A DNA stretch of 64,000 nucleotides from the NCBI GenBank assembly GCA_938091935.1, contig CALKNV010000001.1, positions 62,001 to 126,000 of the forward strand, read 5' to 3'. Shown in pieces: positions 1 through 64,000 of the stretch. The notes below the pieces were generated by a model. That model did no database searches. It worked only from the letters and a program-made list of their open reading frames with translations, and was not told where the DNA came from. Made by a program: the position numbers and the translations under genes. Numbering within the stretch: position 1 is the first letter of the stretch; each line of letters opens with the position of its first letter. The DNA comes from an uncultured Pseudomonadales bacterium (GTDB lineage Bacteria; Pseudomonadota; Gammaproteobacteria; Pseudomonadales; Pseudohongiellaceae).

Positions 1-174
1 GGCTTCAGCATCCAGGAATTCGAGACTCGCACTGGCGTCACTTTTAGCCAGATAGGAAAGCGGGTAGAATATCTCGCCTCACAAGAGCTGCTAAATGTGA
101 ATAAAGGCAGAGTGCGCGCGACTGAGCACGGGTACCGCGTTCTCAATAGTTTGCTTGAGGAGTTTATCGAGTAA
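1..174 (+). CDS. hemW: HemW-like radical SAM protein, C-terminal winged-helix end (partial, truncated by window start)
   Basis: Frame 1 reads GFSIQEFETRTGVTFSQIGKRVEYLASQELLNVNKGRVRATEHGYRVLNSLLEEFIE*, resembling HemW C-termini (RLRATERGxxxLNxLLxxF). Confidence 0.6.
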   Translation, partial: GFSIQEFETRTGVTFSQIGKRVEYLASQELLNVNKGRVRATEHGYRVLNSLLEEFIE

Positions 175-250
175 ACATCACATTATTTCTTCGCCCGATT
201 AGCGGCACTATTTCCAGCATCAACAGAATTAGCAACACCGGGAAGAGGCT

Positions 251-604
251 ATGGAAAAACTCTACAAAAGACGCTGCGAACCCTGCGGTTTGGGCGCGCC
301 CGTCGTCACTGAGCAAGAAGCCAACGACTTGTTAATCAGCGTGCCCGGATGGAAAAAAGAATTCCACGATGGCGTAGAAAAACTGGTTAGGGAGTTTTTC
401 TTTGTAGAGTTCGCCGATGCCTTTAATTTTACTTATAAGATAGCGAGCCTATCCGAACGCGAAGACCACCACCCCAGCATCATGACTGAATGGGGCAAGG
501 TAACTGTCTATTGGTGGACGCATCGAATTAACGGACTTCACGTAAACGATTTCATCATGGCAGCCAAAACTGACATGATAGCGAAGCTGTCCGCGCCATC
601 CTGA
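251..604 (+). CDS. phhB: 4a-hydroxytetrahydrobiopterin (pterin-4-alpha-carbinolamine) dehydratase
   Basis: EREDHHPSIMTEWGKVTVYWWTHRINGLHVNDFIMAAKTD matches the PCD family motif. Confidence 0.93.
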   Translation: MEKLYKRRCEPCGLGAPVVTEQEANDLLISVPGWKKEFHDGVEKLVREFFFVEFADAFNFTYKIASLSEREDHHPSIMTEWGKVTVYWWTHRINGLHVNDFIMAAKTDMIAKLSAPS

Positions 605-626
605 TTCCAGCAGAGTAAAATTACCC

Positions 627-1781
627 ATGTCAAACCTCAGTTCCCGACTGCTGCAACGACTCGATGATGTAGTTCGAGTACCGAGCGTCAGCTCAACAGC
701 ACCTGAGCTGGACATGAGTAACCAGGGAATTATCGACTACCTGGCAGAGCAGTTTGCTAACCTGGGGTTCAGCTGTGAGATTGTACCGTGCAAACAGGCT
801 GGCAAGGTCAATCTCATTGCAAGCAGAGGTACCGGCCCAGGCGGTCTCGTTATGGCCGGGCATACTGATACTGTACCTTTCGATAAAGAACTCTGGTCAG
901 TCGATCCTTTCTGCCTGACCGAGAAAGATAATCGCCTATACGGTCTCGGCATTACCGACATGAAGGGCTTCTTTCCCGTTGTGATGAGCGCTATCGAAGC
1001 ACTGGATGCCAAGGCATTCAAACAGCCATTGATAATCCTGGCGACCGCAGATGAAGAAACTTCCATGGAAGGTGCCCGCACGATTGCCGAGTTGGGGCGG
1101 CCGCGAGCCAGGGCCGCGGTGATTGGCGAACCCACTGGGCTCAAACCTGTCATGGCACACAAAGGCATGATGATGGATGAAATTCGGCTGCTTGGTCAGA
1201 GCGGCCATTCATCCGATCCTAGGCTCGGCAATAATGCCATGGAGGCAATGCACGCCGTGATTTCTGATCTCATGCGCTACCGGGAGGAGCTCAAGTCACG
1301 CTATCAGAGCAGTCTGTTTGACATTCCCTATCCGACCTTGAATCTGGGCAGCATTCATGGTGGTGATAATCCAAACCGAATTTGCGGACACTGCAATCTG
1401 CAGTTCGATATGCGTCTCATGCCGGGTATGCACCTGGAAGAAGTCCGCGCTGATATTCGCAAGCGGGTACACACTATTGTCGATCCACTTGGTATCGAAT
1501 TCGAACATGCCGTGCTGTTTAATGGTGTGCCGGCTTTCTTTGCTGAAGAGAATAGCGAACTACTAGAGACCGCAGAGAGCCTCACTGGACATGCGGGCAT
1601 TAGCGTTGGCTTCGGCACCGAGGGGCCGTTTCTTCAGCAACTCGGCATGGACACCATTATTATGGGTCCCGGAAATATTGATCAGGCGCATCAACCTGAT
1701 GAATATGTTTCTATGGACATGCTCGAGCCGGCAATTGATGTCATGCAAAAACTCATCGTGAAATACTGCGAACCGAGCTGA
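627..1781 (+). CDS. argE: Acetylornithine deacetylase (M20 family)
   Basis: MAGHTDTVPFD, ATADEETSMEGA, GEPTGLKPV; directly upstream of argA. Confidence 0.92.
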   Translation: MSNLSSRLLQRLDDVVRVPSVSSTAPELDMSNQGIIDYLAEQFANLGFSCEIVPCKQAGKVNLIASRGTGPGGLVMAGHTDTVPFDKELWSVDPFCLTEKDNRLYGLGITDMKGFFPVVMSAIEALDAKAFKQPLIILATADEETSMEGARTIAELGRPRARAAVIGEPTGLKPVMAHKGMMMDEIRLLGQSGHSSDPRLGNNAMEAMHAVISDLMRYREELKSRYQSSLFDIPYPTLNLGSIHGGDNPNRICGHCNLQFDMRLMPGMHLEEVRADIRKRVHTIVDPLGIEFEHAVLFNGVPAFFAEENSELLETAESLTGHAGISVGFGTEGPFLQQLGMDTIIMGPGNIDQAHQPDEYVSMDMLEPAIDVMQKLIVKYCEPS

Positions 1782-1786
1782 ACCCC

Positions 1787-3115
1787 ATGTTAGAAGACCA
1801 AGAACTCATCCAATGGTTTAGGGCGTCGACGGCCTATATCAATGCCCACCGGGGCAAAGTCTTTGTCGTTTACTTGGGCGGCGGGGCCCTGGCCTGTCCC
1901 AATTTTGCCAATATCGTGCACGACCTCGCCCTGTTGCATAGCCTGGACGTAAAGCTGGTCCTGGTTCATGGCGCGCGGCCCCAGATTAGCGCAGCACTTG
2001 CTGCCGAGGGCATTGAAAGCAGCTATCAAGGTGCGCTGCGGGTGACTGAAGCCAGCCACATGGAGACTATAAAGCGCGCGGTGGGTAGCCTTGGCCTTGA
2101 TCTGCAGGCCCATTTTTCGATGGGGCTGAGCAGCTCACCTATGCATGGAGCGAATATCAATGTCAGTCAGGGCAATTTCGTTACTGCCCAGCCGATCGGG
2201 GTAATCGATGGGGTCGATTTTCACTACAGCGGCAAGGTGAGAAGGGTTGATACCGAGGCGATAAAGCACTTGCTGGCGGGCCAGCAAATCGTGCTGGTAT
2301 CGAACCTTGGATATTCAGTCACAGGGGAGGTCTTCAATCTCGCCGCGGAGGAAGTCGCAACGGAATTAGCGATTGCGCTAAACGCCGAGAAATTCATTCA
2401 ATTTATGCCAACTCCAGGCATTGTTGACGACACACAGCAATTGATCACAGCGCTCAACGCCAGCAGTGCGCGCAAACATCTTGCCGGTCTTTCACGGTCA
2501 TTAGACGAAGAGTCTGTCGCTCAGGCCAACTCACTGAAGGCCGCGCTGCGAGCGTATGAGCAAGGCATTCATCGCTGTCACTTCATCAGCTATAAAGAGA
2601 ACGGTGCCCTGCTACAAGAATTATTTACTCGTGCCGGCCACGGCAGTCTTCTGAGCAGAGACAGCCTTGATGAATTAAGGCCAGCAACGATTGAGGATGT
2701 TGGCGGCATTCTCAATCTGATACAACCATTGGAACAAGCGGGTACCCTGGTGGCACGTTCGCGAGAGCTATTGGAAACAGAAATCGAGAACTTCATCGTA
2801 ATCGAACTGGAAGAAACCATCATCGGTTGTGCAGCCTTGTACCCGCTGAGTGGCGACGCTGCCGAAATCGCCTGTATCGCGATTCATACTGACTATCAAA
2901 AAAGTACCTTAGGCGAGCGCCTGCTGCTCGCGCTTGAGAAACAGGCGCGCCAAATAGGAGTGGCAACGGTTTATGCGCTGACTACAGTAGCTTCCCACTT
3001 TTTCATGGAGCGGGGTTTCACAGAAATTTCAGTCAACGAATTGCCGCAGTCGCGACAGGAACTGTACAACTACCAGCGTAAATCAAAAGTGTTCACGAAA
3101 ACTCTCGGCAACTAG
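1787..3115 (+). CDS. argA: N-acetylglutamate synthase (kinase-like domain plus GNAT domain)
   Basis: 442 aa; LVLVHGARPQI amino-acid-kinase motif and C-terminal GNAT domain. Confidence 0.93.
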   Translation: MLEDQELIQWFRASTAYINAHRGKVFVVYLGGGALACPNFANIVHDLALLHSLDVKLVLVHGARPQISAALAAEGIESSYQGALRVTEASHMETIKRAVGSLGLDLQAHFSMGLSSSPMHGANINVSQGNFVTAQPIGVIDGVDFHYSGKVRRVDTEAIKHLLAGQQIVLVSNLGYSVTGEVFNLAAEEVATELAIALNAEKFIQFMPTPGIVDDTQQLITALNASSARKHLAGLSRSLDEESVAQANSLKAALRAYEQGIHRCHFISYKENGALLQELFTRAGHGSLLSRDSLDELRPATIEDVGGILNLIQPLEQAGTLVARSRELLETEIENFIVIELEETIIGCAALYPLSGDAAEIACIAIHTDYQKSTLGERLLLALEKQARQIGVATVYALTTVASHFFMERGFTEISVNELPQSRQELYNYQRKSKVFTKTLGN

Positions 3116-3618
3116 GAGCGCTTTTCCAGAATACATATACTGTAGTCGAAGGGATTGGCTTCGTTACGCTGGAAATCATCACGCGATACCTCTCTCCATT
3201 CAGACTCGTCGAAACCCGAAAGCACCGTATCGCCCTCGACCTCTGCATGAACGCGCGTAAGATGAAAACGATCAGCGATTGGCATGGCCGTGGCGTAAAG
3301 CGCAGCGCCTCCGATTACGAACGCCTCTTCAGTTCCATCAATTACCGCTATTGATTCCGCCAGCCTCAGGGCGTCTTGCATGGAATACACGACCTTTGCA
3401 CCTTCAGCGACGTAATCAGCATCCCTGGTAACGACTATGCTAGTGCGTCCGGGCAAAGGTCGACCAATAGACTCCCAGGTTTTCCTGCCCATGATTATGG
3501 AATGGCCCATGGTTGTGGCCTTGAAGTATCTCAGGTCTTCCGGCAAGTGCCAGGGCAGACCATTATTGCGCCCAATAATGCCATTACTAGCCATTGCGCA
3601 GATCAGGGAAAGTTTCAT
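3112..3618 (-). CDS. folA: Dihydrofolate reductase
   Basis: SLICAMASNGIIGRNNGLPWHLPEDLRYFKATTMGHSIIMGRKTWESIGRPLPGR. Confidence 0.97.
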   Translation of the reverse strand: MKLSLICAMASNGIIGRNNGLPWHLPEDLRYFKATTMGHSIIMGRKTWESIGRPLPGRTSIVVTRDADYVAEGAKVVYSMQDALRLAESIAVIDGTEEAFVIGGAALYATAMPIADRFHLTRVHAEVEGDTVLSGFDESEWREVSRDDFQRNEANPFDYSICILEKRS

Positions 3619-3659
3619 GCTGAGGATTTAATTCTGAATGTTAAACGGAAACCCGATTG

Positions 3660-4511
3660 CTAAACTGAAAACGGATAGGCAATTGGGTCATGGTGTTGAT
3701 AGCCAACTACTTCAAAGTCATCCAGCGTCACCCAGGTTTCGATGTCCTCGAGCGTCTTAATGTCGGGATTGATTTTGAGTTCCGGCGGATCAAAAGGATC
3801 GCGTTTCAACTGAACCGAGCGCATCAGCTCCAGCTGGTCCTCGTAGATATGGGCATTAACAATCTTGTGGTAAGCCATGCCGGGGGTTTTGCCGGTAATC
3901 TGGGCCATCAGGGCCAACAAAGTAAACACCTGAATCTGATTGAAATTAAGCCCCAGTGGGACATCGCAGGAGCGCTGGTAGCTGGTCAAGTAGAGTGTGT
4001 CTGCCAACAGCGAAAAATTGTGTGTATGCATGCAAGGCCTTAAACAGCCTACATCAAATTCACCGGGATTATAGAAAGTGAGTATTTCACCCCTGTCATC
4101 CAATCCCTTGTTCAGATTATCGACAATCTTGCGCAGCTGATCTACTGTGTCGCCATTAGGCTTGCGCCAGTTCCTGCCCTGCACGCCATAAACCCGGCCC
4201 ATGTCATCCTCACCCTTGCGGACTGGGTTGTTGAGCCAGGCTTCATTCAGGTTGGCATTGGCATCCCAGGATTTCGTGCCCAGTTTTCGAAAATCAGCCG
4301 CGTTATCATAGCCACGAATATACCCAAGCAACTCTGCGATAGCCGCTTTCCAGTAACTCTTTCGAGTGGTGATGATGGGAAACTTGTTGGCTGCGACGTT
4401 GTAACTCAAGTCCGCATTGATCACTGTCAGGCACTTCTTACCCGTGCGCTGATTTTCAATCCACACGCCTTCATCGATTATGCGTTGGCAAAGTTCCAGA
4501 TACTGGTGCAT
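3660..4511 (-). CDS. thyA: Thymidylate synthase
   Basis: [39 protein letters not shown]; adjacent to folA. Confidence 0.96.
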
Positions 4512-4530
4512 GGTCAGGAGCTCCTAATGA

Positions 4531-5328
4531 CTAGTTCGTTGCCTGCGTTTTAGAGCGGCCGTAGGCCAGAAACAGAAACAGCAGCCCCCCGCCGATAAGC
4601 GGCAAGGATAATATCTGTCCCATTGTGAGCCAGTCGAAAGCGAGATAGCCAAGATGGGAATCAGGCTCACGAAAGAACTCAATAAAGAATCTGAAGCAGC
4701 CATAGCCCAGCGCAAATACACCGGCTACGGCGAATTTAGGCCGAGGCTTGGCAGAAAAGAACCAGACGATCACAAACAGCGCGGCACCTTCAAGGGCAAA
4801 CTCATAAAGCTGTGAAGGGTGCCTGGCCAGCTGATCGACATGAGGAAACACCATGCCCCAGGCAACTTCAGTGGGCTTTCCCCATAACTCACCACCAATG
4901 AAATTCCCGATGCGGCCGGCTCCCAAGCCAAATGGCACGAACGGGGCGATAAAATCGATGGTGGTCCAGTAATCCTTTTTGATATGACGGGTGTAGAGGA
5001 ACAGGGCGAAGAGCACACCCAGGAATCCGCCGTGGAATGACATGCCTCCTTCCCAAACCCGGAATAACCAGATCGGGTCTTCAATGAAGCGCCCGAAATT
5101 GTAAAACAGAACCGAACCTACACGGCCCCCAATCACGGCCCCCAGGGCCCCATAAAAAACCAGATCTGAAATTTGTTCCGCCGTCCACTGGTCAGCTGAT
5201 TGACGCGCACGGTAACTGGCAAGGAACCACGCCCCGCCAAAGGCGACGATATACATGATGCCATACCAGTGAATACTGAGAGGACCCAGTGAAATGGCTA
5301 CAGGATCGAATTGGGGATAGGTAAGCAT
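4531..5328 (-). CDS. lgt: Prolipoprotein diacylglyceryl transferase
   Basis: [39 protein letters not shown] signature. Confidence 0.96.
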
Positions 5329-5442
5329 CTAAGGTGCAGGCAACCTGAGAATAGACAAGCAATAACACAAGTATACCAAGATTGTTTCAATCAACGGGCT
5401 TTTGAGGATAAGATTTCCTGATTCAAGGATGGCTCTCAACAC

Positions 5443-6237
5443 ATGTGTCTCATTATTTTTGCCCATAGGGCTGATCCAGCTTATCCGCTTGTCTTGGCGG
5501 CCAATCGGGATGAGCTTTTTGGGCGCGCGACTGCTCATGCGCAGTTTTGGCAGCCAGACTATCCGCACATTCTGGCCGGCAGAGACCTGGTGGCTGGCGG
5601 TACCTGGTTAGGCATTAGCCGCACTGGCCGTTTTGCCGCTGTGACAAATATTCGCGACCCTTCCCAGCCAGAGCGAAAAGCCCGCTCCCGTGGCGAGCTA
5701 ACCCTGAATTTCCTTAACAGTAAGGAATCTGCTCAACAATACTGCGAAGGACTGCGAGAACACTTCGATGAGTTCGCAGGATTCAACCTGCTGGTGAGTG
5801 ATGGGGAAACCCTTTGCTACGTCAATAATTTCGAAAACCTGGTTGAAGAGCTGAGGCCAGGAGTCTACGGTCTCTCCAACGGTCTTCTGAACAGCCCCTG
5901 GCCGAAGGTCGAGCGTGGCAGGGAATGTCTGCAGCAACTCATTCAGGCCGTTTCGCCTCTTCCCACAGACTCGCTTATCAACATGATGAGAGACCGCCAG
6001 CGGGCTCAGGACTCAAATCTGCCCGCCACCGGAATCCCGCTGCAACTGGAGCGCGAGCTTTCCGCAACCTTTATTTCTAACGAGAGACGGGAGTACGGTA
6101 CGCGCTGTTCCACCGCGTTGCTTATGCAAGCCGGAGGGTTGTTCCAGTTCAGTGAGCAGAGCTATGACGACGAGGGGCAGCCTACGTCAGCCCATTTCTA
6201 TGAGTTTGCGCAGGCGGAGCCCATCTATAACACTTAG
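5443..6237 (+). CDS. NRDE (TANGO2-like) family protein
   Basis: N-terminal MCLIIFAHRADPAYPLVLAANRDELF carries the NRDE motif. Confidence 0.9.
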   Translation: MCLIIFAHRADPAYPLVLAANRDELFGRATAHAQFWQPDYPHILAGRDLVAGGTWLGISRTGRFAAVTNIRDPSQPERKARSRGELTLNFLNSKESAQQYCEGLREHFDEFAGFNLLVSDGETLCYVNNFENLVEELRPGVYGLSNGLLNSPWPKVERGRECLQQLIQAVSPLPTDSLINMMRDRQRAQDSNLPATGIPLQLERELSATFISNERREYGTRCSTALLMQAGGLFQFSEQSYDDEGQPTSAHFYEFAQAEPIYNT

Positions 6238-6361
6238 TATCAGATAACCATGCTTGCTTTTTCGTCTGGGCATCCCACTTTTGTCATAAATCAATCACTT
6301 GTCCCACACTGATGTTAGGATATTTGAATTGCCAGATATCTTGTAATGTTCAGGAGTAATT

Positions 6362-6892
6362 ATGAAAACAATCCGTTTCGCACTTGCCATAGTTTGCAGC
6401 GCACTGCTCGCTTCATGCGCGCAGTACAGCACACAGATCGGCTCTAATCTGACGGTCTGCTGTCCTGGTAACTACGGTGAATATCAGGAGTACAGCGTGC
6501 GGACTGTGGATATGCCAGTCTTTCTTCAAGAATATGTGACTGCTGAATTTGACGCCGCATTTGCGGAGAAAGGGCTCACTCGCAATGATCGCATGAACGA
6601 CCTACAGATATTGTTACGCTACAATCATATCAACCTCTCCAGCGCACAGGAGTCCATAGACCCCTTTGTACGTGTTGAGGCAATGAATGTTGAGCTCAAC
6701 TATGTCGCAGCAATCGACATAGAAATCAGAGAAACTGCAACGGACGATATTGTATGGGCTGGCACCATTAGCCGCATACATCAGGTGGTGCCTGGAGAGT
6801 ACATGCATGAGGATCGCGCCCGTCCAGCATTTCGACAAGCATTCAGGGCATTGCTATCAAGCTATCCGCCGCTAAACGCTGACCCGTCTTAA
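6362..6892 (+). CDS. Small lipoprotein, DUF4136-like
   Basis: Lipobox LLASC; all-beta small lipoprotein pattern; RBS AGGAG upstream. Confidence 0.55.
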   Translation: MKTIRFALAIVCSALLASCAQYSTQIGSNLTVCCPGNYGEYQEYSVRTVDMPVFLQEYVTAEFDAAFAEKGLTRNDRMNDLQILLRYNHINLSSAQESIDPFVRVEAMNVELNYVAAIDIEIRETATDDIVWAGTISRIHQVVPGEYMHEDRARPAFRQAFRALLSSYPPLNADPS

Positions 6893-6912
6893 ACCAAATA
6901 AGGAGAACGTGC

Positions 6913-7200
6913 ATGGCTAATGAAGGCTACCATGAACCCATCGCAGAGCTTTCCGATGCAACCCGCGATATGCACCGCGGAATCACGTCCTTAATGGAAG
7001 AGTTGGAAGCAGTTGACTGGCACAACCAGCGCGTCGATGCCTGCAAGGATGAATAATTAAAACGGATTCTTGCACACAATCGGGACGAGGAAAAAGAACA
7101 TGCAGCCATGGTGCTGGAATGGATCCGGCGTCGCGACCCTGCCATGGATAAAGAACTGAAAGACTTTCTTTTTACCGACAAGCCGATTGCACACGGCTGA
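6913..7200 (+). pseudogene. Encapsulated-ferritin-like (EncFtn) protein interrupted by in-frame TAA at 7054..7056
   Basis: Single-frame translation MANEGYHEPIAELSDATRDMHRGITSLMEELEAVDWHNQRVDACKDE*LKRILAHNRDEEKEHAAMVLEWIRRRDPAMDKELKDFLFTDKPIAHG*; RBS AGGAGA at 6901; not in the supplied ORF track because of the stop. Confidence 0.85.
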
Positions 7201-7205
7201 ACCAG

Positions 7206-9479
7206 CTAGTTGGTGCGGGATGAGCGCAGCAGTCGGTCTACACCCGCGTTGTATAAAGTCAGGTCGACTGCACTCCGGATCATCTGGGCATCATCCATCT
7301 GCATAACTTGATCGAGAAGGTCCTGCGCAGCATCCAGGCTGACGCTGCGAATGACGGACTTTACTTTCAGCAGCGTGGCGGCGTTCATCGACAACACATC
7401 GAAACCCATGGCAACCAGCAACACAGCTGCGCCCGGATCACCGGCCATCTCTCCGCAGATACTCACCTGCTTACCCACCTTCTGGGCCTCGCTGACAACG
7501 TGATAAAGCGCATGCAAGACTGCTGGATGAAATGCGCTATAAAGATTCGCGACGCGCGGATTGTTCCTGTCAACCGCCAGTAAATACTGGGTCAGGTCAT
7601 TACTTCCCACCGAGACGAAATCCACCATCGAAGCCAGGGCTCTGGCCTGATATACCGCGGCGGGCAATTCGATCATCACCCCCACTGGCGGGAATTTTAC
7701 CTCCAGACCTTCCTGAATGAGTTCGCGATGAGATTTCTTGATTAACTGCATCGAGGAATTCACTTCATTTACATTGCTAATCATCGGCAACATGATCTGC
7801 AGGTTTTCCAGACCGATGCTGGCACGCATCATGGCCCGAATCTGGGCGGTGAAAATTTCCGGATGGTCGAGTGTGACCCTGATCCCTCGCCATCCGAGGA
7901 AGGGATTCTCTTCTTCAATAGGAAAATACGAAAGTGCCTTGTCACCACCGATGTCGAGCGTACGCATGGTTACCGGCATCGGCGCAAATGCAGCTAGCTG
8001 CTCACGATAGATATCAGTCTGTTCCTGTTCACTGGGAAAGCGCTCACTCAGAAGAAACGGTACTTCGGTTCGAAACAGGCCTACACCTTCAGCGCCCTGA
8101 TCAAGAGAGTGAGCGACATCTGCTATCAAGCCAGTATTTACCCAAAGGTGTACGCGATGGTTATCGGCAGTTGTGCAAGGCAAGTCCTTCAGTTCTTCAA
8201 GGTCAGCAATCAGCTCTGCCTGTTCCTTGATCGTATTCTCATAGCGAGTGCGTACGGTATCGGAAGGGTTACCGATGATCTCGCCTTTGTAGCCGTCCAG
8301 GATGACTTCTCTGCCATCTAACTGCTTGATGGGTAAATCAACCACACCCATAACCGTTGGAATGCCCATAGTGCGAGCCAGGATTGCTACATGTGAGTTT
8401 CCTGACCCCTTTACGGATACGATACCTTTGAGCTTGCTTTTTGGCACTTCGGCCAACATGGCCGGTGTTACTTCTTCGCCGACGAGGATAGTGTCTTCGT
8501 AGTACTCGGTTTCTACCTGCTCTCCCTGCTGCAAGTAAAACAAGACGCGGCTGCATAAGTCCTTAATGTCGACCGCTCGCTCGCGCAAATACTCATCAGA
8601 CATCATCTCGAAAGTACGCACGTGCTCACGGGCAACCTCGGCCAGGGCACCCTGTGCCCAATAGCCACCCCTGATTCTTTCAACCACTTCATTACCCAGG
8701 GCATCGTCATCAAGCATATGCAGGTAGACATCAAAGAGTTGCCGTTCTTCTTCTGCAACTCGACCGGCCAGACGCTCATGCATATTGCGCATGTCGTCTC
8801 GAACCTTATTCAAGGAACTTTTAAAATAGCCAATCTCCTGTTCAATATCTCGGGCACGGCGCACTGGGACCTGGTAAAGATTTGCCTTGGGGAAGACCAC
8901 AACGATCTTGCCAATGGCTACACCCGAGGCGCCGGATACACCGCCGAATACAGTATCTGAGATTTTGTGACCTGAAGGGCTGACACCCTCTATTGCGCCA
9001 GTCGCCTCAGCCGAGGCAATTACACCGGCCAATTGTGCTGACAAGGTGATCAGAAATGCTTCTTCACCTTCATCGAAGCCACGCAGTTGTGTATGCTGAA
9101 CGACTACCACACCAAGCACGTTGCGATGGTGAATGATCGGAACGCCGAGAAAGGAATGAAAGCTTTCCTCGCCAGTTTCCTGAATATAGTGATAGCTTGG
9201 ATGGGTTGAGGCGTCCCGTAAGTTGATCGGTTCAGCATGCTTGGCGACCAGACCAACCAGCCCTTCTCCTACGGCAAGACTGACGTGCCCAACTGCTTCC
9301 TTATTCAGTCCCTCAGACGCCATCAGGACATGAGCATTGAGATCGGTGTCATAAAGGAAAATTGAGCATACCTCGGTAGCGAGTGATTCCCTTACGCGAT
9401 GCACAATGATATCCAGCGCAGACTGTAAGTCTTGCGCAGCATTCACTTCCTGCACTATTCCGCGTAGTTGCTCGAGCAT
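7206..9479 (-). CDS. ptsP: Phosphoenolpyruvate-protein phosphotransferase EI-Ntr with GAF domain
   Basis: 757 aa; GAF N-terminus, KGIVSVKGSGNSHVAILARTMGIP phospho-His region, PEP-utilising C-terminus; next to rppH. Confidence 0.95.
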   Translation of the reverse strand: MLEQLRGIVQEVNAAQDLQSALDIIVHRVRESLATEVCSIFLYDTDLNAHVLMASEGLNKEAVGHVSLAVGEGLVGLVAKHAEPINLRDASTHPSYHYIQETGEESFHSFLGVPIIHHRNVLGVVVVQHTQLRGFDEGEEAFLITLSAQLAGVIASAEATGAIEGVSPSGHKISDTVFGGVSGASGVAIGKIVVVFPKANLYQVPVRRARDIEQEIGYFKSSLNKVRDDMRNMHERLAGRVAEEERQLFDVYLHMLDDDALGNEVVERIRGGYWAQGALAEVAREHVRTFEMMSDEYLRERAVDIKDLCSRVLFYLQQGEQVETEYYEDTILVGEEVTPAMLAEVPKSKLKGIVSVKGSGNSHVAILARTMGIPTVMGVVDLPIKQLDGREVILDGYKGEIIGNPSDTVRTRYENTIKEQAELIADLEELKDLPCTTADNHRVHLWVNTGLIADVAHSLDQGAEGVGLFRTEVPFLLSERFPSEQEQTDIYREQLAAFAPMPVTMRTLDIGGDKALSYFPIEEENPFLGWRGIRVTLDHPEIFTAQIRAMMRASIGLENLQIMLPMISNVNEVNSSMQLIKKSHRELIQEGLEVKFPPVGVMIELPAAVYQARALASMVDFVSVGSNDLTQYLLAVDRNNPRVANLYSAFHPAVLHALYHVVSEAQKVGKQVSICGEMAGDPGAAVLLVAMGFDVLSMNAATLLKVKSVIRSVSLDAAQDLLDQVMQMDDAQMIRSAVDLTLYNAGVDRLLRSSRTN

Positions 9480-9627
9480 ACCCTGATAGATTCCATGATC
9501 CGTTCAACCAGAAACAATTCTGCATTTGATATCAGCGCTAATCGTTGCGCGTAAATACACAAACTTAAATTTCGGGGTTGAATGGCCCGGCCTGAGTCCG
9601 GTGTTATTCTTGCTGCTTCTGTTGCTT

Positions 9628-10119
9628 TTATTTTTCTACGTAGTCATTAAGCGGGTTTAACAATTCTTTCAGTGCCCGACGGTAGACACTACGTTTAAAC
9701 TCTATGACCTGATTGACTGGGTACCAGTAACTCACCCAGCGCCAGTCGTCGAACTCTGGCTCACTCGATTTATTCAGTTCAACGCGAGCGTCATCGGCCT
9801 CAAGCCCAAGCAGAAACCACTTCTGTTTCTGTCCTATACACATCGGATCTGCGTGACGGCGAATAAAGTTTTTCGGCAACTTGTACCGCAACCAATCGTT
9901 GGTTTGATGCAGGATTTTGACATCATCGGCGGCTAGGCCGACTTCTTCATCCAGCTCGCGATACAGCGCCTGTTCCAATGACTCGTCAGAATTGATGCCT
10001 CCCTGAGGGAACTGCCACGCGCTTTGCCCAATGCGCTTGGCCCACAGTAATTGGCCAACGCGATTGCAAATCACTATTCCCACATTCGGGCGAAAGCCCT
10101 CTGAATCAATCATCCCCAT
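9628..10119 (-). CDS. rppH: RNA pyrophosphohydrolase (Nudix)
   Basis: [17 protein letters not shown]...[28 protein letters not shown] Nudix box. Confidence 0.96.
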
Positions 10120-10339
10120 CGTTCCTTAGACACACTTCAGCGGTTATTGTTTCATAACCCGGCAAATTTGATCAATGGCGGTATTGCGGTAAATGACAAT
10201 TAAATGTCGAATAATCAATGACTTATATGTCATATGGCGGTTGAAAGTAGCGCCTTCCCAACACAATTATCCCCTGCTGAAGCCGAATCCCAGGGGGTAT
10301 AATAGGCTTTTCTGCCTACTTTGTTCTTAAATTGACCCC

Positions 10340-11014
10340 ATGACTGCTCGGCTTGCACTATTTGATCTCGATAACACTCTGTTGGGTGGTGACAGCGACC
10401 ACGCCTGGGGAGAATTCCTTATCAGCCAAGACCTTGTGGACGAGACTAGTCATCGCGCTACTAATGATCGCTTCTATCAACAGTACCTGGATGGTGAACT
10501 CGATATTGATGCCTACGTGCGTTTCACGGTCAGCCCAATCTTGGGGTATAGCGGCGAACAGCGCGCTGCCCTGCACGCCGACTTCATGAACGAAGTTATT
10601 GAACCCATGATTTTGAAGAAGGGCCGCGCATTGGTTGAACAACACCAGTCGCACGGTGATGTATGCGTAATTATCACAGCCACTAATAGTTTTATCACCG
10701 CACCAATTGCCAAGTCCCTTGGCATAGAGACCCTGTTAGCCACTGATCTTGAAATAGTGAATGATCGCATCACCGGAAAAATTAACGGAGTTCCTTGCTA
10801 CCAGGATGGCAAGGTGAAAAAACTTAGTGACTGGTTGGGCGAGATCAGAGCAAGTACAAAGAATCTTCGCATGGAGTCAGCAACCTTTTACACTGACTCC
10901 ATAAACGATCTTGCACTCATGGAAGTGGTTGCGGAACCTGTTGCTGTTGATCCAGACAGCTCACTGGAACGAGTAGCCATGACAAAACAATGGCAAATTA
11001 TAAGTTTGCGCTAG
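10340..11014 (+). CDS. HAD-IB family hydrolase (phosphoserine phosphatase-like)
   Basis: LALFDLDNTLLGGDSD motif I, TATN motif II, YTDSINDLALM motif III. Confidence 0.9.
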   Translation: MTARLALFDLDNTLLGGDSDHAWGEFLISQDLVDETSHRATNDRFYQQYLDGELDIDAYVRFTVSPILGYSGEQRAALHADFMNEVIEPMILKKGRALVEQHQSHGDVCVIITATNSFITAPIAKSLGIETLLATDLEIVNDRITGKINGVPCYQDGKVKKLSDWLGEIRASTKNLRMESATFYTDSINDLALMEVVAEPVAVDPDSSLERVAMTKQWQIISLR

Positions 11015-12270
11015 TGGCGCCCAGCATCCGCAAGTTGGTGGCGCTGCTTGTGTGTGCTGCCATCATGCACGCTTGCAGTGAGCAACCCAATACTCCGTCC
11101 ACCGTAATCACTGAAACCATCTCGAGTGCACCCACCGATCCTTCGGTGGCATTAGATTCAGCCACCAGTGCAGCTGTCACCGCCCTAATCGCGCAATACC
11201 TGGCGCGCATTGACTCTGATTTTAGCGCGGTGCAAAGCGAGCTCGAATCCATGCAAACTGAGATTGAGCGTCTTCTTGAGAACCCAGGCACCACTGCACT
11301 TAACGCAGTTAGAGCTGCCTGGCTGAGAGCTCATAGTGCTTATGAATTAACAGCAGTACATCGCCACTTTGTCCAGTCAGTTGTTAATGAAACCACCAGA
11401 CTCAATCTGCTCAGCCTGGAATACCAAATCAACCACTGGCCTATCTTACCTGGGTATATAGACTATCTGAGCTCCTATCCTGAAAGCGGAATTGTTAATG
11501 ATATGACGGTGCCGCTGACAGCAAATGAAATTAGAGCGCAGCACGGGCTTTTCGATATTAACGAAGCCGCGGTTGGATTTCATACTCTGGAATTTCTGAT
11601 CTGGGGAGAAAACCGCGATCGTCTCAGCCCCAGACCGTTCACTGATTTTCAAGCAATTGCTGTTCTGCCTGCCGATGCAGAGGAAAGAGGGCTGGCTCTT
11701 GAAGAGCTTTCCAACAACAGAAGGCGCGTCATGCTGGCATTGAGCATAGCGATTCTAAACCAGGATTTTGAGAGCTTTATGTCGCTATGGGCCGCTCAGT
11801 CTAATGACTTACGCGTTAGGCTAGAAACCGCTGCCAGCCATGACTTATTGAAGAACCTGCTGATTGCATTGACTTCTCTGCTTACCGAAGAAGTATTAGC
11901 ACGCTCCCTTTATCCAATGCTCAATGGAGACTTCACCGATAGTTTTCCGTCGGTCTTCAGTCACACTTCACAGAACGTGGTCTCTGCCCAAATGTTTGGG
12001 CTAGAACAGTTATTGCTCGAAACCAGCACCGAGTCGATGACTCTGGATCAAATCCTTTCGCATTTATCCAGGGACTATGCTGAGTACTTTTTTCAGAATT
12101 TTGACGCCAGCAAAGAATGCCTGGTTTTGCTATTCAGTACACAGGAAGCGTCACCTATTCCGACATCTGCCGCAGAGGCTGAATTCGCTGCGGTAGAGTG
12201 TATTAATCAGCTCACCAATATGATCGACTACGTTGAGCAGGTGCAATCTAAACTGATCGGTCCTGCTTAG
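10990..12270 (+). CDS. Imelysin family (M75-like) putative iron-uptake lipoprotein
   Basis: GFHTLEFLIWGE (GxHxxE motif); N-terminal signal with MHACS lipobox-like sequence. Confidence 0.88.
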   Translation: MANYKFALVAPSIRKLVALLVCAAIMHACSEQPNTPSTVITETISSAPTDPSVALDSATSAAVTALIAQYLARIDSDFSAVQSELESMQTEIERLLENPGTTALNAVRAAWLRAHSAYELTAVHRHFVQSVVNETTRLNLLSLEYQINHWPILPGYIDYLSSYPESGIVNDMTVPLTANEIRAQHGLFDINEAAVGFHTLEFLIWGENRDRLSPRPFTDFQAIAVLPADAEERGLALEELSNNRRRVMLALSIAILNQDFESFMSLWAAQSNDLRVRLETAASHDLLKNLLIALTSLLTEEVLARSLYPMLNGDFTDSFPSVFSHTSQNVVSAQMFGLEQLLLETSTESMTLDQILSHLSRDYAEYFFQNFDASKECLVLLFSTQEASPIPTSAAEAEFAAVECINQLTNMIDYVEQVQSKLIGPA

Positions 12271-12276
12271 TAAGGC

Positions 12277-12783
12277 TTACTTGATCTCAACCATGAGATC
12301 ATCGGCCAACCGTTCCAGACTCTGCTGCAGGTCTTCGAGTGACAAGTCTTGCGGCACTTTCAAGCTGGCGCTGGTGCGGAACAATATGTCACTGGACATG
12401 GGTGCAGGCTCGCAGCGGGTGGAAAGCTGCTCGACATTGACCGAAAGCACTGCCAGCGCATGGGATATTTCTCGAACAATCCCCGGCCTGTCGTTACCGA
12501 CCAGGCTCAGCTCAACCGTCCTGGGTTGCTCCCCGGATTCCTCGATCTCTACCTGCTCGATCACCAGCTTTAGCTCCGACGACAGCTTGTTAAGTGCCGC
12601 CACCAAGGCATCGACATCCTGCTGAGAGACACTAACGCGGAGAATCCCGGCGAATTTACCAGCAAGTTGCGACATACTGCTTTCCAGCCAGTTGCCCTTG
12701 TGCTCGGCAATCACTTCCGACAAGGATTCCACAAGACCCGGCTTATCATCCGCGATCACTGTGAGTACCAGGTATGATTTCAT
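12277..12783 (-). CDS. gcvR: Glycine cleavage system transcriptional repressor (ACT domains)
   Basis: MKSYLVLTVIADDKPGLVESLSEVIAEHKGNWLESSMSQLAGKFAGI; two ACT repeats. Confidence 0.85.
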   Translation of the reverse strand: MKSYLVLTVIADDKPGLVESLSEVIAEHKGNWLESSMSQLAGKFAGILRVSVSQQDVDALVAALNKLSSELKLVIEQVEIEESGEQPRTVELSLVGNDRPGIVREISHALAVLSVNVEQLSTRCEPAPMSSDILFRTSASLKVPQDLSLEDLQQSLERLADDLMVEIK

Positions 12784-12842
12784 AGCTTATCTCTCGATTG
12801 TTTTCTCGGTTGTTTTCTCAATTTTTTCTCTAAGTTCCAGTC

Positions 12843-15239
12843 TCAGAATAGCCCTATCTGGCGGTCCAGAATTTTATCCATAGAGCTTTGTTGAAAGACA
12901 AGTATGGAGTCGGCTATTGGTGCCAATTGTTTATCAATATAAAAATCGTAGTCCACTGGCGATTGCTGATACTGCCTTGGCTCAGGTCCGGCTGTAGTCA
13001 TCACATATTCTACCCAACCCCCATGCTCATAGAGCGCTGGCAGCTGCAGCGTTTTGCGTATTTCTTCAGCCTTGCGTGCCGCCTGTACGTGGGGCGGTAT
13101 GCTTTTCACATACTCCGACAGCTTTCGCCGCAGTCGTTTACGTAGCACCAGCTCTGGCCCGAAAGCGCCGTTCTTAATGTCGGCCACGATTTGTTTGATA
13201 TATCCGATAAAGGGCTCATTCAAAAATACTTTTCGATATAGCACCTGCTGGAACTCCCTCGCAAGAGGTGACCAGTCACTCCGCACCGTTTCCAGACCCT
13301 TAAACATGATCTCACCGTTTGCGAGCAATCCCGCATAGCGCTTTTTGCTTCCAGCATCTGAGCCGCGAACGGTGGGCATAAAGAAGCGCAAGAAATGGGT
13401 TTCGAATTCCATCTCAAGAAAGCTTTCAATTTGATACTCTCGCTGCAGTTTCTCGCGCCACCAGGAATTGAGATCCTGGGCAAGCCCAGCGCCCAGCTCA
13501 TTCACTTTGCTGATTTCATCAGTAGTGCCAACATCACCAATAAGCACAAATACCGAATCGGTATCGCCATAGATGACTTGGAAGCCCGCAGCTTCGATGA
13601 ACTGCTTGCTTTGCAAGATGATGTCATGGCCGCGTCGCGTAATTGAGCTAACCAGCCGCGTATCGAAGAATCGGCAGCCAAGGGTTCCCAATACACCATA
13701 GAATGAGTTCATAATGATTTTTATCGCCTGGGATAAAACCTTGTTGCCATCCGCTTTGGCCTTATCCCGAGCAGCCCACAGTTTTTCGATCAGCCCCGGC
13801 AGAATAGTGCGCGTACGAGAGAATCGTCCTCCCTCAAACCCCGGTATGGCGTCGTTTTCCTTGAGACCTTCAACCAATGCCAGCGGGTCAACGTGAAAGG
13901 TTTTGATAATGCTGGGATACAAGCTCTTGAAATCCAGCACGATCACATTGCGATGAATGCCTGGTTCAGACTCAAGGACATAACCGCCAGGACTGATGTT
14001 GGTAGACTCGAGCTGCTCCAACGCGGGTGCGACAACTCCCTGACGGTGCAAATGGGGCAAATAGAGAAAATCAATTGCGGCAACAGAGCCGCCAGAGCGA
14101 TCCAGCTCCAGGCCAGTTAGAAGGCTACGCTCAACCGCAAAATCCAATAGTTTCTCAAGCGTAAAGATATCCCAAACCAGGCGACAGTCTTCCAGATTGT
14201 AGCGCGCCAATGCGATTTTATCGGTATGGAATAACTCGCTGATTTCAGCACCGCGTTGATCCACATCGTCAATTAATTTGCCGCGATCGAGTAGCTGTCT
14301 GGAAACATACTCCAATGAGAAATTTTCAAACTGGTAAGTCGCCGAGCGCATGAGATCAATGCCATCCAACACGACACGCCCAGGTACCAGCGCATAATAC
14401 CTGTCGTTACCATCGCGAGATTGGCGCCAGCTAACAGGCTCATTATTGCGCCCGAGATTAAGTGCTACTTTATGGGCGTCCGCAAATTCCTGCAGGCAGC
14501 GCAGATCAAAGTTCACTACATTCCAGCCCATCACGACATCCGGGTCGATTGCTTCCAGTGTCTTCATCAGGGCCTCTAACAAACGCTTCTCAGACTCGAA
14601 AAACTGCAGGCTTAGACTGTCGGCAGCTGACTCAACGACCAGCTCATCCTCACCCTCACCTCGCATCAACACGATGCTGTGCTGATCGCTATAAAGCGCA
14701 ATTGAGTAAAGCTGGCTGGCGGTCATGTCCGTTTCTATATCCAGGGACACTGCCTTGAGATTGGGTCGCACTTGAACTGGCGCCAGTCTGGCCTGCTCAA
14801 CATCGAGGTAGCCAGCAGCGCTTTTAGCTCTGCCTTGCACCTTCGCGGCACCATTCAGAAACCGCTCCATAAGAAAGCGATCAGTCGGTTTTATATCTGC
14901 TTCAAGCAGATGGAACTGCTTGTTGGAGAGGCGGTCCCGCGCCGCGAATAGCTGGCGCTGGCTTTTGAAGTAAATCGCCGACACGGGGTTTCCGGCAAAG
15001 TCGGCGAGTCTGGTCGTGCCGACCCGCCAATTCGACAAATCAGCCAGTAAATTTCGTAGCCTGGATTCCTGTGCCGTGGGGAAGAAGGCTACAGATTCTT
15101 GTTGCTCAAGCACAAGTCGCAGAGGCCCTCGCGCCGACGTGAACCAGAAGATTAATCTATTACCAGAGGGGGACTCCTGCCACTGTCGGGTGAGCAACAA
15201 AGCGTCGACAGTGACAGTTTCAGAATCATGATCCGTCAC
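12843..15239 (-). CDS. polB: DNA polymerase II (family B)
   Basis: LDFKSLYPSIIKTF (motif A), KIIMNSFYGVLG (motif B), YGDTDSVFV (motif C), exonuclease motifs LDIET and NVVNFD. Confidence 0.95.
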   Translation of the reverse strand: MTDHDSETVTVDALLLTRQWQESPSGNRLIFWFTSARGPLRLVLEQQESVAFFPTAQESRLRNLLADLSNWRVGTTRLADFAGNPVSAIYFKSQRQLFAARDRLSNKQFHLLEADIKPTDRFLMERFLNGAAKVQGRAKSAAGYLDVEQARLAPVQVRPNLKAVSLDIETDMTASQLYSIALYSDQHSIVLMRGEGEDELVVESAADSLSLQFFESEKRLLEALMKTLEAIDPDVVMGWNVVNFDLRCLQEFADAHKVALNLGRNNEPVSWRQSRDGNDRYYALVPGRVVLDGIDLMRSATYQFENFSLEYVSRQLLDRGKLIDDVDQRGAEISELFHTDKIALARYNLEDCRLVWDIFTLEKLLDFAVERSLLTGLELDRSGGSVAAIDFLYLPHLHRQGVVAPALEQLESTNISPGGYVLESEPGIHRNVIVLDFKSLYPSIIKTFHVDPLALVEGLKENDAIPGFEGGRFSRTRTILPGLIEKLWAARDKAKADGNKVLSQAIKIIMNSFYGVLGTLGCRFFDTRLVSSITRRGHDIILQSKQFIEAAGFQVIYGDTDSVFVLIGDVGTTDEISKVNELGAGLAQDLNSWWREKLQREYQIESFLEMEFETHFLRFFMPTVRGSDAGSKKRYAGLLANGEIMFKGLETVRSDWSPLAREFQQVLYRKVFLNEPFIGYIKQIVADIKNGAFGPELVLRKRLRRKLSEYVKSIPPHVQAARKAEEIRKTLQLPALYEHGGWVEYVMTTAGPEPRQYQQSPVDYDFYIDKQLAPIADSILVFQQSSMDKILDRQIGLF

Positions 15240-15304
15240 GAGCGCACTCTATGCAGCGCACGACAGACTTCCGCGGGAATCCTTCAGCTTGGTCTAGCGC
15301 TATC

Positions 15305-16456
15305 CTAAATCGTAATAGTACGAGTGAACTGGCCAAAGTCTTCCCAGTAGCTGACTTTCTCCGGTAGCTCTGCCGGTGTCGCCTGCACGTTGCCATTTAT
15401 GTCAGTCACACGTGAGACCAGTGTATGGTCTCCTGGTGTTGGATTAGTCCAATCCAGAGAGAACAATTTCCAGGAATACTGCGTGTTGTTTGTGTTCATT
15501 TCGGCGGTCTGCCAGGGACCATTATCTATCTTGATTTCAACACTACGGAGTGGTGTACCGTCATTCAGCACAAAGCCCTGAATGCTGTAACGTCCGCCCA
15601 TTTCGGTGACCCGAACAATGGAAGATTTGAGATTCATTGTCGTCACTGAGTTTTCGACCCAGCGTTCAACTCCACCCACATTCTCCTTCTTCAGTGTGAC
15701 ATAGTCCCGCCCCATGAAGCGGCCCATATAGCGAGTGTTCTGAACATGTATCTGGGTGAGCCATTTCACATTGGCAACACCATACCAACCCGGCACGATC
15801 AGCCGGAGCGGCTTACCGTGGTAATGCGGTAGAGGCTCACCATTCATCTCGAAAGCCAGCATATTTTCTTCACGCATGGCATCTGGAACAGAGAGACCGC
15901 GCGCAAAAGCCTTATCCACTTCCCTGCCCCTGATCTCTTCAGTGGCTATATCAGCGCCGAAAAACACAACTTCTTTTGCGCCATCTTGTATTCCGGCACG
16001 CTGCAGAATGTCCCGTAGCGAGACACCGCGCCAGTTCGCGTTGCCAATCAATCCATGGAACAAGCGCTGGCTGTTGCCGCCACATTCGAAACCTACTTGC
16101 TGATCAACTGTATCCCCGTTCATCAGGTCACTGAGGCTGAGCTCTAACTCGTTATCGACCATACCAGTTACGCGAAGCCGCCAGGCATCATTGTCAACCT
16201 CCGGCTGTCCGTAATGTTGTACGAGATAAAAGTCCTCATTGTCAGTGACAAATTCGGAAATCTCGCGCGTATCCTGCCAGTAAGTAGAATTAGGCTGTTG
16301 CGGTGGGATCTGGAAACTTTCAGGCACATCAGTGAATGGAATCAGCCTTTCCCCCTGGGCCAATGCGGGAAGGATAAACGACGGAGCGGCCGCGGCACCC
16401 GCCGCCAACATGCCGCCTTTGAGTACTTTTCTTCTGCTAGTGTCTTCAGGGTTCAT
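15305..16456 (-). CDS. Sulfite oxidase/dehydrogenase-family molybdopterin enzyme, Tat-exported
   Basis: Tat-type RRKVLKGG signal; VGFECGGNSQRLF Mo-ligand Cys region; C-terminal Mo-co dimerisation-type domain. Confidence 0.88.
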   Translation of the reverse strand: MNPEDTSRRKVLKGGMLAAGAAAAPSFILPALAQGERLIPFTDVPESFQIPPQQPNSTYWQDTREISEFVTDNEDFYLVQHYGQPEVDNDAWRLRVTGMVDNELELSLSDLMNGDTVDQQVGFECGGNSQRLFHGLIGNANWRGVSLRDILQRAGIQDGAKEVVFFGADIATEEIRGREVDKAFARGLSVPDAMREENMLAFEMNGEPLPHYHGKPLRLIVPGWYGVANVKWLTQIHVQNTRYMGRFMGRDYVTLKKENVGGVERWVENSVTTMNLKSSIVRVTEMGGRYSIQGFVLNDGTPLRSVEIKIDNGPWQTAEMNTNNTQYSWKLFSLDWTNPTPGDHTLVSRVTDINGNVQATPAELPEKVSYWEDFGQFTRTITI

Positions 16457-16495
16457 TATCGGTTTCTCTCGTTTTCATTATCTTATTAGCGAGCT

Positions 16496-16759
16496 TTATG
16501 TCTGATCAGATTCAGCCAGCGCATCAATCTCTTGACCTAAGGTATATTCTTTCGTGGTCACTATGGACTCAAGCACCCTGACGCGTTGTTCAAGGCTTTC
16601 GGTTTTTTGTCGCAGCTGTTCATTCTCTTTGTGCAGCTGTGAGCCCATGGTGTCAGCGCCATGCTCTAGCTGCTTGGTTCGGAACCGCAGATAGGCACTA
16701 AAGCTGACGAATCCAAATATGATGCCTACAATTAGGACTGGCTCCATATTAATTTCCAC
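16496..16759 (-). CDS. Small membrane-anchored coiled-coil protein (PspB-like)
   Basis: One N-terminal TM helix followed by a coiled coil (ENEQLRQKTESLEQRVRVLESIV). Confidence 0.5.
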   Translation of the reverse strand: MEINMEPVLIVGIIFGFVSFSAYLRFRTKQLEHGADTMGSQLHKENEQLRQKTESLEQRVRVLESIVTTKEYTLGQEIDALAESDQT

Positions 16760-16843
16760 CTAAACTAATTCAAACTTCATTCATTCGTCAATTGTGGCTT
16801 GTTCATGGCCCTGATACCACCTCTTTTTGTTAGCATCCAAGCC

Positions 16844-17320
16844 ATGGAAAACACACGACAACAGCAGCCATTTGCGACCCACATTCCTGTGCTCACACGA
16901 GACGTTCAGACAGCGGCCCCCTACGGAAGTGCAGAAGCAGTGTGGCTGGCTCTCGCTGGCATTGAGAGCTGGTGTGCATGGTCACCGGATCTCATTTCTG
17001 TTTCCCATCTCGATCCTCTACCCTGTGGCAGAGGCAGCCGAATTCGATTCGATTTTATCCATGGGCAAGAGGTGTGGACCATTAGCTATTGGTTGCCCGG
17101 GAAACGAATGGATCTTTACCGGGAAATTGGCGCGCTAAAAGTATTGCGCCGCTTCGAGGTTGAGAACGCCGCTGGAAACGGCCCTGTCACCCTGGCTTTA
17201 AGCTATCACTGCGCAGCAAAGCCCCCGTGGCGGTTATTGCTCGCATCGGCTATCTACCTGGAGAGAAAGCGAGCAAACAGGCTTTTCGTTGATCTCGAAA
17301 CCCATCTGAGCGGCAGGTAG
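16844..17320 (+). CDS. SRPBCC-like (polyketide cyclase/dehydrase fold) protein
   Basis: VWLALAGIESWCAWSPDLISVSHLDPLPCGRGSRIRFDF pattern; internal ATG at 16844 preferred over the track start 16799 (TTG). Confidence 0.5.
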   Translation: MENTRQQQPFATHIPVLTRDVQTAAPYGSAEAVWLALAGIESWCAWSPDLISVSHLDPLPCGRGSRIRFDFIHGQEVWTISYWLPGKRMDLYREIGALKVLRRFEVENAAGNGPVTLALSYHCAAKPPWRLLLASAIYLERKRANRLFVDLETHLSGR

Positions 17321-17584
17321 GACTCGCGACTAAACAACACTTTGAGCCTGGATACTCCTCTCACCCCTACCTGTTGAGGCTCTGTTATATCCAGGGTCGG
17401 GCATGATTTCTGATTACAAATAGCTGATTTTTAAGCGATTTTTGTATAATGTGCCTAAGGTCACACTCCGGGTACGGAATTCTGGTATTTTCAGTCCAAA
17501 GAATAAGACTGAGATTTCGATCAAACATCGGTGTAAGAACCCCATAAAAACTAGAAAGTCGTCACATTACGTGGCGCGGCCGCC

Positions 17585-19896
17585 ATGACTTTGGAGAGCA
17601 GCGTAAACACGCTAGATAGGTTGGAAGGAGAACGATCAGTGCAGATATCGATCGATTCTCTATCCCGCGGTATTGATAATTATCATGTCGACATTCGCCT
17701 TAGCCGCCGCTTCTCCACCGACGTTAAAAAGCTATCGGCACTGCTCATCTCACAACTTGCTGTCCCCAAACCAAAGAACTGGGACAACTCAAATCTCTAT
17801 GAGAAGCTGAGAGAAAAATATCTCGATCTCATGACGGTCTTGATTCACAGGGTCAAAACAGATTTCAGCGCGGATGAAATTTGCTTCCTGCAGTTAGCGC
17901 CGATCAAGCGTATAGTTTCTGTCACTCGTTCTCAGCTGGATGACGAGATTCGTAAGGTTAATGGCAAGCTAGCTGAGCATCGCAACAAAGGCTCTTCCCA
18001 GGCACTTGCTACGCAACAGCGCCTGTCTTGGCTGAAAAAAACTATGATTCAAATCTTTACGCGGTGAACAAGCAGCTCTTCGCGCAGCTACAGAGAGTTG
18101 AAGACCGGCAGTTGGAATCCATCAGGGAGCAGTTCCTTGGAGAAGACTATCGGTTTGTGGTTGACGTGATTCTGAATCCGTTGCTCTTCACATCTAATCT
18201 CAGCGCGCTGCCTTTGCTTCTGAATGAATACAGCATGTGGAGCTGGAATGGTGAAGATTCCGGATTCATCAATCTCAATTTGAAAGTTGAAGAACTCTTT
18301 AACAAGCGCCTCAAGGCACATGAGATTCCGCCGCTGCGCCCAGCCAATAGTAACAGCGAGATAGCCTCAGAAATTCATGATGAATTGAGCGGTCTGTTCC
18401 TGACCCAGAATTTCCTTGGGAAGGCAGCAGACACCAAGAGTTCAATCCCAGAGACTTTCAACTGGTTCGAGAATGCTGACAATCTGAAATCGCTTTTTGA
18501 CTTTCACAAGCACGCAGATCGTCTTAAGGAAATCCGTAAGGAAGAGGGGCTGGCCGCATGGTGGCATGCCAGGGGTGAAGTCTCCACACTATCGGGCACT
18601 CTCAAAGCATTCGCCAAGATGCTGAAGAAGCAGAATGTACTACCGCAACTGCTTGCTTCGCATTATATGCAGCGATCTATAAACCCAACCATACTCGAAC
18701 ACGTTGACCTCAAAGTGATTTGCCAGTATCTCAGCGGAAAACTGACTCTGGAAAAGCTTCAGGAAAATATTGCTGGAGGGGCATCACTGAACAATGAGCA
18801 ACTGAAGGCACTCGAAGCCCTGCGCGTAAAAATCACTGAGAAGGTCGCAAAGTCTGATCTCTCGGAAACACTGAAACTACTAGTGGATTTTAGCCACTAT
18901 CGGAAAAACCTGAAGAACTACCGGTTTGCCCATCGCGCGTTCAACCGCATGACCATCCTCACCGCTGAGGATGACATAAAGCTTTCTAAGTCTGCAGGTA
19001 CTCTGTATGCGTTACCAACTTCTTCAGAGATCGAGGAAGATGATGAACGCATTTGTCATCACGCAATACTTAAAGCAGACGTGCGCGGCTCAACCACTGT
19101 AACAGATGAATTATTGGCGAAAGGTCTAAACCCCGCTTCCTATTTCAGCATGCGATTTTTTAATCCAATCAATAAAGTGTTGGAAACCTACGGGGCTAAC
19201 AAGGTATTCATAGAGGGTGACGCGATCATTCTCAGCTTCCTTGAATATGAGCACACGCCTCAGCAGTGGTTTGCGGTGTCGCGCGCCTGCGGGAACGCCA
19301 AGGATATGCTCAAGATAACGGGCTCTAATAATCGCTACTCTACCCAGATGGGGCTACCGCTATTGGAACTGGGTATCGGTATCTGCTACTCCAACGAGGC
19401 ACCACGCTATCTTTATGACGGCGAGCATCCCATCATGATCTCCGGCGCTATTGGACTGGCCGACCGCATGTCAGGTTGCTCCTGGAATTTGCGAGCAGCA
19501 ATTAAAAAGAGCCTATTTAATGTCAATGTCTTACGTATAGCCGAAGGCGAGTCCGGTAAAGGCGAGAAGGGCCAGCATTATCTTCGCTATAATATGAATG
19601 GTATCAATCTCGATGGTCTGGCCTTTGCCAAATTGAAATCAGAAATTCCTTTTAAGAGTCTTAAGATGAAGCTGAATGGTAAAGAGTATCTATTTCATGT
19701 CGGTCAGTATCCTGATGTTAATGGCCGCAAGAAAGACCTTGTGATACGTGAAGGCAAGATTGGTATTTGGCAAGATTCAGAGATCTTGGACGACCCAGAC
19801 AGTGATGAAAGCTACTATGAAGTCGTTGTTAACAGGAAAGTCCTACCCCTGGTTATGGAGGCAGTGTCCAAGAAACAGGAAGCGCAGGTCGACTAA
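17585..19896 (+). CDS. Class III nucleotidyl cyclase-like protein, split by a -1 shift at an A7 run (ORFs 17585..18067 and 18028..19896)
   Basis: Cyclase-like segment ILKADVRGSTTVTDELL...VFIEGDAIILSF...GIGICY...ISGAIGLADRMSG; the second ORF has only a TTG start inside the first ORF; a -1 shift at CTGAAAAAAACT joins WLKK to NYDSNLYAVNK. Confidence 0.65.
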
Positions 19897-19901
19897 TTCA
19901 C

Positions 19902-20900
19902 GTGACTGACGATTTGCCTGAAAAGAATACTGATCACCCCGCACAGCTTGCAGACCCCTCGAGCCTACAAAAACTAAGCCACTATTTTTCTCTCACCCTA
20001 TCTTTGCCGGAACGCACAGCGAGGGCGCTCAGCGCCGTAGTTGGCGGTGGCACCCTGTTGCTTACACGCACACTGATTCCCGGAGCCATAAAAAACTCCA
20101 CCAGCTATACGTTCACGCTTGGTATGTTTGAGTCATTCCTGGTGAGAAATTTGGCAGGCATGGCCGAGATTAATGCAGATACGGAGCTCAAAGACAGTTT
20201 CGTCCAGCGTAAACTGCTGGGCTCGAGCCTCGAAGCGGCCGGGCTCCTCACCATGCAGCTATCGCCGGTTTGGGTGTTTGCCATAGCCTCAGATGCAGCC
20301 AAGGGCGGCCAGGTTTTTCTCCAGAGGCTAGTACTTCATCTCAAGGAGAACCGGGTCATTGCGCAGAACAGTCACCCAGAGACCCTTGAGCAGATACTAC
20401 AATCTGTTCATGAAATGAGCAGACAGGGAGCCACCGCGATCGATACGCCGCCTTTGTCCGTGGAAGAAATCAACATTCTTGCTGATGAGCTAAGACGATC
20501 AGCCGGGAGCCTCGCCGACAACTACAGCAATCTAGTTCCGCACTTCGAGGCGCTGTGGAATCAAATCAGCGTTGTGGCCAAGAAGGATGATGTTAGCGTG
20601 CCAGTCATTCTCGGGATGCTATCGGTGCATGCCGCCAATATTCCTGAACTCGGTCTTGGCACAGCTGGCGCAGTCGGGAAAACTGGCTATGCGATTCTAG
20701 ACGAGGTAATCCTCTCCGACTACAAAGAGACGCTCCAAAGCATCGCCAAAACCGGCACCCGGGAATATATGCGTGCCCACATGGCGCCTTTCATGCTGCA
20801 GGCGAGAACACATTTCGACTTGAATCAGGAAACCATGACCCAGAAATGGTTTAGTCGTGCAGTAAGCAGGCTTAAAGATAAGCTCTATCAAGCGGGTTAG
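19902..20900 (+). CDS. Conserved hypothetical protein with Gly-rich hydrophobic segments, co-transcribed with the cyclase-like gene
   Basis: 332 aa; GTG start 5 nt after the upstream stop. Confidence 0.7.
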   Translation: MTDDLPEKNTDHPAQLADPSSLQKLSHYFSLTLSLPERTARALSAVVGGGTLLLTRTLIPGAIKNSTSYTFTLGMFESFLVRNLAGMAEINADTELKDSFVQRKLLGSSLEAAGLLTMQLSPVWVFAIASDAAKGGQVFLQRLVLHLKENRVIAQNSHPETLEQILQSVHEMSRQGATAIDTPPLSVEEINILADELRRSAGSLADNYSNLVPHFEALWNQISVVAKKDDVSVPVILGMLSVHAANIPELGLGTAGAVGKTGYAILDEVILSDYKETLQSIAKTGTREYMRAHMAPFMLQARTHFDLNQETMTQKWFSRAVSRLKDKLYQAG

Positions 20901-21185
20901 CTCATATCTGATTCAGGCCATTCTTGCCTAAACCCTTGGCTTTCCGCCGATTTCGTTTTTGAAATTTCCATTTGCTATTGACTAGATTCTGAAATTTTTT
21001 GCCCATTTCCCGCTGATTTCAAGAAAAGATTGTCAATGAAACCCGCTGTGTTAGCTTGCTTGTCAATTCCCGGAAGACAATATCGGGAGCAACATTTCTT
21101 AGTGACTATTAGAGAACACATCAATCAGGAGGCTGAAAATCAGCAGAGAGGTATATTGCAAGACTTTGCTGAAAAGGGAAGCATC

Positions 21186-21494
21186 ATGAACCAACCTCAG
21201 TATTCAAAATTTTCACCGATTACGGTGGCTGTGAAGAAAAATATCAGACAACTGCGATTGAATGCCGGCTACTCAATGAATGAGGGTGCTCGCTTACTTG
21301 GCGTATCGCGCAAGCAATTGGAAGACATTGAGACAATCAGAAACTATGGCTGTCACCTGGACCTGGAACTTCTGGCCAAGATGAAAGTGATCTATAAGAC
21401 TTCACTGGATGAACTGGTCGGCGACCTGCCGGAAGACTACTACTCAGACTACTACCAGCGTCCGCGTAAACGCGTTGGCTCCAGCAACCGCTGA
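21186..21494 (+). CDS. Helix-turn-helix (XRE-like) regulator
   Basis: VKKNIRQLRLNAGYSMNEGARLLGVSRKQLEDIE HTH; internal ATG at 21186 likely the true start. Confidence 0.7.
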   Translation: MNQPQYSKFSPITVAVKKNIRQLRLNAGYSMNEGARLLGVSRKQLEDIETIRNYGCHLDLELLAKMKVIYKTSLDELVGDLPEDYYSDYYQRPRKRVGSSNR

Positions 21495-21643
21495 TATCGA
21501 CCATCTGCGCGAGCACGGCAAGTCGACATGGGAAATGCTTTAGCGCGGTCCCCAGGGCCTCAATCTGGTGCCAAATAGCCGAATGTGTCCGTTTTGTGTA
21601 TAATTATTGATCCATTTTGCGCAATGAACGAGACAGTGTATTT

Positions 21644-21820
21644 ATGAGTAATAAAGCAAAAAAAGAGGCGGCCGTAAGCACTCGAGATGACCTGGAAGAG
21701 CATATCGCTGCATTTTTGAAGTCTGGGGGCAAGGTCCAGCAGATTCCTTCCGGAGTAAGTGGACAAACCTCCACCAGCGGACCCAGACAGATCGTACTGA
21801 GCCACAAAACCAGTTCCTGA
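21644..21820 (+). CDS. Small protein resembling the RNAP-binding segment of SutA
   Basis: DLEEHIAAFLKSGGKVQQIPSGVSG resembles the FLxxGGKVxxI segment of Pseudomonas SutA. Confidence 0.5.
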   Translation: MSNKAKKEAAVSTRDDLEEHIAAFLKSGGKVQQIPSGVSGQTSTSGPRQIVLSHKTSS

Positions 21821-21886
21821 CAGATTCGAAAGCGTTCCTTTTGATTGGAGCGATTCAGCAGATACTGGACAAGTTAGAAATCATCG

Positions 21887-21920
21887 AAAGCAGAGGGTAA
21901 TCTTCCCTCTGCTTTTTTTG
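21887..21920 (+). terminator. Rho-independent terminator
   Basis: GCAGAGGG / CCCTCTGC 8-bp stem followed by T7. Confidence 0.85.
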
Positions 21921-21972
21921 TGTCAGCGCTAAACTAAGTCGGCTGTTGGGATTCACCCAAGTTAGCTCAGGC

Positions 21973-22866
21973 TCAAAGCTGCGAGACTTCGTACCCCTTA
22001 CTCTGCAGCAGCTGCACCAGCCCTTCTCCACCGATCAAGTGTGCCGCACCGACCAGAACGAATTCAGTGTCCGGATCTTCAAACATTGCTTCAATCTGGG
22101 GAATCCATCGGAGATTACGCTGGCGTAACAGTGAATCGAAAAGCTCTGGTGCGCGTTGCTGCATGTCGTCAACGAATAATTTTTGCAGTGCCCTCTCATC
22201 GCCATTGCGCCAAGCTGTGATCATCTCTTCCATCAATGCATTGGTATTCTCCAGATCCTCCAATGACAACAGAATGAATTCGCTTTCGTTGCCCTCGCCC
22301 ATAGCGGCCAGAAAGCCAATCTGTTCCTCGATAGTCTCAAGCGCACCGATATCCTTGGCATCTCCTAAAGCCCGGGTATTGAAGAATGCATCCACACCCT
22401 GAGGGGTGAATCCGATGCGTTGAAATTCGAGAACCTGCAGCGTGGAAATAATCATGCCCGGCTTAAACTGCTCCAACATCATCAAAGGCATGCCAATTGT
22501 TGCGGTGTAATCCTCAAGCGCCGTATAAGCATCTTCACTCAGCACGGTCTTCAAGGTACGACCATCACTATAGGTGAGCTGCTGCAACATCTGCGCCTGC
22601 ACACTAAGATCGCTCATCGAAGAGATATCGGTTTCAAAGTAAAGTTCAGAGGAGTCCTGATAGGCTTGTTCATACTCTTCTGGCAGGGGGTAATCGCTGG
22701 GGCGTAACAGGTGAACGGTACCTCCGAGATAAACCGTATTGTCGCCATTACTTACTCGCCACACCGAGGTCTCAGCCACGGAAACTCCACTGAATAGAAA
22801 CGTTGCACTAAGTGAAAACAGTAAAGAGTAGAGACGAATCAATCGTCTTGCAGCAGGGAATCTCAT
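21973..22866 (-). CDS. TraB/GumN family protein
   Basis: TSVWRVSNGDNTVYLGGTVHLLRPSDYPLPEEYEQAY; C-terminal FVLVGAAHLIGGEGLVQLLQSKGY. Confidence 0.92.
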   Translation of the reverse strand: MRFPAARRLIRLYSLLFSLSATFLFSGVSVAETSVWRVSNGDNTVYLGGTVHLLRPSDYPLPEEYEQAYQDSSELYFETDISSMSDLSVQAQMLQQLTYSDGRTLKTVLSEDAYTALEDYTATIGMPLMMLEQFKPGMIISTLQVLEFQRIGFTPQGVDAFFNTRALGDAKDIGALETIEEQIGFLAAMGEGNESEFILLSLEDLENTNALMEEMITAWRNGDERALQKLFVDDMQQRAPELFDSLLRQRNLRWIPQIEAMFEDPDTEFVLVGAAHLIGGEGLVQLLQSKGYEVSQL

Positions 22867-22964
22867 TCCACGACCTCAGTAAATTTACAGGGTTTGAACT
22901 TAAAGGTAGCATGCCCTCCATTCTGGTAAAAGTAACCTCATACCACTTCGAAGGTTTCGTCACC

Positions 22965-23324
22965 ATGGCCAAATTACTGTTTCGAATGCGTCACGTGCCT
23001 GATGACGAAGCGCAGGAGGTGCGGGCGCTATTAGAACAAAACAATATAGACTTTTTTGAGACCTTCCCAGGTAACTGGGGTATCTCCATGCCAGCACTCT
23101 GGCTTAAGGATGAGGATCAATACGCGGAAGCAAGGGACCTGCTTGATACTTATCAGGATGACCGGCGCCAGCGCGTGCAATCTGAGTACCAGGCCAGCAA
23201 ACAACGCGGTGAAGCCAAAACCACCTTGCAGGCATTCAAGGAATCCCCTATCCGTTTCATCAGCTACTTTACACTGATAGCTATCGTTCTTTACCTCTCG
23301 CTTCGTTTCTTCCTCTCGTTTTAG
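22965..23324 (+). CDS. DUF6164-like small membrane protein
   Basis: MAKLLFRMRHVPDDEAQEVRALLEQNNIDFFETFPGNWGISMPALWL; C-terminal TM helix; internal start chosen. Confidence 0.7.
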   Translation: MAKLLFRMRHVPDDEAQEVRALLEQNNIDFFETFPGNWGISMPALWLKDEDQYAEARDLLDTYQDDRRQRVQSEYQASKQRGEAKTTLQAFKESPIRFISYFTLIAIVLYLSLRFFLSF

Positions 23325-23345
23325 AATTTCAGTCCAGGCATTGGC

Positions 23346-23405
23346 TTGGGGTCTGGATAAAAGAGGTCTGAATAAATGGGATCTAGATAAGTGGGATCTA
23401 GCTTT
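23346..23405. repeat. Four imperfect 15-bp tandem repeats
   Basis: TTGGGGTCTGGATAA AAGAGGTCTGAATAA ATGGGATCTAGATAA GTGGGATCTAGCTTT. Confidence 0.8.
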
Positions 23406-23547
23406 AGAAAGCCAGGCATTCGGAGATCGTGCTCAAGTCTATGCTTTGGTCCAGGGATTAAAGACCAGGATCTCGGTCAGAGGTTTCACCTTGCGCTAAG
23501 AGGGTGGTTCAGATCATATACTCAACAATGAGAGTGAAATTTTACGA

Positions 23548-23926
23548 TTAAAAAGCGCGAGAGCTACTGGCCATCTCGGTTTCGTCAGAATCATCAAGCA
23601 TGTGCATCTTGTCAAAATCATAGCTCGCATCTGAAATGGGCATCCAGAAATCTTCACAGCTATCAAGGAACCTGATTGCAATTCCACGATTTTGAACTCT
23701 TACAACTTGCACAGGTAGCGCAGGCATTGAGTCATCCCAACCTTCGCCGTGAATTCGCACATCCAACTCCACCATCACAAAAAAAATTCATTTCTTCGTC
23801 AAGTGTAAGAGAAAGTCCGCTCACCGACATATCTTGAATATCGCCGGTAACCGTGCCCGGTAACGGATGCTCCAAACTGGCCCAAAAGTCGACTTCGACT
23901 CGCCTGTGTTGTCTACGCTCAATCAT
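23548..23926 (-). pseudogene. PilZ-domain protein split by one extra base in a T8 (A8 on + strand) run
   Basis: IERRQHRRVEVDFWASLEHPLPGTVTGDIQDMSVSGLSLTLDEEMNFF carries RxxxR and DxSxxG PilZ motifs; dropping one T joins it to VMVELDVRIHGEGWDDSMPALPVQVVRVQNRGIAIRFLD. Confidence 0.75.
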
Positions 23927-24109
23927 TTCCGATGGCCTGTCGTCCTGAGATTCACAATTGTGGTTGAAATACCTCTCAACGAATGTTGAATTGCACCACA
24001 ATTTGTAAGGTTTATGGCCTAACGGCCGGTCTTTTCAGGTATAGAGAATACAAGTGCAGTGTCGCTTTTTATGTGATCTCTTCCTCAATAACCAAAATGA
24101 ATTATCCGC

Positions 24110-24138
24110 TTTACTCATATCAGTCAGTGTTATATAAA
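24110..24138 (+). promoter_or_regulatory. Putative sigma-70 promoter of the structured RNA candidate
   Basis: TTTACT (24110..24115), 17-nt spacer, TATAAA (24133..24138). Confidence 0.5.
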
Positions 24139-24144
24139 ATGAGC

Positions 24145-24398
24145 AGGCTTTTGTTAGTGGTTCTAACAGGGAGGACCTTCTAGCATCCTTTGCTACCCTG
24201 GAATCGAAAGGAGGTGATCCCATCAATAGTCAATCTATTAAGGGAGCCTCCGGTTATTTAATCTGATTCGCAGTTTTAATTAGATTGGGTGACTGGAGGG
24301 GATAGTCAACAGTGTTGTTATCCTTCGCTCCCATACGTAGACGGTCCCGCTGTCGTATAACTTGTGTGCACACTCGTTACATGGCAGTGGGATTTTTT
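24145..24398 (+). ncRNA. Candidate structured small RNA (several hairpins, extended SD, GGA-rich, ends in intrinsic terminator)
   Basis: Promoter-like sequence upstream; AAGGAGGTGATCC at 24208..24220; alternative hairpins 24210..24251 and 24247..24299; terminator at 24345..24398; no supported ORF on this strand. Confidence 0.55.
24345..24398 (+). terminator. Strong intrinsic terminator
   Basis: TCCCGCTG / CAGTGGGA base stem extended inward (TCGTATAAC / GTTACATGG with wobbles and one mismatch), followed by T6. Confidence 0.8.
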
Positions 24399-24570
24399 AT
24401 GCCCTGCTTTATCGTTCTTTTTTGTATTGCCTACATCCAGGTTGCGAACTAGTGGCTATCTAGCGGACAAGGTGAAGTAGCACGAAAAGGTGAAACTACT
24501 GGACGAGTGAGAATACGGATAAACAAACCTGCGGTGCGAGATACTCTGCCAACACCAAAGAGTTTAGCTA

Positions 24571-27500
24571 CTAACGAGTTCCCAGGTAACTTCTTAGTCT
24601 GGGAGGAAACACACGCTTGGTAAGCATCTGCTGAAACTGCCACTGCTCGTCGGCACTGACTTCCCTGAGAAAATGTGTTTCCCCCGACTCCATCAGGGCA
24701 ATCGGAATACCGCCTCGATACAGCACGCGGTTACTGGCAAGGCGCGGTAACTTTCGATTGGGCATGGTGAGATTAATGAGATTGGCAGGATCTGTAGCCG
24801 CCAGGCAATAGAACGGTGCTGTAGCGGCCGCTTCCCGACTGCGCTTGAATTTTCGCAAGCTGTCGACAGTTTCCGGAAAAGCGAATTGTTCACCCCCTAC
24901 ACCAGCAACAAATCGTCCGCCACGGACTTTGCCTCGGAGCTCCATTTTTCTTAGCGTCACCAGTAGGATACGCCATGGCGGCGCCAAGGTTTCCTTATCA
25001 ATGAGCGCACGAAAAACCACACCCCAACGTTGTAGATAGAGCAACGCCAGGCGCTCGAGTTGTTCTTCGTCCAGCGCATCCCAGCGGGAAGGCTTTTGCT
25101 GCCCAGCCGCCTGCTCGAAAGTATCAAGCAGACTCCAGCGACCCGCATCCTCAACCCCAAACATCGCTTTACGACCCCGACGTTTATGGCTTGTCGGTTT
25201 CTTGTGATTAGGAGTGAGCAGCGCGCGCAGACCGGTGAATGAATCACTGGAAACCTGGCCAAGGCTCACCAACTCGGCCAGCCCTTCTTCCAGCTGGGTT
25301 TTCAGCAGACCGGTCCGACTCTGAACCTGGTCAAAAAAGCTGGCTCCATGTTGTGCCAGATCCGATGCGATACGGGCAGCGCTTGCACTGGGTGCTGCGA
25401 CTTCGCCTTCTCCCAGCTGCGCCTTCGCGAGCGCTTTCCAGATATCCAGATTGGATCGGGCCACCAGACTAATGGGTGTGCTCTTGACCGGCCCAGCATT
25501 GCGTTTTCTCTGCAGCGGCTGGTTTTGCCGACGTTGATTTATCAGTGGCAGCACATAGCGACCCCACATGACCCTGCCACTGATACAGAAGACATCTAAC
25601 CAGTTCGGGTCGTAGTTGGGAATGCGTGCCGGATAGATATCTGACTCCCAGCTAACCGCAGGTGCTGAAATGCCATCGAGCAAATTAAGCATGTTCTGCA
25701 AGCGCGTCTGGCCATCTAAACCCGGTTCAGTGCTTCCATCTGATTGTTGAATCGGAAGTAGCTGCTGATGATCAAACAGATATTCTGTAAAAGTCTCCAG
25801 GGAAACCGGTTTAATTGCCTTGCGATGTTGATCAATGGTGTAGCGATGAATTCGCTGCAGCAGCCTGCGCTCGCACCATTCAATCGCTGCGCTTTCTGCA
25901 GAAAGCATAGCCGCGCCGCTGATTGGAGTGAACTGTCCCTGAAAGGCAAAGCCTTCCACCTCAAGCGCTGTCAGAGCAAAGCTAATGTCAGATTTATCGA
26001 GCTGCAGTTCATCGGCCAGCTGCTCAGCCGTTACCGGCCCAAGGCAGTCCAGTCGCCCACGCACGATTTCACGCAGCGCATCTTCTTTTTCCCAACTCTC
26101 CGCCTGCAGAAATTCTGGTAAAGGTATTGTGGCTAGCTGATCTCCGCATAGCGCAATAAAGCGCGGTAAGTACTCAGTTGCAATCCAGACTGGTTTTTTC
26201 AATTGGCGCAGTAGCACGATCCGGCCACTGTCCACCAAAGCCTGCTGCCAGCGCACGTAATCCCCTTTCTCGAATTCAGCCGTTGTGAGGTAGGCTGCGG
26301 TCATCAGGGCGTCATGAAGTTCCTCTGCATTGCTGATATAGGGCCAGGCTTCGTCCCGCACCCGTTGAATCGCTTCCGCATCCAGTAGACTGAAATCCTT
26401 GGCTTCAGCCGGGTCTGCCCAACTCCGGTTACGTATCGCATTGGTACGACGTTCTTCAAACGGCGCATCATCCAGGAATGCATAGGGTCGCGCATTGATG
26501 ATTTCCTGCGCGAACGGTGACGGCTCACGCAGATCTTTGGCGACAAGCGTCAGCTTATCGTTCTCGATCGCATCAATGAGCTGTTCCAATTCATCAATAT
26601 CCATGGCTTCAGTTAAGCAGTCATGAATAGTCTGATTCACCAGTGGATGATCCGGCACATCCCGTCTGCCGGTGATGTTTTCCTGACAGGCGATTTGATC
26701 CGGAAACACGTGCGCTACCAGATCTTCCGCATCCATGCGTTGAAACTGCGGTGGCACACGTTTGCCATTGCGATTGCGCTGCATAGCCAGGGAACGGGTT
26801 GCATTCCAGCGCCACCTCACCTCAAACATAGGTGCATCCAGCATGGCCTGTATCAAAGTATCACGCACCGTTGCAGTCTGCAGATATCGATAAACTTCAT
26901 CTAACGGGAAGCTGTGCACCGAGCCTAATGAGATAACAATGCTGTCCTCATTAGCTGCAGCTTGCAGCTCAAAGTTGAAGGACTTACAAAAACGTTTACG
27001 CAGAGCCAGCCCCCAGCCCCGATTGAGACGGCTGCCGTAAGGAGAATGAATTACTACATGCATGTCACCAACTTCGTCAAAGAAACGCTCCATGACCACA
27101 GTGTCCCGGGTTGGCATCACACCCAGCGCGTTCATGCCACTCTGCAAATATTCGACCATCTGCACGCTGGCGCTACGAGGCAAGGCAATTGTATCTTCTA
27201 GCCATTGCACTGCAGCGTTTGCCGACTCGTTGATAAGCAGCTCGGCGATCTGATTACGTAATTTTGAAACTGCTTGGGATAGCTCTTGTGTGCGTCCTGG
27301 CCCCTCTCCAAACCAGAATGGAATTGTAGGCTGCATACCCTCCGCATCACGAACCCGCACCTTTAGCCCATCCACACGCAGCAGTTGCCAGGCGTGAGTG
27401 CCGAGAGTAAAGACATCTCCGGGCAGAGCCTCAAGCGCAAAATCCTCATTCAAGGTGCCGACAACAATATCTTCCGGATCCAGCACGACCTGATAATCAA

Positions 27501-29073
27501 ACATGTCAGGGATCGCACCGCCGTTGGTTAGCGAAGTGAGGTTAGAGCCGCGGCGTGCTCGTACCTTGTTATTTATCATATCAAGATGCAGATGAGTGCC
27601 ACGTCTCCCTCTTCGAGTCGTATATCCTTCAGCGAGCATTTTTACCAGTGTGTCAAACTCTTCACGGGCCAGGTCACGATAGGGATAAGCGTTGGCAAAA
27701 AGCTGGAAGAGCTGATCCATATCCCAACCAAGAAAATCCTGGTCGCCATCACCTGCTATCACTGGCGATGACACCTCGGCAACAATTTGCTGGGCGAGAA
27801 TATCTGCAGGTTTCTCTGGCATGATAATCCGATCCAGCTCACCCTCCCTGATGCCTTGCAGCAATGCGCTGGCTTCCACCAAGTCATCACGCGTAAGGGG
27901 AAACAGAATCCCCTTGGGGGTTCCGTGCACGGAGTGACCGCTGCGGCCGACACGCTGCAGGAAAGTTGCAATACTTTTTGGAGAGGAAAACTGCACCACC
28001 AGATCTACCGACCCGATATCGATGCCGAGTTCCATTGAAGCGGTCGCCACCAGCACCTTCAGGTCGCCAGCCTTTAAGCGCTGTTCGGCGTTGTGACGAT
28101 GATCTTTACTCATGCTGCCATGGTGCGAGCACACGCAGCCTTCACCCAACCGATCACTCAAGGCCAGAGCCAGGCGCTCCGAGAGTCTGCGAGTGTTTAC
28201 AAAAATCAGCGTCGTCTCGTGGCTATTAATCAGCGTCACGAGCCGCTCATAAAGCTCCTCCCAGACCTCATTACTCATCAGGGCGCTCAGTGGTGAACCA
28301 GGCACTTCGATGCGTAGATCCAGCTTGCGCCGGAATCCAGAGTCGACGATTTCACAGTCTACTGAATCATCGCTACAGTTAGAATTACCAACCAGGTAGC
28401 GCGCCACCATGTCGATAGGCTTCTGGGTTGCAGACAGGCCAATGCGCTGCAGATGCTGGCCGCTGCAGCTAAAACAAAGTTGCTGCAGTCGCTCAATCGA
28501 TAGGGCCAGGTGTGACCCGCGCTTGTCTCCCAGCATGGCATGGATCTCATCCACGATGACCGAGGACACAGTTGCCAACATTTTGCGGCCACTGGCGCTG
28601 GTGAGCAGCAGATACAGCGACTCCGGCGTCGTTACCAGGATATGGGGCGGGTTCTTCGCCATCTTCTGCCGCTCATTAGCGGGCGTGTCGCCTGTTCGCA
28701 CCCCAATTCTAATATCCACCGGTGGCAGCCCCAGCAAATGCAGTTGCTCAGCAATGCCATCCAGCGGCATATCCAGATTCTTGTGAATGTCGTTACTCAG
28801 CGCTTTGAGGGGTGAGACATAGAGAACATGGACACCGTCCTCCAGCTGGTTGTGCAGCCCTTTATGAAGTAGCTCATCAATGGCGCCGTAAAATGCGGCC
28901 AGCGTCTTACCGCTGCCGGTAGGGGCCGAAATCAGGGTGTGGCGCCCGGCTTTAATAGCAGGCCAGGCCTGGGCTTGGGCCGGCGTGGGCTCGCCAAACC
29001 TGGCACTGAACCAGTTCCGGCAGGCCGGATGGAACTGGCTGAGAGCCTCTATTTGTGCCTGATCCTGAGTCAA
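24571..29073 (-). CDS. lhr: Lhr-family large DEAD/DEAH helicase
   Basis: 1500 aa; ISAPTGSGKTLAAF Walker A, VIVDEIHAMLGDKRG motif II, QRVGRSGHSVHGTPKG motif VI, Lhr-type long C-terminus. Confidence 0.95.
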   Translation of the reverse strand: MTQDQAQIEALSQFHPACRNWFSARFGEPTPAQAQAWPAIKAGRHTLISAPTGSGKTLAAFYGAIDELLHKGLHNQLEDGVHVLYVSPLKALSNDIHKNLDMPLDGIAEQLHLLGLPPVDIRIGVRTGDTPANERQKMAKNPPHILVTTPESLYLLLTSASGRKMLATVSSVIVDEIHAMLGDKRGSHLALSIERLQQLCFSCSGQHLQRIGLSATQKPIDMVARYLVGNSNCSDDSVDCEIVDSGFRRKLDLRIEVPGSPLSALMSNEVWEELYERLVTLINSHETTLIFVNTRRLSERLALALSDRLGEGCVCSHHGSMSKDHRHNAEQRLKAGDLKVLVATASMELGIDIGSVDLVVQFSSPKSIATFLQRVGRSGHSVHGTPKGILFPLTRDDLVEASALLQGIREGELDRIIMPEKPADILAQQIVAEVSSPVIAGDGDQDFLGWDMDQLFQLFANAYPYRDLAREEFDTLVKMLAEGYTTRRGRRGTHLHLDMINNKVRARRGSNLTSLTNGGAIPDMFDYQVVLDPEDIVVGTLNEDFALEALPGDVFTLGTHAWQLLRVDGLKVRVRDAEGMQPTIPFWFGEGPGRTQELSQAVSKLRNQIAELLINESANAAVQWLEDTIALPRSASVQMVEYLQSGMNALGVMPTRDTVVMERFFDEVGDMHVVIHSPYGSRLNRGWGLALRKRFCKSFNFELQAAANEDSIVISLGSVHSFPLDEVYRYLQTATVRDTLIQAMLDAPMFEVRWRWNATRSLAMQRNRNGKRVPPQFQRMDAEDLVAHVFPDQIACQENITGRRDVPDHPLVNQTIHDCLTEAMDIDELEQLIDAIENDKLTLVAKDLREPSPFAQEIINARPYAFLDDAPFEERRTNAIRNRSWADPAEAKDFSLLDAEAIQRVRDEAWPYISNAEELHDALMTAAYLTTAEFEKGDYVRWQQALVDSGRIVLLRQLKKPVWIATEYLPRFIALCGDQLATIPLPEFLQAESWEKEDALREIVRGRLDCLGPVTAEQLADELQLDKSDISFALTALEVEGFAFQGQFTPISGAAMLSAESAAIEWCERRLLQRIHRYTIDQHRKAIKPVSLETFTEYLFDHQQLLPIQQSDGSTEPGLDGQTRLQNMLNLLDGISAPAVSWESDIYPARIPNYDPNWLDVFCISGRVMWGRYVLPLINQRRQNQPLQRKRNAGPVKSTPISLVARSNLDIWKALAKAQLGEGEVAAPSASAARIASDLAQHGASFFDQVQSRTGLLKTQLEEGLAELVSLGQVSSDSFTGLRALLTPNHKKPTSHKRRGRKAMFGVEDAGRWSLLDTFEQAAGQQKPSRWDALDEEQLERLALLYLQRWGVVFRALIDKETLAPPWRILLVTLRKMELRGKVRGGRFVAGVGGEQFAFPETVDSLRKFKRSREAAATAPFYCLAATDPANLINLTMPNRKLPRLASNRVLYRGGIPIALMESGETHFLREVSADEQWQFQQMLTKRVFPPRLRSYLGTR

Positions 29074-29092
29074 GAAGTCGTTCCGCTATTCA

Positions 29093-29108
29093 CTGTACAA
29101 ACGTACAG
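29093..29108. promoter_or_regulatory. LexA (SOS) box
   Basis: CTGT-ACAAACGT-ACAG, exact CTGT-N8-ACAG, 20 bp upstream of the lhr start. Confidence 0.65.
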
Positions 29109-29300
29109 GGTATTGAAGGGGGCAAAGGTTTTCAAGCGATGTGCAACAAGAGCGGCCAAATTCACCGACTTGCTGTGTCACTGCACACCCCAAATGAATC
29201 AAGAATTTTTGGGATGACGATTCAGCGCTGCGCTAGCTCGAATTGACAAGCAGCGGCGCGCTGGCTAAGTTTATAGCAAGGTTTTTGTCGTAAGAAGTCT

Positions 29301-29996
29301 ATGGAAGAGTTAAAGCAAGCCAATTTACCTACTCGGGTTCGTGCCCGTTTTCGGTCTTTCTGGCTCGAGAATCGCCAGTTTTTCCTGCTCCTCACTTGTA
29401 TCGTGTTTTTCAAAAGTGCAATCGCAGACTTGAGCTCGATCTCTGGCGCGTCCATGCTTCCGACCTTGTTGGACGGCGATAAAGTGTGGGTCAACAAGCT
29501 CGCCTACGACGTAAAAATCCCCTTCACGGAAATCTCTCTGGCCGAAGTCTCAGACCCGGACCGGGGCGATATCGTCATCATCGACTCGAAACGCGCAGGC
29601 AAGCGTCTGGTGAAGCGCATTGTTGGCGTGCCAGGCGATACCATCTACATGCAGAACAATACTCTGGTTATAAATGGTGTTCCGGCCAATTATGAAGTTC
29701 TGTCCCGTGACGCTGAATCCATTATCATTCAGGAAGAGTTGCCCGATGGCGCCCATCAGGCAAGACTCTCCAGCCGCTATGTCAATCGCTCCAGCCGCAG
29801 CTATGGCCCAACCGTGGTGCCGGCAGACCAGTACTTCGTGCTGGGGGACAACCGCGACAACAGCGCTGACAGCAGAATTTACAGCTTCATACCCCGCGGC
29901 GAGATAATTGGGCGCTCCAGTTCGGTGGTGTTCTCCCTGGACAGCCATAATAACTACCTGCCTCGTGGCGAACGCTTCCTGGCGGAGCTTGAGTAA
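29301..29996 (+). CDS. lepB: Signal peptidase I family protein
   Basis: ISGASMLPTLLDGDKVWVNKLAY, KRLVKRIVGVPGDTI, FVLGDNRDNSADSR. Confidence 0.93.
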   Translation: MEELKQANLPTRVRARFRSFWLENRQFFLLLTCIVFFKSAIADLSSISGASMLPTLLDGDKVWVNKLAYDVKIPFTEISLAEVSDPDRGDIVIIDSKRAGKRLVKRIVGVPGDTIYMQNNTLVINGVPANYEVLSRDAESIIIQEELPDGAHQARLSSRYVNRSSRSYGPTVVPADQYFVLGDNRDNSADSRIYSFIPRGEIIGRSSSVVFSLDSHNNYLPRGERFLAELE

Positions 29997-30117
29997 CTTT
30001 CTTCAAATATTTCTCTCTTCTGCTGTAAGAAATCCCCCACTTGTCCGGTATTATTAACTGCGCGTTGCGCAATTCGTTATACGGATAAACCAAGCGGTGT
30101 CCCCGCAAGGAAAACTG

Positions 30118-30708
30118 ATGACAAAAAATAGGATTACTGGCACAGGCCTGCCCGGCAGATCACTGCTGGCTCTGGTTCTGTTGGCTGTTCTTCAGGTGTC
30201 GTTGGCACAGGATTATGTCTGGGCACCAGACTTTCCTGTTGGCTCCGCGCTACCTGAGGTTGTGGCTTTAGATCAGAATGGCGAACTGCGTCGCTTCGAT
30301 GATCTAAAAGGTGAGAACGGCATGCTGTTTATGCTCAGCCGTTCTTTTGACTGGTGACCATTCTGTAAAGCTCAGCTCGTGCAGCTGACAGATATTGCAG
30401 ACCAGTTTGAAGCCATGGGCATTTCCGTGGTTGCCATGACATTCGATTCGGTTGAAATGCTGAAGAGCGTCGAAGAAGATCAGGGAATTGAATTTACGCT
30501 GCTTCACGACGAGGACATCACCCACGTTAACCGCCTGGGCATCCTCAATGACATAGATTTTGAGCCTGACCATAGATTTTATGGCGTGCCGCATCCGGGT
30601 ATATTTCTAGTTGATCCTGATGGCACCATTCAGGCGAAATTTGCCGAGGAGGGCTACCGAACCCGACCCGATTTTGCCAATGTGCTGGAAGCAGCGGCAG
30701 AACTCTAA
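30118..30708 (+). CDS. Periplasmic redoxin (AhpC/TSA-like), candidate selenoprotein with Sec at TGA 30355..30357
   Basis: RBS AAGGA and ATG at 30118; ...LFMLSRSFDW[TGA]PFCKAQLVQLTDIADQFEAMGISVVAMTFDS... in one frame to 30708; split by the ORF track into 30097..30357 and 30379..30708. Confidence 0.7.
30362..30392 (+). promoter_or_regulatory. Candidate bacterial SECIS element
   Basis: UCUG-UAAAGC-UCAGCU-CGUGC-AGCUGA-CAGA: 4-bp lower stem, 5' bulge, 6-bp upper stem, 5-nt loop with G second, loop starting 20 nt after the UGA. Confidence 0.55.
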
Positions 30709-30721
30709 AGCCCTAAACAGC

Positions 30722-30761
30722 ATTAAAAAAGCAGGTAGTGAAAGCTACCCGCTTTTTTAAT
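30722..30761. terminator. Bidirectional-looking intrinsic terminator
   Basis: ATTAAAAAAGC-A-GGTAG TGAAAG CTACC-C-GCTTTTTTAAT. Confidence 0.85.
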
Positions 30762-30922
30762 GCCACGACAGTTAAGGCTAAAGCCGGGAGTGCGACATGC
30801 CCCGTTATTTGCTCCTCTCAAGGCAGCGGCTCTGCTTGCATTTAAGTATTTGCCAAATTGTCGTCTAATAGCACTACAATAACTAATTAAATAGTCAGTA
30901 CCTGCCCCGGTACCTACATCCA

Positions 30923-33181
30923 GTGCTTCCTACTTTGTTATGCTTAAATTCGCTCAGGCGAAATCGACGCCTTGTAGCCTGTGCGATGGCTCTGTTTTTG
31001 TTTGGGTGTCTTTCCATCACACCGGTACTCGCCCAGTCGCGGTTTGAGATTCCCCGTATCACGTCAGCCCCTACTATCGATGGTGAGGTACAGGGTAGTG
31101 AATGGCAGCAAGCCCTATCCATAGAAATCAATATTGAGACTGAACCGGGTGAGAATACAGCTGCCCCGGTGACAACCGAAGGGCTGGTCATGGAGGACGG
31201 CGAAACGCTATATGTCGCGTTTATCGCTCAGGATCCTGACCCAGACCAGATTCGCGCATTTTATCGCGACCGCGACTTGCTCTGGGACGATGACTGGGTT
31301 GCTGTAATACTGGACACCTTTAATGATGAACGCCGAGCCTTCGAGTTTTACACTAACCCCGTTGGTGTCCAGGCGGATGATATTTGGGACGACGTGAATC
31401 AGCGCGCCGACGAAGCCTGGAATGCAATCTGGGATAGCGCAGGCCAAATTACCGATTTTGGATACACGGTAGAAATGGCAATACCACTCAAGCAATTGCG
31501 GTTCACGCCTCAGCAAGGCTCGCAGACCTGGGGCATTAACCTGCGGCGCTACTACCCACGCGATCGCGAAACACAGCTTTCAGACATCCCCATAGATCGA
31601 AACGTGTCGTGCTACCTGTGCCAGGTAGCAAAAGCCAGTGGCTTTGCTGAGCTGGAACCCAGCATGAACCTGATTCTCATTCCTACTCTTGTCGCAGCTG
31701 CCAACGAGACTCGCGATCCGGATAACGGAAAATGGATTAGTGGAGGCATCGACCCCCAGGCCAGTTTCGATGTGCGCTGGGGAATTACGCAAGACACCTA
31801 TCTTAACGCGACCATTAATCCAGATTTTTCCCAGGTAGAAGCGGACGTTGCGCAACTGGATATTAACCAGACTTTTAGCCTGTTCTTCCCTGAGCGACGC
31901 ACATTTTTTCTCGACGGTGCTGATTACTTCGACACTTTCCGTAACCTGGTTTACACCCGCAATATTGCTAACCCAGACTACGGCGCCAAGATTACCGGCA
32001 AAAATGGGCCACACACTTTCGGCCTATTAGCGGCAAATGATGAGACTACCAGCTTTATCATCCCGCGCAGCCTGAGCTCACGTATTGCCAGTCTGGGTGA
32101 GCAGAAGAGCGACGTCGCCATCGCGCGCTACCGCTATGACATATTCCAGAATTCGACCGTAGGTGCCCTGGTAACAAACCGGGAAGGTGATGGTTATAGC
32201 AACCGGGTAAGCAGCCTCGATGCAACCCTGCGCCCCACTGAGCAGGACACGATCTATATTCAGGCCATGCACTCCGAGTCGGAGTACCCCCTGCAAATCC
32301 AGGAACGTTTCAACCAGGCGGCAAATCTCAGCGATTCCAGCACCGTCATTGAATACCAGCATAACGATAGAAATTGGGACTGGCGCTTCGGTCACTACGA
32401 CTGGGGTGAGGACTTCAGGGCCGATCTCGGTTTTATCAATCGCGTTGACTACATCTACCAGGTTGCCACGGTCGGACATACCTGGTGGTGGGGTGGCGAC
32501 AGCTTCTTCAATCGCATTCGTTTCGCCGCAGATTATGATCGCACTGAAGATCAATCAGGTTTGTTGCTGGAAGAAGAAACCGAGTTCTTCCTCAACATGA
32601 ATGGACCGCTTCAGTCTTCGCTGTTCGGCTTGTTTGGCGGCAGCAAGACCTACTGGAATGGCCAGTATTTTGATGAGCAGTTCAACAATCTAAACCTCAG
32701 TTTCGTGCCCCTGCCAAACCTGCAAATAGGCATCAATATGCGGGTCGAGGACGTTGTAGATTTTGCCAATACCCGGCTCGGGCACTCCAGACGCTTTCGT
32801 CCTGAAATCCGCTATCAGTTCGGGCGCCACCTGCAGCTGGACCTGGAGCACACGATTCAGAATTTTGACGTGGATGGAGGCCGCCTGTTTACGGCGAATC
32901 TGACCAACTTCCGCACCACCTATCAGTTTAATAACCGTAGTTTCCTTCGTGTCATCGTGCAGTTGGATGATCGCGAACGTGATCGAGATCTCTACACATT
33001 CCCGGTGGACAGTGTTAGTAAAGAGCTGACCACCCAACTCCTTTACAGCTACCGGGTCAATGCAGCCACGCGCTTCTTCGTGGGCTACTCTGACGCTGGC
33101 TTTCAGGACGACAGCCAGGACTCAATCTACCGGACCAACCGCAGCTTTTTCGCCAAGTTCAGCTACGCCTGGCAACCCTGA
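30923..33181 (+). CDS. CBM9-like/DUF5916 secreted or outer-membrane protein
   Basis: Signal peptide; PRITSAPTIDGEVQGSEWQQA CBM9-like start; DINQTFSLFFPERRTFFLDGADYF and alternating beta-strand C-terminus typical of DUF5916. Confidence 0.82.
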   Translation: MLPTLLCLNSLRRNRRLVACAMALFLFGCLSITPVLAQSRFEIPRITSAPTIDGEVQGSEWQQALSIEINIETEPGENTAAPVTTEGLVMEDGETLYVAFIAQDPDPDQIRAFYRDRDLLWDDDWVAVILDTFNDERRAFEFYTNPVGVQADDIWDDVNQRADEAWNAIWDSAGQITDFGYTVEMAIPLKQLRFTPQQGSQTWGINLRRYYPRDRETQLSDIPIDRNVSCYLCQVAKASGFAELEPSMNLILIPTLVAAANETRDPDNGKWISGGIDPQASFDVRWGITQDTYLNATINPDFSQVEADVAQLDINQTFSLFFPERRTFFLDGADYFDTFRNLVYTRNIANPDYGAKITGKNGPHTFGLLAANDETTSFIIPRSLSSRIASLGEQKSDVAIARYRYDIFQNSTVGALVTNREGDGYSNRVSSLDATLRPTEQDTIYIQAMHSESEYPLQIQERFNQAANLSDSSTVIEYQHNDRNWDWRFGHYDWGEDFRADLGFINRVDYIYQVATVGHTWWWGGDSFFNRIRFAADYDRTEDQSGLLLEEETEFFLNMNGPLQSSLFGLFGGSKTYWNGQYFDEQFNNLNLSFVPLPNLQIGINMRVEDVVDFANTRLGHSRRFRPEIRYQFGRHLQLDLEHTIQNFDVDGGRLFTANLTNFRTTYQFNNRSFLRVIVQLDDRERDRDLYTFPVDSVSKELTTQLLYSYRVNAATRFFVGYSDAGFQDDSQDSIYRTNRSFFAKFSYAWQP

Positions 33182-33517
33182 GCTCGCCGACTTACTTTAA
33201 CTATAGCAAGTTGCAGTTTTCCTCGACTTTGGGCAAACCTTCTCGTGTGCCAACTGTCGAAGCTAACAAGAAATTATGCCGGGCATCGACGCAAAAACCA
33301 TCATTCAATCGCTGAATAATCTTTTTAGCGGTGACCCTGAGCAGAGTCAGCTCGAAAACGCCCTCAAAATCCCTCGCAACGGTGCCCATAGTGAAGCCAA
33401 GGAAGTCCCGCAAGACTTCGTTTTCTGACTAGCCCGACAGTCAAGCCCAAAGCTGTCATTGGCGTCGAGGGCCGGGTAAAATGCCGTTTCCTTTTCAATA
33501 ACCAGAAGTAGGCAGCT

Positions 33518-34606
33518 TTGGGACAACGTACCCCCCTCTATCAGAAACACCTGGACGCAGGCGCGAAAATCGTCGATTTCGCGGGCTGGGATATGCCCAT
33601 AAATTATGGATCTCAGATCGAAGAACATAACCAGGTCCGCACCGCGGCCGGTGTCTTCGATGTTTCCCACATGACAGTGGTCGACGTGACGGGTAATGAC
33701 GCCCGTAACTATTTACGCCATCTGCTGGCCAATGATGTTGCCAAGCTCGATGAGGTAGGGCGCGCGCTTTACAGCGCGATGCTCAAACCTGACGGCGGCG
33801 TTATTGATGATCTGATTGTGTATCGCACGAGTTTTGGCTATCGCGTAGTGGTGAACTGCGCGACCCGGGATAAAGACCTCGCCTGGATGCGGCAACAGAC
33901 CGCGGATTTTGAGGTGACAGTGAACGAGCGGCCGGAGCTGGCGATACTTGCCGTCCATGGCCCTCTCTCGCTTGAAAAGGTCATTGGGCTGCTGGATGCG
34001 AACAAAGCAGAAACCGTAGGCACACTCAAAAATTTCCGCGGTGCAGAGCTGGGAGACTGGTTCATTGCGCGCACCGGCTATACCGGCGAAAAAGGTCTGG
34101 AATTCATTTTGCCGGCTGCCGATGCGCCTGCCCTCTGGGATCAACTCCTTGCGGTGGACATCAAGCCAGTTGGACTCGGCGCCAGGGATACACTGCGGCT
34201 CGAGGCCGGCATGAATCTCTATGGCCAGGATATGGATGAAACCACTTCACCAATCGTCTCAAACATGGTCCAGACCATTGCCTGGGAACCAGAAGACCGC
34301 AATTTCATTGGTCGAGCGGCGGTTGCCGAACAGCTTAAACAGCAGGTACAGGCCGCTCTGCCAGAGCTTACCGGCCTGGTTCTGGAAGAACGTGGCGTAC
34401 TGCGTTCGGGCCAGAAAGTAACGACGGACAAAGGCGAAGGCGTCATCACCAGTGGCAGCTTTTCACCCACATTGAAGCATTCAATTGCATTAGCTAGAAT
34501 CCCGGTAAATAGCACTTCCTGCGAGGTTGAGCTGCGAGGCAAGCCTACTCCCGTGAGAATCGTGCAGCCCAATTTCGTTCGCTTCGGCAAGAAAGTATTC
34601 GAATAA
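33518..34606 (+). CDS. gcvT: Glycine cleavage system aminomethyltransferase (T protein), TTG start
   Basis: [37 protein letters not shown]...GVFDVSHM. Confidence 0.96.
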
Positions 34607-34652
34607 TCCGGCACACTGTCACAGCAGGCGCCCCATTTCAGAGGACTCCCCA

Positions 34653-35042
34653 TTGAGCAAAATCATCGATGATCTAAAGTACGCTGCGTCCCATGAGTGG
34701 GTCAGTGTTGATGACAACGGCATCGCTACCGTGGGCATCAGCGATCATGCCCAGGAAGCACTCGGGGACATAGTATTCGTAGAATTGCCGGAGCCCGGCA
34801 CCACAGTGAACGCCAAAGACGAGGTGTCGGTGGTTGAATCTGTGAAGGCTGCTTCGGACGTATACAGTCCGGTATCGGGTGAAATAACCGAAATAAATGA
34901 AGCATTGCTGGACGCGCCTGAAACCGTAAACGCCAGCCCCTACGACAACGGCTGGTTCTTCAAAATCGCCATCAGCGAAGAAGCCGATCTTGATGAGCTG
35001 ATGGATGCCGAAGCCTATTCGGATCATTGCGAAGACGAATAG
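34653..35042 (+). CDS. gcvH: Glycine cleavage system H protein, TTG start
   Basis: [34 protein letters not shown]...[19 protein letters not shown]. Confidence 0.96.
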
Positions 35043-35136
35043 CGGGCAAGCGCTGCAAACCGTCCTAATTTAGAACTTTTGTGCGGATCAGGCGTAGTCT
35101 GGTCCTCTTTATCTATTTCTAGAGTGAAGCGAATAC

Positions 35137-38085
35137 ATGTCTACCAAACAAGACTCTCTTCTATCAAATTCCAAAGCCGTGCCAAGTCTCGAATCCCTGC
35201 AACACCGGGGTGAATTTATCGAGCGCCACATAGGCCCGGATCAAGCTGAAATCCAGAGCATGCTGGATGAACTTGGACTGGAATCGCTAGACCGGCTGAT
35301 TGAAAAGACTGTGCCTGCTGCCATCGCGCTAAACCAGGCCCTGAATCTGCCGGCAGCGATGAATGAAGAGACTGCGCTGGCTAAGTTGAAGGCAATGGCC
35401 AGCAGTAATCAGTCGTCACGCTCATTTATCGGGCTTGGTTACTACGACACCTACACCCCCAATGTCATTCTTCGCAACGTGTTAGAAAACCCGGGCTGGT
35501 ATACCGCCTATACGCCTTACCAGCCAGAAATTTCTCAGGGCCGTCTGGAAAGCCTGCTTAACTACCAGCAGATGGTGTTGGATCTTACTGGCATGGAGCT
35601 CGCCAATGCCTCTCTTCTTGACGAGGCTACCGCAGCGGCGGAAGGCATGGCGCTCGCCAAGCGTGTGAGCAAGAATCGAAACGCCAACAAGTTTTTTGTG
35701 GATGCTGGCTGCTTCCCACAAACTATCGATGTCATTAAGACCCGGGCCGAGAACTTCGGCTTTGAACTGGTAATCGGTGGTTTTGATCAGGTAGACAAAT
35801 CTGAGTTGTTCGGCGCCATATTCCAATACCCTTCAATGTTGGGCGATGTCACGGACCTAAGCGAGGCGGTCGAGCAATTGCATAGCAATAAGGCCATCGC
35901 AATCGTGGCGGCAGACTTGATGAGTCTCGCCCTACTCAAGCCGCCAGGCGAGATGGGCGCTGACGTCGTGCTAGGCAGCACGCAGCGTTTCGGTGTACCC
36001 ATGGGTTATGGTGGGCCACACGCGGCCTATTTCGCAACTCGTGATGATTACAAGCGAGCGGTTCCAGGCCGCATCATTGGCGTCTCAAAAGACGCACGCG
36101 ATAAGCAAGCGTACCGCATGGCACTACAGACCCGTGAACAACATATCAGGCGCGAGAAGGCCAACAGTAATATCTGTACCGCTCAGGTGCTGCTCGCCAA
36201 TATTGCGGCATTTTATGCCATGTACCATGGCCCAACTGGATTGCGCCGTATCGCCAGCCGCATTCACCGACTTACTCAAATTCTTGCTATTGGCCTGCAG
36301 AGTAAAGGCATCAAGCTTGATAACGAAACCTATTTCGACACGCTGACGCTCGCTGTTTCCGAAGATGAAGCCATGCAGATTGCAGAGCGCGCAGGTGAAG
36401 CCAATATCAATCTGCGGCTGGATCGAATCGCCAGTCATCAGACCATAGGTGTCAGCCTGGACGAATGCACCAGCGAAGCAGAAATCGTAGCGCTGTGGCA
36501 GGTTATTATCGGCAAAGATGGTGCCTCACTTTCGGTAGCCGACATCGACAAACAGATAGAAACCGGTGCAGTAGAGCCAGTTGTCCCAGCTAAGCTTGAG
36601 CGCAGAACTGCATATATGACTCACCCTGTCTTTAACCGTTTTCATAGCGAAACGGACATGATGCGTTACCTCAAGCGGCTTGAGAATAAAGATATCTCAC
36701 TCACTCACTCCATGATTGCGCTGGGTTCATGCACCATGAAGCTGAACGCAGCCGCCGAAATGATTCCAGTGACCTGGCCGGAGTTCTCCAAACCACACCC
36801 TTTTACGCCAGTTGACCAAATGCAGGGCTACCAGAAAATGATCCAGGAACTGGAACATATGCTGGAAGAGATTACCGGTTTTGATGCCGTTAGTATGCAG
36901 CCCAACTCCGGCGCTCAGGGTGAATATGCTGGCCTGCTGGCGATTCGTAAATACCTCGACGGTATCGGTGAGACGCAGCGCAATATCTGTCTGATTCCCA
37001 CTTCGGCGCACGGCACCAATCCTGCAAGTGCCCAGATGATTGGCATGAAAGTCGTGCTGGTTGCCTGCGACGGCGACGGCAATATTGATTTTGCAGACCT
37101 CAGCGCTAAGGCCGAGGAGTACAGTGAAGCGCTGGCGGCACTAATGATCACATACCCCTCCACACACGGCGTCTACGAAGAAGCAGTGAAAGACATCTGT
37201 CAGGTGATTCATGATCACGGCGGCCAGGTTTACATGGACGGCGCCAATTTGAATGCACAGGTGGGTGTAGCCAAGCCGGCAGAGATTGGCGCCGACGTCT
37301 CTCACGTCAACCTGCACAAGACATTCTGTATTCCTCACGGCGGCGGTGGCCCAGGTATGGGTCCTATCGGTGTAAAAGCACACCTCGCGCCCTACCTGGC
37401 GAATCATGCCTTGATTGAGTTGGAGGGTCCTAATCCGGGTAACAGCGCGGTGTCAGCTGCGCCCTGGGGAAGCAGCGGCATTTTGCCTATTTCATGGATG
37501 TACATAACCATGATGGGCGCCGAAGGGTTGCTGGAAGCTACGCAAGTAGCAATCCTTAACGCGAATTATATTGCGGCCAAATTGGCGGCTCATTATCCCG
37601 TGCTCTATACCGGTCGCGGCGGCATGGTTGCCCATGAATGTATTATTGATATGCGCCCACTGAAACAAGCCTCTGGCATCACCGAAGAGGATATTGCGAA
37701 GCGCCTCATGGACTACGGCTTTCATGCGCCAACCATGTCATTCCCGGTTGCCGGGACCTTGATGATCGAGCCGACGGAAAGTGAGTCTAAGGAAGAGCTG
37801 GATAAGTTCATCGCGGCAATGATCAAGATTCGTGAAGAGATTGCTCAGGTGGAGTCGGGTCAGCTAGATGCAGAAAACAATCCACTGAAACATGCTCCCC
37901 ATACGATCGAGGATCTACTGGACGATAATTGGGAACGGCCTTACACCAAGGCCCAAGGTGCTTATCCGATGGGTGGTAGCGTTGACTCGAAGTACTGGCC
38001 AAGCGTCAATCGTATCGATAATGTCTATGGCGACAGGAATCTATTCTGCGCTTGCCCGGCTTTGGAAAGCTACGAAGAGGCTTAG
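35137..38085 (+). CDS. gcvP: Glycine dehydrogenase (decarboxylating), P protein
   Basis: 982 aa; [46 protein letters not shown]-Lys region [27 protein letters not shown]. Confidence 0.97.
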
Positions 38086-39149
38086 CTTTTACTGTCTATG
38101 TGCGAGTTACGCATCTTGCGCAACCTGTCCATTTGGGTCTGAATATTTTCCAGCCGTTCGTTGATTTCCCGCTTCGTGGCGATTATCTCTTCGTCCGGGG
38201 CTTCTTCGAATTCTTTAAATGAATTAAAAAGCCTGGCTTCCTCTTCTTTTAGCTGTTTCTTCCTGAAAGACTTGTAGTCTTTGACCTGTCGTCTGACGGC
38301 CAAACCGGGAACCAATACAATAGAGATGGCGAGTGTATAAGGTAGGCCCAACCAGAGAATGAACAGCACCTGTGCATAACCTTTATGCATATAGCTCCAT
38401 TCCACATTGACCAGAAAGACGGATACCAGTACCCCTACAGCACCAACCAACGAAGCAAAAAACCAGAGCGCGTCTCCCAAGGCACCTATGCCGCCTGATC
38501 CGTCCGGGTTGTCCGGATTGAGAGTATGTTGAATATGGGGAGCGAAGCGCAGATGCAGCACAATCACTGAAATAATTGATAGCAGGCCCATGCCGGCAAA
38601 GAATCCCGACAAAAAGAAGCCAACATAGATCATCGCGAAAGCAGGCACCGAGCTGTGAAAAGCAGTCGGCACTCCTAACAGATGTCCTACAGAAATATTC
38701 AGCGTGGCGAAACCTGCGCCAGCCATCAGAAACCGCCCATCCCGCATCCAGACTTCGACTATACCCTGGCTTAGGCGCCCGATGCCTTCGATGCGATTTA
38801 TCGTGTCCAGGCTTTTACGAAAGGCCATGGTTGCTGCATACAAAGCTATTACGGAAGTAGAGATAATGGCACCCAGCACCCAAATAGACTGATCGAAGAA
38901 AACAGCTTTTTCAGGCATAGCGAGATGTTGCACCAAGATATAGCCCATGCCAAAAACAAGCGATATGCCCACTTTAGCGGACATACTCAACATGTTCCCA
39001 TTCCGGTAGGGGTCGAAGAATGGGTAAAAGACTGTGCTTTTCACTTCCATCGTGGTTTCTATTCTAGCTTTTTTTTTGCAGTTTTGACCCGTGAACAGGC
39101 TTATATATTGCCTTTTACGTGAACAGTGACCGCTGTGGATCAAACTCAA
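38082..39149 (-). CDS. Hypothetical multi-pass membrane protein with C-terminal coiled coil
   Basis: Several TM segments followed by [19 protein letters not shown]; start probably at an internal ATG (MEVKSTVF). Confidence 0.7.
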
Positions 39150-39218
39150 GTTGTAGGGGGGTATATGGATTCTATCGTCAATATGGGTGAACTTCCTTAG
39201 CTTGGCAGTACAGCAAGC

Positions 39219-39923
39219 TTAGTGCAAATAGTTCGAAAGCGCTCGCCTCCCAGGCTCTAGGCTAGCCGGCAAATTCTTCGATGAATGACCAGGCGGCATT
39301 CCCAACTGAAGTTTGTGGGCCAGGTAAGACACGTAGCCAACCGCAAGCTGATCGTCCAGGTAATCACGATAGGCGCTAAGTGAATGCGCCTTGTTCTGCA
39401 AGAACGCCCTATAACCATTGTGGGGAGTTAACCACGTGCTTTTCATACAAAAGGCATTGCTGCAGTAACTGGACCAATGGTGGGCGCCAGGATGATTCAC
39501 AAGACCCAGATTTTTGGGCAGGGTTTCGATAAATTTTTGGCAATCCAGAGCTAGTCCATCGCCATGAATAAGACTGCTAGCCGAGCGCCAGTGACACTTC
39601 CTTGTCTGTCTTTCAAACCGCAAATTGTAATAGCCAGCGTACTGTGAATTCAGCGAATCCAAAAGGTGAGTCAGCCCAAACGGGGTGCTTGGCGTTAGCA
39701 GCAGGTAAATTTCGTTCGCCAGAAAACAATAGGCATGCAGATTTACCTGAAATTGATTGAGACTATGGTGAAGCCGCTTCAGATAATAATCATAGCAAGC
39801 TGCATCGTAGAATCCCTCGCCGCAGCGCGTGTTTTTTAAACAAACCAAATAGGTTTTCCCGGGCAGGTATAGCTCTTGTTTCATCACGTTTCCCTCCATG
39901 GACTGGTGATGGTAATGGTTCAA
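39219..39923 (-). CDS. REP-associated tyrosine transposase (Y1/IS200-like) homologue lacking HUH and catalytic Tyr
   Basis: LHAYCFLANEIYLLLTP aligns to LHAYCLMPNHVHLLLTP (NHVH to NEIY); CQKFIETLPKNLGLV aligns to CRYIHLNPVRAGLV (Y to F); WSSY conserved. Confidence 0.75.
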   Translation of the reverse strand: MNHYHHQSMEGNVMKQELYLPGKTYLVCLKNTRCGEGFYDAACYDYYLKRLHHSLNQFQVNLHAYCFLANEIYLLLTPSTPFGLTHLLDSLNSQYAGYYNLRFERQTRKCHWRSASSLIHGDGLALDCQKFIETLPKNLGLVNHPGAHHWSSYCSNAFCMKSTWLTPHNGYRAFLQNKAHSLSAYRDYLDDQLAVGYVSYLAHKLQLGMPPGHSSKNLPASLEPGRRALSNYLH

Positions 39924-41986
39924 CCAAGTCTTATTTGTGAATCTGCATAGTCGATCAGCGATTTGTTGTGAGTGACGAGTATCGTGGTGATTCCTTGCAA
40001 CCGGACAAAGCGCAACACGTCTTTAGCCGCAGCGAGATTCAGGTTTGCTAACGCCTCATCCAGTATAAGTATGCTCGGTTCCTGGTAAAGAGCGCGCGCC
40101 AACAGAATCCGCTGGACCTGCCCAGCCGAAAAACTATTGCCCGTTTCACCAAGCTGAGTAGAAAAACCCATTGGCAGCTTTTCTATGGAGTCCAATATTC
40201 CCAAACCCTGACAAAGTGAAGTGAGCTTGTTCAAATCATAATCCCGATGATCCAGGGAAATATTGTAAGCAAGGTCTCCAGCCATTAATCCATCACCATG
40301 CAGAACAGCGCTTATCTCTCTCCTCAAATCTGTTCGGGTGAATTGCGTCAAATCTCTTCCGCCTATTACAATTTTTCCGTCCTGCAGTGGCAATAACTTG
40401 AGCAAGAGTCTAATTAAAGTGGACTTGCCGCATCCAGAATCCCCCACCAGTGCTGTCAGTTGGCTATTCTCAATTCGGCAGCTGAATTTTTTTAGTACAA
40501 ACGCGTGATTGTCATGATAGCGAAAGCTCAGGTTTCTAAATTCAATGTCAGACGCAAGGCTGTGGGACACCAATGCACACCCTTGGTCTTCCGGTTCGGG
40601 CTCTGCAGAGGTTATTTCTGCCACCCGATCCAGTTCCAGGCGCAGCAACTTGAGCTCAGCAAGCTTGGGAATCATTGCTGAGACAGAGGAGATAAAATGT
40701 TGCTTGAGAAATACGATACCCATCAGTTGGCCAAGAGTGATGTTGCTACTGATGACGCCCTGTGCACCGAGGTAGATGACTAGAATATTTTCCGCACCGA
40801 GGACCAACGATTTTAGAGTGCCGTAATTTAGCTGGTGTCTACTGAGCCGGAAACTCGCGTTGAGCTGCTCAATGTAGCTATCCTCCCAATGCGCCAATTT
40901 CTGCTGTTCAACACCAAAAACCCTGACGGTGGCAACATGCCGCATACTCTCGAGAAATCGCGATTGCTGTTTGGCGCCCTGCACCAGAACCTCTGCACGT
41001 AAGTCGCGTTCTTTAAGCACAGCGAAAAAGTTAATGCCGCACACCAGCATTACGGCAAGCAGCACGACCGAAGCGATACCAGAGTCATACCAATAAAGCA
41101 GCAGTAAAGCACACACGGAAAACACGCCGTCAACCACTACAGTGACCAAATCCTGAGTCAGCGTTTGCGTTATCTTTCCAGCAGAGTCGAAACGGGAGAG
41201 TATGTCTCCACTTTCCCTTCTTTCAAAATACGTGAGCGGTAAGCTAAACAAGTGTTTTGACAGTCCCGTGATGAGATCGAATCCCAACCGGCTGCCAAGA
41301 CTCATCACCTTTAGTTCACGCAGATATGAAAGCAAGGTTTTCAATCCGAACAGGGTCAGGAAGCAGCTAGCCATGACCAACAACAAATCTACGTCACCCT
41401 TGAGGATTGTCTGATCAATCACTAACTGCAAATACAATGGGGTAAGCAGTGCGAAGGCTTGAATCACGAATGACATCGAAGCCAGTTTTAGGAATACAGT
41501 TGAATCAAGCACAGAACCGTTCAGCAGCTTGCGAAGACTAAGGCGTGGCCCATCGTGAGCTTGCTGAAATTCCGGCTTTGGAGTGAATTCGATAGCGATC
41601 CCCGTTACATGTAGCGGAAGCTCTTCCATACTGTAATGCCGAATGCCTACTGCGGGGTCAAACACCGTGATGCATTTTCTGGAAACTTTTTCCAGCACGA
41701 CGAAATGATCCCAATCCCAGTGCAGAATTGCTGGTAGTCTCAATTCGGACAATTCGCTCAGCTCGAACTTTATGGCCCTGCCTGCCAAGGCGTATCGATT
41801 AGATACATCAAGCAAGGACTTAACACTGATCCCGTCTCCCCCAAGTCGAGACTGTGCACGCAGCTGCTGCAGGTCTGATTGCCCGCCAAAGTAACCACGA
41901 ATCATCGCCAGACAGGCCAAACCACATTCACTGGCTTCTGATTGGAATACCATCGGCAGATGACGACTTGAGAGGACACCAATCAT
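39920..41986 (-). CDS. Bacteriocin-type peptidase (C39) ABC exporter
   Basis: QSEASECGLACLAMI catalytic Cys, LHWDWDHFVVLE His, FDPAVG Asp; GDSGCGKST Walker A; ILILDEAL Walker B. Confidence 0.93.
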   Translation of the reverse strand: MIGVLSSRHLPMVFQSEASECGLACLAMIRGYFGGQSDLQQLRAQSRLGGDGISVKSLLDVSNRYALAGRAIKFELSELSELRLPAILHWDWDHFVVLEKVSRKCITVFDPAVGIRHYSMEELPLHVTGIAIEFTPKPEFQQAHDGPRLSLRKLLNGSVLDSTVFLKLASMSFVIQAFALLTPLYLQLVIDQTILKGDVDLLLVMASCFLTLFGLKTLLSYLRELKVMSLGSRLGFDLITGLSKHLFSLPLTYFERRESGDILSRFDSAGKITQTLTQDLVTVVVDGVFSVCALLLLYWYDSGIASVVLLAVMLVCGINFFAVLKERDLRAEVLVQGAKQQSRFLESMRHVATVRVFGVEQQKLAHWEDSYIEQLNASFRLSRHQLNYGTLKSLVLGAENILVIYLGAQGVISSNITLGQLMGIVFLKQHFISSVSAMIPKLAELKLLRLELDRVAEITSAEPEPEDQGCALVSHSLASDIEFRNLSFRYHDNHAFVLKKFSCRIENSQLTALVGDSGCGKSTLIRLLLKLLPLQDGKIVIGGRDLTQFTRTDLRREISAVLHGDGLMAGDLAYNISLDHRDYDLNKLTSLCQGLGILDSIEKLPMGFSTQLGETGNSFSAGQVQRILLARALYQEPSILILDEALANLNLAAAKDVLRFVRLQGITTILVTHNKSLIDYADSQIRLG

Positions 41987-43281
41987 GTCAACTTACCTCT
42001 CAGACCAAGAAACGGTTTGAACATAAACTGAATCAGCGTCATCTCATGCATCACTACATCTGCGGTAAGAGTCATACCAGGAAGAAGTGGATAGATGTCC
42101 GGCCCTTCCACGTAGTGCTGATTGGGTCTCAGCGATACCCTGAACACCGGCTCGCCTATCTGGGTTAGTGGCAGCATATGGTCCCTTGGATCCAGGCTGC
42201 TGCGCTCTATCTCGACTATAGTTGCTTCATACCTGCCGTAACTATGATGATCAAAACTGTCATAACGAAGTAGCGCCTGTTGCCCTGGCTCGAGTTTGCC
42301 AACGGCACTGCCTGTGACGAATACAGTAGCGAGCACATTCAATTCCTGGGGCTGCACATAGATCAGTGGCTCTCCGGGCACTACTCGTGCGCCCGGGCCT
42401 GCCATAACACCAGATACGACGCCCGCTGCGTGTGCCACCAGCGCCAGGCTTGAGTTCCGGGACAGGACTGCTTGCTGAAACTCCAGCTCGGTGAGTTGCT
42501 CCGCAATTTCCTTATTGCTTGTTTCATGATCTATCTGCAATCGCAGCAACTGAGCACGCAAGCTCTGTGAATCAAGAATAATATCCTGTGCTTGCCGGTT
42601 AAGGCCCGTTTGTCGACTCAGCAATTCAAGGTGCCTCATCTGTTCCTTCTCAAACTCAAACTGGGTCAGGCCGCCACCATCGGTAAGGCTTTTCAGCCTG
42701 CTGAGTTGGTCTTCGCTAATGGCCAGCTGACGCTGGATCAATGCCTTGCCCGCCTCTATTTCGATAGTCCGCGCATCGCTCTGTTTAATGCGCTCCACTA
42801 CCAGCTGCGTTTGCTGAAGAAACTGGCGGCCGAGCCATTCCTTCTGGTCGGCTAACTGCTGCCTGCGATCGCGCAACCGTTGGCTATCCTGTTCTGTGTG
42901 GTCCACCCCGCTCGCATCAAAAGCGGACCTGCCTATAGTGAGCAACACAGTGCCAACTTCGACAAAGTCTCCAATCGACACATTGACGCTTTCTACTACG
43001 CCAGGCTGCGCACTGGACACCTTGATGTCCCCACCGGCGTTTTCCAAAACCCCCGGCAGTGGAAGCGTTTCACGATATTTCACCGAAGCCAGCAAAATAA
43101 CCAAGATCAAACACAGCAGCATGCCCAACCCTGTCAACAAGTACTGATCCGGGCTGACCAGTAGTCTTGAATGGATTCCTCGCCGCTGAAGCCAGCGCTC
43201 TTGATCGACGTTCCTTAGAGTTGGCAGCATCTGATCTGGCACTAGCTGTGAGGAGGTGTCATTGGATTGCCTCTTAATCAC
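41983..43281 (-). CDS. HlyD-family periplasmic adaptor
   Basis: TM helix, SSAQPGVVESVNVSIGDFVEVGTVLLTI biotinyl-lipoyl-like half, coiled coils; 4-bp overlap with the ABC gene. Confidence 0.92.
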   Translation of the reverse strand: MIKRQSNDTSSQLVPDQMLPTLRNVDQERWLQRRGIHSRLLVSPDQYLLTGLGMLLCLILVILLASVKYRETLPLPGVLENAGGDIKVSSAQPGVVESVNVSIGDFVEVGTVLLTIGRSAFDASGVDHTEQDSQRLRDRRQQLADQKEWLGRQFLQQTQLVVERIKQSDARTIEIEAGKALIQRQLAISEDQLSRLKSLTDGGGLTQFEFEKEQMRHLELLSRQTGLNRQAQDIILDSQSLRAQLLRLQIDHETSNKEIAEQLTELEFQQAVLSRNSSLALVAHAAGVVSGVMAGPGARVVPGEPLIYVQPQELNVLATVFVTGSAVGKLEPGQQALLRYDSFDHHSYGRYEATIVEIERSSLDPRDHMLPLTQIGEPVFRVSLRPNQHYVEGPDIYPLLPGMTLTADVVMHEMTLIQFMFKPFLGLRGKLT

Positions 43282-44176
43282 GTTCTGCTGCCGTGAAGAA
43301 TGAAGGTAGAGCCGAAAGAAAACGCCACTGTTCTGGATAGCGATGGATTAGCCACTGAAGCGGATTACTCAGTTGCTGCGTCACCTCCCTGGCGGCCTCT
43401 TCAATGCTTTGACCAGCTTGCCTGTTCGGCTCAATCAAAGGCCACAGCTGGATCCGATTGACATTGCCCACACTAAAGTTAAGCAATGGCAGGATGGGCG
43501 TTCTGTTGGAGATCGCCATCAGAGCGGGGCCAACTGGAAACCATGCAGCCCTACCCAGAAATTCAATCTGCACACGTCGCCCAAAGCCTGGCGGCAAGTC
43601 AGTGAAGGTGAGTAAAGATGATTTGCTGCTATTAAGGCGACGACGAAACTGCGCAAAGTCGAATGATTCAAGCAGAAGCTGGGTTCGACTGCCATAGCGC
43701 TTCTCGCCGAACGCATGCGAGAGATTGCGCTGGAATACCTCACTGGGCGCTTTTTGAAGCAGCACATATTGCTTCGTATCTGGCGACTCATAGTTGGCAA
43801 AAACATTTGTGCCATAGATAAAATCACCGGCGTGAATACTGGCCACCAGCCGCGGCCGCTGGTCTTCGGCATCTAGCCGCGACAGCTCTGTTTGCTGTGG
43901 AAATTTAAAGCGCGCGACATGCTTTTGTAACTGCGCCCTGCCCTGGGGCTGATTTCGATATCGCTCGACTCTGGACAGGTAGACCGCATTCGCCCGAAGA
44001 ATTTTCAGGCAACGACTTTGAGGTTCGTGCAGACACTGCGATAGGGTAGCGAGCAATAGTGCAAAGGCACGCTCACGCCCGGCGCGATCAGTGGGAGTCG
44101 ATTGGGTCTGAGTGAAGCCGCGCTGAAGAATCACGGGCGCACCCACACTCATCCGTGAGTGGTGTAGAGATATCAT
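43274..44176 (-). CDS. LpxL/HtrB-like lysophospholipid acyltransferase family protein, divergent
   Basis: SLLTFTDLPPGFGRRVQIEFLGRAAWFPVGPALMAISNRTPILPL resembles the LpxL core; SIHAGDFIYGTN replaces the HX4(D/E) motif. Confidence 0.65.
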   Translation of the reverse strand: MISLHHSRMSVGAPVILQRGFTQTQSTPTDRAGRERAFALLLATLSQCLHEPQSRCLKILRANAVYLSRVERYRNQPQGRAQLQKHVARFKFPQQTELSRLDAEDQRPRLVASIHAGDFIYGTNVFANYESPDTKQYVLLQKAPSEVFQRNLSHAFGEKRYGSRTQLLLESFDFAQFRRRLNSSKSSLLTFTDLPPGFGRRVQIEFLGRAAWFPVGPALMAISNRTPILPLLNFSVGNVNRIQLWPLIEPNRQAGQSIEEAAREVTQQLSNPLQWLIHRYPEQWRFLSALPSFFTAAERD

Positions 44177-44272
44177 CGCTGGGCGTTATCCTTAACATGG
44201 CAGCAATGTAAAAACAGGTCCGCGAAGGGACGAAGATCAGTCTAGGTCAAAAACTGTCATTTCGCCAGTTTG

Positions 44273-44599
44273 TCACTTTGGCTTCACTTTAACCGCAGTG
44301 CCGCTAACACTCACCATCATCATGCCGCCTTTCTGACCCACCACTTCATAGTCAATGTCTATACCCAAGACTGCATTAGCACCCATGGCTCTGGCATGGT
44401 ATTCAACTTCCTGAAAAGCAATATCCCGCGCTTTACCCAGCTCGTCTTCGTAGGCACCTGCTCGGCCGCCGACAATATCTCTAACGGCACCAAAAAGATC
44501 CTTGAAGATGTTTGCGCCTAGAATTGCCTCACCGACAACGACGCCTAGATACTCTTCGATTTCTCGGCCCTGTAATGTGTGCGTGGTTGAACGAATCAT
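44273..44599 (-). CDS. YbjQ/UPF0145 heavy-metal-binding-domain family protein
   Basis: [67 protein letters not shown]. Confidence 0.95.
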
Positions 44600-44667
44600 G
44601 TGCTTCTCTCCTAACTGTGAATGAGAAAGATCGAGTAATAAAAATTCCTAATTGATGGATAACTGCT

Positions 44668-45069
44668 TCAAGTCGCTGACGATACGATGAGTATCCACAT
44701 ACCCAACACTGAAACATTACCAAGGCCAAACATCACCAGCCTATGCATCACATTGTTATAGCCAAGATGAATACAGGTGTGGATGACGCGTGCGGCGACA
44801 AAAACCCAGGCCAGTATCACCGGTGTGGGGTCGGTCAACTCCATTGCGATGTACAGAATACCAGCCCCATAGAACAGAACCGGTACCTCGAACAGGTTGG
44901 CGAAATGTCGGTTGGTCTTCTGAACTATGTCAGGAATTTCTTCGCCCTGAAACATGGAATAGTAGCTTAACGAAACGTCCCCCTGACGCACTGATGCCAC
45001 CCGCACGCGGAGCGTGAATAGCAAGATCACGAATGTAAGCAGGACCATAAAAAATAATGGATAAAGCAT
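44668..45069 (-). CDS. MAPEG family membrane protein
   Basis: TNRHFANLFEVPVLFYGAGILYIAMELTDPTPVILAWVFVAARVIHTCIHLGYNNVMHR. Confidence 0.88.
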   Translation of the reverse strand: MLYPLFFMVLLTFVILLFTLRVRVASVRQGDVSLSYYSMFQGEEIPDIVQKTNRHFANLFEVPVLFYGAGILYIAMELTDPTPVILAWVFVAARVIHTCIHLGYNNVMHRLVMFGLGNVSVLGMWILIVSSAT

Positions 45070-45183
45070 GCGCCAATCCTCTTCCCAGGTAATTGTTTAT
45101 TTGGCCTGTACAGCAACGCTTACCGCGTGGCATGTAGGACTCAGAGCAGTATAATTCGCCCCCATAGGACAAAACAGAAAATA

Positions 45184-46542
45184 ATGAAAATTGGCCTAAC
45201 CCGCTGGAAGGATGATCGAGTGATTGCTGAAACCTATCGAAACCACATTGCCACACTCCAAACGAGTTATGAGAACGCGATTGCGCATGTCGCGGCATCG
45301 CATCAACTGGATGGCCTACTCATTCACAGCGGTAGCGAACATTACTATTTCGGTGATGATCGGGGAATTGCGTTTCAGGCATTCGGCCACTTTCTGCACT
45401 GGATAGACGTCAACAGACCAGATCAACTGCTCCTCATCCGCCCGGGTGAGAAGCCCATTTATTATCAGGTGATTCCCGATGACTTTTGGTATGAGCAGGC
45501 CATCGTCTTAGAACCGGTTTGGAGAGCGTGTTTTGAAGTTATACGTGTAAATAGCTTGGTTGAGGTGGCGAAAGCGCTGCCTGCCGGACAATTTGCCTAT
45601 TTAGGTGAAAGTAGCACGCTCGCCAGCGCCATGAATATTGCTGAGGCAAACCGTAATCCTAAATCCTTGTGCAATTATCTTGATTACTATCGAGCCTACA
45701 AAACGGAATACGAGTTGGATCAATTGCGTACGGCGAACCAGTTGGCCCTGAACGGGCACCAGGCAGCGCGCGACTGCTTCCTGGCGGGTGGCAGTGAATA
45801 CGATATCCACCTCGCCTATCTCGGCACCTGCGGAGTATTGGAGGATGAAACGCCCTATACGAATATCGTAGCGCTTGACGACAAGTCGGCAATATTGCAC
45901 TACCAGAATAAACGGCGGCAGCTCGCTCAGACCAGCCAGGTCCTGCTAATTGACGCCGGTTATCGCGTGCGCGGCTATGGCTCTGACATTACCCGTACTT
46001 GGGTTCGCGATGGCGTGCATGCCAGCTTTTCAGACCTGCTTGTGGGCATGAAGGCGATAAAGGATGGTCTGGTGGCCCAGGTTATGCCCGGGATTTCCTA
46101 CGTAGACATTCACCGGCAGGCGCTTTCGCAGATCACCGAGCTGCTGGTGAGCCTGGAGGTTTGTCATGGCAAGGCGCCCGACCTACTGGAGCGCGGGGTA
46201 ACACAATTGTTTATGCCCCATGGTGTGGGCCATCTACTTGGCATCCAGGTCCATGATGTTGGCGGCCACCAGCAGAATCACGACGGCGAAACCCTCACTC
46301 CTCCCGCCCACTCTCCTATGCTACGCAACACCCGCGACTTGGCCGCTGACATGGTGTTCACCATTGAACCCGGCTGTTACTTCATTCCCTTGCTGTTGGA
46401 GCCACAGCGCGGCGGTGAAAATCGCGACAGGTTCAATTGGGATCTTATCGATCAGCTTTATCCGTTAGGAGGCATCAGGGTCGAAGACAACGTGAGGGTG
46501 ACGCAGAATGGCGTTGAAAATCTTACCCCGGGTGAGATTTAA
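45184..46542 (+). CDS. pepQ: Xaa-Pro dipeptidase (M24B)
   Basis: LIDAGYRVRGYGSDITRTW metal-ligand motif, LFMPHGVGHLLGIQVHDVGG, VFTIEPGCYF. Confidence 0.93.
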   Translation: MKIGLTRWKDDRVIAETYRNHIATLQTSYENAIAHVAASHQLDGLLIHSGSEHYYFGDDRGIAFQAFGHFLHWIDVNRPDQLLLIRPGEKPIYYQVIPDDFWYEQAIVLEPVWRACFEVIRVNSLVEVAKALPAGQFAYLGESSTLASAMNIAEANRNPKSLCNYLDYYRAYKTEYELDQLRTANQLALNGHQAARDCFLAGGSEYDIHLAYLGTCGVLEDETPYTNIVALDDKSAILHYQNKRRQLAQTSQVLLIDAGYRVRGYGSDITRTWVRDGVHASFSDLLVGMKAIKDGLVAQVMPGISYVDIHRQALSQITELLVSLEVCHGKAPDLLERGVTQLFMPHGVGHLLGIQVHDVGGHQQNHDGETLTPPAHSPMLRNTRDLAADMVFTIEPGCYFIPLLLEPQRGGENRDRFNWDLIDQLYPLGGIRVEDNVRVTQNGVENLTPGEI

Positions 46543-46554
46543 GCGAGCCCTGGA

Positions 46555-47847
46555 TCACGCCAGCAAACGATCTATTTGTTCAAGAAGTTTAGGCAAGGCA
46601 GAACGATTGGCCCTCACTAGCGCTGCGCCTGACTGACCCATGGCTTCTCTCTTGGCTGGCTCGTCCAGCAGCTGTCGCAGTTGCATCGTTAGTTCAGCGG
46701 CATCCTGCACGGTACGAAGGGCATTTGCAGATTCCATTTGGGAGCAGATTTTCGCAAAGTTAAACTGGGAAGGACCCACCAAAACCGGCAGCGCCCACGC
46801 CGCAGGCTCGAGTACATTTTGACATCCCGTATCAACGAGACTACCTCCCACGAAGGCGATATCACCCAGACTGTAGTAAGCCATCATCTCACCCATGGAA
46901 TCGCCCAGCAGGACCTGGGTATCCGCGGCTAGTGCTTGGCCACTGCTGCGGCGTTGCATTCGCAGACCTCTTGCTTGACACAGCTCTGCCACCAACTGAA
47001 ATCTTTCCGGGTGGCGAGGAATCAGGATACAGAGCGGTGCTTGCACCGAATCCATTAGTGGCACAATAGCATCCAGTACTTTACTTTCCTCTCCTTCCCG
47101 CGTACTCGCAACAACAATTACTGTGCGACCTGATGCTTTGGTTGATGAAAATGGCTCATCGTTATGTGACAGTGTGGTGTCAACGTCAACATAGAATTTC
47201 AGACTACCCGTGACTTCAACCTTGCTGGCGTCTGCACCTAACGCGATTAGACGATCGGCATCGGCTTGTGCCTGAGCCGCGATCAAATCTATAGCCGTTA
47301 GCATTTGTCGCGTCAGACCTGCAATGCGACGGTAACCTGCAGCGGATCTTTCTGACAGACGCGCATTGGCCAGTAGAATTTTTACGTTCTGCTGTTTGCA
47401 GGCAGCTATGGTGTTGGGCCATAACTCGGTTTCCATAATGATCAGGAGCCCCGGCCTGATTTTTTGCAGAAAGCGCCGTACCAGGAACTTTAAGTCGTAA
47501 GGTGCATAGACGTGGGTCACAGCATCTCCGAACAGGTTGCGAACCCGTTCGGAGCCCGTGGGTGTAGTAGTGGTTATTATGATTCTGACATTGGGATTTG
47601 CGCTGCGTAAGGCTTTGACCAGCGGCGCGGCGGCCACAGTCTCTCCAACCGAGACCGCATGAATCCAGATATCAGCAGAGGCTGTATCGGACGCCGTCGA
47701 TTCAGTGGCACCTGCGCTCTTGAAAAGCGCGAAGCGTTCACCAATGCGCCTGCGATAATCAGGTGCGGCCAGGGACTTTATATAAAGGCGCGCAACGATA
47801 AACGGTAACGCCAATAACAAGAGCAGGCTATAGAGGGGGCGCCACAT
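46555..47847 (-). CDS. waaA: 3-deoxy-D-manno-octulosonic acid transferase
   Basis: WIHAVSVGETVAAAPLVKAL, ETELWPNTIAACK, FVGGSLVDTGCQNVLEPAAW. Confidence 0.95.
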   Translation of the reverse strand: MWRPLYSLLLLLALPFIVARLYIKSLAAPDYRRRIGERFALFKSAGATESTASDTASADIWIHAVSVGETVAAAPLVKALRSANPNVRIIITTTTPTGSERVRNLFGDAVTHVYAPYDLKFLVRRFLQKIRPGLLIIMETELWPNTIAACKQQNVKILLANARLSERSAAGYRRIAGLTRQMLTAIDLIAAQAQADADRLIALGADASKVEVTGSLKFYVDVDTTLSHNDEPFSSTKASGRTVIVVASTREGEESKVLDAIVPLMDSVQAPLCILIPRHPERFQLVAELCQARGLRMQRRSSGQALAADTQVLLGDSMGEMMAYYSLGDIAFVGGSLVDTGCQNVLEPAAWALPVLVGPSQFNFAKICSQMESANALRTVQDAAELTMQLRQLLDEPAKREAMGQSGAALVRANRSALPKLLEQIDRLLA

Positions 47848-47959
47848 AACTTGGATTCAGACCTGGTAACCGGTGCCAAAAGGTACACAGTTCGCCGATG
47901 GGAAATTCAGCTTGATGTCGATATACTCAAAAGACGTTCGCGAGGCTAAAAGGTAACTA

Positions 47960-49174
47960 ATGACACTGCGCTATTCAACAGACATCGTCATCTTCGGTGG
48001 CGGGATTGCTGGATTATGGCTGTTGAATAGTCTGCGCGAAGCGGGTTACCAGGCCATACTCTTTGAGCGCCATACCATCGGTGGCGGTCAGACATTAGCA
48101 TCTCAGGGCATTATTCACGGTGGCTTGAAGTACGCGCTTCAGGGATCCCTGACCGGAGCGGCACAGGCCATAGCCGCGATGCCGGGGCGCTGGCGACAGT
48201 GTCTGGCCGGCGAAGGTGATATGGATTTGCGTGGCACCCGGGTACTTAGCGAACGCTACTATATGTGGTCCGGTGCCAGCATGCGCAGCAAACTGAAGTC
48301 TTTTCTTGGCAGCAAGAGTCTGCGGGGCCGCGTGGATACAGTACCCCAGGCTGATTACCCAGAATTTTTCCAACAGGCGTCAATCAAAGGCACACTTTAC
48401 CAGCTCCCCGATTTCGTGGTGGATAGCGAGAGTCTGATAGACGTCCTGGCCGGCAAGCAACAGGCGCATCTTTTTCAACTACCTGAACAGATCGTCGAAT
48501 TCGGCAGTGATGGATTTTCTGACGCCAGGACACTGATATTGACCCGTCGCGAGCATGACATAGAAATAAGCGCACAGCGCTTTATCTTTGCAGCAGGGGA
48601 AGGCAACAGGGGTTTAATCAATGCAGCAGGACTGAGCAGGCCTCAAACTCAGGTCCGACCCCTCAATATGGTCTACCTCAAAATGCCTGGACTACCGCAA
48701 CTGTTCGTACACTGCATCGGCGACAGTTTTAGTCTGACTCCCAGACTCACAGTGACTTCACATCAAGATGAGAGTGGTGAGACTGTCTGGTACCTCGGCG
48801 GCGATATCGCCGAGACTGGCGTGGGCAAGACCGATGCTGAACAAATAGATATGGCTCGTCGGTTATTGAGCGAGCTGTTTCCCTGGATTGATTTGTCAGC
48901 AGCCGAGTGGCGCTGCTTTACCATCAACCGGGCCGAACCCAAGGTGGAGAATGAAAGCAGGCCAGACGACGCCTACTTCATCAAAGAAGAGAATATCCTG
49001 GTGACCTGGCCAACCAAGCTTACACTGACACCGGCACTCTCTGACCAGGTTCTCGCTGACCTGCGCAAGGACAAAATTGTCCCTTCAACCGCTGCACCAG
49101 AAACCACGTTAGAGGCGATTCTCAGTCCCGCCGTAATAGGATCGCCAGAATGGCATCTGGAGACGACGACATGA
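47960..49174 (+). CDS. FAD-dependent (glycerol-3-phosphate dehydrogenase-like) oxidoreductase
   Basis: DIVIFGGGIAGLWLLNSLREAGYQAILFER dinucleotide fold; SQGIIHGGLKYAL. Confidence 0.85.
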   Translation: MTLRYSTDIVIFGGGIAGLWLLNSLREAGYQAILFERHTIGGGQTLASQGIIHGGLKYALQGSLTGAAQAIAAMPGRWRQCLAGEGDMDLRGTRVLSERYYMWSGASMRSKLKSFLGSKSLRGRVDTVPQADYPEFFQQASIKGTLYQLPDFVVDSESLIDVLAGKQQAHLFQLPEQIVEFGSDGFSDARTLILTRREHDIEISAQRFIFAAGEGNRGLINAAGLSRPQTQVRPLNMVYLKMPGLPQLFVHCIGDSFSLTPRLTVTSHQDESGETVWYLGGDIAETGVGKTDAEQIDMARRLLSELFPWIDLSAAEWRCFTINRAEPKVENESRPDDAYFIKEENILVTWPTKLTLTPALSDQVLADLRKDKIVPSTAAPETTLEAILSPAVIGSPEWHLETTT

Positions 49175-49959
49175 TCAGCGTGCCCAGACGACAGCTGGGG
49201 TCCACCGGCATAGACGTTTCCTGCCTTGGTCTTGGTACGGTGAAGCTGGGGCGAAACCAGGGCGTTAAATATCCCCAGCGCTTTGATTTACCCAATGATA
49301 AACAGGTCACTGCACTACTAGACCAGGCGCGCGGACTGGGAATCAACTTTATAGACACTGCTCCTGCCTATGGCAGCAGCGAAGAGCGCTTGGGCATGCT
49401 AATGCAAAACCGGCAGGACTGGATAATTTGTTCTAAGGTTGGAGAAGAGTTTGAAGATGGCGCATCACATTTCGATTTCTCAGCGCAACATACCCGCTGC
49501 AGTGTGGAGCGGAGTTTGCGCCGATTGCGCACGGACCATCTGGACCTGGTATTAATTCACTCAAACGGTGAAGACCTTGAAATAATCGAGCGGACTGACT
49601 GCCTAGAGACGCTACTGACCCTAAAAGACGAGGGTATGATTCGCGCCGTGGGTATGTCCACCAAGACTGTTAAAGGTGGCAGGCGCGCGCTTCCACTTTG
49701 TGACGCCTTGATGCTTACATACAACGCGACTACAACAGCTGAAGAAGCAGTCATCGACTTGGCCAGATCTCAGGGCAAGGCAATATTAGTTAAAAAAGCA
49801 TTCGATAGTGGCCACGCGACTGACCGGCCTGGCGGCCCTGAGCAGGCGCTTGAGTTTGTACTAAGTAAACCGGGAGTCAGCAGCGTGATCGTCGGGACCA
49901 TAAACCCTGAACATTTGCGTAGCAATGCTGAGATTGCTGCTGGGGTAATTTTAGGTTGA
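49150..49959 (+). CDS. Aldo/keto reductase family protein
   Basis: GLGINFIDTAPAYGSSEERLGMLMQNRQDWIICSKVGEEF; overlaps upstream gene. Confidence 0.9.
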   Translation: MASGDDDMISVPRRQLGSTGIDVSCLGLGTVKLGRNQGVKYPQRFDLPNDKQVTALLDQARGLGINFIDTAPAYGSSEERLGMLMQNRQDWIICSKVGEEFEDGASHFDFSAQHTRCSVERSLRRLRTDHLDLVLIHSNGEDLEIIERTDCLETLLTLKDEGMIRAVGMSTKTVKGGRRALPLCDALMLTYNATTTAEEAVIDLARSQGKAILVKKAFDSGHATDRPGGPEQALEFVLSKPGVSSVIVGTINPEHLRSNAEIAAGVILG

Positions 49960-49992
49960 AGACCTAAGCACTGCGACCGATCCGGCTGCAGC

Positions 49993-51423
49993 TCAATCGC
50001 CAACCTTGCGCATCTTTTCAACGATGTCTGAAGTCGAGCAATTATCAAGAAACTCAAGCGCTTGCACCTTCCCGCCATAGGAAAGCACAAATTCACCACC
50101 CACAACCTGGTCGATAGTATAGTCGCCGCCTTTTACCAGAATTTCCGGCTTGAGAGACTGCAGCAGTGCCTCCGGCGTGTCTTCACTAAAACTGACGACC
50201 CAGTCTACGGCCTCAAGCCCCGCTAATACGGCCATCCGCCGTTCCACGGGATTAATAGGGCGACCTGGCCCCTTTAATCTGCGCACAGAGTCATCATCGT
50301 TTATAGCAACCACAAGCCGTTCACCAAGCTTTTTAGCTTCGTTAAGATAACCGACATGCCCGGCATGAATAATGTCGAAGCAGCCATTTGTGAAGACTAT
50401 CCGCTCTCCATGGGCTCGTGCATCCTGCACCGCAATGGCGAGCTGGTCTGATGTCATAACACCCTGGCCTGAATCTTGCTCCCCCAAAATCGCACGACGC
50501 AGCTCTGGCCCGCTTATAGCTGCGGTACCAAGCTTGCCAACCACCAGGCCTGCCGCGATGTTAGCCAGTGCTGTGGCATCTGCCATGGTCTCGCCCGCTG
50601 CTAATGCTGCTGCCAAAACTGATATAACGGTATCACCTGCGCCAGTAACATCGAAAACCTCCTGCGCTTTGGCAGGCAGATGCAGCTCCGGCGAGTCCGG
50701 GCGAACGAGTGTCATACCGTGTTCACCGCGGGTGATAAGCATGGCCTCAAGTTCAAGATCCTTGACCAGCTGCATACCCTTGCTCACAAGATCTGTTTCA
50801 TTCGCGCAGTGGCCGACCACAGCTTCGAATTCATTCAAATTGGGCGTAATCAGAGTAGCGCCCCGGTACTTATCGAAATCTGAGCCTTTGGGGTCCACGA
50901 TAACCGGAATGCCATGATCTCTGCCAAGCTTTATTAGAGGTTCAATTTCCTGCAGAGCACCCTTGGCATAATCCGACAGAACCATAGCTTGGGTGTTGGC
51001 GATCTGATCTTTCGCTTTAATCAGCAAACTGGTTACGTCTTGTTTTTCGAATGCTTGTTCAAAATCAGCTCTTATTAGCTGTTGATGCTGACTGATGACT
51101 CGAAGCTTGGTGATAGTGGGCTTGCCGGGGCACTGGATGAAATCGCAAAGCACTCCTGCTGCGGTGAGCCGGGACTCAAGCTCGGCACCGCTCTCATCCT
51201 CACCTACTACACCAATTATTCGGGTCGCACTGCCAAGAGCAGAAATATTGAGTGCCACGTTGCCCGCGCCGCCTGGTCTGTCTTCCTGGTTTGCCACCTT
51301 AACAACGGGTACCGGCGCTTCTGGTGAAATCCTGTTGGCACTGCCATGCCAGTAGCGATCGAGCATCACATCGCCGATGACAAGCAGTCTAGCGTCCTGA
51401 AAGGACGGCATTTCCAATTTCAT
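49993..51423 (-). CDS. hldE: Bifunctional heptose-7-phosphate kinase / heptose-1-phosphate adenylyltransferase
   Basis: Ribokinase domain (DVTGAGDTVISVLAAAL) plus nucleotidyltransferase (FTNGCFDIIHAGHVGYLNEAK). Confidence 0.96.
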   Translation of the reverse strand: MKLEMPSFQDARLLVIGDVMLDRYWHGSANRISPEAPVPVVKVANQEDRPGGAGNVALNISALGSATRIIGVVGEDESGAELESRLTAAGVLCDFIQCPGKPTITKLRVISQHQQLIRADFEQAFEKQDVTSLLIKAKDQIANTQAMVLSDYAKGALQEIEPLIKLGRDHGIPVIVDPKGSDFDKYRGATLITPNLNEFEAVVGHCANETDLVSKGMQLVKDLELEAMLITRGEHGMTLVRPDSPELHLPAKAQEVFDVTGAGDTVISVLAAALAAGETMADATALANIAAGLVVGKLGTAAISGPELRRAILGEQDSGQGVMTSDQLAIAVQDARAHGERIVFTNGCFDIIHAGHVGYLNEAKKLGERLVVAINDDDSVRRLKGPGRPINPVERRMAVLAGLEAVDWVVSFSEDTPEALLQSLKPEILVKGGDYTIDQVVGGEFVLSYGGKVQALEFLDNCSTSDIVEKMRKVGD

Positions 51424-51599
51424 TCCTTAAGCCCTTTTTCTCATGTGCCGGTCTCATGTACTGGACTGGTGCGGCAGATAATAACATAGGGTATCAAATC
51501 CGATATCGAACTTTTACCGCCTGGCGTGGGTTGCACGGCCAGCTTTGCTACAATGCTGCTGGCAGCTCATTACCTTAAAAGACCCTGTAATCTCTGACT

Positions 51600-52538
51600 G
51601 TGACGGACCCTACTCGCCAATTTGTGCCACTGGCCCAGTTTAAACATCCGCGCTACTGGCCAACCTGGCTGGGGATCGGCTGCATGTGGGTGGCAGCCAA
51701 TTTACCCTACTCCCTGCAATTACAGCTGGGGCGGTTTATTGGTTTTCTGTCCTACCATTTCGCCCGGGGCCGACGCCGGGTTTGCGAGATAAACCTGAGA
51801 CTGTGTTTCCCCAACCTATCTCCTGAGGAGCATAGGCAACTGGTACGTAAGACATTCCAGTCGAATGGGATTGGCTTCATTGAGATTGCTATCGCCTGGT
51901 GTGGCAATTTGGACAAATATAGAGGTATGGCCACTTTCCATGGCCTTGAGAACCTTGAGAAAGCGAAGGCAGAAAATAAAGGTGTATTGCTGATTGGGCC
52001 CCATCTCACGACATTCGAGATGGCTGGATTTCTCTACTCCTCGATTGGCGAGCTCAATGGAACTTATCGAGCAAATGACAAGAACCCCCTGTTCGATGCG
52101 TTTATGTACAACGGGCGCCATCGCCTTTATCCAGGCTTGTTTGAGCGGAAGGACATCAGGGGTGCTATGCGCTGCCTAAAAAAAGGCGGGTTGCTCTGGT
52201 ATGCTCCCGATCAGGACTATGGCGCCCAACACTCGGTTTTCGTACCCTTTTTTGGTAACCTCGCGGCTACGATCACCGCCGGTAGTCGCTTTGCGAAGTT
52301 CAATGGCTCTCCGGTGGTGTTTTTCAGCCACTACAGAAAGCCCGACAACTCTGGCTACGAAATACACTTCAGCCCAGTGCTGGAAGACTACCCCAGCGGC
52401 GACGATGAAGAAGATGGCAGAATCATCAACCGCTGGGTAGAGGCGGCTATACGCAAACAGCCCGACCAATACCTCTGGCTGCATAAGCGTTTCAAGACGC
52501 CACTCCCCGGAAAAAAAGAAAACCCCTACAGCTCATGA
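51600..52538 (+). CDS. lpxL: Lipid A acyltransferase (LpxL/HtrB family)
   Basis: LLIGPHLTTFEMAG (HX4E), LWYAPDQDYGAQHSVFVPFFGNLAATITAGSRFAK; GTG start. Confidence 0.9.
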   Translation: MTDPTRQFVPLAQFKHPRYWPTWLGIGCMWVAANLPYSLQLQLGRFIGFLSYHFARGRRRVCEINLRLCFPNLSPEEHRQLVRKTFQSNGIGFIEIAIAWCGNLDKYRGMATFHGLENLEKAKAENKGVLLIGPHLTTFEMAGFLYSSIGELNGTYRANDKNPLFDAFMYNGRHRLYPGLFERKDIRGAMRCLKKGGLLWYAPDQDYGAQHSVFVPFFGNLAATITAGSRFAKFNGSPVVFFSHYRKPDNSGYEIHFSPVLEDYPSGDDEEDGRIINRWVEAAIRKQPDQYLWLHKRFKTPLPGKKENPYSS

Positions 52539-54040
52539 GCTCAAAAAACTGGCAACAATGGGATATACGACTCCTGGCAGTATTGGCAAGTCTGGCACTG
52601 TCTGGATTTGCCGTGGTGTTTGCCTCTCTCCCAAATGATGATGCCTATACCTATATCAGAACCGCAGAAATCTTTCTCGAGCAGGGTGTGGGCGCAGCCA
52701 TATCACACTACACCTGGGCCGGTTATCCGATTCTGATCGGCCTGGTGAGCCTGACGGGCTTGTCTTTGTTTGCTTCGGCCTATGCGTTAAACGCCCTATT
52801 TTTCGCCATCCTGGCTTACACTTTTATTAGCATCGTGCGCCACCTTGATGACTCCAACAGAGTCGCATGGCTAGCTGTATTAACCGTGCTTGCCTATCCA
52901 GAGTTAAACGAATACAGGGACATGGTAATCCGCGACGTTGGCTTCTGGGCCATGCTGCTGTTAGCCCTGTGGCGTTTCATGGTGTTTATAGATACACGCC
53001 AATTCTCCCATTCTGTATTTTTTGTGCTCGCGATGATCGGGGCCATGCTGTTCAGGGCAGAGGCGGTTATCTATCTTGTGGCAATTCCTTTTGCGTTGTT
53101 TTTCCAGAGCGACTGTAATACCCAACAGAATCGCCGGGACTTCTTAAAATTAGCTGGTTTTATTTGCAGCGTTGGAGCGCTTGGGTTCCTGATACTTTTG
53201 GCTGCAGGGATCAATTTATTTGCATTGATATTGGAATTGCTGCGCATCTACCAGCCTTTTCTCCTCAGCCTATTCAATCCGGATGAGGCAGTAACAGCAG
53301 CTCAGGCAACTGCAATCTTTGGCGAGTATGCCGGGATTTTTTCCCGAGACTATGTATCTGCAGTTATCGCTGTAGGCTTAAGCGTGGTGCTAGTGATGAC
53401 CTTGTTCTATACCATCGGCGGTCCCTTCTTCTGGCTACTGGCTTTTGGCCTGATGCGAAAGCACATTCGCTGGCATAGAGCGAAGGTGGCGCCCATGCTT
53501 GCCGTGTTGCTGGCAAACCTCTTTATATTGGTTGTGTTTCTTTACATCACCAAGTTTCTTACCGGGCGCTATGCCCTTGTATTTGGTCTTATGGCCGCTA
53601 CTCTGGTTCCATTTCTAGTCTGCAGCATCGTAGAGCGAAACCGAGGCGGTAATTGGGAGCAATTTAGCACCTATTTTCTGATATTGTTCTTCTTCTATTG
53701 CCTGATAGATTCCTATGTCAGTTTTGGGAGGTCAAAAGACTGGTTGCTTGATGCTGCAAGTTATGTAGAACTGCAAGCAGAATCTGACACGCAAGTGCTG
53801 ACAAACAATCACACTATTGCCTACTTCTCGGGTCGGGTAGAAAACTACGATGAAATTGTGCGTGAGCTTAAAGCCCAGAATATTTTAGATGTGGCGCCTG
53901 GCACTATTGTTGCGCTAGAAATGTATTATGAAATGAGTCTGTTGGTAGAGCAGGCGTTAGTGAAACCTTCTCTGCAGCTACTGCAGCAATTTCCCAGCGC
54001 CGAGCAGCCACAGATTGCAATCTATAGACGCGTGAACTAG
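52535..54040 (+). CDS. Multi-pass membrane protein, GT39/PMT-like glycosyltransferase candidate
   Basis: Many TM helices; N-terminal LPNDDAYTYIRTAEIFLEQG resembles the acidic first periplasmic loop of PMT/ArnT-type enzymes. Confidence 0.6.
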   Translation: MSSKNWQQWDIRLLAVLASLALSGFAVVFASLPNDDAYTYIRTAEIFLEQGVGAAISHYTWAGYPILIGLVSLTGLSLFASAYALNALFFAILAYTFISIVRHLDDSNRVAWLAVLTVLAYPELNEYRDMVIRDVGFWAMLLLALWRFMVFIDTRQFSHSVFFVLAMIGAMLFRAEAVIYLVAIPFALFFQSDCNTQQNRRDFLKLAGFICSVGALGFLILLAAGINLFALILELLRIYQPFLLSLFNPDEAVTAAQATAIFGEYAGIFSRDYVSAVIAVGLSVVLVMTLFYTIGGPFFWLLAFGLMRKHIRWHRAKVAPMLAVLLANLFILVVFLYITKFLTGRYALVFGLMAATLVPFLVCSIVERNRGGNWEQFSTYFLILFFFYCLIDSYVSFGRSKDWLLDAASYVELQAESDTQVLTNNHTIAYFSGRVENYDEIVRELKAQNILDVAPGTIVALEMYYEMSLLVEQALVKPSLQLLQQFPSAEQPQIAIYRRVN

Positions 54041-54063
54041 CCGCCCGATAAGCCCCGGCCAAT

Positions 54064-55812
54064 CTACCAGCGATCACTCTCCGCGCGCTTCGTTACCAGC
54101 ACATTTTCCATGATTAAATAATTCAGATCTGTACCCATGAACATATTGATGGCATCTTCCGGTGTGCAAACCAATGCTTCTCCAGGACGACTGAGAGTCG
54201 CGTTAATCAGTAATCCGTGGCCGGTGCGCTCGTAAAACGCTGAAAGAAGCCGGTGGAAGTCTGGACTGGTTTGCTGTTTGACCACCTGTGCACGAGTCGT
54301 GCCGTCGCGATACACGATGACAGGATACTTTTCCTGCCATTTTTTGCTCACGGGTGAAGACAGGCACATGAACTCATCCTGGAAATTGTCGGGCAACATT
54401 TCTTTTGCCACTGTATCCAGAATACTTGGTGAGAATGGTCGCCAGTGCTCACGAAATTTAACCTGGTGATTTATCGCATCAAGAATTCCCATCTGGGTGG
54501 GACTGGCTAGGATACTGCGATTACCCAGGGCTCGAGGCCCAAACTCCATTCTGCCGCGATACCAGGCAACGATCTGGCCGTTTGCCAGCAACTCTGCTGC
54601 CTTGGCATGGGGGTCTTCAAGTATTTCCCACTCAGGCTTTTCGCGGTGGATTGAACATGCATTCACGCAATCATCGGTGGTGAATTCAGGGCCCAGGGCC
54701 ATACTATGATGCGGTTTCACCTCAATTCCCTGCTGCTTCACCGCGTAGGCCGCTGCGCCAATTGCTGTACCAGGATCGCCACTGGCTGGATGTACCAGCA
54801 GTTGCTTCACTTTGGGGTGGGAGTTAAGTCTGCTATTCAAGCGGATGTTTAACGCACCCGTTCCGGCAACAGCGAGTCTTCCGGTTTCCTCCAACACATC
54901 ACCAAGGTAGTAGTCCACCAGCTTTATCGCCATTTCCTCGTATAGCTTTTGAATTGCAGCTGCGTAATGTACATAAGGATCTTCCAGCAGATGCCCTGCA
55001 CGGCGGGGACCCAACATTTCCACTAGCCTCGCACTGAAGTAATGTCCTCTGGATTTCGCCTTGTACCGACGTAAGCCAATGGTGGTGATTAGCCGGGTGT
55101 CAACTTTGAACTTGCCACCTTCGAAACGCGCTAGCTGTGACAGGTCATACTTTTCCGGATCGCCGAAGGCCGCAAGTCCCATCACTTTGAACTCACCATC
55201 CAGAATTTCGAAACCGAGGTAATCTGTCAGTGCAGCATACATACCGCAAAGTGAATCTGGGTTATAGAACTCTTTGATGCGGACGATCTTGCCATTGTGA
55301 CCATAGCCAAGAAAGATGTTCGAGTACTCTCCCTTGGAGTCGTTGCAGAGAATTGCTGTTTTTTCTGTACTACCGGCCAGATGATAAACACTGCTGGCGT
55401 GAGCGAGTTGATGCTCTACTGGAACAACCTTTACGTTCTCGTAGCGAATATGTAGCTTTTCAAGCAACCCTCGTAAATCTTTAAAGTGTCGCCGATAACG
55501 GCGATTGCCATTAAATAGACTATCGACGCTGCGATCTGGTGCGTACCAGTGTCGGTAGGCATAGTGCCATCGCGCTTTGCTGAACAGAGATACGGGCGCA
55601 TAAGGTATGGCCACATGCGTGACATCAGAGGGACGCAGCCCGGCAATCTGCAAACACTGTCTTGCTGCCAGGTAAGGCAACTCTTCCTTGGCGTGCTTAC
55701 GACGTACCAGCCTTTCCTCTTCTACTGCGGCGACCAGTTCACCATCTGCAAACAGCGCAGCGGCGGGATCATGACCAATTGCGCCAGCCAAACCAAGGGT
55801 GACATTACTCAT
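54064..55812 (-). CDS. Carbamoyltransferase (NodU/CmcH/WapO family)
   Basis: GLAGAIGHDPAAALFADGELVAAVEEERLVRRKHAKEELP; RGRMEFGPRALGNRSILASPTQ; lies beside LPS core genes. Confidence 0.93.
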   Translation of the reverse strand: MSNVTLGLAGAIGHDPAAALFADGELVAAVEEERLVRRKHAKEELPYLAARQCLQIAGLRPSDVTHVAIPYAPVSLFSKARWHYAYRHWYAPDRSVDSLFNGNRRYRRHFKDLRGLLEKLHIRYENVKVVPVEHQLAHASSVYHLAGSTEKTAILCNDSKGEYSNIFLGYGHNGKIVRIKEFYNPDSLCGMYAALTDYLGFEILDGEFKVMGLAAFGDPEKYDLSQLARFEGGKFKVDTRLITTIGLRRYKAKSRGHYFSARLVEMLGPRRAGHLLEDPYVHYAAAIQKLYEEMAIKLVDYYLGDVLEETGRLAVAGTGALNIRLNSRLNSHPKVKQLLVHPASGDPGTAIGAAAYAVKQQGIEVKPHHSMALGPEFTTDDCVNACSIHREKPEWEILEDPHAKAAELLANGQIVAWYRGRMEFGPRALGNRSILASPTQMGILDAINHQVKFREHWRPFSPSILDTVAKEMLPDNFQDEFMCLSSPVSKKWQEKYPVIVYRDGTTRAQVVKQQTSPDFHRLLSAFYERTGHGLLINATLSRPGEALVCTPEDAINMFMGTDLNYLIMENVLVTKRAESDRW

Positions 55813-55833
55813 AGACTTTCCCCTTCATTGGCT

Positions 55834-56967
55834 TCAGCTAGTGTCACCCGCAGCAGCGAGACTCTCTATGATCTCTGTGACAGCTTGCGGCAACGTATAG
55901 AGCTCAGCCCGTTTCCCATACTCCAGGCCTTTTGCAGACCAGCCTGAAGTGGAAAGGTTCTCTATCATGCCAAGTAGGCGTTTATTGAGCTCATCCTGCT
56001 TAAAGGGTTCTGCACACACTTCTCCGGATTTCGCCTGCTCTACATGAAAAGCATAGCCACAGCTTGCGGTGGTAAGCACCGGTAAACCCGAGATCGTGGC
56101 TTCAAGCAAGACATAGCCGGCACTCTCCATGTATGCCGGATGAATCAGCAAATCAGCGCCCTGCAAGAATCGGGGAATATCATCGCGTCCTGGTAACACA
56201 GTCACAAGCTCAGCAATGCCCAGCTTCCGGGCCAGCTGCAGGTATTCATTTGGCCTTCCCTGACCAACCAACACGTAGCGTGTGCGCTTTCGCCAGTGCG
56301 CCGGCAAAGAAGCAATAGCATGGAGTGCCCGATCCACACCTTTGATTCTGAAACCAGAGCCTACCTGTAAGAGTAGAACTTCGTTTTCAGCAAAGCCCAG
56401 TTCAGCACGCAGCGATATTCGAGCATCAGGGTCGCGACTATCCCTCTTTCTGTCTGGACTGATACCTGGTGGCACTTGATGCAGCCGCTCAGCGCATTTC
56501 GGGTAGTAATCAATGTATTGGCTTTGCTGCAAATGGGAGAGGACCAGGGCATGGGTCTTACTATCAGCACCGAAGACGGCCTCTTCATACATTCTAAAGT
56601 GCTTGAAACGGGGGGTGTATTTATAATATTTGCCACGTTGAGTTGCGGCCTTATGCAGAAAACAAGAATCCGCCGCGAAGTACACATCCAGATGAGGCAT
56701 CTTGTTAAAACCGATCACCAGGTCGGGATCGCTGTTGGCGATCTTTTCTGCCACCCAATCAGAATAGCGACGATAGAGCTTCAATCGGCTCATCGTTTTG
56801 AAAGGCGCCAAAGTAACATTGAACCCCTGCGGCTGCTCGCCCTGCCAAGCCAGCGCATAGACCTCCACCTCGTGCCCCCGGGCCAGGCACTCCGATGCGA
56901 TCTTGAAGAAATCACGCTGCTGTCCACCGTAGGGAAAATAGCGATAGATTAGAAAGCAAAACTTCAT
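55834..56967 (-). CDS. waaG: LPS core glucosyltransferase, GT4
   Basis: MKFCFLIYRYFPYGGQQRDFFKIASECLARGHEVEVYALAWQGE...HPAYMESAGYVLLEATISGLPVL. Confidence 0.92.
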   Translation of the reverse strand: MKFCFLIYRYFPYGGQQRDFFKIASECLARGHEVEVYALAWQGEQPQGFNVTLAPFKTMSRLKLYRRYSDWVAEKIANSDPDLVIGFNKMPHLDVYFAADSCFLHKAATQRGKYYKYTPRFKHFRMYEEAVFGADSKTHALVLSHLQQSQYIDYYPKCAERLHQVPPGISPDRKRDSRDPDARISLRAELGFAENEVLLLQVGSGFRIKGVDRALHAIASLPAHWRKRTRYVLVGQGRPNEYLQLARKLGIAELVTVLPGRDDIPRFLQGADLLIHPAYMESAGYVLLEATISGLPVLTTASCGYAFHVEQAKSGEVCAEPFKQDELNKRLLGMIENLSTSGWSAKGLEYGKRAELYTLPQAVTEIIESLAAAGDTS

Positions 56968-58034
56968 GACGGCGAGTCTTGCAATAACAGTCTTTCAAAC
57001 TGCTGCCAGACTGTTTCTGGCTTATGTGACGAGAAGCAGGGCGGCACGACTGCGAAAGGTTGATCCTGAAATTCATCAGTCACGCCTGGACCGTTGTAGC
57101 CACATACTTTCTTTACACAGGGCGCGCAGTTCAAGTTGGACTTCAAGTGCAGCTGATGATGGCCAAAGGTACCGGATAGACCAGGGTTGGTCGGGCCATA
57201 CAGCGACACAGTCGGCTTCGAGAGCGCTGCCGCGAGGTGACCCAGGCCAGTATCAACTGCAATGACTCCTGCTGACCGTTTTATCTCTTTGGCAATACCA
57301 CCAAGAGGCAAGCGATCTAAAACCTCTACCTGTGGGTTGCCCCGGGCAATGAAGTCGGCGCGTTGCTTTTCTGACTGATCTCCCCAAGGAAGTAAAACCT
57401 TGAAGCCATTTTCACTCGCAATATGTGCCAGGTGTCTCCAATAATATTCAGGCCAGTGCTTTGTTGCCCAGGTTGTACCATGGAGAAACACAATCTGCTT
57501 ATGATTAACTGGCTCGTCGCTGCCATCGATACGTGATGTATCCAGCCCATAATCTATTTCATTTTTATTGTAACGGTGCTGCAGTGCTCGGGAAAAAAGC
57601 TGTCGCACGCGATCCACTGCGTGTTCATCCCATGGCACTGAGTACATTTTATTGTAGAAGAGCGTCGCCATCGGCTCGCGAATCGTATGGTTACTCATGC
57701 CAATGGTAAGCCCCCGAGACAGACGACTTATTATTCCACTCTTAATTAGGCCCTGGGCATCGATTACCAGATCATAGTGCTCACTCTGCAGAGCATGCTT
57801 GAAGGCGCGAAACTCGTGGTTGAGCATGGTCCGCATAAGACTGCGACGCCAGCGTCGGATAGCAACCGGGATAACCTTATCCACAGCCGGGTGCCATGCG
57901 GGCACGTCGACAAAGTTTTCCTCAACCACCCAGTCGAAGGTCAGATTGCGATGGGCGCGATGAGCATCGGTCACAGCTGGCAAGGTGTGTATGATATCTC
58001 CAAGCGAGGAGATTTTAACAATTAGCACACGCAC
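56964..58034 (-). CDS. waaC: Heptosyltransferase I, probable GTG start at 58034
   Basis: VRVLIVKISSLGDIIHTLPAVTDAH; AVDTGLGHLAAALSKPTVSLYGPTNPGLSGTFG; track start 58076 would overlap waaF by 35 nt. Confidence 0.92.
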   Translation of the reverse strand: MRVLIVKISSLGDIIHTLPAVTDAHRAHRNLTFDWVVEENFVDVPAWHPAVDKVIPVAIRRWRRSLMRTMLNHEFRAFKHALQSEHYDLVIDAQGLIKSGIISRLSRGLTIGMSNHTIREPMATLFYNKMYSVPWDEHAVDRVRQLFSRALQHRYNKNEIDYGLDTSRIDGSDEPVNHKQIVFLHGTTWATKHWPEYYWRHLAHIASENGFKVLLPWGDQSEKQRADFIARGNPQVEVLDRLPLGGIAKEIKRSAGVIAVDTGLGHLAAALSKPTVSLYGPTNPGLSGTFGHHQLHLKSNLNCAPCVKKVCGYNGPGVTDEFQDQPFAVVPPCFSSHKPETVWQQFERLLLQDSPS

Positions 58035-58041
58035 TGCAGCA

Positions 58042-59106
58042 TTAGTCCTGTGAATTAGTTTGGGGTATTGTTTCAATTAATTCAGCTACGGCGTCAATGG
58101 CCAGAGCTGGGTTTAGCTCATTGAGGCAGCGCAGATGCCCGTACGGACATTCCCGCTTGAAACAAGGTCGGCACTCAATGTCGGTAGACAGTAATTTTAC
58201 CCTGTCAGCCAAGGGCGGTGTAAAGTCAGGCGACGTGGAACCATACATCGCTACGATGGGCTTGCCTAGTGCTGCCGCAACATGCATCAAGCCCGAATCA
58301 TTGCTGGCTACAATTCTGGAACAGGCCAACAGATCGATTGCCTGTCCGAGAGTGGTTTTGCCGACAAGGTTCGCACAGCGGTCAAAATGGGCCGGTTCTA
58401 TATCAGCCATAATTGACTCGGTGACCAATTGGTCACTTATCGAGCCAAAAAACCATACTCGCCAACCTTCGCTTAGAAGGTTGTTTGCGAGTTCAGCATA
58501 GTGTTCTGCAGGCCACTGTTTGGCTGGCCCAAATTCCGCCCCCGGGCAAATACCAAGTACCGGGGCTTCGCCATTCAGGTGAAATCGATCCAGGGCTTCG
58601 GCCTGGCTCTTCTCACTTACCAGCAAGCGCGGATTAGGGCAATCAGCTGGCGGCTTGGGCGATGCAGGATAGGCCAGTGCGACAAAACGCTCTACCATGC
58701 GCGCGAATACGTCTTTATCCAGGCGCCGAGCATCATTAAGCAAAGGCCACCGAAACTCGCCAACCCAGCCCGACCGTTTAGGTATGCCCGCATGAAAAGG
58801 TATTAGCGCAGATTTGAAGGAATTCGGCAGCACAATCGCCTGTTGAAAGCCCTGCTCGCGCAGCCCTTTGCCGAGTTGCCTGCGCTTTCCAAGGTTTAGC
58901 TCACCATGGGAAAAGTCCAGGTCAATGCTTTGAGCCACCTCTGGCATCCTCTCCAATAACGGCCGCGTCCAGGCTGGCGCCATCACCGTAATGTCTGCCG
59001 CTTCGTGGCGCTGCTGCAATGCCATAAAAAGGGATTGCGCCATCACCATATCGCCTACCCAGGCGGGGCCGATGACCAGAATCTTGTATGTGCTCATTGG
59101 ATCCAT
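58042..59106 (-). CDS. waaF: Heptosyltransferase II
   Basis: KILVIGPAWVGDMVMAQSLFMALQQRH; ASNDSGLMHVAAALGKPIVAMYGSTSPDFTPPL. Confidence 0.95.
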   Translation of the reverse strand: MDPMSTYKILVIGPAWVGDMVMAQSLFMALQQRHEAADITVMAPAWTRPLLERMPEVAQSIDLDFSHGELNLGKRRQLGKGLREQGFQQAIVLPNSFKSALIPFHAGIPKRSGWVGEFRWPLLNDARRLDKDVFARMVERFVALAYPASPKPPADCPNPRLLVSEKSQAEALDRFHLNGEAPVLGICPGAEFGPAKQWPAEHYAELANNLLSEGWRVWFFGSISDQLVTESIMADIEPAHFDRCANLVGKTTLGQAIDLLACSRIVASNDSGLMHVAAALGKPIVAMYGSTSPDFTPPLADRVKLLSTDIECRPCFKRECPYGHLRCLNELNPALAIDAVAELIETIPQTNSQD

Positions 59107-59204
59107 TGATAACAGAGTCTGGCTAGCGTTCCTTTTGGGCGCCCATGACTAGCGCCACTGCCACACCGCTCATTTGCGTGAGCATTTACCTAAAGTGCGT
59201 GTTG

Positions 59205-61007
59205 TCAATTTTGCATATCAGGTGTGACCCTGAGCACCTCAGTGACCGTGGTTAGCCCTGCAGCAACTTTCTGGGCACCACTCAAACGCAGACTCAACAT
59301 GCCTTCTTTATACGCTTGTCTGCGTAACTCAGGCAGATCGGCTTTATCGTCTGCAAAGCGAAACAGCGACTCGGTGAACGGCATCACCTCATAGATTCCT
59401 TCACGCCCCAAAAAGCCGGTTTCGCGACATTCCAGACAGCCCTCAGCGATCGCGGCCTTCTTTGGCAACTTGACTTTCCATGGCAGGGTAAGGGTATCCC
59501 AAGCCTCCTGATCCATCTCAGTGGTTTGCTTACAGTGCGGGCAAAGTACTCTCACCAATCGTTGCGCCATGATCCCGATTACTGTTGCCTTTAACAGGTA
59601 AGGTGGTACTCCTAATTCAAGCAGTCGCGTGATTGCAGAAGGTGCGTCATTGGTATGCAGAGTAGTAAAAACCAGGTGTCCGGTTAGCGCCGCCTGGATT
59701 GCCATCTCTGCAGTAGGCAAGTCACGTACCTCACCAATCATAATGATGTCCGGATCCTGGCGCAGCAGAGCCTTAACCCCATCGGCGAATCCCAGGTCGA
59801 TGTTCTCCTGCACCTGCATCTGATTAAAGCTGTCCTCCACCATCTCGATAGGATCTTCGATAGTGCAAACATTTACTTCCTCTGTCGCCAGGGACTTGAG
59901 GGTGGAGTAAAGGGTGGTGGTTTTACCACTACCGGTGGGGCCGGTGATTACAACGATACCGTGATTATTCGAAGTGATTTTATTCCAGCGTTTAAGGTCA
60001 TCGTTCACTAGACCGAGCGCCTCGAAAGGCTTCAGCAATACTTCAGGATCGAAGATACGCATGACCAGTTTTTCGCCAAATGCGGTTGGCAGAGTAGAAA
60101 GACGCAGCTCAACTTCATCACCGTTCGGGCTCTTGGTCTTGATGCGACCGTCCTGAGGCTTGCGTTTCTCGGCCACGTTCATGCGGCCCAAAATCTTGAG
60201 GCGACTGGTAACCGCACTCAGTGCAGTCATGGGCAGGGCGTAGACCGTGTAGAGCACCCCGTCGATACGAAAGCGGATATTTCCTTTCTCCCGCCGGGGT
60301 TCAATATGAATATCACTGGCTCGCTGTTCGAATGCATACTGTAACAACCAGTCAACAACATTGACGATGTGTTGATCATTGGCTTCTGGATCCTTGAGCT
60401 TGCCCAACTCCAACATCTGCTCAAGATTGCCAATACCCTTGAGCTGGCTGGCTCCCTGGGTTGCACCCTGAATCGATTTAGAAACACTGTAAAATTCCGA
60501 AGTCAGGCGCTTGATGTCAAGCGGATTGGATACCACTCGCTTGACCAGTTTCCCGGATGTGTGCGACAGCACCGAAACCCAAGCATCCAGGTAAGGCTCG
60601 GCACTGGCAATTATTACTTCCTGTGGATTGTCCGCCACCGCCAGAATTTGGTGGCGCTGGGAAAACTTGTAGTCCATCACTTTGGTGACCTGGGCGACAT
60701 CAATTTTCAGAGGATCGATGCGGAAATAATCCTGACCACACTGCGCACTCAACGCCATGGTCAAAGACTCAATGTCAAGCTTGCGGCCCGGATTCTGTTG
60801 ATCGGCAATTTCCAGATCAGACAGGTAGTGAAGAATATGCTTGCCCCGATGGTCTGCGTCATGGCGGTGCTGGATCGCATTGTCGCAATTAGCCTGGGTG
60901 ATTCGGGAATCCGCCAAAAGACCGTCCAGGAAGACCTTGAGGTCCAGGGGACCCTGTCCCTGACGGACTTCCTTATGCCCCTTCTTTTGCTCTTCGACTG
61001 CGGCCAT
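59205..61007 (-). CDS. GspE/PilB-family secretion ATPase
   Basis: VVITGPTGSGKTTTLYSTL Walker A, DPDIIMIGEVRD, AALTGHLVFTTLHTNDAPSAITRL, CPHC...CLEC zinc tetracysteine. Confidence 0.93.
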   Translation of the reverse strand: MAAVEEQKKGHKEVRQGQGPLDLKVFLDGLLADSRITQANCDNAIQHRHDADHRGKHILHYLSDLEIADQQNPGRKLDIESLTMALSAQCGQDYFRIDPLKIDVAQVTKVMDYKFSQRHQILAVADNPQEVIIASAEPYLDAWVSVLSHTSGKLVKRVVSNPLDIKRLTSEFYSVSKSIQGATQGASQLKGIGNLEQMLELGKLKDPEANDQHIVNVVDWLLQYAFEQRASDIHIEPRREKGNIRFRIDGVLYTVYALPMTALSAVTSRLKILGRMNVAEKRKPQDGRIKTKSPNGDEVELRLSTLPTAFGEKLVMRIFDPEVLLKPFEALGLVNDDLKRWNKITSNNHGIVVITGPTGSGKTTTLYSTLKSLATEEVNVCTIEDPIEMVEDSFNQMQVQENIDLGFADGVKALLRQDPDIIMIGEVRDLPTAEMAIQAALTGHLVFTTLHTNDAPSAITRLLELGVPPYLLKATVIGIMAQRLVRVLCPHCKQTTEMDQEAWDTLTLPWKVKLPKKAAIAEGCLECRETGFLGREGIYEVMPFTESLFRFADDKADLPELRRQAYKEGMLSLRLSGAQKVAAGLTTVTEVLRVTPDMQN

Positions 61008-61152
61008 GTTTGTTGCCCTAACCCAGATGCTGCCTGCTAATTCCCGCGAATTGGTTTGGATCGCAGCGCTTTGCCAAACCCAATATAATGTCTTTCAGCA
61101 AGTTTAACCCTGCACCGACCAAAAACAAACTTTGTTACCCCAGCCCAGAATT

Positions 61153-61181
61153 GAAAAGCCGGACATTGTGCCCGGCTTTTC
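61153..61181. terminator. Intrinsic terminator-like hairpin between converging/adjacent units
   Basis: GAAAAGCCGG ACATTGTGC CCGGCTTTTC 10-bp perfect stem. Confidence 0.8.
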
Positions 61182-61220
61182 ATAATCATCTTCGCGTAAG
61201 CGAGGTATTGTTACTGCGCG

Positions 61221-62735
61221 CTATTCCACAAGTTTTACCCATTCTCCAGCCTCAGGAGTGCCAGATGGGTAATAGCCGTTAAGTAAACGTAGAGTTTCCT
61301 CGGGATAGTTGGCAATGCGACTGGATTGCCCGACCACGGAAAAATCGAAGAATTCGCTGGCCTGCACGTATTTTATTTTCATTTCGTCGCCGAGCAACGT
61401 TTCCCCGCGCTGGATTGCCCGAAATGTTCTAATGCTTTCCAATAATGCGGCATCCACAGTCTCAATATCAGCACTGTCTGTAACTTCACCTCTGAACACA
61501 AACACGCGTGGTCCAAGGTAGATTGCAGCGACTCGCTCTGGATTGCCCGATGCCGAGATTGTTACGCCGGTATGACCAACCAGGCGATATTGTGACAAAG
61601 CTTCAGATTTTTGCAGATCTGTGATTCCCAGCTTTTCTCTAAGAAAGACACGTGGCTCGATGTTTTCCTGAAGACGCTGCGCTTCGACGCGCAAACTGCC
61701 CTTACCAGCCATGCTGGCAGTCACAGTGGTTGTAGTTTCACGTACACCCCATTCATCCGGAAACACCAGGGTATAACCAAGCAAGGTCTGATAATAACGA
61801 TTACGTGCATCCTGCTGTTGCGAGGCGGCGCTGGCACCAATAATTAAACCATCGATCTGCTCCCGAAAAGTAGAGTCATCACTCATCGTGACTTCGCCTT
61901 CTTCTAATTCGCCGACAGAGGCGATGGCTTGCTGTAGACGCGTGTCACTCCGTGGGTGTGTAGCAAACAGGCCGTGATACCCACCGCCACTGCCAGTTAC
62001 CCGACGGTTAAAGTCTTCCTGGTTCTTAAGTACGGTGACAACGTCAATCATGGCCGAAGGGTCATAGCCAGCTTCAAGCAAATACTCGGCGCCAAGGCTG
62101 TCCGCTTCTAGCTCCATCTCGCGGCCAAAACCACTGAGACTGGTCTGGGCCCAGATTGAAGCCACCTCGCTAATCTGGGAACCGGCGTAGCCACTGCCTG
62201 TTGCAACAGCGGTGACAAATCCACCTACTGTCGCGGCTGCATTGGCCAATGCGCCGCGCGCCTGCTGCTGCACAGCGTGGCGTGCGGTAATATGACCAAT
62301 CTCATGGGCAACCACTGCGGCCAACTGCGCTTCCGTATTCATGAAAGTCAGCAGACCACGATTCACATACACATAGCCGCCGGGCAAAGCCATCGCGTTA
62401 ATGCTGGGGCTATCAATAATGGTATAGGTATATCCGAGATTGGGGCGATGGCTCACAGCCGCAATTCGGTTGCCCACCTCAGTCACGTAGGCAAGCAAGT
62501 CCGCATCCTGGTAGACAGGTTGACTTGCCAGCACCTTGGCATGCTCCTCGGCACCGATTTCCTTCTCGCGGCTCTCTGACATGAGAACGAGGTTTGGGCC
62601 ACCAGTGGCGGGATTCACCGCACAAGAAATTAGCACGGGCAGGATGACAGCCGCGCAGATCATCATCAGGAATGTTTTGGGTAAACTGCCGAAGCACAGT
62701 AGAGTCTTCGGTGCGGGAGATCCCAGTTTGGTCAT
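61221..62735 (-). CDS. M48-family periplasmic metalloprotease
   Basis: AAVVAHEIGHITARHAVQQQ (HEXXH), MALPGGYVYVNRGLL, ELEADSLGAEYLLEAGYDP. Confidence 0.93.
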   Translation of the reverse strand: MTKLGSPAPKTLLCFGSLPKTFLMMICAAVILPVLISCAVNPATGGPNLVLMSESREKEIGAEEHAKVLASQPVYQDADLLAYVTEVGNRIAAVSHRPNLGYTYTIIDSPSINAMALPGGYVYVNRGLLTFMNTEAQLAAVVAHEIGHITARHAVQQQARGALANAAATVGGFVTAVATGSGYAGSQISEVASIWAQTSLSGFGREMELEADSLGAEYLLEAGYDPSAMIDVVTVLKNQEDFNRRVTGSGGGYHGLFATHPRSDTRLQQAIASVGELEEGEVTMSDDSTFREQIDGLIIGASAASQQQDARNRYYQTLLGYTLVFPDEWGVRETTTTVTASMAGKGSLRVEAQRLQENIEPRVFLREKLGITDLQKSEALSQYRLVGHTGVTISASGNPERVAAIYLGPRVFVFRGEVTDSADIETVDAALLESIRTFRAIQRGETLLGDEMKIKYVQASEFFDFSVVGQSSRIANYPEETLRLLNGYYPSGTPEAGEWVKLVE

Positions 62736-62774
62736 AATGCCACCTGTCTCATCAATGGCAGCCGGTTGGCATAC

Positions 62775-63470
62775 CTAGCTGCCGTTTACAAAGTCTTTGA
62801 GCTGCGTAGCCAGCCTGTTACAGGCATTGGCTTCAACTCTTGCGATAAGTGGTATCGGAACCACCAGGGCAGGCAGATAGGACTGGCCTGTGGCGTCGGT
62901 GTTAATTGTTCCCACATTACTAAGCGAACCGACATCCCAGACTCGAGCATCAAAGTTGGCGTCATCTTCCCAGGTACCAAACCCGAAGCAACCACCGCCT
63001 CCTGGTCCAATGGTGCAGGAAATTGAGCCTTGTCGATCGGTGGTTTCAGTAAAACCATCCAACCAGACAATATAGCGAATCCCGTATTCGTTCATTTTAG
63101 CTGCTACTACGTCTTCAGCCATCAATTGTTCAAGATCGCGGGTACGCAATGGGGCTGTTCGCGGCTCAAACCAGGGGAACATCGCATCGATGAATTCCTG
63201 TTCGGGAACAATATTGATTGCATTGTCACCGCGGGCCATGCGCTCACCCACACACTCGACAAATTCGCTACGTGTCTCGTAGTCACTGGCCTGGCGACGT
63301 CCTAAAATGACTACCGCCTCATCACTTTCAATGCCAGTTTCTCCCTGTCTGAACTCGTCAACAGTAGTGCTTGTGCAGGCAGCAAGCAGTGCTGCGCTGA
63401 ACAATAACAGCGTCCTGGCGGAGGCAATGCGTACTAGTGCCTTCATGATCAACCTCAGGGTTCGACCCAC
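62775..63470 (-). CDS. Hypothetical lipoprotein
   Basis: LLAACTS lipobox after hydrophobic signal. Confidence 0.7.
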   Translation of the reverse strand: MGRTLRLIMKALVRIASARTLLLFSAALLAACTSTTVDEFRQGETGIESDEAVVILGRRQASDYETRSEFVECVGERMARGDNAINIVPEQEFIDAMFPWFEPRTAPLRTRDLEQLMAEDVVAAKMNEYGIRYIVWLDGFTETTDRQGSISCTIGPGGGGCFGFGTWEDDANFDARVWDVGSLSNVGTINTDATGQSYLPALVVPIPLIARVEANACNRLATQLKDFVNGS

Positions 63471-63491
63471 TATGTCCAGGCCAACTTCAAT

Positions 63492-64000
63492 TTACAGACT
63501 CGCCAACCAATCTCGTACTTCTGGAACCTGGGTAAAGCTTAATGAGAAGCTGGAGGCAAGGTCACGCAAAGCAACCACAGCGGCGTCGTTGATGGCCGCC
63601 TCAGTTGTGCGGAACGTTTCCGTTGGTGTCTTGCCGTAGGAAGTCAGGACCCAGTCGGCAATGTAATCACCTTCAGCCGTAACCAGGCGCATGTTGTATT
63701 TAATCCAGACTTCGTAAACATCTAATTTGGTTTTAGCGGGTAAGGCCAGCTGGAATTCTTCGATAAGCGGTGCGAAAACAGCATCGACGCCTCGTGCCTC
63801 GGCGGCTTCCATGCTGTCCACCACCACAACTTCTTCGAACATGGCAGGCAGTACCGCATTGAACAGTTCAATGTGCGACTGCCCGCTCTCGATATTAAAT
63901 TCTTCGGCGCCAGTCTCGGAATATTCCAGATAAGCGAATTCGCGCAAGGCATCATCGTAATAGACGGCGACGGTTAGTGGCAGTTTGCTAATATTTGGCG
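63492..64000 (-). CDS. Hypothetical protein, N-terminus beyond window end
   Basis: Open frame continues upstream of the track ATG: NISKLPLTVAVYYDDALREFAYLEYS... Confidence 0.7.
   Translation of the reverse strand, partial: PNISKLPLTVAVYYDDALREFAYLEYSETGAEEFNIESGQSHIELFNAVLPAMFEEVVVVDSMEAAEARGVDAVFAPLIEEFQLALPAKTKLDVYEVWIKYNMRLVTAEGDYIADWVLTSYGKTPTETFRTTEAAINDAAVVALRDLASSFSLSFTQVPEVRDWLASL

Follow-up and report, generated by a model that had tools for sequence, protein, structure and literature searches.

A redoxin gene of an uncultured Pseudomonadales bacterium with an in-frame UGA that is very probably read as selenocysteine

An in-frame TGA in a redoxin gene

Does the lone TGA inside a redoxin gene of this bacterium end translation, or is it decoded as selenocysteine (Sec)? 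The gene lies in the window, meaning the whole 64-kb stretch of DNA that was analyzed, and its frame runs from ATG 30118, which is preceded by a Shine-Dalgarno-like AAGGAAAA, to the TAA stop at 30706-30708. The sole in-frame TGA is codon 80 (30355-30357) and opens a UxxC motif (FDW-U-PFCK); 196 residues result if it is read through. The earlier note had described a frame open apart from this one TGA, and its coordinates and sequence proved exact; it had also stated that the supplied open reading frame (ORF) track splits the gene in two, and the standard-code list indeed shows ORFs at 30097-30357 and 30379-30708. The features considered here are as follows.

30118..30708, + strand: predicted selenoprotein gene, Prx-like/redoxin (PF00578), with a U80-P-F-C83 motif and 196 aa (frame, domain and homologues)
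30118..30210, + strand: signal-peptide-like N-terminus, residues 1-31, ending ...VSLAQ (sequence and a modelled hydrophobic helix at residues 13-29)
30355..30357, + strand: TGA predicted to be read as Sec, residue 80 (TGA in homologues, TGC/TGT in 10 Cys homologues)
30364..30366, + strand: partner Cys83 (TGT) of the UxxC motif (invariant in alignment A1)
30372..30388, + strand: putative bacterial SECIS (bSECIS) hairpin UCAGCU-CGUGC-AGCUGA, with a 6-bp stem and a 5-nt loop carrying the conserved GU
30734..30749, + strand: intrinsic-terminator-like hairpin and T run just past the gene (consensus match only)

The read-through protein matched PF00578 AhpC-TSA at 78.3 bits (cut-off, 26) and PF08534 Redoxin at 47.5 bits (cut-off, 26.6), and both matches spanned residues 41 to 190, that is, they ran across the TGA. 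Third-position GC was alike on either side of the TGA (0.51 and 0.53). Throughout the window, 74 frames were bridged by a TGA with 40 or more codons to either side of it; 17 of them had some bSECIS-like hairpin, and such a hairpin by itself is therefore weak evidence. A UxxC or CxxU motif together with a hairpin occurred only in 30118-30708; the 16 other hairpin-bearing frames had neither motif and were taken as chance.

The gene is flanked by lepB (signal peptidase I) on one side and by a DUF5916/CBM9 gene on the other, beyond which lies gcvT-gcvH-gcvP, and the lhr helicase gene is divergent from lepB. Wherever the locus extended that far, lepB adjoined the redoxin gene, and the other neighbors recurred in most of the Sec loci L013-L029; window-type neighbors were found at none of the five Cys loci. 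The redoxin gene may be transcribed on its own, and gene order gives no functional link between it and its neighbors.

Codon 80 in homologues and the selenocysteine machinery

Among 85,462 species genomes, 23 relatives were found, one of them partial and lacking the codon-80 region. The same codon was TGA in 17 of the 17 closest full-length homologues (L013-L029), all from other assemblies, and TGC or TGT in five more distant ones (L030-L034). Together with further TGC/TGT homologues (L051, L052 and L054-L056), this brought the Cys forms to 10 in total. The homologue check bore out the proposal, made in the earlier note, that this position is a site of Cys/Sec exchange. Of 392 genomes of the order searched with a profile, 26 contained the redoxin family; the motif position in its members was located with an HMM-guided finder. 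The TGA form was found in 21 of these, six belonging to the window's genus and fifteen to a second family; two of the 21, G339 and G409, are single-contig genomes. The Cys form was found in the other five, all belonging to another genus within the window's family. At least two genomes (L016/L046 and L020/L048) belong to both the close-homologue and the order-survey sets. A class-wide survey of 369 genomes at E <= 1e-30 had the window's own genome as its sole match (0 of the 368 others), and at this threshold the family therefore seems restricted to the order. A plasmid collection was also searched for redoxin homologues and contained none. Single genomes showed variation within the Sec forms: G064 carried two diverged copies (L060 and L072), each with its redox position encoded by TGA, and L070 (G284) and L058 (G245) had UGYC and USFC, respectively, in place of UPxC.

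The earlier note had tied its reading to the presence of selA, selB, selC and selD in the same genome, here an assembly of 2.22 Mb in 69 contigs with an estimated completeness of 58% and 0.08% contamination. All four were found above curated cut-offs: tRNA-Sec at C17:9155-9246 (67 bits, anticodon TCA), SelA on C16 (574.3 bits), SelB on C44 (360.9 bits) and SelD on C6 (276.1 bits). With tRNA-Sec, SelA, SelB and SelD all encoded by the source genome, the reading holds on this point. An Rfam scan of the 64-kb window gave zero matches, as expected because selC sits on another contig. A Sec-type formate dehydrogenase scoring above the cut-off was not found in the source genome, at its 58% completeness.

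Among the close homologues, 15 of 17 TGA-form genomes had tRNA-Sec versus 1 of 5 Cys-form genomes, and across the order the figures were 20 of 21 TGA-form genomes versus 36 of 371 other genomes (Fisher P value of ~8e-18, uncorrected for kinship). The TGA-form genomes with no tRNA-Sec match (G013, G017 and G374) all had SelB above the cut-off, such that each TGA-form genome examined possessed tRNA-Sec, a true SelB or both. Five Cys-form genomes (G018-G021 and G135) had neither, and their matches to the SelB model were EF-Tu-like only.

A putative SECIS hairpin downstream of the UGA and the decoding of codon 80

The putative hairpin lies a short distance past the UGA, with its loop beginning after 20 nt (counting from the UGA, the first loop base is number 21), and is evidence that was absent from the earlier note's account. 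Codons 86 to 90 read CAG CTC GTG CAG CTG in 18 of 18 close Sec forms. Among the 79 near-invariant degenerate columns of these 18 sequences, they were the only five with zero synonymous variation; mean codon entropy was 0 there versus 1.28 bits elsewhere, and none of 100,000 degeneracy-matched draws was as low. The stem was 98.1% paired when 35 distinct Sec sequences, drawn from both families, were compared. Changes on both sides occurred at three of the six stem pairs (U-A to C-G, G-C or A-U; C-G to U-A; G-C to A-U), and 18 such both-sided-change cells were observed versus 3.3 in shuffles (0 of 500 shuffles reached the observed value). When the partner was slid by 1 to 3 columns, pairing fell to 7.6 to 42%. 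In two of the five covariation measures, shuffles did reach the observed value (72/500 and 209/500). The second loop base was G in all 35 Sec sequences, and 34 of them have U next; the exception, L070, has a GG rather than a GU loop. Such a loop G is the hallmark of published bSECIS elements. RNAalifold, run independently, predicted exactly the hairpin at 30372-30388. The published bSECIS model, as given in the relevant passages of PMC13188914, specifies a loop of 3 to 9 nt, a G in the first two loop positions and a spacing of 16 to 37 nt, and the window hairpin agrees on all three points, with a 5-nt loop, G at position 2 and a spacing of 20 nt.

Folded alone, the window sequence gave energies of -10.7 and -12.7 kcal/mol over 40 and 56 nt, with no exceptional stability (z = -0.6 and -1.2); over 40 nt, a pairing other than the SECIS hairpin wins. 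The 6-bp hairpin alone, in the homologues, reached about -6.8 kcal/mol versus the bSECIS model limit of -7.5. Since single-sequence folding was not significant, it was dropped as evidence for a SECIS, and the case was built on synonymous constraint and covariation. Fixed spacing, compensatory stem changes and an invariant loop G place the redoxin family's SECIS alignment among the cleaner natural ones. The conserved SECIS loop is missing from the Cys forms. One of these, L051, has a perfect palindromic stem at the SECIS place, a little downstream of its Cys codon (CCAGCTG CAG CAGCTGG), without the GU loop, which may be a SECIS remnant.

These comparisons bear on the other ways in which the TGA might be explained. 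A pseudogene, in which a nonsense mutation has left a real stop that truncates the redoxin, would fit the two ORFs that the standard code yields and the failure of the read-through protein to reach the cut-off of any NCBIfam model. That the gene is broken is nonetheless extremely improbable: all close homologues and two families of the order share the TGA, with the downstream frame intact and conserved, other homologues have Cys at the same codon, the downstream codons carry extra synonymous constraint, and the Sec machinery co-occurs with the TGA form. As judged from the aligned genes, conservation of the TGA in practice refutes truncation. The fragmented and incomplete source assembly might raise the suspicion of a sequencing or assembly error, the true codon being TGC or TGT, but the TGA recurs in independent assemblies of many projects, the two single-contig genomes included, and the chance of such an error is vanishingly small.

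A lone in-frame TGA would look identical if the codon were decoded without selenium, either as another residue (e.g., Trp, if TGA=W) or through simple suppression. Against this, the neighboring lepB, gcvT, gcvH, gcvP and lhr are open without internal TGA, the homologues swap TGA for Cys and not Trp, and a bSECIS hairpin is found along with SelB, tRNA-Sec, SelA and SelD; decoding of this kind appears exceedingly unlikely. At bacterial Sec-UGA codons, termination competes with Sec insertion, and from this general knowledge a regulatory UGA can be envisaged, with two products of which a truncated 79-residue one would be meaningful at low selenium. That short product would, however, be without Cys83 and most of the fold, and we regard a regulatory role as very unlikely.

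The selenoprotein reading advanced in the earlier note is instead upheld by the sel machinery, the TGA/Cys exchange at codon 80 and the covarying SECIS hairpin. The aligned sequences indicate that the UGA at 30355-30357 is almost certainly read as Sec in a working, not a broken, gene, and that SelB-driven Sec insertion at the SECIS hairpin is very likely. We hold with very high confidence, on homologue comparisons and a structure model, that 30118-30708 is a selenoprotein gene that relies on SelB/SECIS Sec insertion and encodes a most likely exported U80/C83 thioredoxin-fold redox protein. From these lines of evidence, we infer Sec insertion, export, the catalytic role and the substrate of the redoxin as follows. 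At the UGA, SelB carrying Sec-tRNA(Sec) would bind the mRNA hairpin at 30372-30388, and Sec would be inserted in place of termination. The product would then most likely be exported and fold as a thioredoxin-fold Prx-like/ResA-like protein, with the U80-x-x-C83 pair as its redox center. The Sec selenolate would attack a disulfide or (hydro)peroxide substrate, C83 would resolve the intermediate as a selenenylsulfide, and a partner thiol system would then reduce the selenenylsulfide.

The UxxC redoxin, its relatives and the Sec/Cys exchange

An N-terminal signal directing the protein to the periplasm had been suggested in the earlier note, and hydrophobic residues at ~13 to 29, ending in ...VSLA-Q, do fit a signal peptide. 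Export to the periplasm is thus probable from the sequence and the model. In the structure model (mean pLDDT, 79.8), the protein adopted a thioredoxin fold with U80 directly before a helix at residues 81 to 99. The closest solved structures were PrxQ/Bcp-type, 1-Cys and other peroxiredoxins and ResA, with PrxQ/Bcp at the top. Alignment to a PrxQ structure placed C83 on the peroxidatic Cys, and alignment to ResA placed U80/C83 on its CxxC (register W-C-P-x-C-K). An AhpC-type peroxidatic Sec would be the wrong reading, because the peroxidatic Cys of peroxiredoxins aligns with C83 and the Sec is at the first UxxC position. The likeliest chemistry, as suggested by the motif and the model, is that of a periplasmic UxxC selenol/thiol center with disulfides or peroxides as its substrates.

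Prx-like thiol:disulfide oxidoreductase selenoproteins (PF00578, UxxC/UxxU; reference WP_010940744.1) are listed as high-confidence predictions in the catalogue entries of PMC9312934 and PMC13188914 (Table 1), and the GOS marine survey recorded "Prx-like 1" as abundant, with 225 sequences (PMC2398784, in the section on this family). The window protein resembles Prx-like 1 in having PF00578 above the cut-off, a UxxC motif, a bacterial SECIS and a predicted redox role; this label rests on the domain and the motif only. It differs from the catalogued members in its lineage, since uncultured marine-type Gammaproteobacteria/Pseudomonadales are not among the examples named in the relevant parts of these sources (PMC9312934, PMC13188914 and PMC2398784). 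The redoxin-family selenoprotein (PF08534, UxxC; "Prx-like 3" of GOS) likewise has UxxC and PF08534 in common with the window protein, and Prx-like 1 is the better label because PF00578 was the stronger match (78.3 versus 47.5 bits). Selenoperoxiredoxin (Prx/Bcp, TxxU)/PrxU has the same fold, but its Sec is at the second position of TxxU, whereas the Sec of the window protein is at the Thr position and Cys83 is at the peroxidatic position. That identity was rejected, Sec80 being three residues ahead of the Cys that aligns with the peroxidatic one. ResA/TlpA-type oxidoreductases have a CxxC register that matches U80/C83 and a signal-like N-terminus, but the ResA score was below its cut-off; SelL-related proteins (NF040769) have a related fold region, but the score was far under the cut-off, and a SelL-related identity was excluded on that model. 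Indeed, none of the NCBIfam models scored the read-through protein above its cut-off (PrxU, 20 versus 270 bits; ResA, 35.8 versus 170 bits; NF040769, 47.3 versus 120 bits).

The window gene is, on comparative sequence grounds, a well-supported new example of the recognized UxxC Prx-like selenoprotein class. Since formate dehydrogenase (FdhA) was the only selenoprotein in Pseudomonadales in the pertinent part of a 2006 survey (PMC1794560), the lineage is somewhat new for selenoproteins, and Sec use in aerobic-type marine Gammaproteobacteria would be extended beyond formate dehydrogenase. Routine annotation may lose the gene, despite its full-length protein, because the standard code splits the ORF and no NCBIfam model matches above its cut-off; across the whole redoxin family, automatic annotation may miss the Sec codon.

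In a tree of 48 sequences, several distant rows of which are on long branches, the ten Cys forms made up one clade (support, 97/93), and this clade was nested among the Sec forms if the tree was rooted with the distant, all-TGA Sec forms of the second family. Sec was thus likely ancestral in the redoxin family and replaced once by Cys, a reading from the sequence tree that depends on the root and on sampling by a profile made mainly of Sec forms. We tentatively suggest, at somewhat less than even confidence, that these proteins form an uncatalogued, order-restricted, secreted UxxC subfamily in which Sec was ancestral and a single Sec-to-Cys switch occurred, with some Cys forms (L034, L051, L052, L054 and L055) keeping SelB and/or tRNA-Sec. 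If this is true, something other than loss of the machinery led Cys to take the place of Sec. A well-resolved family that contains both Sec and Cys forms, with and without the machinery, is suited to asking when and why Sec is kept or gives way to Cys.

Cys was seen despite the machinery in five cases, with SelB present in Cys-form genomes G022 (L034) and G229 (L051) and tRNA-Sec present in Cys-form genomes G249 (L052), G069 (L054) and G208 (L055). Two genomes of the window's genus, G326 and G343, had tRNA-Sec, and no member of the redoxin family was found in them. Therefore, the Sec trait there serves other selenoproteins, and the redoxin gene is not essential to the Sec trait. In one further genome (G252), there were two tRNA-Sec matches ~8.5 kb apart, at C1:2693448-2693535 and 2702022-2702109.

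Follow-up and report, generated by a model that had tools for sequence, protein, structure and literature searches.

The redoxin gene and its neighbourhood

The window, a stretch of 64,000 nucleotides on a contig of an uncultured bacterium of the Pseudohongiellaceae, carries a redoxin gene that starts with an ATG at 30118, ends with a stop at 30706-30708 and is open except for a single in-frame UGA (Table 1). The gene product matched Pfam AhpC-TSA with 78.3 bits and Redoxin with 47.5 bits; no NCBIfam model reached its cut-off, the best one scoring 52 of 140 bits. Around the UGA the residues read ...SRSFDW-U-PFCKAQLVQL..., with the UxxC motif in DWUPFC. The AhpC/TSA domain, a Sec in the UxxC motif and the existence of Cys homologues place the protein among the Prx-like UxxC selenoproteins. 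Its N-terminus is a hydrophobic, signal-like segment, and the product is probably secreted. A signal peptidase I gene lies upstream, a gene for a CBM9/DUF5916 protein adjoins the redoxin gene downstream, and glycine cleavage genes follow on the same side. The Lhr-type large DEAD helicase of 1500 amino acids that is also encoded in the window is an ordinary one. A scan of the window for other read-through TGAs, inspected by eye, yielded candidates by length only, none of them followed by U-x-x-C in a comparable redox domain.

Table 1 Features at the redoxin locus, in window positions
Feature	Position	Strand	Basis
Lhr-type large DEAD helicase gene	24571-29073	-	
Signal peptidase I gene	29301-29996		
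Predicted selenoprotein gene, AhpC/TSA (Prx-like), 196 residues	30118-30708	+	read through TGA; Pfam; homologues aligning on both sides of the UGA
In-frame UGA, predicted selenocysteine, residue 80	30355-30357	+	TGA in 123 genes of the tree set, Cys codon TGC/TGT in 48
5' side of lower stem, UCUG (with CAGA, 30389-30392)	30362-30365	+	present in the window, not conserved
Predicted bSECIS hairpin, 6-bp stem UCAGCU/AGCUGA (30372-30377 with 30383-30388)	30372-30388	+	covariation in Sec homologues; covariance model
Apical loop CGUGC, 5 nt	30378-30382	+	second base G in 111 of 111 distinct UGA segments, third mostly U
CBM9/DUF5916 protein gene	30923-33181	+	

Protein searches of public genomes, together with whole-genome searches, supplied relatives that have either TGA or TGC/TGT at the position of the UGA. 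Once identical segments had been removed, the tree set consisted of 123 UGA genes and 48 Cys genes; 77 distinct UGA relatives served for covariation, 111 distinct UGA segments for a codon-level null, and the 48 Cys relatives for comparison. The homologues align across both flanks of the UGA, and the chosen sequences are free of gaps from this codon through 45 nt downstream. Beyond the order, a draw from the class returned the window's own gene only, and a draw from the phylum gave just seven further matches, none with an internal stop. A scan of viral contigs found no relatives, Rfam had no family matching the hairpin region, and searching the literature for AhpC selenoproteins of marine origin in metagenomes brought nothing.

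Covariation of the stem-loop behind the UGA

The sequence-only reading had proposed a bSECIS-like stem-loop at 30362-30392 (UCUG UAAAGC UCAGCU CGUGC AGCUGA CAGA). Every letter was confirmed in place, including the perfect 6-bp upper stem and the 5-nt loop with G as second base, and the apical loop does begin 20 nt past the UGA, a distance identical in the gap-free aligned homologues. The G and the U following it in the loop would be the expected contact for SelB.

The case rests on the alignment. Among the 77 UGA homologues 97.8 % of the stem cells were paired, against 84.3 % (sd 1.0) in shuffles, none of 500 shuffles being as high; two-sided compensatory cells numbered 76 against 20.6, and the covariation score was 0.432 against 0.157. 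These shuffle controls ignore relatedness, which is covered by a count on the tree and by the Cys set. By parsimony on the protein tree, the UGA form underwent about 30 double compensatory changes (11, 12 and 7 at three of the six stem pairs). With columns numbered from the U of the UGA, pair 18-34 occurs as UA, CG, GC or AU, pair 21-31 as GC or AU, and pair 22-30 as CG or UA. Slid registers paired in 10-42 % of cells, and RNAalifold predicted precisely the six pairs of this stem from the UGA set. With the window sequence in its training set, the covariance model was bound to score this hairpin highly; the informative part of the search of the own genome is the gap between this single strong match (57.6 bits) and the next one (15.4 bits).

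Might the hairpin be a by-product of the peptide QLVQL, whose codons CAG CTC GTG CAG CTG are partly self-complementary, and have no function as RNA? A null with fixed proteins and randomly drawn synonymous codons gave on average about 4.5 of the six pairs, and two of the six pairs are invariant in the UGA set; the peptide thus predisposes to pairing. However, full hairpins with the loop G were present in 100 of the 111 UGA segments, whereas the same null produced 14.5 on average and 24 at most in 500 runs. The codons also change on both sides of the stem, for example to CAG-TTG-GTT-CAA-CTG or CAA-CTC-GTG-CAG-TTG, and in Cys homologues whose peptides are similar (QLQQL, QMIQL) the pairing is not maintained. 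A mere coding by-product is hence very unlikely.

The Cys homologues provide the counterpart that the sequence-only reading had suggested as a check, and the outcome agreed with its expectation: the stem covaries strongly in the Sec form and neither covaries nor persists in the Cys form. In the Cys set the stem was paired in 69.8 % of cells, close to the 68.7 % of shuffles, RNAalifold predicted no pair on the 48 sequences, and none of the 48 had a full hairpin with loop G, the second loop base being G in 17. On the protein tree, parsimony found in the Cys form at most three double changes per pair and many changes that break pairs. Sec and Cys labels were exchanged at the UGA codon at least 4 to 7 times on the tree. 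The window gene belongs to a clade of 44 genes that all carry UGA; its neighbour on the tree is a clade of 26 Cys genes from the same family, so that the comparison of the two forms includes close relatives.

A paralogous redoxin family (L211-L222), with frames of about 400 amino acids, shares both the W-U-x-x-C site and the covarying hairpin with the window gene, in support of a bSECIS; the window's own incomplete genome gave no match to this type of paralogue at E 1e-20. Counting against it is one UGA homologue (L154, genome G1128) in which the conserved hairpin is absent, the downstream sequence reading TCAATT AGCTA ATATTG. L154 has the UGA at the Sec column, is nested among Cys homologues and comes from a selA-positive genome, while its sampled genus mates (g599) have the Cys form and no selA match. 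It is possibly an independent change from Cys to Sec with a bSECIS of its own, or an error.

Since the base pairs are kept by matched mutations in the relatives, the hairpin is almost certainly a selenocysteine-insertion signal.

Folding of the single sequence

In the single sequence the hairpin is weak evidence. RNAfold gave the naked 31-mer a minimum free energy of -9.9 kcal/mol in another register, against -7.7 kcal/mol for the proposed fold, whose stem had a probability of 0.02-0.10 in isolation; the upper hairpin alone reached -6.0 to -6.7 kcal/mol. The region as such lies below an energy limit of -7.5 kcal/mol, but does so in the other register, and the proposed fold does so only together with the lower stem. 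The stability of a 66-nt fold was not above that of shuffles (z -0.06). Hairpins of loose geometry with at least 6 bp followed 133 of 1181 plus-strand TGAs (11 %) and 228 of 1270 minus-strand TGAs (18 %) in the window, and exactly matching geometry was present at four plus-strand and two minus-strand TGAs. In RNAfold, a check named by the sequence-only reading, the hairpin region does not fold preferentially in the proposed register, and the description of the stem-loop as independent structural evidence for the selenoprotein is carried by the relatives, the single sequence adding little. Single-sequence RNAfold can overlook a true bSECIS.

The 4-bp lower stem UCUG/CAGA, described as part of the element by the earlier reading, was dropped: it is paired in 64 % of cells in the relatives, with three two-sided changes, and on this comparison it probably lies outside the element. 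The upper stem-loop of that description is conserved.

Another explanation accepts a real RNA element and takes the register of minimum free energy (UCUGU/ACAGA, AGCU/AGCU and GC/GC) as its functional fold. In isolated window RNA this competing hairpin is favoured by 2.2 kcal/mol, which also counts against the bSECIS reading. Among the homologues, however, the register is paired in 57.7 % of cells with a covariation score of 0.125, the level of shuffles (0.128), and it vanishes when at least the first 6 nucleotides past the UGA are kept out of the folding. Under this treatment, which we take to imitate a ribosome with the UGA in its A site, the conserved hairpin became dominant (P 0.89-0.98). 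We consider the alternative register as functional fold extremely improbable. A more speculative and on balance unlikely idea is a ribosome-gated switch in this lineage, in which the competing hairpin of the naked mRNA would sequester the SECIS until a ribosome arriving at the UGA opens the lower strand and sets the conserved hairpin free.

Selenocysteine decoding and relation to known systems

The window's own genome, a draft assembly of 58 % completeness, contains all components looked for in selenocysteine decoding: selA (574 bits), selB (361 bits), selD (276 bits) and a tRNA-Sec with UCA anticodon (67 bits). In a sample of the order selA was present in all 18 genomes with the UGA form and in 22 of 277 others, and in a sample of the family in 53 of 57 genomes with the UGA form; these counts ignore relatedness. 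The UGA-form genomes that gave no selA match (G1194, G1208, G1214, G1217) are 84-92 % complete, and the gaps are probably due to missing contigs. A pseudogene, or a TGA that is a sequencing error for TGC or TGT, has a negligible probability despite the draft state of the source assembly, as the same codon is TGA in 123 distinct genes of several families and independent assemblies, the reading frame is intact on both flanks and selA is present in the sampled genomes.

We therefore regard it as almost certain that this hairpin serves as the bSECIS of a selenoprotein gene of the Prx-like UxxC type, with the UGA predicted to be read as selenocysteine. Following the Escherichia coli paradigm, the 17-nt stem-loop would stand outside the mRNA entrance when the UGA occupies the ribosomal A site, and the C-terminal domain of SelB would bind it via the conserved loop G. 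SelB would carry Sec-tRNA-Sec, made with SelA, SelD and tRNA-Sec, so that the UGA would be decoded as selenocysteine and not as stop. The product would be a probably secreted oxidoreductase of the thioredoxin fold with a Sec-x-x-Cys active site. The covariation argues for selenocysteine at this UGA, and the usual stop-codon rules would cut the gene short or split it. The deep set of Sec and Cys forms, which comprises 123 UGA genes and 48 Cys genes and yields about 30 compensatory changes by parsimony, is usable as a benchmark for bSECIS predictors.

The SECIS of E. coli fdhF is a small stem-loop shortly after the UGA, with G and U in the loop and a bulged U. The window element is likewise a small stem-loop just past the UGA with loop G and U, but its sequence is unrelated and the six-pair stem lacks a counterpart of the bulged U. 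The published bSECIS model allows a loop of 3-9 nt, an upper stem of 4-16 bp, a spacing of 16-37 nt and a minimum free energy up to -7.5 kcal/mol, with G within the first two loop bases, then U (PMC13188914). The agreement with this model claimed from the sequence was borne out for loop size (5 nt), stem length (6 bp), G position (second, followed by U) and spacing (20 nt). The element differs from the model in that its upper hairpin alone lies above the energy limit, the minimum free energy of the region belongs to the competing register and a conserved lower stem is lacking. The Sargasso Sea survey and the GOS survey (PMC1088965, PMC2398784) include Prx-like UxxC selenoproteins (pfam00578/pfam08534), with which the window protein shares the Pfam AhpC-TSA domain, the UxxC motif, Cys homologues and a hairpin after the UGA. 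With the GOS set, whose subfamilies include Prx-like 1 and Prx-like 3, the match was made at the level of kind (PMC2398784). As loop, stem, G and spacing agree with the bSECIS model and the protein is of the surveyed kind, signal and protein type are both of known kinds, and this gene is a further case.
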